A stretch of DNA of 50,481 bases, from positions 1 to 50,481 of the forward strand of contig CAMNOL010000004.1 in assembly GCA_946546815.1 (NCBI GenBank), given 5' to 3'. Shown one piece after another: positions 1 to 50,481 of this stretch. This DNA comes from an uncultured Oscillospiraceae bacterium (GTDB lineage: Bacteria; Bacillota; Clostridia; Oscillospirales; Oscillospiraceae). Under the pieces are notes generated by a model. It saw only the letters and a list, made by a program, of their open reading frames with translations, was not told the DNA's origin and did no database searches. Each line of letters begins with the position of its first letter. The first letter of the stretch is position 1. The translations under genes were made by a program, and so were the position numbers.

Positions 1-470
1 GTGTCCACGAAGTAGGTGCGAAAGCACCGGCAGAAGGCGCCGTGACTGACCAGCAGCACCGTGTGACCGGCGTATTCTGTCCGCACTTTGTCGATCATGG
101 TGTAAGCCCGTGTGGCCACCATGGCGATGGACTCGCCGCCCCCGGGGAACCGGCGGAAGAAATCCTTCCGGTACTCCATATACTCCGGATCGAAGCGGTC
201 CACTTCCTCATAGGAGCCAAAGTCCTGCTCCAGCAGCAGGGGATCCGTCAGCACCGGCGCGCCGATGCGCTCCGCCACCGCCTGGGCGGTCTGCTGAGCC
301 CGGATCAGGGGGGAGGCGATGATCAGGTCCACCTCGGTCTGAGCAACCTGCTCCGCCAAATCCCGGGCCTGTGCAAGGCCCTTTTCCGTCAGCGGGATGT
401 CCGTCCTCCCGCAGACCACATCCCGATGGTTCCACACAGTTTGCCCGTGGCGGGCCAGATAGACTTTCAT
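1..470 (-). CDS. Histidine phosphatase family protein (phosphoglycerate mutase-like), 3' end cut by window
   Basis: This is a phosphohistidine phosphatase of the phosphoglycerate mutase/cobC superfamily. The translation opens [17 protein letters not shown], which holds the catalytic RHGQT motif with the nucleophilic His. Further on, TDIPLTEKG and [14 protein letters not shown] match the conserved second arginine region, and a C-terminal VSHGAFCR carries the second catalytic His. About 156 codons are present and the frame runs off the left edge, so the gene is partial here. Its ATG overlaps the thyX stop codon (ATGA, 467-470), so it is probably translated by coupling from thyX. The substrate cannot be told from sequence: the family includes metabolic phosphatases, alpha-ribazole phosphatases and broad-range sugar phosphatases. 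The family call is firm; the specific reaction is unknown. Confidence 0.9.
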
Positions 471-1246
471 TCTGTCTGCTCCTTCCAGGCGGCGTATTTG
501 GCCTGCACCTCTTCCATTTTGCCGCAGGTCATCTTGCCCTCGGTGCAGTGACCGCAGGCCACGCAGCTGGGCCCGGCGGAGCTGAACAGCGCCGGAGCGA
601 TGGGGTAGACCAGCCGGAACATGGCCTCAGCCAGCGCCCGGATTTCCCACTGAGCCCGGTTGCAGCAGCGCAGAGAGAAGAAATTCTTCAGGCTTCGGGC
701 GTTCATGGTGACCACCATTTTCGTCTCGCAGGCGTTGGGCAGCACGAAGCGGGCGTCCTCGTTGGCCATCTTTTCCGCCTTTTTGGCGGCGGACTTCTCG
801 TCCAGCCCCTGAGCTATCAGCGCCCGGGTGTGCTTTTCCTGCAGGCTTGCGGCCAGGGCCAGGTACTCCTCCCCCTGCTGCTTCATAGCCTTCAGGAACA
901 GTTCTTTGGAGGCAGGGGCGGCTTCGATCTCCGGAGGAATGACAAACTGAAAATCGTCCAGCCGGACATAGCGCTGGCTCTGGACGGAGTAAGAGGCGAT
1001 GCGGTGCCGGGTGATCTGGGCCAGCAGGCTGCGGGACACGCCCTCAATGGCAAAGGTGAAAGAAACGTGCTCAATGGGGCTTTCGTGGCCCAAAGAAGCC
1101 AGCATTTTTACGAATTTGGTGTTTTTTTCCGGGGTCTGCGCCTCCAGCAGCGCATCCACCCCCACTGCGGAGTAGCACAGCCGGGCGGCGGCAGCCACAA
1201 CCCGCTCCGGGTCCGGGGTGTGGGCGATGAGTTTTACGTTTAGCAT
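467..1246 (-). CDS. thyX: Flavin-dependent thymidylate synthase ThyX
   Basis: ThyX makes dTMP from dUMP with methylenetetrahydrofolate, FAD and NADPH, replacing ThyA. The protein is 259 residues from the start chosen here. The ThyX signature [14 protein letters not shown] lies near residue 80, preceded by the conserved [12 protein letters not shown]. The C-terminus has a cysteine cluster (CVACGHC then CGK), which may bind metal. The frame is open upstream to 1324, but the ATG at 1246 is preferred: the protein then begins [11 protein letters not shown], as is typical of the family, and AAGGAGAGG lies just upstream. A TG-n-TATGAT extended -10 sits at 1320-1328. The gene overlaps the phosphatase start by 4 nt, so the two form an operon. 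Confidence 0.95.
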
Positions 1247-1319
1247 GATGGGAGTTCCTCTCCTTGTTCTGTGTGAGTTGTGATATTGAATGTTGATGCA
1301 GTGTGATAGAATCTGCACT

Positions 1320-1328
1320 ATCATAGCA
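1320..1328 (-). promoter_or_regulatory. Extended -10 promoter for thyX
   Basis: On the minus strand the sequence TGCTATGAT gives an extended -10 (TG-n-TATGAT) about 75 nt before the thyX start. No good -35 is visible, as expected for an extended -10 promoter. This is inferred from sequence only. Confidence 0.45.
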
Positions 1329-1398
1329 TATTTCCTCGAAAAGGGGAATAACCGCCGGGCAATTTTTTGAAATCCTGAAAACTCGCCTCCATTACCCC

Positions 1399-1427
1399 TT
1401 GACGATTGAAATGAAAAATGTTACCAT
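1399..1427 (+). promoter_or_regulatory. Sigma-A promoter of the glyQS T-box transcript
   Basis: TTGACG (1399-1404) and TACCAT (1422-1427) are separated by 17 nt. Transcription would start near 1434, just at the 5' edge of the T-box Stem I, which supports the assignment. Confidence 0.65.
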
Positions 1428-1433
1428 AGACCC

Positions 1434-1690
1434 GTTCAAAAGCAAAGACGGGAAGAAGTAGCACGGTTCCGGGAAGAAGAGAGCGGTCGTTTTGGTGAAA
1501 GACCGACGAAGGGGCTGGGTGAACGGCATCCCAGAGCTGCGGCAGGAACGGACACAGTCCCAGTAAACGCCGCCGGAACCCGCCGTTACCGGGATTTGAG
1601 CGTCCGGAGCCATGCTTCGGAAATTCAGGTGGCACCACGGACACAAGTTCGCCCTGAGTCGATGTGACTCGGAGGCGATTTTTTATTTGT
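1434..1690 (+). ncRNA. T-box riboswitch, glycine (specifier GGC), upstream of glyQS
   Basis: This leader senses uncharged tRNA-Gly and permits read-through into glyQS. Visible parts are the Stem I apical region (AGAGAG at about 1475, then GGTGAAAGACC at 1493-1503), the specifier region GAAC-GGC-ATCCCA-GAGC (1521-1537) with GGC at 1525-1527, the T-box AGGTGGCACCACGG (1627-1640) and a terminator hairpin (1650-1686) ending in T6. GGC is a glycine codon, matching the downstream gene. The base in the tRNA-acceptor bulge (UGGN) is C, whereas the proline and valine T-boxes in this window have U. Parts were recognised by eye, not with a covariance model. Confidence 0.9.
1650..1686 (+). terminator. 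Intrinsic terminator of the glycine T-box
   Basis: The stem pairs CGCC..GAGTC with GACTC..GGCG and is followed by six T. It is the terminator alternative to the antiterminator formed with the T-box at 1627-1640. Confidence 0.85.
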
Positions 1691-1818
1691 CTGCACCCCG
1701 AAGGCGCTGCCAGGAATTCTTTGGGAGATCCTGCATTTTTTGCTGGACACCGACCTGGATTCCATTCGCTGCATCGTTTGTCAATTTCGATCGTTCATCG
1801 TTTGAAAGGAAGAAACTT

Positions 1819-3249
1819 ATGGAAAACACCAAGAAAACCATGGAAAAAATCATCGCCCTGTGCAAGGGCCGCGGCTTCATCTTCGCCGGCTCCGAGATCT
1901 ACGGCGGCCTGGCCAACACCTGGGACTACGGTCCTCTGGGCGTTGAGCTGAAGAACAACGTCAAGTCTGCCTGGCGCAAGAAGTTCATCCAGGAAAACCC
2001 CTACAACGTGGGCCTGGACTCCGCCATTCTGATGAACCCCCAGACCTGGGTGGCCTCCGGACATCTGGGCGGCTTTTCTGACCCGCTGATGGACTGCAAG
2101 GAGTGCCATGAGCGCTTCCGCGCCGACCAGCTCATCGAGGGCTGGTGCGAGGAGAACAGCTTCCAGCTGGAGAAGCCCATTGACGCCTTCACCCAGGAGG
2201 AGATGGGCCAGTTTATCGAAGAACACCACGTCTGCTGCCCCACCTGCGGCAAGCACAACTGGACCGACATCCGTCAGTTCAACCTGATGTTCAAGACCTT
2301 CCAGGGCGTCACCGAGGATGCAAAGAACACCGTTTATTTGCGCCCCGAGACCGCTCAGGGCATCTTTGTCAACTTCCCCAGCGTACAGCGCACCACCCGC
2401 AAGAAGGTTCCCTTCGGCGTGGCCCAGATCGGCAAGAGCTTCCGCAACGAGATCACCCCGGGCAACTTCACCTTCCGCACCCGTGAGTTCGAGCAGATGG
2501 AGCTGGAGTTCTTCTGCAAGCCCGACACCGACCTGGAGTGGTTTGCCTACTGGCGTAAGTTCTGCCACGACTGGCTCACCGGCCTGAACATGAAGGACGA
2601 GAACCTGCGCCTGCGCGACCATGAGCCGGAGGAGCTGAGCTTCTACTCCAAGGCCACCACCGACTTTGAATATTTGTTCCCCTTCGGCTGGGGTGAGCTG
2701 TGGGGCATTGCGGACCGCACGGACTACGACCTGACCCGCCACCAGGAGACCTCCGGCAAGGACATGAGCTACTTCGATCCCACCGACAACACCCGCTACA
2801 TTCCCTACGTCATCGAGCCGTCTCTGGGCGCGGACCGTGTGGTGCTGGCTTTCCTGATCGAGGCCTATGACGAGGAAGTTGTGGGCAAGGACAAGAAGGG
2901 CAACGACGATGTGCGTGTGGTCATGCACTTCCACCCCGCACTGGCTCCCTTCAAGGCCGCCGTGCTGCCCCTGAGCAAGAAGCTGTCTGACAAGGCAATG
3001 GAGATCCAGGCCGAGCTGAGCAAGTACTTTATGGTGGACTTCGACGACGCCGGCTCCATCGGCAAGCGCTACCGCCGTCAGGACGAGGTGGGCACTCCCT
3101 ACTGCATCACCGTGGACTTCCAGACCGTGGGCGACGACAAGACCGAGGCCGACAACGCCGTCACCATCCGCGACCGGGACACCATGGAGCAGGTCCGTGT
3201 GCCCATCAGCGAGCTGAAGAGCTGGCTGGAGGAAAAGCTGGCCTATTAA
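1819..3249 (+). CDS. glyQS: Glycine--tRNA ligase, dimeric class II type
   Basis: This enzyme charges tRNA-Gly and is the alpha2 (eukaryote/archaea/Gram-positive) form rather than the tetrameric glyQ/glyS form. It is 476 residues from ATG 1819, which has AAAGGA 9 nt upstream; the frame is open back to 1612, but that stretch is the T-box leader. Class II motif 2 is seen as [19 protein letters not shown] (around residue 215), and motif 3 as [14 protein letters not shown] (around residue 335). A C-terminal anticodon-binding domain starts near residue 375 ([14 protein letters not shown]) and includes [15 protein letters not shown]. Expression is expected to be controlled by the glycine T-box, with an intrinsic terminator directly after the stop codon, so the unit is monocistronic. 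Confidence 0.97.
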
Positions 3250-3263
3250 CCGGATATTTTTTG

Positions 3264-3298
3264 AAAGCCCCGATTCTCAAAAATCGGGGCTTTTTTTG
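3264..3298 (+). terminator. Intrinsic terminator of glyQS
   Basis: The 12-bp stem AAAGCCCCGATT / AATCGGGGCTTT is followed by a run of T. It starts 15 nt after the glyQS stop. Confidence 0.9.
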
Positions 3299-3299
3299 G

Positions 3300-3328
3300 T
3301 TGACAAACCGGGTTGTATCAGGTATCTT
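3300..3328 (+). promoter_or_regulatory. Sigma-A promoter of the LRR protein gene
   Basis: TTGACA (3300-3305) and TATCTT (3323-3328) have a 17-nt spacer. The -35 begins right after the glyQS terminator, giving a 5' UTR of about 50 nt. Confidence 0.75.
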
Positions 3329-3382
3329 GTTATTAGAAGGGCAACAACCCACACATGGCAATTCTGACAGGAGGCGATTGCA

Positions 3383-4696
3383 ATGAAACTGACAGTGAAA
3401 CGACTGCTGGCGCTGATCCTGGCGCTGACAATGGCTATGAGCCTGTGCGCCGGCGCATGGGCGGCAGAGGTGGATCCGGCAGATGCGCCCGCCCACGTGA
3501 CCACTCTGAACGGAAAGAGCGGCAAATGCGGTGAAAATGTCACCTGGGTTTTGGACGGAGACACCCTGACCATCAGCGGCACCGGAGCAATGGCTGATTT
3601 CGATGGGGGCGAGGATATCTCCTGGAGCGAGGAGCGCGACCAGATCACAAAGGTGGTCATTGAGAAGGGCGTCACCACAATCGGAGAGATGGCGTTCTTC
3701 TACTGCAGCAATCTGAAAAGTGTCACCATTCCCAACACCGTTACCAAAATCGGATATCAGGCATTCCATGCCTGCCGGCAGCTGAGCGATGTCACCATTC
3801 CCAGTGGGGTCAAGATGATCGGCGACTATGCTTTTGATGAAACGGCACTGTCCTCGGTGAGCCTGCCTGCCAGCGTGACCAGCGTTGGGTATCTGGCGTT
3901 TGCCAACGGTCCCAAGCTGAAAAAGGTGAACCTGGGCAAAGGGGTAAAGAGCGTGGACAAGAGCGCCTTTTCCGGCTCAGACGTCCTGGAGGCCATCACC
4001 GTTGCCTCCGGCAACAAGACCTATAGCGCTCAGGGCGGCGCGCTCTACGATGCGGCAAAGAAAAAGCTGATCCTGTGCCCCGAGGGGAAGAAAGGGACGC
4101 TGACCCTGCCCAAGAGCACCGTCACTATCGAAAAGTACGCCTGCATGGGCTGCGAGAAGCTCACCAAGGTGGTCATTCCCAGCGGCGTCAAAACCATCGG
4201 TGAATCCGCCTTTGAGTATTGCTCAGCGCTGAAGAGCCTGACCATTCCCGCCAGCGTGACCAAAATCGGGGACTACGCTTACGGCGTACAGAGCACCGCC
4301 TACGGCGATGAGGATGATTATTATTATCCCATCAAGGGGGACGTCATTTACGGCTACAAGAACTCTGCCGCAGAGAAATACGCCAAGAACAACAAGGTCA
4401 CGTTCAAGGCCCTCCTTCCCAAGACAACACTGTCCAGCGTGAAGAACGTCAAGGGCAAAAAGATGACCGTCAAGTGGAAGAAGAACACCAAGGGCAAGGG
4501 TTATCAGATTCAGTACTCCACCGACAAGAACTTCAAGAAGGGGAACAAGACCGTCAAAATCGGCAAGAATTCCACCACAAGCAAAACCATTTCCAAGCTG
4601 AAAAAGGGCAAAACCTATTATGTCCGCATCCGCACCGTCAACGGAAGCAACACCTCCGACTGGAGCGGTGTGAAGAGCGTAAAGATCAAAAAGTAA
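3383..4696 (+). CDS. Secreted leucine-rich-repeat (BspA-type LRR_5) protein with C-terminal fibronectin III domain
   Basis: The 437-residue protein starts with a signal peptide (K-R charged start, hydrophobic LLALILALTMAMSL, likely cleavage after GAWA, residue 27). Residues about 80-290 hold BspA/TpLRR-type repeats of the form L..VTIP..VT.IG..AF..C (for example LKSVTIPNTVTKIGYQAF and LKSLTIPASVTKIGDYAY), with a repeat-poor interval at about 190-235. Residues about 345-437 form a lysine-rich fibronectin III-like domain (KKMTVKWKK, GYQIQYSTD, YYVRIRTV). No sortase motif or cell-wall-binding domain is present, so the protein is probably released or held by its basic domain. Such proteins usually bind host or cell-surface ligands; the ligand is unknown. 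The start has AGGAGG 8 nt upstream. The gene is monocistronic. Confidence 0.88.
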   Translation: MKLTVKRLLALILALTMAMSLCAGAWAAEVDPADAPAHVTTLNGKSGKCGENVTWVLDGDTLTISGTGAMADFDGGEDISWSEERDQITKVVIEKGVTTIGEMAFFYCSNLKSVTIPNTVTKIGYQAFHACRQLSDVTIPSGVKMIGDYAFDETALSSVSLPASVTSVGYLAFANGPKLKKVNLGKGVKSVDKSAFSGSDVLEAITVASGNKTYSAQGGALYDAAKKKLILCPEGKKGTLTLPKSTVTIEKYACMGCEKLTKVVIPSGVKTIGESAFEYCSALKSLTIPASVTKIGDYAYGVQSTAYGDEDDYYYPIKGDVIYGYKNSAAEKYAKNNKVTFKALLPKTTLSSVKNVKGKKMTVKWKKNTKGKGYQIQYSTDKNFKKGNKTVKIGKNSTTSKTISKLKKGKTYYVRIRTVNGSNTSDWSGVKSVKIKK

Positions 4697-4713
4697 TTCC
4701 ATTAACGAATCAG

Positions 4714-4744
4714 GCCCCGGCTCTTATGAGCCGGGGCTGTTTTG
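4714..4744. terminator. Terminator between the LRR and CLC genes
   Basis: A 10-bp stem (GCCCCGGCTC / GAGCCGGGGC) with loop TTAT is followed by TGTTTT on the plus strand. It lies between convergent genes and clearly serves the LRR gene. On the minus strand it has no clear T-run, so its role for the CLC gene is uncertain. Confidence 0.75.
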
Positions 4745-4756
4745 CCTATTTGTGTC

Positions 4757-6124
4757 TTATTCCTCTTTCTCTGGCATATATTCTGCCCGCTTTTCCCGGC
4801 CGAAGTATTCCTCGCTGCCGCTCTTGTTGATGAAAACCGCCTTGGTCTTGGAGTACATGATCTTCTGCTCGTGGTACAGTCCCGTGTAGCCGCTGAGCAT
4901 ATAGCTCACCGCCACGCCCAGCGCCAGGGGAGCCACACCCACGCCCGCAAACAGCTCGTAGCCCAGCAGAATGGAGGTCATGGGGGAGTTGGTCACGCCG
5001 CAGAACACGGACACCATCCCCACCGCCGCGCCAAAGCTGGCAGACAGCCCCAGCAGCGGCGCAACGGCACAGCCAAAGGTGGCGCCCACAAAGAAGGAGG
5101 GGACGATCTCGCCGCCCTTGTACCCCGCGCTCAGGGTGGCGCCGGTGAAGATCATTTTCAGCAGGAAGGCGTAGGGAACCACCCGACCCTCCAGCGCTTC
5201 GCTGATGATGTTCATGCCGGCGCCGTTGTAATCTGTGCCGAAAATATGGGTCAGCAGGATGATGAGTATGCCGCCGGCGATGATTTTTGTCCAGCGCTTC
5301 TTGAAATACCGCCGGTAGAGCATATTGAAGCCATGCATGACCCGGCAGAAGATGTTGGCCAGCATACCGCACAATCCGCCCAGCAGAATGAGTTTTGCCA
5401 TGGTGGGGATGCTGACCACCGCCGCACCGTGCACCAGAAAGCTGGTGCCCTCACAGTGGAGGCGATGAGACACAATGTTGGCGATGAGGGAGGAGACAAA
5501 GCAGGGGATGATGGCGGCATAGTACATCACGCCCACGCTCTCCACCTCCATGGCAAACACCGCTGCAGACAGCGGGGTTCCAAACAGAGCGGAGAAGCCC
5601 GCTGACATACCCGCCATGGTGGCGATGCGCTCATCCTTGGAGTCCAGCTTGATGAACCGGCCCACCGCAGCGGACAGGCCGCCGCCGATCTGCAGCGCAG
5701 CGCCCTCTCGTCCGGCGGAGCCGCCGCACAGGTGGGTCAGCACTGTGGAGACAAAGATCAGCGGGACCATGGTCAGCCGGAGGTAGCGGGAATCCCGGAC
5801 AGAGGCCAGCACGAACTCTGTTCCTCCGTCATTCTCCATATGAAACAGCTGATAGATGCCTACAATTATCAAGCCAGCTACCGGCAGCAGGAACAGCAGC
5901 CACGGGTGCTCCAGACGGGTTGCGGTGGCCCACTCCACCGCGTGGTGGAACGCCGCGCCGACGACGCCGACTACGCCGCCCACGGCGATGGAAATGACCA
6001 GCCACCGGGCAAAGGCGGTCCACTCACGGCCAACATAAATCTGAAACCGGGGCCAGAGTTCCAGAATTTCTATGAGCAGATCCGTTAAGGCGTCTTTGAT
6101 CCGCTCCCATATTTTTTTCCACAT
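4757..6124 (-). CDS. CLC family chloride channel / anion-proton exchanger (CLC-F-like motifs)
   Basis: This is an inner-membrane anion transporter of the CLC family, 455 residues from ATG 6124 (AGAGGAAC upstream; the longer open frame has no supporting start). The gating-glutamate motif appears as GSAGREGAALQIGG, with Ala in place of the Pro of GREGP. GMSAGFSALFGTPLSAAVFAMEV matches the helix H/I region, and YKGGEIVPSFFVGATFG the helix N region. These variants, especially GREGA and the GGE-x-x-P-x-FF-x-GAT pattern, recall the CLC-F fluoride/proton branch more than EriC, but the selectivity-filter segment reads DGGTEFV, which fits neither well. The anion is therefore undecided (chloride or fluoride). 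No CBS domains follow. No fluoride riboswitch was recognised upstream. The tail is charged (residues 430-455). Confidence 0.88.
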   Translation of the reverse strand: MWKKIWERIKDALTDLLIEILELWPRFQIYVGREWTAFARWLVISIAVGGVVGVVGAAFHHAVEWATATRLEHPWLLFLLPVAGLIIVGIYQLFHMENDGGTEFVLASVRDSRYLRLTMVPLIFVSTVLTHLCGGSAGREGAALQIGGGLSAAVGRFIKLDSKDERIATMAGMSAGFSALFGTPLSAAVFAMEVESVGVMYYAAIIPCFVSSLIANIVSHRLHCEGTSFLVHGAAVVSIPTMAKLILLGGLCGMLANIFCRVMHGFNMLYRRYFKKRWTKIIAGGILIILLTHIFGTDYNGAGMNIISEALEGRVVPYAFLLKMIFTGATLSAGYKGGEIVPSFFVGATFGCAVAPLLGLSASFGAAVGMVSVFCGVTNSPMTSILLGYELFAGVGVAPLALGVAVSYMLSGYTGLYHEQKIMYSKTKAVFINKSGSEEYFGREKRAEYMPEKEE

Positions 6125-6173
6125 AACCGTTCCTCTTTTCTTCTCAAAGAGAAGTATTTTCTTTCCACCCCTG

Positions 6174-6182
6174 AGTATAGCA
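6174..6182 (-). promoter_or_regulatory. Extended -10 promoter of the CLC gene
   Basis: TGCTATACT (TG-n-TATACT) lies on the minus strand about 50 nt upstream of the CLC start, just after the clpB terminator. The -35 is poor. Confidence 0.45.
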
Positions 6183-6204
6183 TGGGAACGGAGTGATTGC
6201 CAGA

Positions 6205-6244
6205 GAAAAACAAAACCGTTCCGACAAAAAAGCCGGAACGGTTT
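6205..6244 (-). terminator. Intrinsic terminator of clpB
   Basis: On the minus strand the 11-bp stem AAACCGTTCCG / CGGAACGGTTT is followed by TGTTTTT. It begins 38 nt after the clpB stop and separates clpB from the CLC gene. Confidence 0.85.
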
Positions 6245-6281
6245 CGAATATGATTTGTTGTATGGGTTCTTTGCTGTAGGG

Positions 6282-8891
6282 TTAAATGACGCTCTGCTCC
6301 TGAATGAACAGCCCGTCGGCGTCTGCGTCCACCACCAGCTCGGTGTCCGGAGCCACATCGTCAGCCACGATTTTCCGGCCCAGCAGCGTTTCCACGGTGT
6401 GCTGGACGTACCGGCGCAGGGGCCGCGCACCGAAAGCAGGGTCGTAGCTCTCCTCTACGATCCGGTTTTTTGCGGCGTCGGTAAGGCGGACGGTCAGCTG
6501 CTTGTCTGCCAGACGGCGGTTCAGGTCCTCCACCAGCAGATCCACAATGCCGGTCATATTCTCCCGGGTCAGCGGCTTGTAGAACACGATTTCGTCCAGA
6601 CGGTTCAGGAACTCCGGACGGAAGGAGCGCTTCAGCAGCGTCTCCACCTGAGCCTTGGCATCTTCGGAGATCTCGCCGTCCGCCTGAATGCCCTCCAGCA
6701 GGTACTGGCTGCCCAGGTTGGAGGTCAGGATGATGATGGTGTTTTTAAAGTCTACGGTGCGGCCCTGGCTGTCGGTGATGCGCCCGTCGTCCAGCACCTG
6801 CAGCAGCACGTTGAACACATCCGGGTGGGCCTTTTCCACCTCGTCAAACAGCACCACGGAGTAAGGCTTCCGGCGCACTGCCTCGGTGAGCTGGCCGCCC
6901 TCCTCATAGCCCACATAGCCGGGAGGCGCTCCGATCAGGCGGGACACAGAGTATTTCTCCATGTATTCGCTCATATCAATGCGGACCATGTTCTTTTCGC
7001 TGTCAAACAGCGCTTCGCTCAGCGCTTTGGCCAGCTCTGTTTTGCCCACGCCGGTGGGGCCCAGGAACAGGAAGCTGCCCAGGGGGCGGTTGGGGTCCTG
7101 GATGCCGGCCCGGCTGCGGATGATGGCCTCGGTGACCTTCTGCACCGCCTCGTCCTGGCCGATGACCCGCTGATGCAGGGTGTCGTCCAGGTGCAGCACC
7201 TTGTCCCGCTCGCTCTCCATGAGCTTGGCCACAGGGATGCCGGTCCAGCGCTCAATGATGCGGGAAATCTCTTCCTCCGTCACCCGGTCCCGGAGCAGGG
7301 AACGCTTCTTGCCTTCGGCGGCGATGGCGTCTTCCTCCTCCAGCTCCTTTTGGAGGGCGGGGAGTCTGCCGTACTGGATCTCACCGGCTTTGCCGTAGTC
7401 GCCGTTGCGCTGGGCCACTTCCAGCTCCGCCTTGGCGGCTTCGATGTCCTCACGGAGCTTCTGTACCCGGCCGATGGCGTTCTTTTCGTTGTCCCACTGG
7501 GCCTTCTTTGCGTCAAACTCGCTGTGCAGGTCGGCCAGCTCCTGCTGGATGGCGGCAAGGCGCTCCATGGACAGCTTGTCGTCCTCTTTTTTCAGCGCCG
7601 CCTCTTCGATTTCCAGCTGGATGATCTTCCGGTTGATGGAGTCCAGCTCTGTGGGCATGGAGTCCATCTCCGTGCGGATCAGTGCGCAGGCCTCGTCGAT
7701 CAGGTCGATGGCCTTGTCCGGCAGGAACCGGTCCGTGATATAGCGGTTGGACAGGGTTGCGGCGGCGATGATGGCGCCGTCCTGAATTTTGACGCCGTGG
7801 TAGACCTCATAGCGCTCCTTCAGGCCCCGCAGAATGGCGATGGTGTCCTCCACAGTGGGTTCGGCCACCATCACCGGCTGGAACCGTCGCTCCAAAGCGG
7901 CGTCCTTTTCAATGTACTGGCGGTACTCGTTCAGAGTGGTGGCGCCGATGCAGTGCAGCTCGCCCCGGGCCAGCATGGGCTTGAGCAGGTTGCCCGCGTC
8001 CATGGAGCCCTCGGTCTTGCCCGCGCCCACAATGGTGTGCAGCTCGTCGATGAACAGCAGGATGCGGCCCTCAGACTTTTTGACCTCGTTCAGCACCGCC
8101 TTCAGCCGCTCTTCAAACTCGCCCCGGTATTTGGCGCCGGCAATCAGCGCACCCATGTCCAGAGAGAAAATGGTCTTGTCCTGGAGGGATTTGGGCACAT
8201 CCTTGCGGACGATCCGCTGAGCCAGACCCTCCACCACAGCGGTTTTGCCCACGCCGGGCTCGCCGATGAGGACGGGGTTGTTCTTGGTCTTACGGGACAG
8301 GATCCGAACCACGTTGCGGATTTCGTCATCTCTGCCGATCACCGGGTCCATCTGGTTCTTTCTGGCCCGTTCCACCAGGTCCGTGCCGTACTTCTTCAGC
8401 GCGTCATAGGTGCCCTCCGGGTTGTCGGAGGTGACCCGCTGGTTCCCCCGGACGCTGCTCAGCGCAGAGAGAACATTTTCCTTGGTGATCCGGTAGGTTT
8501 GGAACAGCCGCTTGAGGCTGCTGTCCGGCACCTCGATGAGGCCCAGAAGCAGGTGCTCCACCGACAGGTACTCGTCCTTCATCTGGTCCGCGGCCTTGTC
8601 TGCGGCGGTGAGGGCCTTATCCATGCCCTGGCTGACGTACACCTTGCCCGGTTCCCGGCCGGAGCCGGAGACCCGGGGCATCCTTTCGATCTCCGCCTTG
8701 ACTGCGGCTTTCAGGCTGGCAGGGTCAGGGCCGATTCCAGCCACCAGCTGAGAGGCCAGCCCCTCCTCCTGGTCCAGCAGAGCGTACAGCAGGTGGGCCT
8801 GCTCGATCTGAGGGCTACCGTATTCTGTGGCAAGAGACTGAGCGGACTGAAGCGCTTGCTGCGCTCTTTGGGTAAAATTCTTATTCGTCAT
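6282..8891 (-). CDS. clpB: ATP-dependent chaperone ClpB (Hsp100 disaggregase)
   Basis: ClpB is a hexameric cytoplasmic AAA+ disaggregase that rescues heat-aggregated proteins with DnaK. It has 869 residues, the usual family length. In order it carries a Clp N-domain (about 1-145), AAA-1 with Walker A GEPGVGKT (about 205) and Walker [10 protein letters not shown], a coiled-coil middle domain (about 405-520, Glu/Lys-rich, which separates ClpB from ClpC), and AAA-2 with Walker A GPTGVGKT and Walker [12 protein letters not shown]. The start is ATG 8891 with AAGGAAGGAA upstream; the open frame reaches 8918. A CIRCE-like operator is centred about 140 nt upstream, so HrcA control is likely. The gene sits directly downstream of ftsH, another AAA+ quality-control gene, behind ftsH's own terminator. 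Confidence 0.97.
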
Positions 8892-8919
8892 AATCGGTTC
8901 CTTCCTTTCCGGCCCCATC

Positions 8920-8928
8920 GAGTGCTAA
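8920..8928 (+). promoter_or_regulatory. CIRCE half-site in the clpB 5' UTR
   Basis: GAGTGCTAA, identical to one arm of CIRCE, occurs 29 nt before the clpB start. No matching arm lies nine bases away, so it is a half-site only. It may be a relic or an auxiliary HrcA contact. Confidence 0.35.
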
Positions 8929-9017
8929 TACTATCTGAAAACGCACCGGGAGCCTCCCTCGATTTGCCCTCAGTATAGAAGGTTTTTCCACAGAAATCAT
9001 GAACAGACTGTGAATTT

Positions 9018-9044
9018 TTAGCAGTCGCATTATAAGAGTGCTAA
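9018..9044 (+). promoter_or_regulatory. CIRCE-like HrcA operator upstream of clpB
   Basis: TTAGCAGTC-N9-GAGTGCTAA departs from the consensus TTAGCACTC-N9-GAGTGCTAA by a single base. A minus-strand TATAAT (9034-9029) lies within the spacer, so HrcA binding there would cover a -10 element. No strong -35 is seen. Confidence 0.8.
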
Positions 9045-9056
9045 ACTGAAAAGGGC

Positions 9057-9086
9057 GAAAAACGGGACGGCCTAGGCCGCCCCGTC
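9057..9086 (-). terminator. Intrinsic terminator of ftsH
   Basis: The minus-strand hairpin ACGGGGCGGCC-TA-GGCCGTCCCGT is followed by five T. It begins 5 nt after the ftsH stop. Confidence 0.85.
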
Positions 9087-9090
9087 GTTG

Positions 9091-11235
9091 TTATTCTTCC
9101 TCGTCCGCAGGGGGGACATCCTCGATATCCGCCTCGTCCTCACTGTCCGCCTCGCCCGGCACAGCGGGGGACTCTGCCTCTTCCTCTTCCGTGACCTGGG
9201 TCTCCTCCAGCTCCTCGGACACCGGGGTTTCCACCGGCTCGCTGATCATGTGCACCTTCTTCGCCGCGGGCTCAATGCCTTCGGCGTTGGTGCTGGCAGT
9301 GAGCTTGGGGTTGGCGCCGTAGTTGTCCACCAGATCAGGGTTCCGGCCCTCAATGATCGCCATCAGCTCCTGACCGGTGATGGTCTCCTTCTGGAGCAGG
9401 TAACCGGCAATCTGATCCATCAGCTCCCGGTTGTCCCGGATGATGGCCTTGGCCTCCTCAAAGCAGCGGTTCAGAATGTCCTGGACCTCTTTGTCCACCA
9501 GAGCGGCGGTCTCCGGAGCACAGTTGAGACCATAACCGCCGTCCAGATACTGGCTGCGAACGGTGGCAAGGCCCATAACGCCGAAGTTGTCACTCATGCC
9601 GAACATGGTGACCATTTTTCTGGCCAGATCGGTGGCGCGCTCAATGTCGTTGGAGGCTCCGGTGGTGGAGGTGTTGAAGATGACATTTTCCGCAGCCCGG
9701 CCGCCCAGCAGGGTGCGGAGCTCGGAATAGATCTCTTCCTTGTCGTTGAGGAACTTTTCCTCCTCTGGGGTCTGCATGGTGTAGCCCAGCGCACCCTGGG
9801 TGTGGGGCACGATGGTGATTTTGGACACCGGCTCGGTGCCCTTCTGCTTGGCGGCCACCAGAGCGTGACCCACCTCGTGATAAGCCACCAGCCGCTTTTC
9901 CTTTTCGGTCAGCACCGTGCCCTTTTTCTCGGTGCCGGCGATGACCACTTCAAAGGACACCAGCAGGTCGTTCTGGTTCACCGCCTTGCGGCCCATGCGG
10001 ACCGCACGCAGCGCGGCCTCGTTGACCAGATTGGCCAGATCTGCGCCCACAGCGCCGGCGGTGGCCTGGGCGATCTTGTTCAGGTCCACGTCGCTGTCCA
10101 GCCGGATCTTGCGGGTGTGCACCTGCAGCGTGGCCAGTCGGCCCGCCAGGTTGGGCCGGTCCACGGTGATCCGCCGGTCGAAGCGCCCGGGACGCAGCAG
10201 CGCCTTGTCCAGCACCTCAGGACGGTTGGTGGCGCCCAGAACGATGACGCCCTTGGTGGGATCGAAGCCGTCCAGCTCTGCCAGCAGCTGGTTCAGCGTC
10301 TGCTCCCGCTCGTCGTTGCCGCCCATGCGGTTGTCGCGGCTCTTGCCGATGGTGTCGATTTCGTCGATGAAGATGATGCAGGGAGCCATTTTACTGGCTT
10401 CCTTGAACAGGTCGCGGACACGGCTGGCGCCCACGCCGACGAACATCTCCACGAAGTCGGAGCCGGAAATGGAGAAGAACGGGACCTTTGCCTCGCCGGC
10501 GACGGCTTTGGCCAGCAGTGTTTTGCCGGTGCCGGGGGAGCCCACCAGCAGCGCGCCCTTGGGCAGCTTTGCGCCGATGGCGGTGTATTTCTGGGGGTTA
10601 TGGAGGAAGTCGATGATCTCCTCCAGGGATTCCTTGGCCTCGTCCTGACCAGCCACGTCACGGAAGGTGACGCCGGTCTCCTTTTCCACGTAGACTTTGG
10701 CGTTGGACTTGCCCACGTTGCCGATGCCGCCGCCCATGCGGCTGCCGAACATTCGGAACACCAGCATCATGCCACCCACCATGATTGCCATGGGCAGTAC
10801 GTAGGAGAGCAGGAACTGGGTCACGGCGCTGTCCTGCTGGTAGGGGGTGTAGTAAGTCACACCGTGCTCCTCCAGCATCAGCGCAAAGTCGGAGTAGCTG
10901 ATGGGCGCTGTGTACAGGTCGGGCATGTCGGCCTTAGCCGGGTCCACACTGGAGTCTTTGGCGTAGTACTCCGCCAGCCATTCCTTCTGATCGGCCTCTT
11001 TCAGCACAAAGGAATAGCGGTTGTTCTGGAGCTTGACCTCTTCCACCTTGTCTTCTTTTACCAGCTGGATGAAATCGCTGAATTTCACCTCTACGCTGCC
11101 GTTGAGGGACATGGAGGAAAACAGCCAGTTGAAGCCCGCCAGCAGAATCAGCGCCCACACGATGATGTTGACGATGCCCATGATCCGGCCGTTGTTATTG
11201 CCGGGTTTTTTGTTAGGCGAATTGTTGTTTTTCAA
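9091..11235 (-). CDS. ftsH: ATP-dependent zinc metalloprotease FtsH
   Basis: FtsH is a membrane-anchored AAA+ protease that degrades misassembled membrane proteins and regulatory proteins. It has 714 residues. A transmembrane segment (about 19-38) and a second (about 140-160) flank an extracytoplasmic domain. The AAA domain has Walker A GSPGTGKT (about 225), Walker [10 protein letters not shown] and the SRH region [18 protein letters not shown]. The zinc site is HEVGH (about 450). A Glu/Asp-rich tail (about 650-714) is longer than in many orthologues. The start is TTG at 11235, preceded by AGAAGG at 7 nt; the first internal ATG would delete the cytoplasmic N-terminus. The promoter at 11322-11350 gives a leader of about 80 nt that contains a small hairpin (11260-11279). 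Confidence 0.96.
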
Positions 11236-11321
11236 GCGGAAACCTTCTTCCTGAACACCAGACAGCCTTCGTCTGGGATAAATTACCGGGTTTTTGGTAC
11301 AAATGTGCGGTGCACTCTGGT

Positions 11322-11350
11322 ACTATATCATATTATTATTTGAATTACAA
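11322..11350 (-). promoter_or_regulatory. Sigma-A promoter of ftsH
   Basis: On the minus strand TTGTAA and TATAGT are separated by 17 nt, with TGA in front of the -10 (extended -10). Confidence 0.7.
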
Positions 11351-11436
11351 GAAAATCACCTTGAACAATTTGTAAAAATGCAAAAAGCGGGCAGCGGAAT
11401 CTTTTGAAACTTTTCCTTTTTTATAGGGGGGAACTG

Positions 11437-11445
11437 TGCTATACT
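11437..11445 (+). promoter_or_regulatory. Extended -10 promoter of rlmB
   Basis: TGCTATACT (TG-n-TATACT) places the transcript start near 11452. This rules out the TTG at 11450 as the rlmB start and supports ATG 11531. Confidence 0.55.
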
Positions 11446-11530
11446 AAGTTTGTATCAGCTTTTGCGGAAATGGCTGCAGATGCGCCGTTCTCCGCGCCAC
11501 ATTTCAGTAAAAAAGGGATTTTGTCGATCT

Positions 11531-12349
11531 ATGAGTGAATATAAAAAACGCCGGCCTCCCCGCCGGGAGCCTGAGGGACAGCACAGCGTCCGCAGTCCGG
11601 AACAGGAGGCTGGGGCAGACGGCCTGATCGAGGGCCGCAATGCGGTGACCGAAGCCCTGCGGGCAGGCACTGCCATTGACAAGGTATATATTGCAAAAGG
11701 CGAAACCGATGCGGCGTTGGGCCACATTGCTGCCAAGGCCAAGGCGGCCGGAGCGGTGGTGGTGGATGTAGACCGGCGGAAGCTGGATTCTATGTCCCGA
11801 ACCCACTCCCATCAGGGAGTCATCGCGGTTTCCGCTGTCCGGGAGTATGTGGAAGTGGAGGATATCCTTCAGCGGGCCAGGGACAAGGGAGAGCCGCCGC
11901 TGATCGTGGTCTGCGACGAGCTGTCTGATCCCCACAATCTGGGCGCGGTCATCCGCACTGCCGAATGCGCCGGCGCCCACGGCGTCATCATTCCAAAGCG
12001 GCGCAGCGCCGGCCTGACCGCTGTTGTGGCCAAAACCAGCGCCGGAGCGGTTGCCTATGTCCCGGTGGCCCGGGTGGCCAATCTGACCAAAACCCTGAAC
12101 GACCTGAAGGAACAGGGCATTTGGGTGTTCGGAACCGCCGCCGGGGGCACCACTTCGCTGTACGAGGCGGATTTGAAGGGGCCCGCAGCCATTGTCATTG
12201 GCAGTGAAGGCACCGGAATGAGCCGCCTTGTGTCGGAAACCTGCGACTTTAACGTCAGCATTCCCATGAAGGGAAAGATCAATTCTTTGAACGCATCCGC
12301 TGCCGCTGCGATCCTGCTGTATGAGGCAGTAAGACAGAGGCTGCAGTGA
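11531..12349 (+). CDS. rlmB: 23S rRNA (guanosine-2'-O-)-methyltransferase RlmB (TrmH/SpoU family)
   Basis: This is a SPOUT-fold methyltransferase that modifies the 2'-OH of a guanosine in 23S rRNA (G2251 in E. coli numbering for RlmB). It is 272 residues from ATG 11531. After a basic, disordered start (KKRRPPRREPE), an N-terminal substrate-binding domain opens GLIEGRNAVTEAL. The SpoU catalytic domain shows motif 1 ELSDPHNLGAVIRTAECAG (about residue 135-155), motif 2 IVIGSEGTGMSRLV and motif 3 IPMKGKINSLNASAAAAILLYE, forming the knotted SAM site. The Shine-Dalgarno match is weak (AAGGGA, 12 nt). The gene next to it downstream is a membrane protein 104 nt away, so the two may be co-transcribed, but there is no functional link. 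Confidence 0.93.
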   Translation: MSEYKKRRPPRREPEGQHSVRSPEQEAGADGLIEGRNAVTEALRAGTAIDKVYIAKGETDAALGHIAAKAKAAGAVVVDVDRRKLDSMSRTHSHQGVIAVSAVREYVEVEDILQRARDKGEPPLIVVCDELSDPHNLGAVIRTAECAGAHGVIIPKRRSAGLTAVVAKTSAGAVAYVPVARVANLTKTLNDLKEQGIWVFGTAAGGTTSLYEADLKGPAAIVIGSEGTGMSRLVSETCDFNVSIPMKGKINSLNASAAAAILLYEAVRQRLQ

Positions 12350-12355
12350 GCAGCT

Positions 12356-12416
12356 GGGGCATTGCCGAAACCGGTGCGCTTCGCTCCGGCGTCCGAGCAG
12401 CGCTGCTCCAATCCCC
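12356..12416 (+). other. Predicted three-way-junction hairpin between rlmB and the next gene
   Basis: The outer stem pairs GGGG-c-ATTG (12356-12364) with CAATCCCC (12409-12416). Inside are two arms: CCGG-T-GCG-CTT-CGC-T-CCGG (12371-12389) and the palindrome GAGCAGCGCTGCTC (12395-12408). No T-run follows, so it is not an intrinsic terminator. It may be a processing site or a repeat element. The structure was folded by eye. Confidence 0.45.
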
Positions 12417-12453
12417 ATAAGCCATTATTTGTTTGAATAAGGAAGAGTAGTTC

Positions 12454-15087
12454 ATGGAAAATTTTCGAAAATGGAATCCGATGAATGATCTGGAGGACAC
12501 AGAGGAGCTGCTGAGCAGCGGCGCCCCTGTGGAAGAGGTAGACGATTCGATCGAGGATATTCTGAGAGAATACGGCGTTGCAGACAGCGATCCCATCCCT
12601 TTAACGCATCGGGCAACCCCTGCCGCAGAGAAGACGGAGCAGCCAGCCCAGGAACCTGAACCGTTTTCTGAAGCTTCGGAGCCCGCTGAAGAGCTGTCAA
12701 TGCCCCCCGAAGCACCTGCCATGGAAAGTGCTGTGCCGGAAGCCGCCGAACCTGATGAGTCTGCTGAGGTTCCGGCAGTACAACCGGAGGAGAGAATCCC
12801 CGAGCCCCCTGCTTCTGAGGCAGAACCGGAAGCTGAGCCGGCGGCAGAGGAGACGGAGCATCCTGCTGAGTCTGCTGCTGAGGCCCCGGAAGAACCCGCA
12901 GAAGAGCCTGGGGCAGAACAGCCCGAAGAGCAGAAGCCTGCGGAGGCAGAGCCCATGGACGCCAGCGCCACCGCTGCCTTTATCGGACAGCAGGTCAGTG
13001 ACGCCATCAGCGAAGTGAACGTTGAACCCACAGAAAACAACACCACGGTCAACGGTCTGCGCCAGTTTTTTGTGGAGGCCCGTCGCCGCACCGCAGAAAA
13101 AAAGCTCCGCCGGGAACAGCGCCTGAGGGAAAGAGCCGCCGCCGCAGCGATGGCGGAAGCCGCTGCCGCTGTCAAGGAAGAAGAGGAAGAGGCAAAAGCC
13201 GAGGCTCAGCAGGCGGAAAGCAACGTGGTGCAGATGCCGGTGTCCCGGATGAAACCGCTGCGGGACAGCTTTGGCCACATTCACGACAAAGCCAACGACT
13301 TTGCTGATAATATGTACAATCAGGCGGGCACCGCCGAGCAGGACGCCACCGGAGAGTTCGTCATGGGGACGGACATGGAGGAGGAGGTCAAGCCCCCCAA
13401 GGTTTCCTGGCGGGAGCGGCTGCCCCGAAAGCAGTTCCCCAAAGAGCCGGATACCTCCGCTGAGGAGCTGGCGTCCCGGTACCGTCTGGGTCTGCGCTTT
13501 ATGAAGCAGCGCCTGGTCTATGTATTTCTTCTGGCTGCGCTGCTGCTGTACCTGTCCATTGCGGAGGGACTGGGCCTGCCGCTGCCTGCCGCGCTGCTGA
13601 ACCACCGAATCACTTCCGGCATTCTCACCTGGTGTCTGGCCTTTGGAGCTGCCATCGGCCTGGATGTGATTTGGCTGGGCCTGACAGCTCCGTTCCGTGG
13701 GCGGACAGGGATGCACACGTTGACCGCGCTGTCCGTGATTGCAACCCTGCTGGACGGACTGTTTTCCACACTGATCGGCCGTGACGGTCCGCTGCCTGTT
13801 GCGGCGATGGCGCTGTTTGGCCTGTTCTTCGCTATGCTGGGCGCATATCAGCGGAAGCTGGCCCTTTACCTGGCCTGCCGGACCGCAGCCAGCGCAGCCG
13901 AGCCTTACCGGGTGACGCTGGACCCCAACAAATGGGACGGTGTTGCCGCATTCAACAAGGAAGCCGGTACCGCTGAGGGCTTTGGAAGCCAGATTCAGAG
14001 CCGCGACGGTGCGGAGCGCATCTACCGCATCTGGGTGCCGCTGATCGGAGCCGCTGCCGTTCTTTGTTCGATCATCGCCTCTGTGGGACAGGGGCGTCCG
14101 GGGATGCTGACCTGGTGCCTGTCCTCCACGCTGGTTGCCGCCTCACCGCTGACTGGTCTGATGGCCTTCGGCTACCCCTACCTGAAGCTGACCCGGCGGC
14201 TGGACCGCTCCGGCGCAGTGCTAGCTGGCTGGGACGGTGTGGAATCCATGGCCGGCAAGGCAAACATCCTGGTAAAAGATGAGGATTTGTTCCCCGAGGG
14301 CAGCGTCATTATGAAGTCCATCAAGCACTTTGACGGTGTTTCTCTGGAAAAACTCACCGGCTGTACCGCGTCCATGCTCCGCGCGGCGGGCAGCGGACTG
14401 TACCACCTCTTCGATTCGGAGCTGCGCCGACAGGGCGGCTTCTACCGCCGGGTGGACGACCTGCAATGCTATGAGGCCGGCGGACTCACCGCTGACATTC
14501 GCGGCGACCAGGTGCTGGTCGGCACCTCCGGCTTTATGACCGTGATGGATGTGAAGCTGGAAGATGGCATGAAGGTGAAGCGGGCGGTGTACTGTGTGAT
14601 CAACCGGACGCTGCAGGGCATTTTCACCCTGGAATATGAGATGTCCCACTACGCGAAGACCGCCATTGACGCGCTGGTGCGGGGCGGTGTCAAGCCGGTG
14701 CTGGTGACCCGGGACTTCAACGTGATCCCCAGTATGCTGCAGAACCGCCATGACCTGCCGGTGGACGAGATGGAGTATCCTCCCATTGAGCGCCGCCGTG
14801 AGCTGTCCGAACCGGGACAGCCCCACAATCCGACGCTGGGCGCTCTGCTGACCCGGGAGGGAATGGGCTCCTACTCCGATGCCATCATCGGAGGCCGCCG
14901 CCTGCGCACGGTGGTGCGGCTGAACGCCATCATCGCGGTTCTGGCCTCTCTGGTGGGCGTACTGCTGGCCTTCTACCTGACCTTTGCGCTGGCATTTGAC
15001 TCCCTGACGCCGCTGTCCATGATGGCATTCCTGCTGCTGTGGGCCATTCCAACTGTGGTGATCTCTGGTGTGATCGACCGGTTCTGA
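12454..15087 (+). CDS. Degenerate P1B-type (heavy-metal) P-type ATPase-like membrane protein with long acidic N-terminus
   Basis: The 877-residue protein has the layout of a heavy-metal P-type ATPase but lacks its catalytic signatures. Residues 1-345 are a cytoplasmic, Glu/Ala/Pro-rich, low-complexity region with a charged coiled-coil stretch (about 208-262). About eight transmembrane helices follow: four at about 350-485, two at about 530-575 and two at the C-terminus (about 825-875). Between the last pairs lies a P/N-domain-like segment with VLVGTSGFM (the vLVGs.. motif of P1B enzymes) and VKPVLVTRDFN, where a true pump has ..PVMLTGDN. The phosphorylation motif DKTGT is replaced by VKDEDLFPEG (residues 607-616), GDGxND is missing, and the actuator loop is short without TGE. 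It should not be able to form the aspartyl-phosphate. A regulatory, scaffold or binding role is inference. AAGGAAGAG precedes the ATG. Confidence 0.75.
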   Translation: MENFRKWNPMNDLEDTEELLSSGAPVEEVDDSIEDILREYGVADSDPIPLTHRATPAAEKTEQPAQEPEPFSEASEPAEELSMPPEAPAMESAVPEAAEPDESAEVPAVQPEERIPEPPASEAEPEAEPAAEETEHPAESAAEAPEEPAEEPGAEQPEEQKPAEAEPMDASATAAFIGQQVSDAISEVNVEPTENNTTVNGLRQFFVEARRRTAEKKLRREQRLRERAAAAAMAEAAAAVKEEEEEAKAEAQQAESNVVQMPVSRMKPLRDSFGHIHDKANDFADNMYNQAGTAEQDATGEFVMGTDMEEEVKPPKVSWRERLPRKQFPKEPDTSAEELASRYRLGLRFMKQRLVYVFLLAALLLYLSIAEGLGLPLPAALLNHRITSGILTWCLAFGAAIGLDVIWLGLTAPFRGRTGMHTLTALSVIATLLDGLFSTLIGRDGPLPVAAMALFGLFFAMLGAYQRKLALYLACRTAASAAEPYRVTLDPNKWDGVAAFNKEAGTAEGFGSQIQSRDGAERIYRIWVPLIGAAAVLCSIIASVGQGRPGMLTWCLSSTLVAASPLTGLMAFGYPYLKLTRRLDRSGAVLAGWDGVESMAGKANILVKDEDLFPEGSVIMKSIKHFDGVSLEKLTGCTASMLRAAGSGLYHLFDSELRRQGGFYRRVDDLQCYEAGGLTADIRGDQVLVGTSGFMTVMDVKLEDGMKVKRAVYCVINRTLQGIFTLEYEMSHYAKTAIDALVRGGVKPVLVTRDFNVIPSMLQNRHDLPVDEMEYPPIERRRELSEPGQPHNPTLGALLTREGMGSYSDAIIGGRRLRTVVRLNAIIAVLASLVGVLLAFYLTFALAFDSLTPLSMMAFLLLWAIPTVVISGVIDRF

Positions 15088-15105
15088 ACGATTTCATAAA
15101 AAATG

Positions 15106-15136
15106 ACCCGGGAACACGGCTGTGTTCCCGGGTTTT
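15106..15136. terminator. Bidirectional terminator between the P-ATPase-like gene and the SPFH gene
   Basis: The 12-bp stem ACCCGGGAACAC / GTGTTCCCGGGT is followed by TTTT on the plus strand and by CATTTTTT on the minus strand. It can stop both convergent transcripts. Confidence 0.85.
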
Positions 15137-15171
15137 GCGATCCGATATGAGAGAAGGACTATGGGGGAGCG

Positions 15172-16080
15172 TTACTCTTCCTTGGGTTCCTCGGTGCTCA
15201 GAAGGCTTTTGGCGGATGCAGCCAGACCGGCCAGTCCCTGGATCTCGGAGGGAATGATGATCTTGGTTGCCTTGCCGTTGGCAGCGGACTGGAAGGCCTC
15301 CAGGCTCTTCAGCTTGATGACCTGATCGTTGGGGCGGGCCTCATTCAGCATACGCAGGCCTGCTGCCTGAGCCTCCTGAACCTTCAGGATGGCCTGTGCC
15401 TGAGCCTCGGCCTCCAGCAGCTTGGCCTCCTTGGCGGCTTCAGCACGCAGCACCAGGGATTCCTTTTCGCCCTGTGCCACCAGAATCTTACTCTGCTTCT
15501 GGCCTTCGGCCTGAAGGATGGCCTCACGGCGCTCACGCTCTGCCTTCATCTGGCGCTCCATGGCGTCCTGAATCTCCTTAGGCGGCATGATGTTCTTCAG
15601 CTCCACACGGTTGATCTTGATGCCCCAGGGGTCGGTGGCTTCGTCCAGAATGGAGCGCATTTTGGCGTTGATGATATCGCGGCTGGTCAGGGACTGGTCC
15701 AGTTCCAGCTCGCCGATGATATTTCTCAGGGTGGTAGCGGTCAGGTTCTCAATGGCCACCATGGGACGCTCTACGCCGTAGGCGTACAGCTTGGGGTCAG
15801 TGATCTGGTAAAACAGGACGGTGTCAATCTGGATGGTGACGTTGTCCTTGGTGATCACGGGCTGGGGCGGGAAATCTGCCACCTGTTCCTTCAGGGAGAC
15901 CTTTCGGGCAACCCGCTGCAGGAAGGGAATCTTTACGTGGATGCCCACGCCCCACACTGCGTGGAAGGCACCCAGATTTTCCACCACGAAGGCCTGGGAC
16001 TGGCGCACGATGACCAGGTTTCTGGCCAGCAGCACCACTACCAGCACCAGAAGAATGATCAGAATGATTTTGAATAACAT
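15172..16080 (-). CDS. SPFH/band-7 domain membrane protein (stomatin/QmcA-like)
   Basis: This 302-residue protein has an N-terminal membrane anchor (residues 3-20, IILIILLVLVVVLLA), then the band-7 domain (about 25-185, for example AFVVENLGAFHAVWGVGIHVKIPFL and NLTATTLRNIIGELELDQ). A long Ala/Glu/Lys coiled coil (about 190-255) drives oligomer formation, followed by a short C-terminal region. Such proteins form large membrane-bound rings and organise microdomains. It is paired with an NfeD-like protein 12 nt upstream, a classic operon arrangement. The start has AAGGAG 8 nt upstream. The family call is secure; QmcA versus other stomatin-like names is not settled. Confidence 0.93.
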   Translation of the reverse strand: MLFKIILIILLVLVVVLLARNLVIVRQSQAFVVENLGAFHAVWGVGIHVKIPFLQRVARKVSLKEQVADFPPQPVITKDNVTIQIDTVLFYQITDPKLYAYGVERPMVAIENLTATTLRNIIGELELDQSLTSRDIINAKMRSILDEATDPWGIKINRVELKNIMPPKEIQDAMERQMKAERERREAILQAEGQKQSKILVAQGEKESLVLRAEAAKEAKLLEAEAQAQAILKVQEAQAAGLRMLNEARPNDQVIKLKSLEAFQSAANGKATKIIIPSEIQGLAGLAASAKSLLSTEEPKEE

Positions 16081-16092
16081 AACAATCGCTCC

Positions 16093-16569
16093 TTACTTAT
16101 GATAAACGGAAGCCGCTGTTTTGACAGGGGCAACGATGAGCTTGACGCCCTCAATGCGCAGTATGGACACCTGCTCTCCGGCAAAAATGCGCTCGCCGTT
16201 CTCGGACCGGGCGGTCCAGACCTGGCCTGCAACCTTGACCTGACCGGCGGCGGCCAGATTGTCCACAGTCTCTGTGACCACACCCTGACGGCCCAGAAGG
16301 CGGTCGGCATTGGTGGGAATCTTGCCGTGGGGCTGCAGCAGCCTGGTGGCCAGAGGCCGTACCAGCAGCAGTGTCGCCAGGGAAACCACAGCAAATACCA
16401 TCGCCTGAACCCACAGGCTGTCGGTGAGGAAGGAGACCAGCAGCGCAGCCAATGCGCCCACTGCAAACCAGATAGAAGTCAGAGCTACGCTGACGCCCTC
16501 TGCTACAGCGAACAGAACCATCAGCACCAGCCACAGCACCGGCGGTGTGGCCGCTAAAAAGTCTAACAT
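16093..16569 (-). CDS. NfeD-like membrane protein (partner of SPFH protein)
   Basis: The 158-residue protein has three or four transmembrane segments in its first ~95 residues and a C-terminal OB-fold domain (about 100-158) with the NfeD pattern LLGRQGVVTETV...GQVKVAGQVWTARSE...V.ILRIEGVKLIV. It is of the short NfeD type, without a ClpP-like protease domain. The start at 16569 is chosen because AAAGGAG lies upstream and the longer frame begins inside the promoter. It is co-transcribed with the SPFH gene and probably shapes the SPFH assembly. Confidence 0.9.
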   Translation of the reverse strand: MLDFLAATPPVLWLVLMVLFAVAEGVSVALTSIWFAVGALAALLVSFLTDSLWVQAMVFAVVSLATLLLVRPLATRLLQPHGKIPTNADRLLGRQGVVTETVDNLAAAGQVKVAGQVWTARSENGERIFAGEQVSILRIEGVKLIVAPVKTAASVYHK

Positions 16570-16620
16570 CACAACGCACTCCTTTCTTTGATGAGCTGCT
16601 TTGTTTTGTCCGGTGAGGCA

Positions 16621-16649
16621 ATGATAGCACGTTTCTTTTTTGTTGTCCA
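16621..16649 (-). promoter_or_regulatory. Sigma-A promoter of the nfeD-SPFH operon
   Basis: On the minus strand TGGACA and TATCAT have a 17-nt spacer, and TGC precedes the -10. It diverges from the plus-strand promoter at 16661-16689. Confidence 0.65.
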
Positions 16650-16660
16650 TGAAATCATGA

Positions 16661-16689
16661 TTGCTATTTGATTAAATTTTGATTATAAT
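16661..16689 (+). promoter_or_regulatory. Sigma-A promoter of the RlmL-like methyltransferase operon
   Basis: TTGCTA (16661-16666) and a consensus TATAAT (16684-16689) are separated by 17 nt. The leader of about 140 nt contains a GGGCAG/CTGCCC stem. Confidence 0.7.
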
Positions 16690-16832
16690 AAGTTACGCTG
16701 TGTAGATTGGGCAGGAAAATGATTCTGATTTGGCTGCCCGCCGGGGGGTGTGCTCCGGCGCTGGAAAAAGTTCCTGCGCAGCGCTGAACCTGTGAACCTG
16801 TTGATTTATTTTTGTTGAATGAACCACTGCTT

Positions 16833-17951
16833 ATGAATGATCTGTTTGAAATTCCCTGTCTGCTGGGGCTGGAAAAGCTGGTGGCAGACGAGCTGAAAAA
16901 GCTGAAAATGTCCGATGTGAGGGCGGAAAACGGACGGGTGCTCTGCCGGGGCACGCTGGCGGACATCCCCCGGATGAACATCAATCTGCGCTGCGGCGCA
17001 AGGGTGCTGGTGGTGCTGAACGAGTTTCCGGCCACCACCTTTGAGGAGCTGTTTCAGGGGGCCAAGGCGGTGCGCTGGCAGGATTGGATTCCCAAAAACG
17101 GAGAATTTCCGGTGACGGGCTATTCCATCAATTCCCAGCTGCACTCCGTTCCCGCCTGCCAGTCCATTGTGAAAAAGGCGGTTTCTCAAAAAATGGGAGA
17201 GGTGTACCACACCGAATGGCTGCCGGAGGACGGAGAGCGGTATCAGATCCGATTTTCCATCATGAAGGACCGGGTCCACATCTGCCTGGACACCAGCGGC
17301 GAGGGCCTGTACAAGCGGGGATACCGTGCGGTCAACAACGGCGCGCCGCTCCGGGAGACGCTGGCGGCGGCGATGGTGCTGCTGTCGGGGTACAAGGGAT
17401 TTGACCCCTTCTGCGACCCCTTCTGCGGCTCCGGAACCATTCCCATTGAGGCGGCCCTCATCGCCAAAAACCGGGCGCCGGGGCTGAACCGCTCCTTCTC
17501 TGCTCAGAAGTGGAAGAATCTGGATTCGGAAAGCTGGCTCAGCGCCGCAGACGAGGCCATGGACAAAGAGTATGACCGGGTGTATGATATCTGGGGCGGC
17601 GACATTGACCCCCGCTGCGTGGAGCTGGCAAAGGCCAACGCCGCAAAGGCAGAGGTGGAGGACACGGTTCACTTTGAGCAGTACGACGCACGACGGTTTT
17701 ATAGCACGTCGGACTACGGCCGCCTGGTGACCAATCCCCCCTACGGGGAACGGCTGATGTCCAAGGAGGACGTGTCCGCGCTGTACAAAGCCTTTGGACA
17801 CAGCGTCCGTCTGCTGCCCCCCGGCTGGCGGGTGTCCATTTTGTCCAGCCACACGGAGTTTGAAGAGGCCTTTGGCCAGAAGGCCCGCAAGAAGCGCAAG
17901 CTCTACAATGGTATGATCAAATGTGACCTGTTTATGTATGGAAAAGTTTGA
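16833..17951 (+). CDS. THUMP-domain class I SAM-dependent rRNA methyltransferase (RlmL/YpsC-like)
   Basis: This is a 23S rRNA guanine-N2 methyltransferase of the RlmL N-terminal (YpsC) type, 372 residues from ATG 16833. The N-terminal region (about 1-160) holds the ferredoxin-like and THUMP domains (FEIPCLLGLEKLVADEL at the start). The methyltransferase domain has motif I DPFCGSGTIPIEAA (about 195-208), an acidic GGDID for SAM ribose binding (about 245) and the catalytic TNPPYGERL (NPPY, about 298). The upstream TTG codons (16812) are alternatives; neither start has a clear ribosome-binding site, so the start is uncertain. A lipoprotein gene follows 30 nt downstream in the same direction. Confidence 0.9.
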   Translation: MNDLFEIPCLLGLEKLVADELKKLKMSDVRAENGRVLCRGTLADIPRMNINLRCGARVLVVLNEFPATTFEELFQGAKAVRWQDWIPKNGEFPVTGYSINSQLHSVPACQSIVKKAVSQKMGEVYHTEWLPEDGERYQIRFSIMKDRVHICLDTSGEGLYKRGYRAVNNGAPLRETLAAAMVLLSGYKGFDPFCDPFCGSGTIPIEAALIAKNRAPGLNRSFSAQKWKNLDSESWLSAADEAMDKEYDRVYDIWGGDIDPRCVELAKANAAKAEVEDTVHFEQYDARRFYSTSDYGRLVTNPPYGERLMSKEDVSALYKAFGHSVRLLPPGWRVSILSSHTEFEEAFGQKARKKRKLYNGMIKCDLFMYGKV

Positions 17952-17981
17952 TGATAACTGATTGATTTGGAGGTTTTTCCC

Positions 17982-19175
17982 ATGTACAAACGTATTCTAG
18001 CCCTGCTGCTCAGCCTCTCCATGGCACTGTGCCTGCTCACCGGCTGCAGCACCTCCTCCGCCGATTCCAGCGCCGACGCCTCTGTCCAGGCCGGAGACCC
18101 TGCGGATGGGGACAACCAGGCTGTGATGGAAGCCATCAACGCGGCCATTCCCGATGAGGCAAAGAAGGATGTCATCAGCTACCTCACTGACGGGGCGCTG
18201 AACAAGGACAGCACCATTCTGACCGTCAACGGCGACAACGTCAAAGCCAGCTACTATCTGTTCTGGCTGGCCAGAGAGCTGAACAACTTGAATCTGTTTT
18301 ATACTCAGTACGGTATGCCCCTGGACCTGTCCTCTGAGTTCAGGGAGGGCAAGACGATTGCCCAGTATCTCCAGGAGTCTGCGGAGAATGGGGTGAAAAC
18401 CTATTACTCCATTGAGCAGAAGGCCGAGGAAGAGGGCCTGGAGCTCACCGATGAGGAGAAAGCTGCGGTGGAGTCCTATGTGGCAGGACTGGACGATGCC
18501 TCTGTGATTTACTACGGCACAACGCTGGAGGACCAGCGGACCACTTATAGCCAGAACCAGCTGAACACCACGCTGAATGCCCACCTGACCGAGACCGGGG
18601 AGCTGTCCGCCACGGAAGAGACGATTCAGGACTATATCAAGGACAACGGCTATTATAACTGCCGCTACATCCTCTTCCAGGTGGCGGAGGACGCCTCCGA
18701 AGAGGACGATGCTGCCCAGAAGGAGAAGTGCCAGAAGGCCTATGACGAGCTGAGCAAGCTGGAGGGCGATGCGCTGCTGGCCAAGTTCCAGGAGTACCAG
18801 AAGGACAACCCCGACGGCAACACCGACGAGTTCACCTTCGACAGCACCACCTCCCTGACGGAGGGATTCCGGGAGAAGCTGGCGGAGCTGAAGGAGGGCG
18901 AGCTGGGCATGACCGACAAGACCAGCTATGGCTACTTCACCCTGCTGCGCCTGCCGGTGGACACGGAGTCTGTGAAGAGCGACTATCTGCAGAGCGCCTA
19001 TCATGACATGGTTTCCGGCTGGGCTGATGGGGCTGAGGTGAAGAACACGGCAGAATTTGACAAGCTGGATGTCACCGCCGTGTGCACCAAGCTGCTGGAG
19101 CTGCAGAACCTGATGAACGATGCCGCCCAGAGTGCAACTGCCGCCGCAGAGGGTTCCGCCTCCGCCGCGTCCTGA
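17982..19175 (+). CDS. Lipoprotein with PrsA/SurA-like peptidyl-prolyl isomerase fold
   Basis: The 397-residue protein begins with a lipoprotein signal peptide ending LLTGC (lipobox, Cys near residue 17), so it is anchored outside the membrane. STILTVNGDNVKASYYLFW matches the entry to the SurA/PrsA N-terminal chaperone helices (usually VNG..IS...). Residues about 215-330 hold a parvulin-like region (YNCRYILFQVAED..., where a true PpiC has ..ARHILV). The C-terminus is Ala/Ser-rich. It probably aids folding of exported proteins; isomerase activity is uncertain because the parvulin core is weakly conserved. GGAGG lies 8 nt before ATG 17982. It follows the methyltransferase gene closely and ends at a strong terminator. 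Confidence 0.8.
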   Translation: MYKRILALLLSLSMALCLLTGCSTSSADSSADASVQAGDPADGDNQAVMEAINAAIPDEAKKDVISYLTDGALNKDSTILTVNGDNVKASYYLFWLARELNNLNLFYTQYGMPLDLSSEFREGKTIAQYLQESAENGVKTYYSIEQKAEEEGLELTDEEKAAVESYVAGLDDASVIYYGTTLEDQRTTYSQNQLNTTLNAHLTETGELSATEETIQDYIKDNGYYNCRYILFQVAEDASEEDDAAQKEKCQKAYDELSKLEGDALLAKFQEYQKDNPDGNTDEFTFDSTTSLTEGFREKLAELKEGELGMTDKTSYGYFTLLRLPVDTESVKSDYLQSAYHDMVSGWADGAEVKNTAEFDKLDVTAVCTKLLELQNLMNDAAQSATAAAEGSASAAS

Positions 19176-19198
19176 TTCCCTGTAACCTGACCACCAAT

Positions 19199-19244
19199 CC
19201 GGAGCAGAATTGACAAAAAATTCTGCTCCGGCGCTTTTATTTTC
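19199..19244 (+). terminator. Intrinsic terminator of the lipoprotein gene
   Basis: A perfect 13-bp stem (CCGGAGCAGAATT / AATTCTGCTCCGG) is followed by CGCTTTTATTTT. Confidence 0.9.
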
Positions 19245-19247
19245 CAC

Positions 19248-19276
19248 AGGACAAAGGGGATGGTGTGTGATATAAT
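19248..19276 (+). promoter_or_regulatory. Promoter of the HD-domain gene
   Basis: AGGACA and TATAAT (19271-19276) have a 17-nt spacer, with TGA before the -10. The -10 is consensus; the -35 is weak. Confidence 0.6.
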
Positions 19277-19344
19277 AATCCCGCTGTCCAGGTTTGAACA
19301 GCTCAGGCTGCGACGCACATCTTCATTAGGACTGGTGATGACCA

Positions 19345-19797
19345 TTGAACAAGCTGGTTTTGGAAATTGAATTTGACAATGCCGTCCGGGATCTGCTGGA
19401 GCAGCCGGAGGTGCAGCGGCTTCGGCAGTACACTCACCACAAGCGCACCACCCGGTACCACCACACCATGCGGGTGGCCAGATGGTCCTTCCGCGCGGCC
19501 CGGCGTCTGGGATTGGATGCCAGATCCGCAGCCCGGGGCGCAGTGCTCCACGATCTGTTCTTCCACGACAAGAGCTGCCGCCCGGAGAACTACCAGGGGC
19601 CCGCTGTGCTGAAGCACCCGGAGGAGGCCGCCGAAAACGCAAAACTGCTGACAGAGCTTTCCCCCAAAGAGGAAAACATCATCCTGTCCCATATGTGGCC
19701 GGCGTCCCGACACGCGCCCCACAGCCCGGAGGCGGTGCTGGTGAATCTGGTGGATGACCTGGTCGCCGTAGGAGACCTGCGGGGAAAACGGACATAA
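19345..19797 (+). CDS. HD-domain protein (putative phosphohydrolase)
   Basis: The 150-residue protein has the HD metal-binding pattern: RYHHTMRVARWSF (first His), then GAVLHDLFFHD (the HD pair) and a later LVDDLVAVGD (final Asp). HD proteins of this type hydrolyse phosphate esters, often of nucleotides; the substrate is unknown. The start is TTG at 19345: an in-frame TGA lies just upstream (19339-19341), and a nearby ATG is in another frame. The stop codon TAA (19795-19797) overlaps the first bases of the repeat element at 19795-19952. Confidence 0.82.
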   Translation: MNKLVLEIEFDNAVRDLLEQPEVQRLRQYTHHKRTTRYHHTMRVARWSFRAARRLGLDARSAARGAVLHDLFFHDKSCRPENYQGPAVLKHPEEAAENAKLLTELSPKEENIILSHMWPASRHAPHSPEAVLVNLVDDLVAVGDLRGKRT

Positions 19798-19952
19798 GGA
19801 AGCACCGGACGCAGCTTCGGTGTATTCGGGAAAATTTACACCATTGTTTCCTTCCAAATTATTGAAATCTGACAGGGTTTATGGGGGTTTACGCCCTATT
19901 CCGACAAAATTTACAGCGCAATGCACGCTTGCCCCACTCTGCAGTGGCTGTA
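19795..19952 (+). repeat. MITE-like intergenic element, copy C (most diverged)
   Basis: The stretch starts TA-AGGAAGCACCG and ends GCAGTGGCTG-TA. It matches copy B (44530-44695) in the same orientation at three places: the left end (AAGGAAGCACCG against AAGGCATCACCG), the core at 19861-19884 (18 of 24 positions like 44600-44623), and the right part, ACAAAAT..GCGCAATG..CGCTTGCCCCA. The terminal repeats have decayed. It overlaps the stop codon of the HD gene. It fills most of the 221-bp gap before bioY. Confidence 0.6.
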
Positions 19953-19957
19953 TAGCA

Positions 19958-19993
19958 AAAGACCGTTCCGGTAAGTGGAACGGTCTTTTTTTG
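19958..19993. terminator. Terminator between the HD gene and bioY
   Basis: A 12-bp stem (AAAGACCGTTCC / GGAACGGTCTTT) is followed by a T-run on the plus strand. On the minus strand it is followed by TTTT, so it can also end the bioY transcript. Confidence 0.8.
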
Positions 19994-20018
19994 AAAACAG
20001 AAGAAGTAAAAAAGGTTG

Positions 20019-20573
20019 TTACCCCTGAGTGGGCAGCAGGTTGGATTTGACCAGAGCCGAGCGGATGGCCTGTCCAAGCACGGCGGCAATGACAATCTTG
20101 CCCAGATCAAAGGGGATAAAGGGGAACACGCAGACGGTCAGGGCGTACCACAGCTCACACTGCATCTCAAAGACAAACCAGATGGTGCCGAACAGATAGG
20201 CCACTGCGGTGCCCAGCACCATGCCCAGGCCGGTGATCACAGTATTGCACCCAGACTTCTCCAGGAACACCCCGCTGATGATTGCCATCAGGATGAAGCC
20301 CGCCAGATAGCCGCCGGTGGGGCCGGCCAGCTTGCCCAGACCGCCCTGATATCCGGAAAAAACCGGCAGACCCACAGCACCCAGCAGCAGGTACACCACA
20401 TAGCTGATGGTGGAGCCCCGGGTACCCAGCAGGTAAACCGCCAGATAGATGACCAGATTGGTCAGAGAAACCGGCACCGGGCCGATGGGGATGGACATGG
20501 GGCCGAGGATGCACATCAGCGCCGCCATCAGGGCGCAGACAGTCAGCTGATAAAGGGTAGAGTTCTGTTTCAT
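20019..20573 (-). CDS. bioY: Biotin transporter BioY (ECF S-component)
   Basis: BioY is the substrate-binding membrane component of the energy-coupling-factor biotin transporter. The 184-residue protein has about six transmembrane helices and the BioY signatures GPVPVSLTNLVIYLAVYLLG near the N-terminus, GPTGGYLAGF in the middle and PFIPFDLGKIVIAAVLG at the C-terminus. ATG 20573 is chosen with AGGAG 12 nt upstream; an in-frame GTG at 20594 precedes that ribosome-binding site. No EcfA/EcfT genes are nearby, so it probably shares a module encoded elsewhere. A BirA operator overlaps its promoter, so it should be repressed when biotin is plentiful. Confidence 0.95.
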   Translation of the reverse strand: MKQNSTLYQLTVCALMAALMCILGPMSIPIGPVPVSLTNLVIYLAVYLLGTRGSTISYVVYLLLGAVGLPVFSGYQGGLGKLAGPTGGYLAGFILMAIISGVFLEKSGCNTVITGLGMVLGTAVAYLFGTIWFVFEMQCELWYALTVCVFPFIPFDLGKIVIAAVLGQAIRSALVKSNLLPTQG

Positions 20574-20622
20574 AGCAAAGGTACACTCCTGCACTTCTGG
20601 AAGAATCCGTATTTTCTATCCC

Positions 20623-20651
20623 ATCATACATCCGCTGGAGCGGTTTGTCAA
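20623..20651 (-). promoter_or_regulatory. Sigma-A promoter of bioY
   Basis: On the minus strand a consensus TTGACA (20651-20646) and TATGAT (20628-20623) have a 17-nt spacer. The -35 lies inside the BirA operator. Confidence 0.85.
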
Positions 20652-20675
20652 CTGATAAATTATTTAGGTTTACAA
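20645..20675 (+). promoter_or_regulatory. BirA (biotin repressor) operator
   Basis: TTGTCAAC-N15-GTTTACAA is a near-perfect inverted repeat that matches the known BirA operator TTGTAAAC-N15-GTTTACAA except at one base. It covers the bioY -35. This implies a BirA with an N-terminal DNA-binding domain elsewhere in the genome. Confidence 0.85.
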
Positions 20676-20712
20676 TTGGACGGATTCAGAAGAAATGCCA
20701 AATCCGGGAAAG

Positions 20713-21801
20713 TCAGCTGAAATAGCTTACGGTTCCGTTGACGATGCCCTTGACGATTTTCTTCTGATAAGCGGAGGTCTGCAGCTTCTTATCCTCACGC
20801 TTGTTGCTCATAAATCCCATTTCAATGAGAACAGTGGGGGTTTTGGACCAGTTGAAGCCCACAAGGTCCCTGCGCTTCACCATGCCCCGTCCTTTGGCTT
20901 TGGTGGTTTTCAGCACCGACTTATAGATTTTTTTACCGGCGCTGCCGCTTTTTTTCACAATGGATCCGGAGCAGTAGGTGCTGGCAGGGAGCTGCATGCT
21001 GATGCCGTGCGCGCTGTGGCTGGTGGAGCTGTCCGCATGGAGCCGGATGGTCAGGTCTGCCCCGGCCTTTGTCGCGATTTTGCACCGCTGAATGTTGTTC
21101 AGCTTGCAGGAGGAGCCGGTTCGGGTCATGACCACGGTGGCTCCTTGCTCTTCCAGGGCGGTCTTCAGCTTTTTTGCCACCTGAAGGGTCAGAGCCGCCT
21201 CGCTGACGCCGGTGTAACTCCCCTGGGTGCCGACGGTGCCGCCGCAGACTTTTTTGGAGCTTTTCGGCGCCAGCTTTACCTTTCCCAGGGCCTTTTTGTT
21301 TCCGTGGCCTGCATCCACACAGATCACAAAGCCGGACAGAGGCAGCACCTCAGCTGTGACCGCATTGCTGCGCTTTCCCGGGACGGTTTTCCCCTCGCTG
21401 GTGTAGTATGCGCTGACCTGATAGGTATAGGTTTGCTTGTTTTTGACGGAATCGTCCTTATAATTGGGGGTTTTTACGGTTTTCAACAGGGAATAATCCT
21501 GTTTTCCGGTCTTGCGCCAGATCTGATAGCCCGTTGCCCCGGACACCTTTGCCCATGTCAGTGTGACAGTTTCCTGCTTGACGGAGACCGCCAGCTTCTG
21601 GGGGGCGTTCAGCGGCACCGGTTTTTTTCCCGGTTCCGGGTCAGAAGGCTTTTGGTCAGAGGGTTCCTGGTCAGAGACGGAAGAGACGTCGCTGCCGGAG
21701 GGAGCGGTCTCTGCGGCACAGGCCGGGAAGGCCGGCAGGAACGCCGACAGAAGGGCAAGTACCAGAGTCAGGGCGGTCAGACGATGCAGCAGTTTTTTCA
21801 C
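20713..21801 (-). CDS. Secreted N-acetylmuramoyl-L-alanine amidase (Amidase_3) with fibronectin III domain
   Basis: The 362-residue protein cleaves the amide bond between muramic acid and the stem peptide. A signal peptide (about 1-28, ending AFPACA) is followed by a Ser/Asp/Pro linker, an FN3 domain (about 60-150, VTLTWAKVSGATGYQIWRK) and the zinc amidase domain (about 158-362). Zinc ligands are visible as VDAGHG (first His), E in GVSEAALTL and IRLHAD (second His); the catalytic Glu is in TVLIEMGFMSN. The start is GTG 21801, with AAAGGAGG 8 nt upstream; the longer frame to 21849 overlaps the promoter. The FN3 domain is of the same type as that of the LRR protein at 3383. Role in sporulation, division or cell-wall turnover is not resolved. 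Confidence 0.93.
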   Translation of the reverse strand: MKKLLHRLTALTLVLALLSAFLPAFPACAAETAPSGSDVSSVSDQEPSDQKPSDPEPGKKPVPLNAPQKLAVSVKQETVTLTWAKVSGATGYQIWRKTGKQDYSLLKTVKTPNYKDDSVKNKQTYTYQVSAYYTSEGKTVPGKRSNAVTAEVLPLSGFVICVDAGHGNKKALGKVKLAPKSSKKVCGGTVGTQGSYTGVSEAALTLQVAKKLKTALEEQGATVVMTRTGSSCKLNNIQRCKIATKAGADLTIRLHADSSTSHSAHGISMQLPASTYCSGSIVKKSGSAGKKIYKSVLKTTKAKGRGMVKRRDLVGFNWSKTPTVLIEMGFMSNKREDKKLQTSAYQKKIVKGIVNGTVSYFS

Positions 21802-21847
21802 AGAAAATTCCTCCTTTGGCGGGGAAGGTACGATCAATTCAGTCCTC

Positions 21848-21856
21848 ATTATATCA
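21848..21856 (-). promoter_or_regulatory. Extended -10 promoter of the amidase gene
   Basis: On the minus strand TGATATAAT is a consensus extended -10, about 50 nt before the GTG start. No clear -35 is seen. Confidence 0.5.
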
Positions 21857-21872
21857 GACCGGACGGAAGAAG

Positions 21873-21911
21873 AAAAGAGGGCTGTTTCACCGATTGCAGT
21901 GAAACAGCCCT
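21873..21911 (-). terminator. Intrinsic terminator of ilvD
   Basis: On the minus strand the perfect 13-bp stem AGGGCTGTTTCAC / GTGAAACAGCCCT is followed by CTTTTCTTCTT. Confidence 0.85.
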
Positions 21912-21929
21912 GATGGATTTGGATGGAAC

Positions 21930-23603
21930 TTACACGGTCTTCAGGATCGCGCCTTTGTCGGCGGAGGTGACCATGGCGGCGTAGCGGGCCAGGTAACCGG
22001 TCTTGACCTTGGGTTCAGGCATGACCAGCGCTTCCTTGCGCTGCGCCAGGACCTCGTCGGAGACCTCCAGGTGGACGCTGTGATTGGGGATGTCGATGGC
22101 GATGAGGTCGCCCTCTTCCACCAGGCCGATGGGGCCGCCGGCTGCGGCCTCAGGGGAGACGTGGCCGATGGCGGCGCCGCGGGTGGCGCCGGAGAAGCGT
22201 CCGTCGGTGATCAGCGCAACAGACTCGCCCAGACCCATGCCGCAGATGGCGGAGGTGGGGTTCAGCATTTCCCGCATGCCGGGGCCGCCCTTGGGGCCTT
22301 CGTAGCGGATGACCACCACGTCGCCGGGGTGGATACCGCCGCCGTAGATGACCTTAATGGCCTCCTCTTCGGAGTTAAACACCCGGGCGGGGCCGGAGTG
22401 CTTCATCATCTCCGGGGCAACGGCGGACTGCTTGACCACGCAGCCGTCGGGGGCCAGATTGCCGAACAGCACCGCAATGCCGCCGGTGGCCAGATAGGGG
22501 TTGTCGATGGGACGGATGACCTCAGGGTTGCGGTTCTCTGCGTTGGCGATGTTCTCTGCCACGGTCTTGCCGGTGCAGGTGATCAGGTCAGTGCGGATGA
22601 GCCCGGCGTCTGCCAGCTCCTTCATCACCGCATACACGCCGCCGGCCCGATCCAGATCCTCCATAAAGGTGGCGCCGGCAGGGGCCAGATGGCACAGGTT
22701 GGGGGTTTTGGCGTTGTACTCGTTCACATGGTGCAGGTCGATGTCCACGCCGCACTCATGGGCAATGGCAGGCAGGTGCAGCATGGTGTTGGTGGAGCAG
22801 CCCAGGGCCATATCCACGATCTCGGCGTTGCCAAAGGCCTCGGCGGTCATGATGTCCCGGGGACGGATGTTCTTCTTCAGCAGTTCCATGACCTGCATAC
22901 CGGCTTCTTTCGCCAGACGGATACGGGCGGAGTAAGGAGCCGGAATGGTGCCGTTGCCCCGCAGCGCCATGCCGATGGCCTCGGTGAGGCAGTTCATGGA
23001 GTTGGCGGTGTACATACCGGAGCAGGAGCCGCAGGAGGGGCAGCAGTTCATGACGTACTCCTCCACACCGGCCTCATCCAGGGTGCCGGCATGGTAAGCG
23101 CCGACGGCCTCAAACATATCGCTCAGGCAGGTGCGCCGGCCGTCGTCCAAATGGCCCGCCAGCATGGGGCCGCCGGAGACGAAGATGGTGGGGATGTTGA
23201 TGCGAGCGGCGGCCATCAGCAAGCCGGGCACGTTCTTGTCGCAGTTGGGGATCATGACCAGCGCGTCAAACTGGTGGGCGATGGCCATGCACTCGGTGGA
23301 ATCCGCGATCAGATCACGGGTCACCAGGGAATATTTCATGCCGATGTGGCCCATTGCGATGCCGTCACAGACGGCGATGGCGGGAAATTCGATGGGGGTG
23401 CCGCCGGCCAGCCGGACACCGGCCTTGACGGCCTCGGAGATCTTGTCCAGATTCATGTGGCCGGGAACAATTTCATTTTTGGAACAGACGATGCCCACCA
23501 GCGGGCGATCGGTCTCTTCTTTGGTGTAGCCCAGCGCGGCAAAGAGGGAGCGGTTGGGGGCGCGATCCACGCCCTGGGTGACGTTAGCGGATTTCAGTGC
23601 CAT
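21930..23603 (-). CDS. ilvD: Dihydroxy-acid dehydratase
   Basis: IlvD dehydrates 2,3-dihydroxy acids to 2-oxo acids in valine/isoleucine synthesis. It has 557 residues, a normal length. Iron-sulfur ligands are seen in [10 protein letters not shown] and in [19 protein letters not shown]. Other family marks are [25 protein letters not shown] and [14 protein letters not shown] near the C-terminus. ATG 23603 follows AGGAGG by 8 nt. The gene lies 65 nt downstream of a GDPD-like gene and closes the ilv cluster. A weak hairpin (GGAAAAG/CTTTTCC) in that gap has no T-run, so it probably reads through. Confidence 0.97.
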
Positions 23604-23668
23604 AAGGGGTTCCTCCTGATGTGGTTTTGTAAGGAAAAGAGGGCATTCGACCTTTTCCGGGGATTGGG

Positions 23669-24541
23669 TCAATCTCTCAAAAAGTCAGAGCCTACCATGT
23701 CAACGCCCATCTGAAAGAGACGGTGTGCCTCCTCTTCATCGTTGACGGCAAACACATAGCTGCGCAGCCCTGCCGCCTTTAGATCGGACACGATCTCCGG
23801 GGTGACGGTTTTGACGGCGATGCTGTAGCTGAGGACATGGTGCGCCTGACAGTAGGCGGCGAAAGCGGCGGGAGTCGCCAGCGCGGGGTCCCGGACTTTT
23901 TCCGCGGCATAGTACAGGTTCTTAATGGGAAAGTCGTAGCGTTCCTCCACGGCGGCCATCATCTCTGTTGTGTGACCGCCTGCAATCAGCTGGTCCAGCA
24001 CCTGCTCCCGGCCTTTGGCGGCCTCCACCATGGCCTGATAAATCTTTGCCGTGCTCTCATAGCTGCGCCGGCCAACGTCCACCAGCACAAACAGATCCTT
24101 GTGCTGTTCCAGATAGTCCAGCAGCTGGGAGAAGGATGTGGCGTGGTATTTGCCCTGAATGGTGAAGGACATGAACTGCTCAAAGGTGGCGGAGGGGTGC
24201 TTCTTATCGTAGGGCTGGCCCAGACGCTGCTCCCAGTCCTTCTTTTTCCACACGTCCTCCACGCTGTGGGCCAGCACGGGAACGCCGTCGCTGGTCAGGG
24301 AGATGTCGGCCTCAAAGAGCCGGAAGCCCCGCTGGTACCAGTATTTCATCGCGTCCAGAGAGTTGGTGTAGCTGTCCACCCCGTCCATGCCGCCCATGGC
24401 GTGGAGGAAGTAGCGGGAGCGGTCCACCAGCTCCAGATATCTGTGGATCAGGCGTTTCCGCCGGGCCTCCGGGCTTCGAAAACGAAAGAAGGCAAACAGG
24501 ACAAGGGCTGCGGCCAGCAGGCACAGAGGCGGGGCGATCAT
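23669..24541 (-). CDS. Membrane-anchored glycerophosphodiester phosphodiesterase-like protein
   Basis: The 290-residue protein has an N-terminal transmembrane helix (about 4-20) and a TIM-barrel GDPD/PI-PLC-like domain. Catalytic features are [10 protein letters not shown] (first His; GDPDs more often have HRG), [18 protein letters not shown] (Glu-x-Asp metal ligands and second His) and LVDVG. Such enzymes release glycerol-3-phosphate or similar from phosphodiesters. The missing HRG arginine may point to another substrate. It sits between ilvC and ilvD on the same strand, 152 nt after ilvC, an unusual position for this family. AGAGGG precedes the ATG by 11 nt. Confidence 0.85.
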
Positions 24542-24638
24542 AGGTCAAAGCGCCCTCTGCGCACAATGGTGTCAGTCAATGGTGCGGTCATGGGAAAGCC
24601 TCCCCATAGGAATGTTGTCCCCACAGGGAACATCAGCA

Positions 24639-24664
24639 GGGGCAGGCAGTCGCCTGCCTGCCCC
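24639..24664 (-). other. Strong hairpin after ilvC without a T-run
   Basis: GGGGCAGGCAG and CTGCCTGCCCC form an 11-bp stem with a 4-nt loop, 30 nt after the ilvC stop. No U-tract follows, so it may protect the ilvBNC mRNA 3' end or mark a processing point rather than terminate. Confidence 0.55.
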
Positions 24665-24693
24665 ATAAGGTTACGATCAAACTGTTTTTCCGA

Positions 24694-25749
24694 TTACTTG
24701 GAAGCGGAGTCCAGAGCGGCATCGCTGGAGGAGGAAGCGTCCTTCCACAGCATATTGTCCCGCAGGGCCTTGCCCACGGTCTCCATGGGATGACGGGCCA
24801 GAGCGGCGCGCTTGCTGTTGAAGAAGGTGCGGCCGTTCTTGTTCTCAGCGATCCACTTGCCGGCGAAGGTGCCGTCCTGAATGTCGGACAGGACGGCCCG
24901 CATGTTGGCCTTGATCTGGTCATGGGGCAGCACGCGGGGGCCGGAGACGTACTCGCCGTACTCAGCGGTGTCGGAGATGGAGTAGTTCATACCGGCGACA
25001 CCGGCGCGGTTGATCAGGTCGATGATCAGCTTCATCTCGTGCATGCACTCGAAGTAAGCGTTCTCAGGAGCGTAGCCGGCCTCGCACAGAGTCTCGAAGC
25101 CGCACTGCATCAGGTCCACCACGCCGCCGCACAGGACGGTCTGCTCACCAAACAGGTCGGTCTCGGTCTCGATGTCCATGGTGGTCTCCATGATACCCGC
25201 ACGGGCGCCGCCGATACCGGCGATGTAGGCCAGAGCGATGTTGCGGCAGTTGCCGGTGGCGTCCTGCTCCACAGCGATCAGGCAGGGCACACCCTTGCCC
25301 TCCACATAGGTGCCGCGGACGGTGTGGCCGGGGCCCTTGGGGGCAGCCATGAACACGTCAACGTCTGCAGGGGGAACGATCTGCTTATAACGGATATTGA
25401 AGCCATGAGCAAAGGCGATGGCATTTCCGGGCTCCAGGTTGTCCTTGACGGACTCGGCGTAGATCTGAGCGGCGCGCTCGTCGTTGACCAGCATCATAAC
25501 GATGTCGGCCTTCTTGGCGGCCTCGGCAACGGTGTAGACCTCGAAGCCGTCAGCAGTGGCTTTGTCCCAGCTCTTGCCCTTGCGGAGACCCAGGATGACG
25601 TTGCAGCCGGAGTCACGCAGGTTCAGTGCGTGAGCGTGGCCCTGGGAACCGTAGCCGATGATTGCGATGACCTTGCCGTCCAGATAGGACAGGTCGCAGT
25701 CAGAGGCGTAATACATTTTTGCGTTCATCTCATAGCATGCGTTTGCCAT
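24694..25749 (-). CDS. ilvC: Ketol-acid reductoisomerase
   Basis: IlvC converts acetolactate and acetohydroxybutyrate to dihydroxy acids with NAD(P)H and magnesium. It is a 351-residue class I enzyme. The Rossmann motif is [14 protein letters not shown] (about residue 31), and [13 protein letters not shown] and [19 protein letters not shown] carry the metal-binding residues. The beta-B loop reads [10 protein letters not shown]. The C-terminus extends about 15 residues past the usual end with a Ser/Asp-rich tail. The start codon overlaps the end of ilvN by 20 nt, with AAGGAG inside ilvN, so translation is coupled. Confidence 0.97.
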
Positions 25750-26290
25750 AATCGTACTCTCCTTTTACTTTCGACTGTTCATTCAGCGTGTATTGCCCTC
25801 TCTCCAGAGCCACCATACCGGTGCGGGCCAGCTCGAGGATGCCGAATTCATTCAGCAGGCCCTCGATGGCCTCATCCTTGGATTCCGTGCCGATGACGGC
25901 AAGGGTGATGGTCCCCAGAGAGACGTCGATGATAGAAGCGCGGAAGATATTCGCAATCTGGATGACCTCGTTGCGAATGTCACGGGTTTCTGCCTTGACC
26001 TTGATCAGCAGCAGCTCCCGGCGAATGGAGTGCGCGGGCTCCAGGCGCTTGACGGAACGGACGGGGAACAGCTTGGACAGCTGGCTCATGATCTGCTTGA
26101 CCTGAAACTCGTCCGCAATCACTTCGATGGTGATACGGGAGACCTCCGGGCTGTCAGTGGTACCCACAGCCAGAGATTCGATGTTGTAGCCTTTGCGGGA
26201 GAAAAGCCGGGAAACCTGGCTCAGCACGCCCGCGTTGTTGTCCACCAGCACGGAAAGCGTCTGGCGGGTGGCTCCGGTGGTAATATTCAT
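25730..26290 (-). CDS. ilvN: Acetolactate synthase small (regulatory) subunit
   Basis: This 186-residue subunit activates the catalytic subunit and gives feedback inhibition, commonly by valine. The N-terminal ACT domain (about 10-80) reads [29 protein letters not shown]; a second ALS_ss domain follows (about 85-165). The length is slightly above the usual 160-175. It lies 24 nt after ilvB and overlaps ilvC. Some texts call the gene ilvH. Confidence 0.95.
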
Positions 26291-26314
26291 TGTGATAGCC
26301 CCTCCTTTTCCACG

Positions 26315-28033
26315 TTAGTCCAGCAGGAAGTTGGTGACCGGGCTGCCGCCGCTGACCATGGGATGTACCATCTCGTCCATGTCCAGCATGGCGTCAATGA
26401 CCGCTGCGTGGCCGGATTCCAGGGCTTCCTTAAAAGCGGCTTCAAACTCTGCCACATTGGTGACCCGATAGCCCTTGATGCCGTAGGCCTCTGCCAGCTT
26501 GACGAAGTCAGGACCCCGGTCCAGGGTGGTCTGGCTGTAACGCTCGCCGTAAATCAGGGTCTGCCACTGGCGGACCATGCCCAGCGTGTGGTTGTCGAAG
26601 ATGATGGTGATGACCGGGATGTCATAGTGCTGAACCGTGGCCATTTCGTGGCAGTTCATGCGGAAGCAGCCGTCGCCGGTGCAGTGGACCACCACCTGGT
26701 CGGGGTTGCCCAGCTTGGCGCCGAAGGCCGCGCCGTAGCCGAAGCCCATGGTGCCGAAGCCGCCGGAGGTCAGCAGCTGGCCGGGACGGTTGAAGTGGAA
26801 GTACTGGCAGGACCACATTTGATGCTGGCCCACGTCCGTGGCGATGATGGCGTTGCCGCCGGTCAGACGGGAGACGGTGTGCAGGATCTCGTGGGGCAGC
26901 AGCTTGGTGTCGCTGTGCTCCAGCGGGGGTTCCTTCAGGGAGAGAATCGCCTTGCGCCAGGGGGAGAAGTCGTACTCCTGCAGCATAATGCGCTCGTTCA
27001 GCAGCTCCAGCACCCGGCGGGCGTCGCCGATGATGTGGTGGCTGGTGATGACGTTCTTGTCGATCTCGGCCCGGTCAATATCGATGTGGACCACACAGGC
27101 GTTGGGGGCGAAGGTGTTGACGTCGCAGGTGACGCGGTCAGAGAAGCGGCAGCCGATGGCGATGAGCATATCGCAGTCGTGGCTGGCCACATTGGAGGCG
27201 TGGCTGCCGTGCATACCGATCATGCCGGTAAACAGCGGGTGGTCGCCGGGACACGCGCCGCCGCCCATGACGGTGGAGGCCACCGGGGCGCCCAGCTTCT
27301 CGATGAACTTGCGGAACTCCGGCACCGCGCCTCTGCTGCGGATGACGCCGCCGCCCACCAGAACCAGGGGACGCTTGCAGTCGTTGAGCAGATCCACCAG
27401 AACGTTCACGTCCTCGTGATCCGGTTCCACAGGCTTCAGGTCGTGGCTGTCCCGGGCGATCAGGCGGCTCAGCTTGCCGTGGCGGTGGTGCTCGCTCAGG
27501 GGCAGGGGCTGGTACTCGATCATCTCATAGGTGACATTCTTCAGAATGTCGATGAGCACCGGGCCGGGGCGGCCGCTGCGGGCGATGGCGAAGGCCTCCC
27601 GCATGATGTCGGGCAGATCCTTGCCGCTGCGGACCAAGTAATTGCATTTGGTGATGGGCATGGTGATACCGGTGATGTCCACCTCCTGGAAGGAGTCCTT
27701 GCCGATGAGGCTCTCGCCCACGTTGACGGTGATAAACACCACAGGGGAGGAGTCCATATAGGCAGTGGCAATGCCGGTGACCAGGTTGGTTGCTCCGGGG
27801 CCGGAGGTAGCAAAGCACACGCCGACCTTGCCGGTGCTGCGGGCGTAGCCGTCTGCGGCGTGGGAAGCGCCCTGCTCATGAGAGGTCAGGATATGACGAA
27901 TCTTTCTGTTGTAGCCGTGAAGCTCGAATTCGTCATAAATCTCCAGAATTGTGCCGCCGGGATAGCCGAAAACAGTATCGACGCCCTGTTCCAGCAGACA
28001 TTCCATGACGACCTGAGATGCTTTCATTTTCAT
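26315..28033 (-). CDS. ilvB: Acetolactate synthase large (catalytic) subunit
   Basis: This ThDP/FAD-dependent enzyme condenses pyruvate to acetolactate (or with 2-oxobutyrate). It has 572 residues. The N-terminal Pyr domain has GYPGG and HEQGASHAADGYAR with the catalytic Glu of ThDP enzymes (about residue 50). The FAD-binding middle domain contains LVLVGGGV. The C-terminal PP domain has the metal motif CTGDGCFRMNCHEMATVQHYDIPVITIIFDN, split here as GDG...N near residue 440. GGAGG lies 10 nt before ATG 28033. It is the first gene of the ilv cluster and follows a T-box leader. Confidence 0.97.
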   Translation of the reverse strand: MKMKASQVVMECLLEQGVDTVFGYPGGTILEIYDEFELHGYNRKIRHILTSHEQGASHAADGYARSTGKVGVCFATSGPGATNLVTGIATAYMDSSPVVFITVNVGESLIGKDSFQEVDITGITMPITKCNYLVRSGKDLPDIMREAFAIARSGRPGPVLIDILKNVTYEMIEYQPLPLSEHHRHGKLSRLIARDSHDLKPVEPDHEDVNVLVDLLNDCKRPLVLVGGGVIRSRGAVPEFRKFIEKLGAPVASTVMGGGACPGDHPLFTGMIGMHGSHASNVASHDCDMLIAIGCRFSDRVTCDVNTFAPNACVVHIDIDRAEIDKNVITSHHIIGDARRVLELLNERIMLQEYDFSPWRKAILSLKEPPLEHSDTKLLPHEILHTVSRLTGGNAIIATDVGQHQMWSCQYFHFNRPGQLLTSGGFGTMGFGYGAAFGAKLGNPDQVVVHCTGDGCFRMNCHEMATVQHYDIPVITIIFDNHTLGMVRQWQTLIYGERYSQTTLDRGPDFVKLAEAYGIKGYRVTNVAEFEAAFKEALESGHAAVIDAMLDMDEMVHPMVSGGSPVTNFLLD

Positions 28034-28125
28034 CTACGGGATACCTCCAAACTGACGTTATGTAAATACTGATCGAAATTTTTGCGGTTTGAGTGGGAAA
28101 TTCAGATGCGTTTCAGGGCAGAGTC

Positions 28126-28386
28126 AAAAAAACGCCCCGTCCCGTCATAGGACGAAGCGAACACTCCGTGGTACCACCTATATTCATGAAACTGCACACC
28201 TTTGCACTTCCATGCACTCTTCCCCGATAACGAAGGGCAGCTCGTCTCCCCTTACTGGGCCGTTGCCGTTCAAAGGAGCCGCTCACAGGGGACGCTCAGA
28301 CAGGACCGCGTAGGCGCTTTCAGCAGCTGCGCCCTCTCTGGACCGCGGTGCGGGTCTGACTTTCCTGATCATTGCGTTTCGCGTTA
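28126..28386 (-). ncRNA. T-box riboswitch upstream of ilvB, specifier GUC (valine)
   Basis: On the minus strand the leader shows the Stem I apical motif (CAGAGAGGGCGC then GCTGAAAGCGCC), the specifier region GAGC-GTC-CCCTGT-GAGC (28297-28281) with GTC at 28293-28291, the T-box AGGTGGTACCACGG (28179-28166) and a terminator (stem 28159-28133, then T7 at 28132-28126). The specifier position follows from alignment with the glycine and proline T-boxes in this window. GUC codes valine, the product of the pathway. The UGGU bulge would pair with a tRNA whose discriminator is A, as in typical tRNA-Val. Confidence 0.88.
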
Positions 28387-28392
28387 TCAAAT

Positions 28393-28421
28393 ATCTTAGC
28401 AGTGCACCCCACTTTTGTCAA
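28393..28421 (-). promoter_or_regulatory. Sigma-A promoter of the ilv operon
   Basis: On the minus strand a consensus TTGACA (28421-28416) and TAAGAT (28398-28393) are separated by 17 nt. It sits right at the 5' end of the T-box. Confidence 0.85.
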
Positions 28422-28579
28422 GACTTACATCGGCAAATAACAGGGGATTTCCTCCGCTTTTTTTGAGAAAATGACCGGATAGTCATAACAAGTTGACAAA
28501 ATTGAGAACAAAAGTTGACAAAATGTTCGCCACTGGAAGTACACCCCCGCCGATGGCGGAGGAGCAGATTTCCTGCGAC

Positions 28580-28607
28580 TTGCGCTTTGCCGGGTTTGTG
28601 GTATAAT
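28580..28607 (+). promoter_or_regulatory. Sigma-A promoter of the ATP-grasp gene
   Basis: TTGCGC and consensus TATAAT (28602-28607) have a 16-nt spacer. The 5' UTR is about 50 nt. Confidence 0.75.
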
Positions 28608-28662
28608 ACAGGCTGTCCAATCATTGGAGAGAATACGTTCAGCCCGACAGGAGGGACTGTTT

Positions 28663-29886
28663 ATGGAAAAGATCATGATAATCGGCGCGGGAGAATTTCA
28701 GCTGCCGCTGGTGCAGAAGGCTGCAGAGACTTATGAGGTGGTGCTGGTGGCGCCGGTGATCAGTGCGGAATTTGAACCGTACATTACGAAGAGGCTGCTG
28801 ATTGACGTGCGGAAGAAGGAAGAGATCCTGGAATTTGCCCGTCAGGAGCACATTTGCGGCGTTATCACGGACCAGACAGATATTGCGGTGCGGGCGGTGG
28901 CCTATGTGGCGGAGAAACTTGGCCTGCCCGGCATCGGCTATGAAACCGGTTGCCTGTTCACGGACAAGAGCCTGATGCGCCGGAAGCTGGAGGAGCTGGG
29001 GCTGCCGCTGCTGCCCAACCGGACGGTGTTTTCCATTGAGGAAGCCGTCGATTACTACCGGGAGCTGGGCGGCGACGTGATCATCAAGCCCCTGGACACC
29101 CAGGGCAGCCGCGGCGTGCAGGCGGTGCGCAATGAGGCGGAGCTGCGGGAGAAATATCCGGAGGCGGAGCGCTGGTCCTCCAACGGGGGCGTCATTGTGG
29201 AGCGTTTGGCCAAGGGCCGGGAGTTCGTAGTGGAGGGCATTTCCGTCAACCACCAGTTCAAAAACCTGATCTGCGGCGACACCCTGTATTTTGACATTCC
29301 CGATGCCTATGCCGCAAAAAGCCGCATTTTCCCCACCACTGCAGACGAGGAGCTGGAGCGGAAGGTGTGCGAGCTGAACCGGAAGATCATCACCGGCTTC
29401 GGCCTGAAGCAGGGCATTTCCCACAGCGAATTCATCATGGATGGGGACGAGGTGTACCTGATGGAAACTGCGGCCAGAGGCGGCGGTGTGTTCATCTCCT
29501 CTGACCTCATCAGCCTGTCCACCGGGCTGCACACAGAGGAATTCCTGCTGGACATCGCCACAGGCAAGCGCACCACCATGCCGGAGCTGCTGCCTCAGCA
29601 GTGCTATTGCGGCTACATGGCGTTTTATGTGCCGGTGGGCACTGTAACCGCCATTGACGGACTGGAAGAGGTCAAGGCGCTGGAATATGTACACAGAAAC
29701 CAGCTGGATGACCTGTTTGTGGGCAAAATCACCAGTGCCGCCCACACCGACAAGACCAGCCGCCTGGCCATCATCGTCTCCGGCGCCACCCGGGAGGAGC
29801 TGGATCAGCGCATGGAGCACATCAGACAGACCCTCCAGGTAAAGGTGGAAACGCCGGAGGGAGTCAAAGGCCTGATCTGGGCGTAA
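28663..29886 (+). CDS. ATP-grasp domain carboxylate-amine ligase-like protein
   Basis: The 407-residue cytoplasmic protein has a PurK/CarB-like layout: an N-terminal Rossmann-like domain (MIIGAGEFQLPLVQKA), a central ATP-grasp domain (about 100-300) with VIIKPLDTQGSRGVQAV as the glycine-rich ATP loop, and EFIMDGDEVYLMETAARGGG as the magnesium-binding Glu..Glu/Asn region. A C-terminal RimK/PurK-like domain follows (about 305-407). These enzymes join a carboxylate to an amine or thiol through an acyl-phosphate. The substrate is unknown, and no dedicated pathway genes flank it. AGGAGG lies 8 nt upstream of ATG 28663. It is monocistronic behind its own promoter. Confidence 0.85.
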   Translation: MEKIMIIGAGEFQLPLVQKAAETYEVVLVAPVISAEFEPYITKRLLIDVRKKEEILEFARQEHICGVITDQTDIAVRAVAYVAEKLGLPGIGYETGCLFTDKSLMRRKLEELGLPLLPNRTVFSIEEAVDYYRELGGDVIIKPLDTQGSRGVQAVRNEAELREKYPEAERWSSNGGVIVERLAKGREFVVEGISVNHQFKNLICGDTLYFDIPDAYAAKSRIFPTTADEELERKVCELNRKIITGFGLKQGISHSEFIMDGDEVYLMETAARGGGVFISSDLISLSTGLHTEEFLLDIATGKRTTMPELLPQQCYCGYMAFYVPVGTVTAIDGLEEVKALEYVHRNQLDDLFVGKITSAAHTDKTSRLAIIVSGATREELDQRMEHIRQTLQVKVETPEGVKGLIWA

Positions 29887-29889
29887 TTT

Positions 29890-29990
29890 CTTCCTTTTCT
29901 TGTGAGAAAAGGAAAGGAAAAGAACTTCAAGGGTTTCACCTGCCGGCGGGGTGGTCCGAAGCAAAACGGACGAACTGCGCTGCCCGCCGG
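29890..29990 (+). other. Structured intergenic element after the ATP-grasp gene
   Basis: An inverted repeat (TTCCTTTTCT / AGAAAAGGAA, 29890-29912) is followed by a second hairpin with outer stem CCGGCGGG (29943-29950) / CCCGCCGG (29983-29990) and inner stem GTCCG (29954-29958) / CGGAC (29967-29971). Neither has a plus-strand T-run. It may be an mRNA 3' element or an intergenic repeat; only one copy was found here. Confidence 0.4.
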
Positions 29991-30044
29991 GGAAATAATC
30001 GTGCAGAAGCACAGGGCGCTGAGAAAAAGCACTTTGTTCATAAG

Positions 30045-30088
30045 GAAACCGCACCATGGGAAAATGATCTTCCATGGTGCGGTTTTGC
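30045..30088. terminator. Hairpin between convergent ATP-grasp and dusB genes
   Basis: AAACCGCACCATGG (30046-30059) pairs with CCATGGTGCGGTTT (30072-30085), a 14-bp stem with a short T-run on both sides. It probably ends both transcripts. Confidence 0.65.
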
Positions 30089-30090
30089 AT

Positions 30091-31059
30091 TTATTTCAGC
30101 TCTTCCTGAATCCCTCTGGTGATGCGGTACACATCCTCCATAAAGGTGATGTGGCTGATCTGCTGCTTCCAGTAGCCGGAGTGAGGGACGCCCCGGAGGT
30201 ACCAGGCGTACTGCTTTCGGGCCTCCAGACAGGCGATTTTTTCGCCCTTTTGCGCCTTTGCCAGCTCGATCTGGCGCAGAGCGACTTCCATGCGCTCCTT
30301 CAGCGGGGGCAGCGGAGGAACTTCCTCCCCCTTCAGGGCGGCAAGTCCCCGCTGGAACAGCCACGGGTTGCCGAAGGCGCCCCGGCCGATCATAACGGCG
30401 TCTGCTCCGGTGTAGCGGAGGATGTGGGGGACGTCCTCCGGCTCAAATACGTCGCCGTTGGCGATGACGGGGACGGAAACCGCCTGCTTCACCGCGCGGA
30501 TGATGTCCCAATCCGCCCGGCCGGCGTACATCTGCGTTTTGGTGCGGGCGTGAATGGCGATAGCGGCGGCGCCGGCGCTTTCCAGCGCCTGGGAAAACTC
30601 CACTGCGTTGACACTGCCCTTGTCCCAGCCCTTTCGGGTTTTGACGGTGACGGGCACCCCGGCCCCCCGGCGGACGGCCTCCACGATTTTCATGGCCTTG
30701 TCCGGGTCTTTCATCAGCGCGGAGCCGTCGCCGTTGTTGGCCACTTTGGGCACCGGGCACCCCATGTTGATGTCGATCACATCCGGGCGGGCAAGATCCA
30801 TGACCTTAGCCGCCGCCTGCTCCATGCAGTCCGCGTCGCTGCCGAACAGCTGTACCGCAGCGGGGTGTTCCTCCTCACCCAGCTCCATAATCCGCAGGGT
30901 CTTTTTGTCCTGAAAACACAGGGCTTTGGCGGAGATCATTTCGGTGATGGTGTAGCCTGCTCCAAGCTCTCGGCAGATGGTGCGGAAGGCCAGATCCGTG
31001 ACCCCGGCCATGGGGGCGAGAATCAGCGGGTTGGGCAGGGTGATGGAACCAATTTCCAA
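30091..31059 (-). CDS. dusB: tRNA-dihydrouridine synthase (DusB family)
   Basis: This FMN enzyme reduces uridines in tRNA D-loops. The 322-residue TIM barrel shows LAPMAGVTDLAFR, DINMGCPVPKVANNGDGSALM with the catalytic Cys of the MGCP motif, IHARTKTQMYAG and ANGDVFEPEDV with the FMN phosphate-binding GRGAFGNPWLF. It starts with TTG at 31059, 7 nt after AGGAGG; no ATG lies nearby in frame, so the rare start is well supported. It lies 22 nt after a small membrane protein gene, in an operon with comF. Confidence 0.94.
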   Translation of the reverse strand: MEIGSITLPNPLILAPMAGVTDLAFRTICRELGAGYTITEMISAKALCFQDKKTLRIMELGEEEHPAAVQLFGSDADCMEQAAAKVMDLARPDVIDINMGCPVPKVANNGDGSALMKDPDKAMKIVEAVRRGAGVPVTVKTRKGWDKGSVNAVEFSQALESAGAAAIAIHARTKTQMYAGRADWDIIRAVKQAVSVPVIANGDVFEPEDVPHILRYTGADAVMIGRGAFGNPWLFQRGLAALKGEEVPPLPPLKERMEVALRQIELAKAQKGEKIACLEARKQYAWYLRGVPHSGYWKQQISHITFMEDVYRITRGIQEELK

Positions 31060-31081
31060 AGGAATTCCTCCTGATCAGTGG

Positions 31082-31369
31082 TTATTCAAGGTGATCTGAG
31101 TCCGAATCTTCCGAGTCCGGCAGGGCAGGCGTGTCATCAGAATCCTCGTTCTCCTCATCGGAAGCCTGGTTTTGCTGATACAGGCTGTACAGGGCGGTGC
31201 CGACAAAGGCGGCGCCCACCAACACGAACAGGGCGGCGAAGACCGCCAGCAGGGGATCGGATAGACTGTCCCGCATGGACCACGCCAGATACATCAGATA
31301 GCCGCCGGCGAGGATGCGGACGGTGGCTCTTGCCCGGGGATTGGCCGGGCGTTTGTTGTTTTTGAACAT
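31082..31369 (-). CDS. Small membrane protein of unknown function
   Basis: The 95-residue protein begins with a basic stretch (FKNNKRPANPRARA), then two predicted transmembrane helices (about 18-35 and 40-62) and an acidic C-terminus rich in Asp, Glu and Ser (about 70-95). I do not recognise a family. It sits between comF and dusB with gaps of 42 and 22 nt, so it is co-transcribed. The start at 31369 has AGAGGG upstream; the longer frame to 31405 lacks a ribosome-binding site. Confidence 0.75.
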   Translation of the reverse strand: MFKNNKRPANPRARATVRILAGGYLMYLAWSMRDSLSDPLLAVFAALFVLVGAAFVGTALYSLYQQNQASDEENEDSDDTPALPDSEDSDSDHLE

Positions 31370-31411
31370 GGAACGTCCCTCTTTCGGTGAGAAATCAAAA
31401 ATCAAAGGGGT

Positions 31412-32116
31412 CTACAGCTGGGCGCTCCGGGCCAGGGTCAGACAGCACAGCTCCCGTGCACCCCCATCCCGGAGCACCCGGCAGGCTTCCTCCAGGGTGG
31501 CGCCGGTGGTGATGATGTCGTCCATCAGCAGGATCCGCTTGCCCTTTACAGCGGCGCCGGGCTTCAGCCGGTAGGCGCCGCTCACATTTGCCCAGCGCAG
31601 ATCTGCACTGGCTGTGCCGGATTGGGCAGGGGTGTGCTTGCACTTGACCAGGGTGGACCGCAGGGGCAGACCGCTGAGGCGGGACACCGCCAGCGCCAGC
31701 CGGCGGGACTGGTCATATCCCCGTTTCAGATACCGGGGAAGGCTCAGCGGCGTCCAGGAGATGCAGTCAAAGCGCAGGCAGTCCGGGTCGTTGTTTTTCA
31801 GGCACTCCCACATCCACCGGCCGTAGATCCAGCTGTAATGCCAATGGGCGTTGAATTTGTAGCGGTGAAAGGATTCCCGGAGGTCTCCGGTGTAGTATAC
31901 CGCCGAAAGACAGCGGTCAAACCGCATACCGTTCTGCACGGCATTTTCGCCGGTCCACGGCATCCGGGCTGCACACGTCGGACACAGGGGGTCGTCGGAA
32001 TTCTCCAGCTCCTTCTGGCAGAGAATGCACCGGGGCGGCAGACAGAAGTCCATGATCCCTCTGCCCAGGCGCTTCCATTTGGAAATGGCAGGCCTGCAGG
32101 AGAATGAAGTGCCCAT
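31412..32116 (-). CDS. comF: ComF family protein (phosphoribosyltransferase-like)
   Basis: The 234-residue protein starts with a four-cysteine zinc ribbon (CLPPRCILC ... CPTC) and ends in a phosphoribosyltransferase domain with the PRPP-binding loop RILLMDDIITTGAT (about 190-203). ComF supports natural DNA uptake in competent bacteria, but homologues are common in species without known competence. It heads the operon comF - small membrane protein - dusB and diverges from spoIIE. Confidence 0.92.
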   Translation of the reverse strand: MGTSFSCRPAISKWKRLGRGIMDFCLPPRCILCQKELENSDDPLCPTCAARMPWTGENAVQNGMRFDRCLSAVYYTGDLRESFHRYKFNAHWHYSWIYGRWMWECLKNNDPDCLRFDCISWTPLSLPRYLKRGYDQSRRLALAVSRLSGLPLRSTLVKCKHTPAQSGTASADLRWANVSGAYRLKPGAAVKGKRILLMDDIITTGATLEEACRVLRDGGARELCCLTLARSAQL

Positions 32117-32151
32117 AAGCTCTGCCTCTTTCCTTCAGGATGCTACCAGAG

Positions 32152-32180
32152 ATTATACCTGACCGGCGTGAAAAAAGCAA
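32152..32180 (-). promoter_or_regulatory. Sigma-A promoter of the comF operon
   Basis: On the minus strand TTGCTT and consensus TATAAT (32157-32152) have a 17-nt spacer. Confidence 0.75.
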
Positions 32181-32284
32181 ATATAAATGACAGGATCACC
32201 CGGAATGGGGCGGCTATTTCCCGACAGATTCTGCTGATTGGCCCGATTATACTGAATTCAATACAATTCGGAAGGAATTTCGGT

Positions 32285-34597
32285 ATGGGTACAAAGGAAA
32301 CAAAAATAACAGGGGAAAAACCGAAAAAAACCGCCCCGCATCCCGCCCTTGGAATGGTGAAAAAGCACCGCAGACTGCTGCGGGGGCTGCTGTTCCGGTT
32401 TGGGCTGTCTGCCCTGCTGAGCAGAGGAGTGCTGCTGAGCGGTCATGCGCCCTTCGGACTGGGGTTCATCGCAGCCTCCGGCTCCGGGCTGGACGGAGTG
32501 GCGGCGCTGGCAGGTGGGCTGCTGGGCTACGGACTTGGCATGGACACCGGCAGTGCGCTGCGGTATGCAGCGGCGGCCATTCTCATTTACACGGTGGAAT
32601 TTTCCTGCTTTGACCTGCGCCTGTACAGACAGAAATGGTTCATGGCAGTGTGCAGCAGCGTGATCACGGCGGTCACCGGGTTTGTCTACCTCTCCGGCGC
32701 CGGATGGAACAGTGGCGCGGTGATCAGCTTTGGGTCAGAGGTCCTTTTGGTGGGGGTGTCCTGCCTGTTATTCAGGGAGCTGAAGATAGAAGAAGGGCAG
32801 ACGCCGGATCGTGCCGCGCTGCTGTTCTTTCTCTCGGCGGCGCTGGCTGGCATAGCGGGGATTCACCCGGGACTGGGCGGCGCAGCGGCGGCGCTGGCGG
32901 TTCTCATTGCGGCCCGGAGCGGAGCGGGCGCCGGGGCAGCAGTGGGCGGTATGGCGGGACTGGCTGTTGGGCTGACGGCGGGAGGAACCCCTTTGCTGGG
33001 GGTCGTGCTGGCGGCGGCGGGAGCGGCCACCGGAAGGCTGGCGGGACGGCATCGACTGGAATCGGTGCTGATGTTCGCGTGTAGCGGACTTCTTTGCACG
33101 CTTTGGGTCCACGGCGGAGCGCAGACGGCGGGGGAAATCGCAGCGGCGGCCATTGTCTGCTCTGCGATTCCGGAAACGCTGCTGCGCCGGGCGGACAGTT
33201 TGACCGGGCCGGGGGGACAGACTGCCCCGGCGGCGGGACCGGTGGAGCGCTCCTCTGCTGTGGAGCGGACCCGCTTCCGGCTGGAGGAGCAGGCGGCGGC
33301 GTTTCGCACCCTCTACGAGCGCATCAGTGAAAGCGTCCTCCGGGGGGAGCCCCAGGAGGACACTGCGGTGATTTTTGACCGGACCATGGACCGGGTGTGC
33401 ACGGGCTGCTTTTTCTATCCCGTGTGCTGGCAGCGGGATTATGCGGGGACCTGCAAATCCCTGACTCAGGTGCTGGAGGTGATGCTGGACAGCGGAAACG
33501 CGACGATGAAGGACTATCCGGAGCCGTTTCGCCGCAGATGCAACCGATTAGAGGAGTTTTTGAGGGTTTCCAACGAGGAACTGTACGGCTACTGGAACCG
33601 GCAGCGCTGCCGGTCCCGGCTGCAGAACAACCGTCTGGCGGTGTGCCGGCAGTACATACAGATGGCGGATTTGCTCAGCGATGCCGCCGCCGTCCTGGGA
33701 GAGGAGGTGGAAGAGGAACCGGCCGGTGCGGCGGCGGCGGCCCGGGCGGCTGCAACGCTGGGGATTGAAGCCCGGTGCAGCCTTCAGGTGGATGAGCGGG
33801 GGCGCCGGACGCTGGAGCTGCGGGGCAAGGGACTCTCCGCCCTGAACGGAGAGCAGGGAATTAAGCTGATATCCGGAGCACTGGGGGTGCGGATGGAGCC
33901 CACTGATGCCTTCCGGGTGCGAAAGGGCCAGCAGCTGGTTTTCCACCAGTGTCCGCCCCTCAGCGCCACAGTGGCGGTGTCCTCCAGGCGAAAACAGGAG
34001 GGACAGGCCAACGGAGACAACGGCCTATGGTTCCGGGACAACGAGGGAATCCTGTGGGTGGCGCTGTGCGACGGAATGGGAAGCGGCACCGATGCGGCTC
34101 GGGACAGCAGGCTGCTCACCACCTTATTAAAGGATTTTCTCCACGCGGGAGTGCCGCCCGCCGCTGCGCTGGCTACGCTGACCGGTGCGCTGAGCCTCCG
34201 GGGGGAGGTGAGCGGCGGCTTTACCACGGTAGACCTGCTGCGGCTGGACCTGTTCTCTGGCAGCACAGAACTGTTTAAATTGGGTGGCGCCCCCACTTAT
34301 CTGCGCAGGGGAGGCCTGGTGAGCCGAATCACCGGCTCTGCCCTCCCTGCGGGACTGGAAACGGATCGGGAGAGCCAGCCGGAGGTCACCCGGTTCCGAC
34401 TTTCTGCGGAGGATTTTGTGCTGATGGTCACCGACGGCATCACCGACGGAACCGGGGATGAGTGGCTGAAAGCCATGCTGTCCCATTACCAGGGAGAAAG
34501 TCCCAGAGAACTGGCTCAGGCGGTGCTGTCCAGCCCCGGCGCCGGCCGGGAGGATGACCGTACTGTGGTGGCGGTGCGCCTGTCCAAGCGCGTATAA
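32285..34597 (+). CDS. spoIIE: Stage II sporulation protein E (membrane PP2C phosphatase)
   Basis: SpoIIE dephosphorylates SpoIIAA to release sigma-F in the forespore and takes part in polar division. The 770-residue protein has an N-terminal region with about ten hydrophobic helices (about 30-310), a central region (about 320-560) with several Cys residues, and a C-terminal PP2C/SpoIIE phosphatase domain (about 565-770). Metal-binding motifs are ALCDGMGSGTDAARDS (about 590-605), GGFTTVDLL, GGAPTYLRR and VLMVTDGITDG. ATG 32285 is preceded by AAGGA at 8 nt; the open frame extends upstream to 32168 into the promoter region. The TATACT at 32248-32253 lacks a good -35, as would fit an activated promoter. 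The gene marks the organism as a spore former or close relative. Confidence 0.94.
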   Translation: MGTKETKITGEKPKKTAPHPALGMVKKHRRLLRGLLFRFGLSALLSRGVLLSGHAPFGLGFIAASGSGLDGVAALAGGLLGYGLGMDTGSALRYAAAAILIYTVEFSCFDLRLYRQKWFMAVCSSVITAVTGFVYLSGAGWNSGAVISFGSEVLLVGVSCLLFRELKIEEGQTPDRAALLFFLSAALAGIAGIHPGLGGAAAALAVLIAARSGAGAGAAVGGMAGLAVGLTAGGTPLLGVVLAAAGAATGRLAGRHRLESVLMFACSGLLCTLWVHGGAQTAGEIAAAAIVCSAIPETLLRRADSLTGPGGQTAPAAGPVERSSAVERTRFRLEEQAAAFRTLYERISESVLRGEPQEDTAVIFDRTMDRVCTGCFFYPVCWQRDYAGTCKSLTQVLEVMLDSGNATMKDYPEPFRRRCNRLEEFLRVSNEELYGYWNRQRCRSRLQNNRLAVCRQYIQMADLLSDAAAVLGEEVEEEPAGAAAAARAAATLGIEARCSLQVDERGRRTLELRGKGLSALNGEQGIKLISGALGVRMEPTDAFRVRKGQQLVFHQCPPLSATVAVSSRRKQEGQANGDNGLWFRDNEGILWVALCDGMGSGTDAARDSRLLTTLLKDFLHAGVPPAAALATLTGALSLRGEVSGGFTTVDLLRLDLFSGSTELFKLGGAPTYLRRGGLVSRITGSALPAGLETDRESQPEVTRFRLSAEDFVLMVTDGITDGTGDEWLKAMLSHYQGESPRELAQAVLSSPGAGREDDRTVVAVRLSKRV

Positions 34598-34650
34598 AAG
34601 GGAAAAAGCCGGGCAAACTGTGTGTGGAAAATAATGGGACGGAAGAGCTT

Positions 34651-34814
34651 AGGAAGGACTGATTCAATCTCTCGGATGGCTGGGCGAGGATATTTTTCGT
34701 CCAGATAGTGGCCAAATTCTGCAGGAATCCTGACGGATTTCAAGGAATTGGGACTCTATATGGCGGAAAATAGACCGTCCAGACGCCGTAGCTTGATTGA
34801 ATCAGTGTTTCCTT
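34651..34814 (-). repeat. MITE-like intergenic element, copy A
   Basis: The element ends in inverted repeats: AGGAAGGACTGATTCAATC (34651-34669) on the left and GATTGAATCAGTGTTTCCTT (34795-34814) on the right, with ACTGATTCAATC exact in both. Its core matches copy B in the opposite orientation: 34721-34744 agrees with the complement of 44600-44623 at 23 of 24 positions, and GCGAGGATATTT (34684-34695) is also shared. It fills most of the gap between spoIIE and the next gene. No ORF or promoter is apparent inside. Confidence 0.75.
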
Positions 34815-34845
34815 CGATTCCGCTCCGACAGAAAAGAGGTAACAG

Positions 34846-35127
34846 ATGGTGGTAAAGGGTATTTCACGCAGGGTGATCGTGGTCCGCTCGCCGGATCCCC
34901 GCTTTTTTGAGCAGGCTATTTTTTTGCTGAAAGAGGACGCGCTTCACGCCGACGGGGTGACGGCGGAGCAGGTGGTGAAGGAGGCCCGTCAGGCGGCGGC
35001 AGGCTATGTGGAGCGCACCACCGGAAAGACCAGAAAATACAGGGGTTATACCATGCCCGGGTGGGTGTGGTTTGTGCTGGGGGCCTGCGCCGTAGGAATC
35101 CTATGGTGGATTGCCTCTGCGGTGTGA
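34846..35127 (+). CDS. Small protein with C-terminal transmembrane helix, function unknown
   Basis: The 93-residue protein has a soluble N-terminal part (ISRRVIVVRSPDPRFFEQAIFLL, then DGVTAEQVVKEARQAAAGYVE) and one transmembrane helix near the C-terminus (about 70-90, VWFVLGACAVGILWWIA), so it is tail-anchored. I cannot name a family. AGAGG lies 7 nt upstream of the ATG. It lies between spoIIE and yifB, with its own upstream region occupied by a repeat element. Confidence 0.75.
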   Translation: MVVKGISRRVIVVRSPDPRFFEQAIFLLKEDALHADGVTAEQVVKEARQAAAGYVERTTGKTRKYRGYTMPGWVWFVLGACAVGILWWIASAV

Positions 35128-35186
35128 GCAGCGGCTGTCAAAGGCGGTATCCCCGAGACGGGGCGGTTCAACCAACTTAATTTTCA

Positions 35187-35215
35187 TTGCCTTTTCCTCC
35201 GAGATAGAGTATGAT
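35187..35215 (+). promoter_or_regulatory. Sigma-A promoter of the YifB-family gene
   Basis: TTGCCT and TATGAT have a 17-nt spacer, giving a 5' UTR of about 40 nt. Confidence 0.65.
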
Positions 35216-35260
35216 AAACAAAAAACGTTTGTGATACGAAATGTAATGCGGAGGGACGCT

Positions 35261-36781
35261 ATGTACACGACAATCCGCTCTTTGGGCCTGACCGGCATGA
35301 AGAGCTATGAAGTCCAGGTGGAGTGCGACATCGCCAACGGAATGCCCCGGTTTGATATGGTGGGACTGCCGGACAGCGCGGTAAAAGAGGCCCGGGAGCG
35401 GGTGCGCTCTGCCATCCGAAACAGCGGCTACTGGTTTCCCGGCAGCCGGATCACCGTGAATCTGGCCCCGGCAGACCGGCGGAAGGAGGGAACCCTCTAC
35501 GACCTGCCCATTGTGGTGGGGCTGCTGGCTGCGGCGGGACAGCTGCCTTCCACTGAGGAGGATCAGGGCTTTCTGGGGGAGGTTTCCCTGTCCGGAGAGA
35601 TCCGCCCGGTGCGGGGCGTGCTGCCTATGGCGCTCTCTGCCCGGAGGATGGGCATTCGAGAGCTGTTTGTCCCGGCGGAAAACGCCCCGGAGGCCGCGCT
35701 GGCCGAGGATGTGACGGTCTATCCCGTCAAGACACTGGGACAGTTGGGAGGACATCTGTGCGGACATCAGCGGATCGCACCGGCGGAACCCATGGAGTTA
35801 TCTGCAGAAGAGGGGGTTCTGCCGGACTTTGCGGATGTAAAGGGGCAGGAGCCGGTGAAACGGGCGCTGGAGATTGCCGCAGCAGGAGGGCACCACATTC
35901 TGATGGTGGGGTCTCCCGGCTCGGGCAAGAGTATGCTGGCCCGGCGGCTGCCCTCCATTCTGCCGGACATGAGCCGGGAGGAAGCGCTGGAGGCCACCCA
36001 GATCTGGTCGATCTGCGGCCTGCTGGACCCCCGGCACCCGCTGATGACGGCCCGGCCTTTCCGGGCGCCCCACCACACCATTTCCAGCCATGCGCTGGCC
36101 GGCGGCGGCACTGTGCCCCGTCCCGGAGAGATTTCCCTTGCCCATCAGGGCGTGCTGTTTCTGGACGAGCTTCCGGAATTTCAGAGCGCGGCGCTGGAGG
36201 TGCTGCGCCAGCCCCTGGAGGACGGAGAGGTTCAGATTTCCCGGGTGTCCGGCACCATGGTCTACCCCAGCCGGTTCCAGATGGTCTGCGCTATGAATCC
36301 CTGCAAATGCGGCTGGTACGGTCACCCATCCGGGCGATGCACCTGCTCGCCCCAGAGCGTGCGGCAGTACCTGGGCCGGGTGTCCGGTCCGATGATGGAC
36401 CGTATCGACCTGAAGGTGGAGGTGGCGTCTTTGGATTTTGAGGAGCTGAGCCGCCGCACGCCCGGAGAGACTTCTGCAGAGATTCGCAAGCGGGTCAACG
36501 CCGCCCGGGAGGTTCAGCGCAGGCGGTTCGGTCCGGACGGCCCCCAGTGCAACGCCAGAATGGGACAGGCGGAGCTGCGGGAATACTGCGCGCTGGACGA
36601 GGGCTGCACGGCGCTGATGAAGCAGGCATATGAAAAGATGGCGCTGACTGCCCGGAGCTATGACCGGATATTGCGGGTGGCCCGAACCATCGCAGATCTG
36701 GCCGGAGCGGAGCGCCTGGAAGTGCCGCATCTGGCGGAGGCGCTGCAGTACCGCACCGCTAAGTTTATGGAACAGAATTGA
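35261..36781 (+). CDS. comM: YifB/ComM family magnesium-chelatase-like AAA+ ATPase
   Basis: The 506-residue protein has an N-terminal Lon-protease-like fold (about 1-170, beginning YTTIRSLGLTGMKSYEVQVE), a central Mg-chelatase AAA+ domain with Walker A GSPGSGKS (about 218-225) and Walker B GVLFLDELPEF, and a C-terminal helical domain. A cysteine cluster (CKCGWYGHPSGRCTC, about 346-360) is typical of YifB proteins. Members include ComM, a helicase for branch migration during natural transformation. The role here is inferred and no competence genes are adjacent, although comF lies 3 kb away. ATG 35261 has GGAGGG 5 nt upstream; the open frame starts earlier but inside the promoter. Confidence 0.92.
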   Translation: MYTTIRSLGLTGMKSYEVQVECDIANGMPRFDMVGLPDSAVKEARERVRSAIRNSGYWFPGSRITVNLAPADRRKEGTLYDLPIVVGLLAAAGQLPSTEEDQGFLGEVSLSGEIRPVRGVLPMALSARRMGIRELFVPAENAPEAALAEDVTVYPVKTLGQLGGHLCGHQRIAPAEPMELSAEEGVLPDFADVKGQEPVKRALEIAAAGGHHILMVGSPGSGKSMLARRLPSILPDMSREEALEATQIWSICGLLDPRHPLMTARPFRAPHHTISSHALAGGGTVPRPGEISLAHQGVLFLDELPEFQSAALEVLRQPLEDGEVQISRVSGTMVYPSRFQMVCAMNPCKCGWYGHPSGRCTCSPQSVRQYLGRVSGPMMDRIDLKVEVASLDFEELSRRTPGETSAEIRKRVNAAREVQRRRFGPDGPQCNARMGQAELREYCALDEGCTALMKQAYEKMALTARSYDRILRVARTIADLAGAERLEVPHLAEALQYRTAKFMEQN

Positions 36782-36873
36782 TTTATGAAAATACAAAAGA
36801 AATACACATGCATTACGAACAACAGGACGGCTGTGCGAACCCGTAAATGTTATCATTTGTCATTGAATTTTCC

Positions 36874-36902
36874 TTGACATTCGCAGAATAACCTGCCAAA
36901 AT
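36874..36902 (+). promoter_or_regulatory. Orphan sigma-A-like promoter upstream of marR
   Basis: Consensus TTGACA (36874-36879) and CAAAAT (36897-36902) have a 17-nt spacer. The predicted start (about 36909) is over 200 nt before marR, which has its own promoter, so a separate RNA is possible. Confidence 0.55.
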
Positions 36903-36908
36903 GAAAAA

Positions 36909-37021
36909 ATTAGGAAGAGAGCAGTCCACCGCCGGTGGGCGTTGCGGACATCTCTGTGCTTTCGTGGTGCAACGGATTTTGCCAGCGGTGCGGAAAGCAA
37001 AAAAAATTGTGAATTTTTTTT
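36909..37021 (+). ncRNA. Candidate small RNA ending in an A8/T8 palindrome
   Basis: Between the orphan promoter and the marR promoter lies about 110 nt with hairpin potential: CCACC-GCC-GGTGG, then CGTTGC paired to GCAACG, and at the end an exact palindrome A8-TT-GTG-AA-T8 (36999-37021). The palindrome could act as a weak terminator. The only sizeable frame here begins inside the -10 element and looks non-coding. I recognise no Rfam family. The 333-bp gap 36782-37114 otherwise holds only AT-rich sequence. Confidence 0.35.
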
Positions 37022-37029
37022 ACAAGTGG

Positions 37030-37058
37030 TTGATTTTTTCCCTTTTTAAATGTATGCT
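37030..37058 (+). promoter_or_regulatory. Sigma-A promoter of marR
   Basis: TTGATT and TATGCT have a 17-nt spacer. Just downstream lies ATAC-ATA-GTAT (37076-37086), a small palindrome at about +10 to +20 that could be an autoregulatory operator. Confidence 0.6.
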
Positions 37059-37114
37059 AAACTTGGAGAATGGTAATACATAGTATACATAAGAGAGAGA
37101 AGGAGTGGAACCGT

Positions 37115-37579
37115 ATGCAAGCAGCAAGAGATGTTTTACATGCATATCTGAAGGTCAGCCGTCGAATCACAGAGGAGCTGGGCGGCCATTTCGGAAAGCT
37201 GAACCTGACCTTTCCTCAGACGCTGGCGCTGACCCTTCTGGACACCGATGGTGCCATGCCCATCAGTGCGCTGGCCAAAGCGACAGGCAGCGCAAACAGT
37301 ACGACCTCCGGAATTGTAGACCGGCTGGAAAAGGCCGGGCTCCTGCGCCGTGTTCGCTCTGAGAAAGACCGCAGAGTGATCTATGTGGAAGTGACTGATA
37401 AATACAGGGAAATTCACGCAGAATCCAAGAATCATGCGCTTGAGCGCTTTGCCGATGCGATCAGCGGATTGAACGAGGAACAGCTTGACCAGGTGATCAC
37501 TGGTCTGAAGCTTCTGGAGGAAACGCTGGAGCAGCATCGCGTGCAAAAGGAAGACAGCCCCAAGGATCAGCTGAGATAA
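37115..37579 (+). CDS. MarR family transcriptional regulator
   Basis: The 154-residue winged-helix protein has the MarR core: LTFPQTLALTLLDTDGAMPISALAKATG, the recognition helix STTSGIVDRLEKAGLLRRVRS and the wing EKDRRVIYVEVTD (about residues 30-100). MarR dimers usually repress their own gene or neighbours and respond to small ligands or oxidation. No Cys is present in the core, so thiol sensing is unlikely. AAGGAG lies 9 nt upstream of ATG 37115. The next gene is 184 nt away, and a link between them is not shown. Confidence 0.92.
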   Translation: MQAARDVLHAYLKVSRRITEELGGHFGKLNLTFPQTLALTLLDTDGAMPISALAKATGSANSTTSGIVDRLEKAGLLRRVRSEKDRRVIYVEVTDKYREIHAESKNHALERFADAISGLNEEQLDQVITGLKLLEETLEQHRVQKEDSPKDQLR

Positions 37580-37586
37580 TCGTTGG

Positions 37587-37650
37587 CGGAGCCTTCCGTC
37601 TGTCGGATCGGAGAAGCTCAGAGACAGCGGACGACAAGGGCTCCGGAAGG
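37587..37650 (+). other. Permuted inverted repeat after marR
   Basis: Left arm CGGAGCCTTCCG (37587-37598) and right arm GGCTCCGGAAGG (37639-37650) allow two mutually exclusive 7-bp pairings. No T-run follows. Function is unknown; it could be a switch-like mRNA end. Confidence 0.3.
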
Positions 37651-37763
37651 TCTGTGCTGTTGAGAAGGCCCAAATCAGAATGCTCTCGTCCCATCTGCAA
37701 TAAAAAGAAACGGATCATTTTGCCTGTCCAGGCAGAAATCTCTTAGAATGAGGCGAGTACAAC

Positions 37764-39275
37764 ATGATATTTCGCAGAACAGATAAATATGGCTACAGCC
37801 GCTATTACGGAGGCGGGGGACCGGCATTTGTAATCAAGGTTGTGGTTTCCCTCCTTTTGGTGGCGGCGCTTGTGATCGGCGGGGCTGCATTCGCCATGCA
37901 GCGATACATGGTCTACACAGAAAACGGCGGTCATCTGGAGTTTCCTTGGGACAAGCCCGCCGCAGAGGAGGGCAATGCCGGAGAGGGCGACCCGCTGGAT
38001 GCACTGGTTGTCACCGGAGAGGAAAGCGCGGAGCAGTCCGCAGAGAGCGACGGTTCCGCATCGGCTGAACAGTCCGCAGAGAGCGACGGTTCTGCATCGG
38101 CGGAGCAGTCGGCAGAAAGTGACGGTTCTGCATCGGCGGAGCAGTCGGCAGAGAGTGACGGTTCCGCATCCACTGAACAGTCGGCGGAGGCAGATGCTTC
38201 TGCCAGCGCGGGTGCTTCTGAACCTGCGGTTCCCGGAGAGACAAAACCCGGCGTCTGGGCCAGAATTGCTGCGTGGTTTAAGAACCTGTTCCGGGCGCCT
38301 GAGCCTGTGATTCAGCCCCAGAGCAGTGAGGCGGATGTCAGCGGCACCGAAGCAGAGGAATCCGGCTCCGCGTCGGCTGATCCGGCAGACGGTGAGAAAT
38401 CTCAGGGGGATGCGTCTGAATCGGCACCGGCTGAACAGTCTGAGGAAAAGAAGTCGGAACCGGCGGCGCTGCCCGGCGGCGCGCTGATCCAGCACGTTTC
38501 CATCGGAGATGTGACCGCAGACTACGCGGAAGGCGACATCAAAAACGCAAATGGCACCGGCATCATGCTCTATATGAAGGAGTCCGGCGGCAGATTGAAC
38601 TACGTTTCCGGCCAGGAGATTGCCGATGAGCTGGACGCCTCCACAGAGGAGAGCACCAGCGAGAAAGTGGCCAAGACCATCCGGGAACTGAAGGAGGACG
38701 GCTACTACACGCTGGCCTATGTGGATTGTTTCCAGGATCAGCGGGGCGGCGAAAAGTCTGAATACAGCCTTTACGACGAAGGCGGCTCCCCCTGGTACGA
38801 CGGTGAGGAACGCGCCTGGGTGGATCCCACCAATGAGGCGTTCCAGGACTACCTGATCGGTATCATCAAAGAGCTGGCGGATATGGGCTTTGACGAAATC
38901 GCGCTGAATAACGCCTGCTATCCTGCCACCGGCGACACCAGTATTCTGTCAGACGAATGCTACAATCCGGAGGAGTTTGAGAAAACGGTGACTGACTTCT
39001 ACAAGAAGGTTGCCAAGGCGATGAAGAAATCTGATGTGATGATTTCCGTGCTCACCTCTGAGACGGCCATCACGGAGGGATCGGATCCTGTCACCGGACA
39101 GACACTGAAGAACATGAAAAAGCTGGGCGGCCGCCTGTGGGTGGACGCTGACCGGGATGACGCGGAGAAGCTGGAAAAGGCCCTGAAGGAAGCGGGCTAT
39201 CCGGACAACACCCTGGGCCTGCTGGTGGGCAAGCTGGACAGCGACAGCCAGCGCAGCCAGATGAACCTGGACTGA
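37764..39275 (+). CDS. Membrane-anchored glycoside-hydrolase-like (DUF4015-type) protein with Ser/Glu repeats
   Basis: The 503-residue protein has one N-terminal transmembrane helix (about 20-45) and a long extracytoplasmic linker (about 65-240) rich in Ser, Ala, Glu and Asp that includes tandem 12-residue repeats. A C-terminal TIM-barrel-like domain follows (about 245-500). The domain resembles the putative glycoside hydrolases of the DUF4015 type: TLAYVDCFQD, GGSPWYDGEERAWVDPTNE and GFDEIALNNACYP (about 375-387). In that family the last motif usually reads GFDEIxFDYxRFP, so the Asp expected at the active site is replaced. The protein may be a diverged or inactive glycosidase acting near the cell wall. 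The family call is moderate; the substrate is unknown. Confidence 0.7.
   Translation: MIFRRTDKYGYSRYYGGGGPAFVIKVVVSLLLVAALVIGGAAFAMQRYMVYTENGGHLEFPWDKPAAEEGNAGEGDPLDALVVTGEESAEQSAESDGSASAEQSAESDGSASAEQSAESDGSASAEQSAESDGSASTEQSAEADASASAGASEPAVPGETKPGVWARIAAWFKNLFRAPEPVIQPQSSEADVSGTEAEESGSASADPADGEKSQGDASESAPAEQSEEKKSEPAALPGGALIQHVSIGDVTADYAEGDIKNANGTGIMLYMKESGGRLNYVSGQEIADELDASTEESTSEKVAKTIRELKEDGYYTLAYVDCFQDQRGGEKSEYSLYDEGGSPWYDGEERAWVDPTNEAFQDYLIGIIKELADMGFDEIALNNACYPATGDTSILSDECYNPEEFEKTVTDFYKKVAKAMKKSDVMISVLTSETAITEGSDPVTGQTLKNMKKLGGRLWVDADRDDAEKLEKALKEAGYPDNTLGLLVGKLDSDSQRSQMNLD
38028..38207 (+). repeat. In-frame tandem 36-bp repeats (five units)
   Basis: Four near-identical 36-bp units encode AEQSAESDGSAS (38028-38171), followed by a diverged fifth unit encoding TEQSAEADASAS (38172-38207). 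They form a flexible acidic linker in the glycosidase-like protein. Copy number is likely to vary between strains by slippage or recombination. Confidence 0.9.
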
Positions 39276-39318
39276 GGCCAATCGTCCTCCCATCGGATGA
39301 ACTGAATATCTGAGACAG

Positions 39319-39360
39319 ACGGCACATGGAGGCACAGACTTCTTTGTGCCGTTTGTTGTT
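39319..39360 (+). terminator. Terminator of the glycosidase-like gene
   Basis: ACGGCACA (39319-39326) pairs with TGTGCCGT (39345-39352), followed by TTGTTGTT. Confidence 0.65.
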
Positions 39361-39364
39361 AGAA

Positions 39365-39638
39365 TGTCTGACAAAGTGGTAATTATGCCGGATTTTTCAT
39401 ACGTTTTATAAAAATTCCCTATTGCACCATGGAAATAATATGGTAAAATACTCTTGCACGGCGAGGCGGGGAAAAAGTATCGTCAGACGCGGTAAAACTG
39501 AATTGCAAATCCTTTTCCTGTAAGAATGGTTGCAAAAAAAGGAAAATACACAGCTAAAAATCAAAAAACGACTCGAATTGTGCAGAATGTATAAAAATAC
39601 TACTACTGTTTTTGGTGAATTCGCAGATTTGTCTGACA
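39365..39638. other. AT-rich intergenic region upstream of the V-ATPase operon, with repeated palindrome
   Basis: The 513-bp gap 39276-39788 is AT-rich against its GC-rich surroundings. The odd palindrome TGTC-T-GACA occurs at 39365-39373 and again at 39630-39638, the second 27 bp before the promoter at 39665. An upstream promoter (39422-39449) and a CCTTTTCC-type stem (about 39510-39545) also lie here. No coding frame looks real. The palindromes may be regulator sites. Confidence 0.35.
39422..39449 (+). promoter_or_regulatory. Upstream candidate promoter of the ntp operon
   Basis: TTGCAC and TAAAAT have a 16-nt spacer, giving a leader of about 330 nt if used. Confidence 0.4.
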
Positions 39639-39664
39639 TATGATGAAAAAATGTTAATAATAGC

Positions 39665-39693
39665 TTGTGTAAAGTTGCTGACAGTAGTAAAAT
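39665..39693 (+). promoter_or_regulatory. Proximal promoter of the ntp (V-ATPase) operon
   Basis: TTGTGT (39665-39670) and TAAAAT (39688-39693) have a 17-nt spacer, about 95 nt before ntpF. Confidence 0.55.
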
Positions 39694-39788
39694 AAGCTTA
39701 GGCTAGCTGTAAGCACCACAGGGACGAATGCCATCTCCTGCGGGACAGCTTGCAGTTCGCGGAAAAACAGAAGAAAGGCGGTGAGACG

Positions 39789-40102
39789 ATGTCTCTGGAA
39801 GCAGTCAAAAGGGTAACTCAGGCAGAGCAGGAGGCCAAAGCCCGGATGGGTCAGGCCACAGCGGACGCCAGAAAACTGGTGGCTGATGCGGAAAGAGCCG
39901 GAGCGAAGGCAGTTGCAGACGCCCAGGCCAAAGCCCGTGCGGAGAGCGCAGAGCTGATGGCACAGGCAGAGCAGCGCGCAGCGGCCCATCTGAAAGAGGT
40001 CATCCGGGAGACAGAAGGTACCTGCGATCAGCTTCGTGCCGAGGCTCAGGGGCGGCTGGAAAAGGCTGCTGACCTGATTGTCAGAAAGGTGGTGGATGCT
40101 TA

Positions 40103-40103
<1 letters not shown>
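39789..40103 (+). CDS. ntpF: V-type ATPase peripheral stalk subunit (NtpF / subunit G-H)
   Basis: This 104-residue protein is a nearly continuous Ala/Glu/Lys/Arg-rich helix (KRVTQAEQEAKARMG ... AEAQGRLEKAADLIVRKVV) that pairs with subunit E to form the peripheral stalk. It starts at ATG 39789 with AAAGGCGG upstream; an in-frame start at 39750 lacks a ribosome-binding site. Its TAA overlaps the ntpI ATG (TAATG). It opens the operon in the same order as the Enterococcus hirae ntp operon. Confidence 0.85.
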
Positions 40104-42534
<2,431 letters not shown>

Positions 42535-42570
42535 TGGTCCCCAACGGAACAAGAAAGGCTGGATGATGAA

Positions 42571-43155
42571 ATGACTGGTATTGAAAAAATCACTGGCCGC
42601 ATCACCGCCGACGCCCAGGCTGAGATCAACGCGGTTCTCGGCGAGGCTCAGTCCAAGGCGGACGGCATCAAGGCCAAGTACAACGCTCAGGCGGAGCAGA
42701 ATTATCAGAATCTGCTGAAGCGGGGCAAAACCGCCGCAGAGGAACGGGAGACCAATCTGGCCAGCAGCGCTCAGATGGAGGCCCGGAAGATGGTTCTGGC
42801 TGCCAAGCAGGAAATGCTGGACAAGGCGTTTCAGCAGGCCACCCGCCGGCTGTGCACGCTGCCCGACAGTGAAATGACAAACCTGCTGGCCAAGCTGGCG
42901 GTGAAAGCCAGCACCACCGGCAAGGAAGAAGTGATCCTGAATGCCGATGTGAAAAAGCGGCTGGGCAAGGCTGTGGTGGAGAAGGCCAACAAGGACGGCG
43001 GCCTGAATCTGACCCTCAGCAAGCAGGAGGGCGCTTTTGACGGCGGTCTGCTGCTCAGCAACGGAGCGGTGGAGATGAACTGCACCTTTGACACGCTGGT
43101 GCGCCTCGTCCGGGGCGAAATCGCCGGCGACGTGGCAAAGGTCCTGTTTGGTTGA
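42571..43155 (+). CDS. ntpE: V-type ATPase subunit E (peripheral stalk)
   Basis: The 194-residue protein has an N-terminal helical half (about 1-95, ITADAQAEINAVLGEAQ) that coils with NtpF and a globular C-terminal half (about 110-194, ending LVRGEIAGDVAKVLFG) that binds the A3B3 head. The ribosome-binding site is modest (AAAGG). Confidence 0.9.
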   Translation: MTGIEKITGRITADAQAEINAVLGEAQSKADGIKAKYNAQAEQNYQNLLKRGKTAAEERETNLASSAQMEARKMVLAAKQEMLDKAFQQATRRLCTLPDSEMTNLLAKLAVKASTTGKEEVILNADVKKRLGKAVVEKANKDGGLNLTLSKQEGAFDGGLLLSNGAVEMNCTFDTLVRLVRGEIAGDVAKVLFG

Positions 43156-43226
43156 TACGCTCCGGATTCGGCGGGATGAATCATACATAACGTATTGAAC
43201 ATTCCGCTGGTATGAAGGAGGAACAA

Positions 43227-44228
43227 ATGTCAAAACGAATCAAAGACACGGATTATCTGTTCCTCTCCAGCCGCATCCACGTTCTGGAAACGACCCTGCT
43301 GAACAAAGAACGCAGGGAGCGGATGCTGGAAGCTGCCTCTGACTCCGACGCAGTCCGGGTATTGGTGGAGTGCGGCTACCCTGAAATGCCCGTCGTGGAC
43401 GTGGACAGTGTGAACAACGCGCTGGCGGTCATGAGGGACAGAGTGTTTGAGGATCTGTACGCCTTTGCGCCGGATCCCAAAATGATCGATGTATTCAAAG
43501 TAAAGTATGACTACCACAACGCCAAGGCACTGCTGAAGGCTGAGGCCATGGGTACCGATCCCCAGCGTCTGCTGATGGACGTGGGACGCTATCCTGTGAA
43601 AGAGCTGACCGAGGCAGTCCGGGAGAAATCCGACGGGGGATTCAGCGAGATCTTTGCGCTGGCGGTGCAGGAGGCGCGGGAGGTGCTGGGCACCACCCGG
43701 GACCCCCAGCAGTCTGACTTCGTGCTGGACAAGGCTTACTTCCGGGAGATGGAGCAGCTGGCGCAGGCCACCGGCTCCGAGTTCCTGGCGGGCTATGTGA
43801 AGGCCCAGGTGGACGTTGCCAACCTGAAGAGCGTGGTCCGGGTGCTGCGGATGAAAAAGAACCCCGAGTACCTGAGCAACGTGCTCTTTGAGGGCGGAAC
43901 CATCGGCGCGGACACGCTGCTGCAGATGGCGGAGCGGGGCGAAAAGCTGGAAGGTATGTACGGCAGCACCCCCTATGCCGCCGCCGCGGAGGAAGGACAG
44001 GCCGCTGTTGCCGGCGGAAAGCTGACCGCCTTTGAGCGCAGCTGCGACAACGCGCTGATGGACTATGTCGCTGAGGCGAAGTATGTCCCCTTTGGCGAGC
44101 AGGTGCTCATCGGCTACCTGGTGGCCAAAGAGAGCGAGCTGACCGCTGTCCGCATCATTATGATGGGCCGGCTGGCGGGGCTGAGCACGGACGTGATCCG
44201 GGAAAGGCTGCGTGACGCTTATGTATAA
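43227..44228 (+). CDS. ntpC: V-type ATPase subunit C (rotor cap)
   Basis: Subunit C joins the D/F shaft to the K ring. The 333-residue helical protein begins MSKRIKDTDYLFLSSRIHVLE and contains YDYHNAKALLKAE. ATG 43227 is used because AAGGAGG lies between it and an earlier in-frame ATG at 43212. It overlaps ntpG by 8 nt. Confidence 0.93.
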   Translation: MSKRIKDTDYLFLSSRIHVLETTLLNKERRERMLEAASDSDAVRVLVECGYPEMPVVDVDSVNNALAVMRDRVFEDLYAFAPDPKMIDVFKVKYDYHNAKALLKAEAMGTDPQRLLMDVGRYPVKELTEAVREKSDGGFSEIFALAVQEAREVLGTTRDPQQSDFVLDKAYFREMEQLAQATGSEFLAGYVKAQVDVANLKSVVRVLRMKKNPEYLSNVLFEGGTIGADTLLQMAERGEKLEGMYGSTPYAAAAEEGQAAVAGGKLTAFERSCDNALMDYVAEAKYVPFGEQVLIGYLVAKESELTAVRIIMMGRLAGLSTDVIRERLRDAYV

Positions 44229-44532
44229 AATTGCAGTTCTGGGCGACCGCGAGAGCGTCATGGGCTTCAAGGCGCTGGGTCTGGACGTCCACTCCGCAGA
44301 GAGCGCGGCAGAGGCCCGCAAGATCCTGCACCATCTTGCCCGGGACGGCGAGACTGCCATCATTTATCTGACGGAGCAGTACGCCGCTGAAATGCCCGAT
44401 GAGATCGCGAAGTACAAGGAGCAGGTGATGCCTGCCATCATCCTGATCCCCGGCAAGGCCGGTTCCCTGGGAATTGGTATGGAGAATATCAAGGATTCCG
44501 TGGAACGCGCCGTCGGAGCGGATATTCTCTAA
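44221..44532 (+). CDS. ntpG: V-type ATPase subunit F (NtpG, central shaft)
   Basis: The 103-residue alpha/beta protein (MYKIAVLGDRESVMGFKALGL at the start, AIILIPGKAG near residue 75) binds subunit D in the central shaft. ATG 44221 overlaps the end of ntpC; an in-frame GTG at 44212 is an alternative. The stop TAA (44530-44532) is built from the TA at the edge of repeat copy B and its first base. Confidence 0.9.
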   Translation: MYKIAVLGDRESVMGFKALGLDVHSAESAAEARKILHHLARDGETAIIYLTEQYAAEMPDEIAKYKEQVMPAIILIPGKAGSLGIGMENIKDSVERAVGADIL

Positions 44533-44695
44533 GGCATCACCGCACAATGAGAACTTCGGCGCCTTGCGGTCTGTTTTGCGCCAGCTTGCCCACAGCTTTC
44601 TTGAAATCCGACAGGATTCCTGCGAAATCTGTGAACAATCTGGGCACAAAATATCCTCGCAATTCGCTCTTGTCCCATTATGCGGTGAAGCCCTA
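44530..44695 (+). repeat. MITE-like element, copy B, inside the V-ATPase operon
   Basis: The element runs TA-AGGCATCACCGCACAATG at the left to CATTATGCGGTGAAGCCC-TA at the right, terminal inverted repeats of 18 bp with three mismatches, flanked by TA on both sides. The TA flanks suggest target duplication by an IS630/mariner-type transposase. The core is shared with copies A and C. It overlaps the ntpG stop codon and accounts for most of the 249-bp ntpG-ntpA gap, whereas the other gaps in this operon are at most 71 bp. Confidence 0.8.
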
Positions 44696-44781
44696 AATTA
44701 AAAACTTCGGATTCGCTGCCCCCGAAAGGGTGCGGCGGCGGAACCGGATGCTTACTCTGTATAGGAAAGAAGGTTGACCAA

Positions 44782-46551
44782 ATGGGCACGATTGTCAAGG
44801 TTTCCGGCCCGCTGGTGGTTGCCACCGGTATGTCAGATGCCAACATGTCCGACGTTGTCCGAGTGGGTAAAGACCGTCTGATTGGTGAGATTCTGAACAT
44901 GAACGGCGATTCCGCCTCCATTCAGGTCTACGAGGAGACGTCCGGCCTTGGCCCCGGCGCTGAGGTTGTCACCACCGGTATGCAGCTGTCCGTAGAGCTG
45001 GGCCCCGGCCTGCTGGAGAACATCTATGATGGGATCCAGCGTCCGCTGGAAGGCATCATGCAGGTCTGCGGCTCCAATATCAAGCGCGGCGTGGAAGTTC
45101 CCGCGCTGAACCGTGAGAAAAAGTGGCACTTTGTCCCCACCGCAAAGGTTGGCGACGAGGTGGTGGGCGGCGACTTCCTGGGCAACGTTCAGGAGACCCC
45201 CTCTGTGCTGCACCACATCATGGTTCCTGTGGGCATGAAGGGCACCGTCAAGTCCATCAAGGGCGGTGACTTCACCGTGGAGGAGACCATCGTTACGCTG
45301 GAGACCGACAAGGGTGAAGTGAAAGAGCTGAACATGATTCAGCGCTGGCCCGTCCGTGTGGGCCGCCCCTACACCAAGAAATTCCCCCCCAAGACCCCCC
45401 TGCAGTCCGGTCAGCGTGTCATTGACACCCTGTTCCCCGTGGCAAAGGGCGGCACCGCCGCTGTCCCCGGACCCTTCGGCTCCGGCAAGACCGTGGTTCA
45501 GCACGCGCTGGCAAAGTGGTCTGACGTGGATATCGTGGTCTACATCGGCTGCGGCGAGCGCGGCAACGAGATGACCGACGTTCTGCGGGAGTTCCCCGAG
45601 CTGATCGACCCCCGTACCGGTGAGACGCTGATGAAGCGTACCGTGCTGATTGCCAACACCTCCGATATGCCCGTGGCCGCCCGTGAGGCCTCTGTTTACA
45701 CCGGCATCACCATCGCCGAGTACTTCCGGGACATGGGCTACGCAGTTGCCGTTATCGCTGACTCCACCTCCCGCTGGGCAGAGGCCCTGCGTGAGATGTC
45801 CGGCCGTCTGGAAGAGATGCCCGGCGAGGAAGGCTACCCCGCCTACCTGGCATCCCGTCTGGCTCAGTTCTACGAGCGCGCCGGCGTGGTGCAGTGCATC
45901 GGTTCCGACACCGGCCGTACCGGTTCTCTGACCGCTGTGGGCGCAGTTTCCCCTCCCGGCGGCGACCTGTCCGAGCCTGTTTCTCAGGGCACCATGCGTA
46001 TCGTCAAGGTGTTCTGGGCGCTGGACTCCTCCCTGGCTTACCGCCGTCACTTCCCCGCCATCAACTGGCTGAACTCCTACAGCCTGTACACCGACTCCTT
46101 GAAGGAGTGGTACGATCAGGAGCTGGGCACCGACTATGTCAGCAACCGGGAAAAGGCCATGGCCATCCTCCAGGAAGAGGCCAGCCTGAACGAGATCGTG
46201 CAGCTGGTCGGTAAGGATTCCCTGTCCCCCAGAGACCAGCTGACGCTGGAAGTCGCCCGTATGATTCGCGAGGACTTCCTGCAGCAGAACGCCTTTGTGG
46301 ACATCGACTCTTTCTCCAGCTATCGCCGCCAGTATCTGATGCTGAAGATGATTCTGGACTACGATGTGCAGTGCCGCGCCGCCCTGGAAAAGGGTGCAGT
46401 GCTGAACGACCTGTTCCGCATCGAAGCCCGTAACGGCATTGGCCGGGCCAAGACGGTGCCTGAGGACGAGTATGAGGCTGTCTATGCCCAGATCTTCGAG
46501 GACATGGAGAATCAGATCAACGAAGTGGCTGAGAGAGGGGAGGAAGACTGA
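44782..46551 (+). CDS. ntpA: V-type ATPase subunit A (catalytic)
   Basis: The 589-residue catalytic subunit has an N-terminal beta-barrel, the A-specific non-homologous insert (about 115-190) and the nucleotide-binding domain with P-loop GPFGSGKT (about 231-238), GERGNEM and [25 protein letters not shown] lies upstream of the start. Its TGA overlaps the ntpB ATG. Confidence 0.97.
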
Positions 46552-47930
46552 TGATTAAAGAATACAGAACAATTCAGGAAATTTCCGGCCCTCTGATGAT
46601 GGTCAAGAACGTTGCAGGCGTCACCTACGACGAGCTGGTTGAGATCGAACTGCCCGACGGCGCCGTTCGCCGGGGCAAGGTGCTGGAGGTCAACGGCGAC
46701 ACCGCAGTGGTCCAGCTGTTTGAGGCCTCCGCCGGCATCAACCTGCGGGACTCCAAGGTCCGCTTCCTGGGCCACCCCCTGGAGCTGGCGGTGTCCGGCG
46801 ATATGCTGGGCCGCGTGTTTTCCGGCATGGGCGAGCCCATTGACGGCGGTCCCGCGATCCTGCCTGAGGCACACCGGGACATCAACGGCCTGGCCATGAA
46901 CCCCGCCGCCCGTGACTACCCCAACGAGTTCATTCAGACCGGCGTCTCCGCCATTGACGGCCTGAACACCCTGGTCCGCGGCCAGAAGCTGCCGATTTTC
47001 TCCGGCTCCGGTCTGCCCCACAACCAGCTGGCTGCTCAGATCGCCCGTCAGGCCAAGGTGCTGGACGGCGGCGCCTCCAACTTCGCCGTTGTCTTTGCCG
47101 CCATCGGCATCACCTTCGAAGAGTCCGAGTACTTTGTGCAGGAATTCACCCGCACCGGCGCTCTGGAGCGCACCGTGCTGTTCCTGAACCTGGCAAATGA
47201 CCCCGCTGTTGAGCGTATTTCCACGCCCCGTATGGCGCTGACCGCCGCCGAGTACCTGGCCTTTGACAAGGGAATGCACGTGCTGGTCATCCTGACCGAC
47301 ATCACCAACTACGCCGAGGCTCTGCGTGAGGTCTCCGCGGCTAAGAAGGAAGTTCCCGGCCGCCGCGGCTACCCCGGCTATCTGTACACCGACCTGGCTA
47401 CCATGTATGAGCGCGCCGGCCGTCACCTGGGCCAGCCCGGTTCCATCACCATGATTCCCATTCTGACCATGCCGGAAGATGACAAGACCCACCCCATCCC
47501 CGACCTGACCGGCTACATCACCGAGGGCCAGATCATTCTGAGCCGTGAGCTGGACCGCAAGGGTATTGTGCCGCCCATCGACGTTCTGCCCTCCCTGTCC
47601 CGTCTGAAGGACAAGGGCATCGGTCCCGGCAAGACCCGTGAGGACCACGCCGGCACCATGAACCAGCTGTTCGCCGCCTACGCAACCGGCAAGGAGAACA
47701 AGGAACTGATGGCCATTTTGGGCGAAGGAGCTCTGTCCGAGACGGACCTGCAGTACGCCAAGTTTGCTGACGAGTTCGAGAAGCGCTATGTGGGCCAGGG
47801 CCTGTCTGAGAACCGGTCCATCATCGACACGCTGGATCTGGGCTGGGAGCTGCTGCGGATGCTGCCGGAGAACGAGCTGAAGCGCATCAAGCCCGAGTAC
47901 ATCGAGAAGTACCTGCACGGCAAGAAGTAA
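46551..47930 (+). CDS. ntpB: V-type ATPase subunit B (non-catalytic)
   Basis: The 459-residue subunit alternates with A in the head. It lacks a classical P-loop, having FSGSGLPHN (about 146-154) instead, and carries LAEYL-like [29 protein letters not shown]. It overlaps ntpA by one base and precedes ntpD by 13 nt. Confidence 0.97.
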
Positions 47931-47943
47931 GGAGGGATAGCAT

Positions 47944-48642
47944 ATGCCTTCCGTTCAAGTAAACGCCACCCGAATGGAGCTGACCAAGCAGAAAAAGCGC
48001 CTGGCCACCTCCAGCCGGGGTCATAAGCTGCTGAAAGACAAGCGCGACGAGCTGATGAAGCAGTTTCTGGACATGGTGAAGGAGAACCGAGCCCTTCGTA
48101 AGAAGGTGGAGGAGGCGCTGATGCGCGCCCACGGCAGCTTCACGGTTGCCAGCGCGCTGATGGGGCCGGAGATGATGGAGCAGAGCCTGCTCTATCCCAA
48201 GCAGAGCGTGGAGCTGGGCATGGGATTCAAAAACATCATGTCCGTCAACGTGCCCATGTACGACTTCCACACCAAGAGCGCGGACAGCGGTGAGGTTTAC
48301 CCCTATGGCTTTGCCACCACCAGCTGCGAGCTGGACGATGCGGTGGATGCACTGTCCGGCGTGTTTCAGGATATGCTCAAGCTGGCTCAGATGGAAAAAG
48401 CCTGCCAGCTGATGGCGGAGGAGATCGAAAAGACCCGCCGCCGCGTCAACGCGCTGGAGTATGTGGTCATTCCCGACTGCCAGGCGAAGATCAAGTCCAT
48501 CACCATGAAGCTGGACGAGAACGAGCGCAACAACACCATCCGCCTGATGAAGGTCAAGGATATGATGCTGGCTCAGCAGATCGAGCAGAGAAGGCAGGCT
48601 GACGCGGAAGCAATGGCCGCCTACAAGGAAAAACACGGGTAA
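47944..48642 (+). CDS. ntpD: V-type ATPase subunit D (central shaft)
   Basis: The 232-residue protein forms two long helices (N-terminal VNATRMELTKQKKRLATSSRG, C-terminal CQAKIKSITMKLDENERNN) that make the rotating shaft with subunit F. GGAGG precedes the start. It is the last ntp gene; homologues of ntpH and ntpJ are absent. Confidence 0.95.
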   Translation: MPSVQVNATRMELTKQKKRLATSSRGHKLLKDKRDELMKQFLDMVKENRALRKKVEEALMRAHGSFTVASALMGPEMMEQSLLYPKQSVELGMGFKNIMSVNVPMYDFHTKSADSGEVYPYGFATTSCELDDAVDALSGVFQDMLKLAQMEKACQLMAEEIEKTRRRVNALEYVVIPDCQAKIKSITMKLDENERNNTIRLMKVKDMMLAQQIEQRRQADAEAMAAYKEKHG

Positions 48643-48662
48643 CCACTCTCCCGGGAAGAAAC

Positions 48663-48694
48663 ACGGGCTGATCGTCTTCGGGCGGTCAGCCCGT
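48663..48694 (+). terminator. Hairpin at the end of the ntp operon
   Basis: ACGGGCTGA pairs with TCAGCCCGT around a short inner stem. No T-run follows, so termination strength is uncertain. Confidence 0.5.
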
Positions 48695-48737
48695 TCTGCA
48701 GCTATCCGGGGAAAGGGAAAACCTGTGCAGCCAAACA

Positions 48738-48766
48738 TTGACAACAGGTTATAAAATCGTTATAAT
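48738..48766 (+). promoter_or_regulatory. Fully consensus sigma-A promoter of the proS T-box transcript
   Basis: TTGACA and TATAAT match the consensus exactly with the ideal 17-nt spacer. Such a strong promoter fits control by attenuation downstream. Confidence 0.95.
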
Positions 48767-48772
48767 TAGCCT

Positions 48773-49042
48773 GTATACTCACAGGCTATGACGAAAAACA
48801 GTAAGCGAGTCCATTCGCACAGAGAGGAGCCGGACGGTGCAAGGCTTCCGGGTGGCCCGCTGAACCCATTTCTGAGCCGTGCGGTGCAAGCAAAAATGCG
48901 AAACCGTGCCGGGTGCGCCCGTTAAAGCGTGAGGGTATTCAGAATACCCCGGAAGGCTTTGGTCGTGAGACCGGAGTGAAAAAAGGTGGTAACACGGAGC
49001 GTTCGCTTTCGTCCTTGCATGACGAAGGAGGATGCTTTTTTT
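48773..49042 (+). ncRNA. T-box riboswitch upstream of proS, specifier CCA (proline)
   Basis: The leader has the Stem I apical motif (CAGAGAGGAGCCGG then GGTGCAAGG), the specifier region GAAC-CCA-TTTCT-GAGC (48862-48877) with CCA at 48866-48868, the T-box AGGTGGTAACACGG (48984-48997) and a terminator (48999-49042) with T7. CCA is a proline codon. The T-box reads GGTAACAC where the usual form is GGTACCGC-like, a small deviation. Recognised by eye. Confidence 0.9.
48999..49042 (+). terminator. Intrinsic terminator of the proline T-box
   Basis: Inner stem TTCGTC / GACGAA and outer GCGTTC / GGATGC (with wobbles) precede seven T. Confidence 0.8.
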
Positions 49043-49087
49043 ATCCTCAAAACACGGAAAAAACACAAGAAAAGGATGGATGATACT

Positions 49088-50481
49088 ATGGCTAAGAACA
49101 AAAAACAGGTGAAGGCCATCACCTCTATGAGCGAGGACTTCGCACAGTGGTACACGGACATCTGCCTGAAGGCGGAGCTGGTGGATTATGCCAGCGTCAA
49201 GGGCTTCATGATTATGCGCCCCTACGGCTATGCCATCTGGGAGAACATGGTGAACATCATGGACGGCGAGTTCAAGAAGACGGGCCATCAGAACGTGGCC
49301 ATGCCGGTGCTGATCCCCGAGAGCCTGCTGAAGAAGGAAGGGGAGCTGGTCAAGGGCTTCGCTCCGGAGGTGGCCTGGGTCACCATGGGCGGCGACAGCA
49401 AGCTGGAGGAGCGGCTGTGCGTCCGGCCCACCTCCGAGACCATGTTCTCCGACCACTGGGCCCACGTGCTGCACAGCTGGCGGGAGCTGCCCATGCTGTA
49501 CAATCAGTGGTGCTCCGTCGTGCGCTGGGAAAAGACCACCCGTCCCTTCCTGCGCTCCCGTGAGTTCTGGTGGCAGGAGGGTCACACCATCCATGAGACC
49601 GCTGCTGAGGCCGAGGCGGAGACGGAGCAGCAGCTGTGGTGCTATGCCAATTTCTGCAAGGACGCTCTGGCCATTCCGGTGATCCCCGGCCGCAAGACCG
49701 ACAAGGAAAAGTTTGCCGGTGCTGAGGCCACCTACACCGTGGAGGCCATGATGAAGGACGGCAAGGCGCTGCAGTCCGCCACCTCTCACTACTTCGGCGA
49801 CAAGTTCTCCCGGGCCTATGACGTCACCTTTACCGGCCGGGACAACACCCTGCAGTACCCCTTCCAGACCAGCTGGGGCAGCACCACCCGCCTGATCGGC
49901 GCGGTGATCATGACCCACGGCGACGACAACGGACTGGTTCTGCCCCCCGCCATCGCCCCCATTCAGGTGATTGTGATTCCCGTCGCCCAGCACAAGGAGG
50001 GCGTGCTGGATGCCGCTTACGGTCTGGAGCAGCGCATTAAGGCTCTGGGCCTGCGGGTCAAGACCGACGACTCCGACCAGTCCAACGGCTGGAAGTATGC
50101 GGAGTACGAGATGAAGGGCGTGCCCCTGCGTGTGGAGATTGGCCCCAAGGATATGGAGAAGGGGCAGTGCGTCATTGCCCGCCGTGACACCGGTGAGAAG
50201 TACTTTGTGCCGCTGGAGGAGCTGGAGAGCAAGGTGCAGAGCCTGCTGGTGGAGATCCACGACAACCTGTACGAGTCCGCAAAGAAGCGCATGGAGGAAA
50301 ACACCTTCGCTTTCACCAAGGTGGAGGATGTGAAGGAAGCCATGGAGAAGCACACCTGCTTCGCTAAGACCATGTGGTGCGGCAATGAGGCCTGCGAGAT
50401 CGCCATGAAGGAGCTGGCCGGTGTGTCCAGCCGCTGCATGCCCTTTGAGCAGGAGCAGATCGGTGAGGTCTGCCCGGTTTG
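49088..50481 (+). CDS. proS: Proline--tRNA ligase, archaeal/eukaryote-like type (3' end cut by window)
   Basis: ProS charges tRNA-Pro. About 464 codons are present and only about 15 seem missing at the right edge. The class II core is visible: WENMVNIMD (motif 1 region), VRWEKTTRPFLRSREFWWQEGHT (motif 2, residues split across about 138-160) and GSTTRLIGAVIMTHGDDNGLVLPP (motif 3). No YbaK editing insert is present, and the C-terminal zinc-like domain (MWCGNEACEIAMKEL ... CPV) is of the archaeal/eukaryotic type. AAGGA lies upstream of ATG 49088. It is controlled by the proline T-box. Confidence 0.96.
   Translation, partial: MAKNKKQVKAITSMSEDFAQWYTDICLKAELVDYASVKGFMIMRPYGYAIWENMVNIMDGEFKKTGHQNVAMPVLIPESLLKKEGELVKGFAPEVAWVTMGGDSKLEERLCVRPTSETMFSDHWAHVLHSWRELPMLYNQWCSVVRWEKTTRPFLRSREFWWQEGHTIHETAAEAEAETEQQLWCYANFCKDALAIPVIPGRKTDKEKFAGAEATYTVEAMMKDGKALQSATSHYFGDKFSRAYDVTFTGRDNTLQYPFQTSWGSTTRLIGAVIMTHGDDNGLVLPPAIAPIQVIVIPVAQHKEGVLDAAYGLEQRIKALGLRVKTDDSDQSNGWKYAEYEMKGVPLRVEIGPKDMEKGQCVIARRDTGEKYFVPLEELESKVQSLLVEIHDNLYESAKKRMEENTFAFTKVEDVKEAMEKHTCFAKTMWCGNEACEIAMKELAGVSSRCMPFEQEQIGEVCPV

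Follow-up and report, generated by a model that had tools for sequence, protein, structure and literature searches.

In the window, by which we mean the whole analysed stretch of 50,481 nucleotides from an uncultured Oscillospiraceae bacterium, an initial annotation made from the letters alone pointed to three diverged copies of one intergenic element and proposed an undescribed MITE family. The question raised by this locus is whether these copies belong to a mobile family and, if so, whether their interior is under selection. The features concerned are the following, where R1 denotes the covariance model built from 42 distinct cores of 46 nt.

34652..34812, plus strand: element A, short form, 161 bp, with ends GGAAGGACTGATT...AATCAGTGTTTCC; the RNA strand is the plus strand.
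34710..34755, plus strand: R1 match in A, core hairpin and flanking helix (covariance model, 58.2 bits, E 3.4e-14; a match by construction, A being one of the 42 model sequences).
34721-34744, plus strand: conserved 24-nt core in A.
44533..44692, minus strand: element B, short form, 160 bp.
44589..44634, minus strand: R1 match in B (covariance model, 60.8 bits, E 6e-15; likewise by construction, B being another model sequence).
44600-44623, minus strand: conserved 24-nt core in B.
44529..44532, no strand: left target-site duplication of B, CTAA.
44693..44696, no strand: right target-site duplication of B, CTAA.
19795..19952, minus strand: copy C, a probable decayed relic with a core relic near 19861-19884; hairpin and further copies were not found.

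Element A lies between spoIIE (32168-34597) and a 93-aa ORF (34846-35127), and its 4-bp flanks (CTTA / TTCG) show no recognisable duplication. Element B lies between the genes for subunit F (44212-44532) and subunit A (44782-46551) of a V-type ATP synthase, and its RNA strand is antisense to both. The left CTAA of B includes the TAA stop codon of the subunit F gene. The proposed kinship of A and B holds: the cores at 34721-34744 (+) and 44600-44623 (-) are identical at 23 of 24 positions, and the whole-element local score of 52 was reached by none of 300 shuffles (mean 9.0, maximum 15), so that the alignment is better than that of shuffled sequence. Both elements fold as a single long hairpin (z -8.5 for A and -9.1 for B). 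The third proposed copy stands only in part. A distant kinship of C is likely, since none of 300 shuffles attained its score with A (18, where the shuffles peaked at 13) or with B (23, where they peaked at 15); however, its core agrees at 17 of 24 positions on the minus strand, not at the 18 first given, and it is not a good copy. No fold was found on either of its strands (z 0.05 and -0.23), and the covariance model, run with its filters off, did not report it at any E up to 10. Searches for further copies of C gave none in 58 relatives at E 1e-5, and in its own genome nothing beyond two matches of 14 bases (E 3.1). Judged from its sequence, C may be a decayed relic at most.

The genome is a 1.86 Mb draft in 145 contigs, of which the window is contig 4. 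With A and with B as queries, blastn against this genome gave 54 stretches each at E up to 10, a number that includes fragments and self-inverted matches. Merging by hand reduced these to 60 places, of which 39 are uncut and 21 are truncated by a contig end. Thus the family extends well beyond the three copies first seen, and the assembly breaks on it, as shown by the 21 cut places. The expectation of hundreds of copies genome-wide was too high; tens were found, roughly 50. Two subfamilies, with ends like GGAAGGACTGATTAAATC (subfamily A) and like GGCTTCACCGCATAATG (subfamily B), are accompanied by intermediates between them and by internally deleted forms. Identity to A of the window is 93-98% in the seven remaining near-complete A copies, which points to recent movement of this subfamily. 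Elements are about 160 bp in size (usually 157-161 bp in four classes), with long forms of 216-247. An inner hairpin module of 68-69 bp was found in nine places, eight of them whole or nearly so and one cut by a contig end; it is 97-100% identical across subfamilies A and B and, by eye, occupies the same internal insertion site. In some own-genome copies, a 20-bp hairpin adjoins the core.

We then looked at how far the core reaches. In a species-level genome collection, the pattern GCAGKAATCCTGNCGGATTTCAAG matched at least 114 stretches, and the titles among the matches listed include Oscillospiraceae, Flavonifractor, Intestinimonas, Oscillibacter, Dysosmobacter, Clostridiales and similar names; Flavonifractor plautii ATCC 29863 and Flavonifractor sp. 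An10 are both among the carriers, and F. plautii belongs to the class Clostridia. With the own genome counted at every level, R1 matched in 33 of 150 genomes and 29 of 106 genera of the family of the window (E 1e-3; the own genome has 31 of the family-level matches listed), in 26 of 295 genomes of the order (E 1e-5) and in 16 of 291 genomes of the class (E 1e-6). In a phylum sample, two of 299 genomes matched (E 1e-6), the genome of the window itself and a second member of its family. The profile search proposed for the family therefore finds the core in genomes across the class. A phage vehicle was considered and rejected, as phage records had no match and IMG/VR had one contig with the core and none with the core of the 68-bp module. 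A fixed RNA gene at locus L262 was also rejected; by eye, this core too lies between inverted ends.

Of 65 representatives, six were set aside as spurious core hits and 13 because they are long, rearranged or chimeric; the 46 remaining elements, minus identical cores, are the 42 model sequences. The possibility that the interior codes for protein was rejected: some classes looked open by eye, yet no frame is consistently open across the 46 elements (stop-free elements per frame, 12, 4 and 14 on the core strand and 13, 16 and 0 on the other). When 11 end types were searched around 186 core hits, 132 had both ends, 11 had one end and 18 neither, while 25 lay near the edge of a stretch. By eye, one core is common to elements of six or more end types.

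Are these ends those of a transposable element? In four classes (A, B, T1 and T2), identical 4-base flanks were found in 42 of 98 elements, against 14.1 expected from shuffling across classes and 22.6 from shuffling within them; none of 2000 shuffles reached 42. Within-class shuffling gave 8 of 16 against 1.8 expected for class A and 15 of 34 against 3.5 for T1 (each reached by 0 of 2000 shuffles), and 5 of 12 against 1.7 for class B (reached by 23 of 2000). Taken together, 28 of 62 elements of A, B and T1 have an exact 4-bp duplication. T2 shows no such 4-bp duplication (14 of 36 against 15.6 expected within the class). G stands beside the left end in 34 of 36 T2 elements and C beside the right end in all 36 (T9 rows, mostly T2 again, were left out of this analysis), and T2 appears to duplicate TA, with ends GGG...CCC. 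A TA duplication occurs in another IS5 subgroup. Common flanks are CTAG, TTAG, CTAA and TTAA, that is, YTAR. As the family is short, non-coding and multi-copy, with inverted ends and target-site duplications, its proposed identity as a MITE family is well founded.

IS with element-type ends occur in the genomes that host foreign copies. The IS of L230 is bounded by T1 ends (GGAACCTCTGAATAAAT, without mismatch on one side and with two mismatches on the other), that of L241 has T9 ends on both sides, and one-end matches were seen for the IS in L247 (T9), L245 (T2), L236 (T4) and L235 (T6); for each of these six, none of 200 shuffled loci matched. In L229, from a genome of the genus of the window, B-like ends flank the transposase of a PF01609 IS. 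Among ten IS protein frames scanned, nine match IS5-family models, seven of them above the curated cut-off. The IS5_4 model was matched by L230 and by L084 of the own genome, and the IS5_3 model above cut-off by L241, L237 and L247 and below it by L245 and L236, so that the partner of T1 (4 bp) is IS5_4 and that of T2 (TA) is IS5_3. The transposases of L235 and L236 contain stops. L084 (about 1300-2200, own genome C36) is an IS5_4-type IS with its transposase in two overlapping frames of 193 and 84 aa; the 84-aa frame had no match in the scan of IS protein models, and the split could be a programmed frameshift or decay. The ends of A find a counterpart in this own-genome IS, similar but not equal, and those of B in the B-like ends of the congener's IS. 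The IS630-family mobiliser considered at first is not supported, because the matching transposases are of the IS5 family and subfamilies A and B duplicate 4 bp. The TA of T2 would fit an IS630/Tc1 MITE, yet the transposase of the T2 partner L245 is of the IS5_3 type. A and B are IS5-type MITEs, and their mobilisation by an IS5-family transposase is putative.

According to passages of PMC10359306, the target of E. coli IS5 is YTAR. The elements resemble IS5 family insertion sequences in their end sequences and in the 4-bp YTAR duplication of A, B and T1; they differ in that they encode no transposase, and the core was found inside none of the 22 IS loci examined. Cores adjoining an IS in L242 and L248 sit between the T2 ends of a neighbouring element, not in the IS. 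An autonomous element combining core and transposase was also sought around the 11 core hits that have one end and lie away from stretch edges. For these, no far partner end within 3.5 kb fits such an element; one far end was seen, at 224 bases in L114.

Several arrangements of these elements were observed in passing. Many T2 copies (e.g. L118, L139 and L140) show by eye a perfect outward-pointing TTGACA at the right end, so T2 insertions could give neighbouring DNA a -35 box. In L123, L168, L217 and L225, T2 elements or ends are paired head-to-tail with one CTAG common between them. Extra hairpins occur at other internal sites in other species (L179 and L200 of Oscillibacter, L096/L220, L109, L112, L114 and L176), and the long form of L176 and the long forms of the window genome have in common a CCCCTTG.GGG hairpin and the motif TTGAACCG.

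Taking as RNA strand the one that reads GCAGGAATCCTG, the RNA predicted for the interior of the elements has at its tip a conserved hairpin of 7 bp with the loop UGNC, above a freely covarying helix; in most classes, a conserved CAAGG / AACGCAG internal loop and then a long mid stem are predicted, and in some elements additional hairpins. In the 42 distinct sequences, both sides change at all seven pairs of the helix around the core (helix 1), and over the whole structure 92.5% of cells are paired, compared with 72.5% after shuffling. In the compensatory-change test that had been called for, the covariation score is 0.497, against 0.132 in shuffled alignments (0 of 500 reach it) and at most 0.212 with slid partners. 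The near-invariance of the core among foreign copies is partly by construction, the core pattern having been the search query; in order and class loci found with the model, the tip hairpin changes pairwise (GGAATAC...GTATTTC and GCAATCC...GGATTGC).

Furthermore, the fold is biased to one strand. Folding favours the core strand over its complement in every one of the 46 diverged representatives (by 20.1 kcal/mol on average), in all seven long forms and in all 14 further loci (one own-genome, two same-family and eleven order or class; 15 rows with one dropped as a wrong hit, the fold windows taking in flanking DNA). Most of the bias consists of wobble pairs: it falls from 19.9 to 4.8 kcal/mol when G·U is forbidden, and single mismatches off the core are G·U in 78 cases and A·C in 11 (51 and 11 distinct position pairs). 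The mid stem shows it most strongly (all 46 favour the core strand), and in helix 1 it is small (36 versus 10). The terminal stem, where it is likewise small (27 versus 18, one tie; mismatches G·U 28 versus A·C 7), is itself partly biased and thus not a clean negative control. Neutral simulated palindromes have a mean bias of 0.2-0.6 with an sd of 10-11, and 1.6-3.3% of them reach -20; since single neutral palindromes are often sizeably biased, the case rests on the common sign in all 46. By threshold, these related elements form 33, 17 or 3 arm clusters, all of which favour the core strand. An origin of the wobble excess in strand-biased mutation was rejected, as unpaired singletons run in the wrong direction (C>T plus A>G 6 versus G>A plus T>C 13). 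Together, the covariation and the one-strand bias argue for selection on an RNA-type structure rather than plain decay, in line with the initial annotation, which from the conserved central block had suggested a selected RNA or protein-binding site.

Alternatively, the fold under selection could belong to single-stranded DNA, such as a strand that a recombinase binds or that replication exposes. Folded single-stranded DNA tolerates G·T better than A·C, and this tolerance would give the same wobble bias; covariation and strand bias fit DNA and RNA alike. However, the inverted ends and short target duplications indicate double-strand DDE transposition, and we regard a selected DNA strand as unlikely.

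Where does this selection act? Among within-class singleton changes (95 copies, five classes), 27 make a new G·U and 19 a new A·C (p 0.30), whereas class consensuses have 16 G·U and 1 A·C. The difference between singletons and consensuses has p 0.007 and that between singletons and representatives p 2.6e-5, from counts that are not independent. Selection thus seems to act on the propagating source lineages, the inserted copies drifting near-neutrally. Master copies of SINEs are an analogous case of selected sources with drifting copies.

This pattern bears on the possibility that the RNA serves the host at each insertion site, as a terminator, an mRNA stabiliser or destabiliser, or an RNase III site. 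According to passages of PMC10969869 and PMC2229807, such roles have been proposed for Neisseria and Yersinia repeats, and the Correia/Nemis and ERIC MITEs act in this way. The gene contexts of 115 elements (rough gene calls with the element masked, the spurious rows L160 and L193(-) still included) are also more often convergent (35) than divergent (18). The tandem contexts, however, have no bias between sense (26) and antisense (36), so host read-through does not explain the one-strand RNA; individual copies are hardly constrained (the 27 versus 19 above), and B is antisense to the genes around it. When unmasked, 11 of the 115 elements are spanned by some ORF of more than 150 aa. We therefore think it improbable that service to the host at each site accounts for the RNA. 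Weakest of the three is the reading as plain IS5 MITEs with a passive interior, hairpin and core being inherited without function, for which inverted ends, duplications and IS partners explain the mobility sufficiently, recent copies drift near-neutrally and one biased ancestor may underlie all 46 elements, but which the single core under completely different ends between classes, the covarying flanking helix and a bias of the same sign in all 46, absent on average from neutral palindromes, already disfavour and make quite improbable.

We consider it probable that A and B are non-autonomous IS5-type MITEs whose interior specifies a one-strand folded RNA that persists while the ends are exchanged. 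IS5-family transposases would act in trans on the inverted ends of A and B and insert them at YTAR sites, and the interior, presumably transcribed, would specify the folded RNA on the GCAGGAATCCTG strand. What appears to be the same RNA design is found on the ends of two IS5 transposase subgroups, one with 4-bp and one with apparently TA duplications, which suggests that the RNA module persists and the ends are swapped. Because selection is visible in the founding lineages and hardly in individual recent copies, we infer that the RNA is needed for the element's own propagation, either in getting mobilised or in being tolerated after insertion. This suggests that the RNA itself matters to the spread of these elements. 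MITEs are usually viewed as passive transposon scraps; here, one folded RNA strand would be kept while the ends turn over, and selection for spreading can be told apart from selection at the site of insertion by the drift of recent copies. Should this be confirmed, a role of RNA in the trans mobilisation of a DNA element would become directly testable.

A far bolder reading, to which we give little credence, is that of a selfish RNA module travelling by DNA transposition, whose folded transcript, tethered to the element by RNA polymerase, would capture an IS5-family transposase, or the ribosome or mRNA that produces it, and so defeat the transposase's preference for its own gene. If this were true, one RNA design could exploit any IS5-type ends, as SINE RNAs exploit LINE machinery.

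The MITE family with a persistent RNA interior, which we favour, has its nearest described counterparts in the BOX, Correia and ERIC repeats, as far as passages of the papers cited here describe them. Pneumococcal BOX is likewise a small interspersed modular repeat with a predicted RNA fold, optional inner modules and ends resembling an IS (ISSpn2), as the ends here resemble IS5 (passages of PMC3049150). By that description, BOX differs in its boxA-boxB-boxC plan and its streptococcal hosts, whereas the present family has a different core hairpin, IS5 ends and one core common to many end types; the word "compensatory" has no occurrence in PMC3049150. Correia/Nemis, ERIC and YPAL are similar in their 100-200 bp and mostly inverted ends and give stable stem-loop transcripts; all of these have other hosts, Correia has TA at its ends and RNase III cleavage at the inverted ends, and the passages of PMC2229807 and PMC10969869 on these repeats do not describe a core common to different IS ends. 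Rfam gave no credible family on the elements of the window, nine own-genome loci, L176 (1-300) and seven distant loci; the best low-threshold match near an element was a CsrB fragment at its edge (16.9 bits, gathering 71, E 0.0072). No description of the family came up in searches of open-licence PMC literature either, which supports its proposed status as undescribed. An IS5-type MITE family defined by a common one-strand RNA core, not by its ends, thus appears to be new, and annotators gain a family of repeats at which assemblies of gut Clostridia break.

Other features of the window include three T-box leaders whose scores exceed the Rfam gathering threshold:

1436-1659, plus strand: T-box leader.
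28145-28381, minus strand: T-box leader.
48779-49019, plus strand: T-box leader.

Two ORFs of the window contain repeats. Tandem repeats of 36 bp at 37992-38207, within ORF 37764-39275 (DUF4015, putative glycosyl hydrolase), encode an Ala/Glu/Ser-rich stretch. Repeats at 69-bp spacing (3644-4269) lie inside the long ORF 3383-4696, which resembles a 23-residue leucine-rich-repeat protein.
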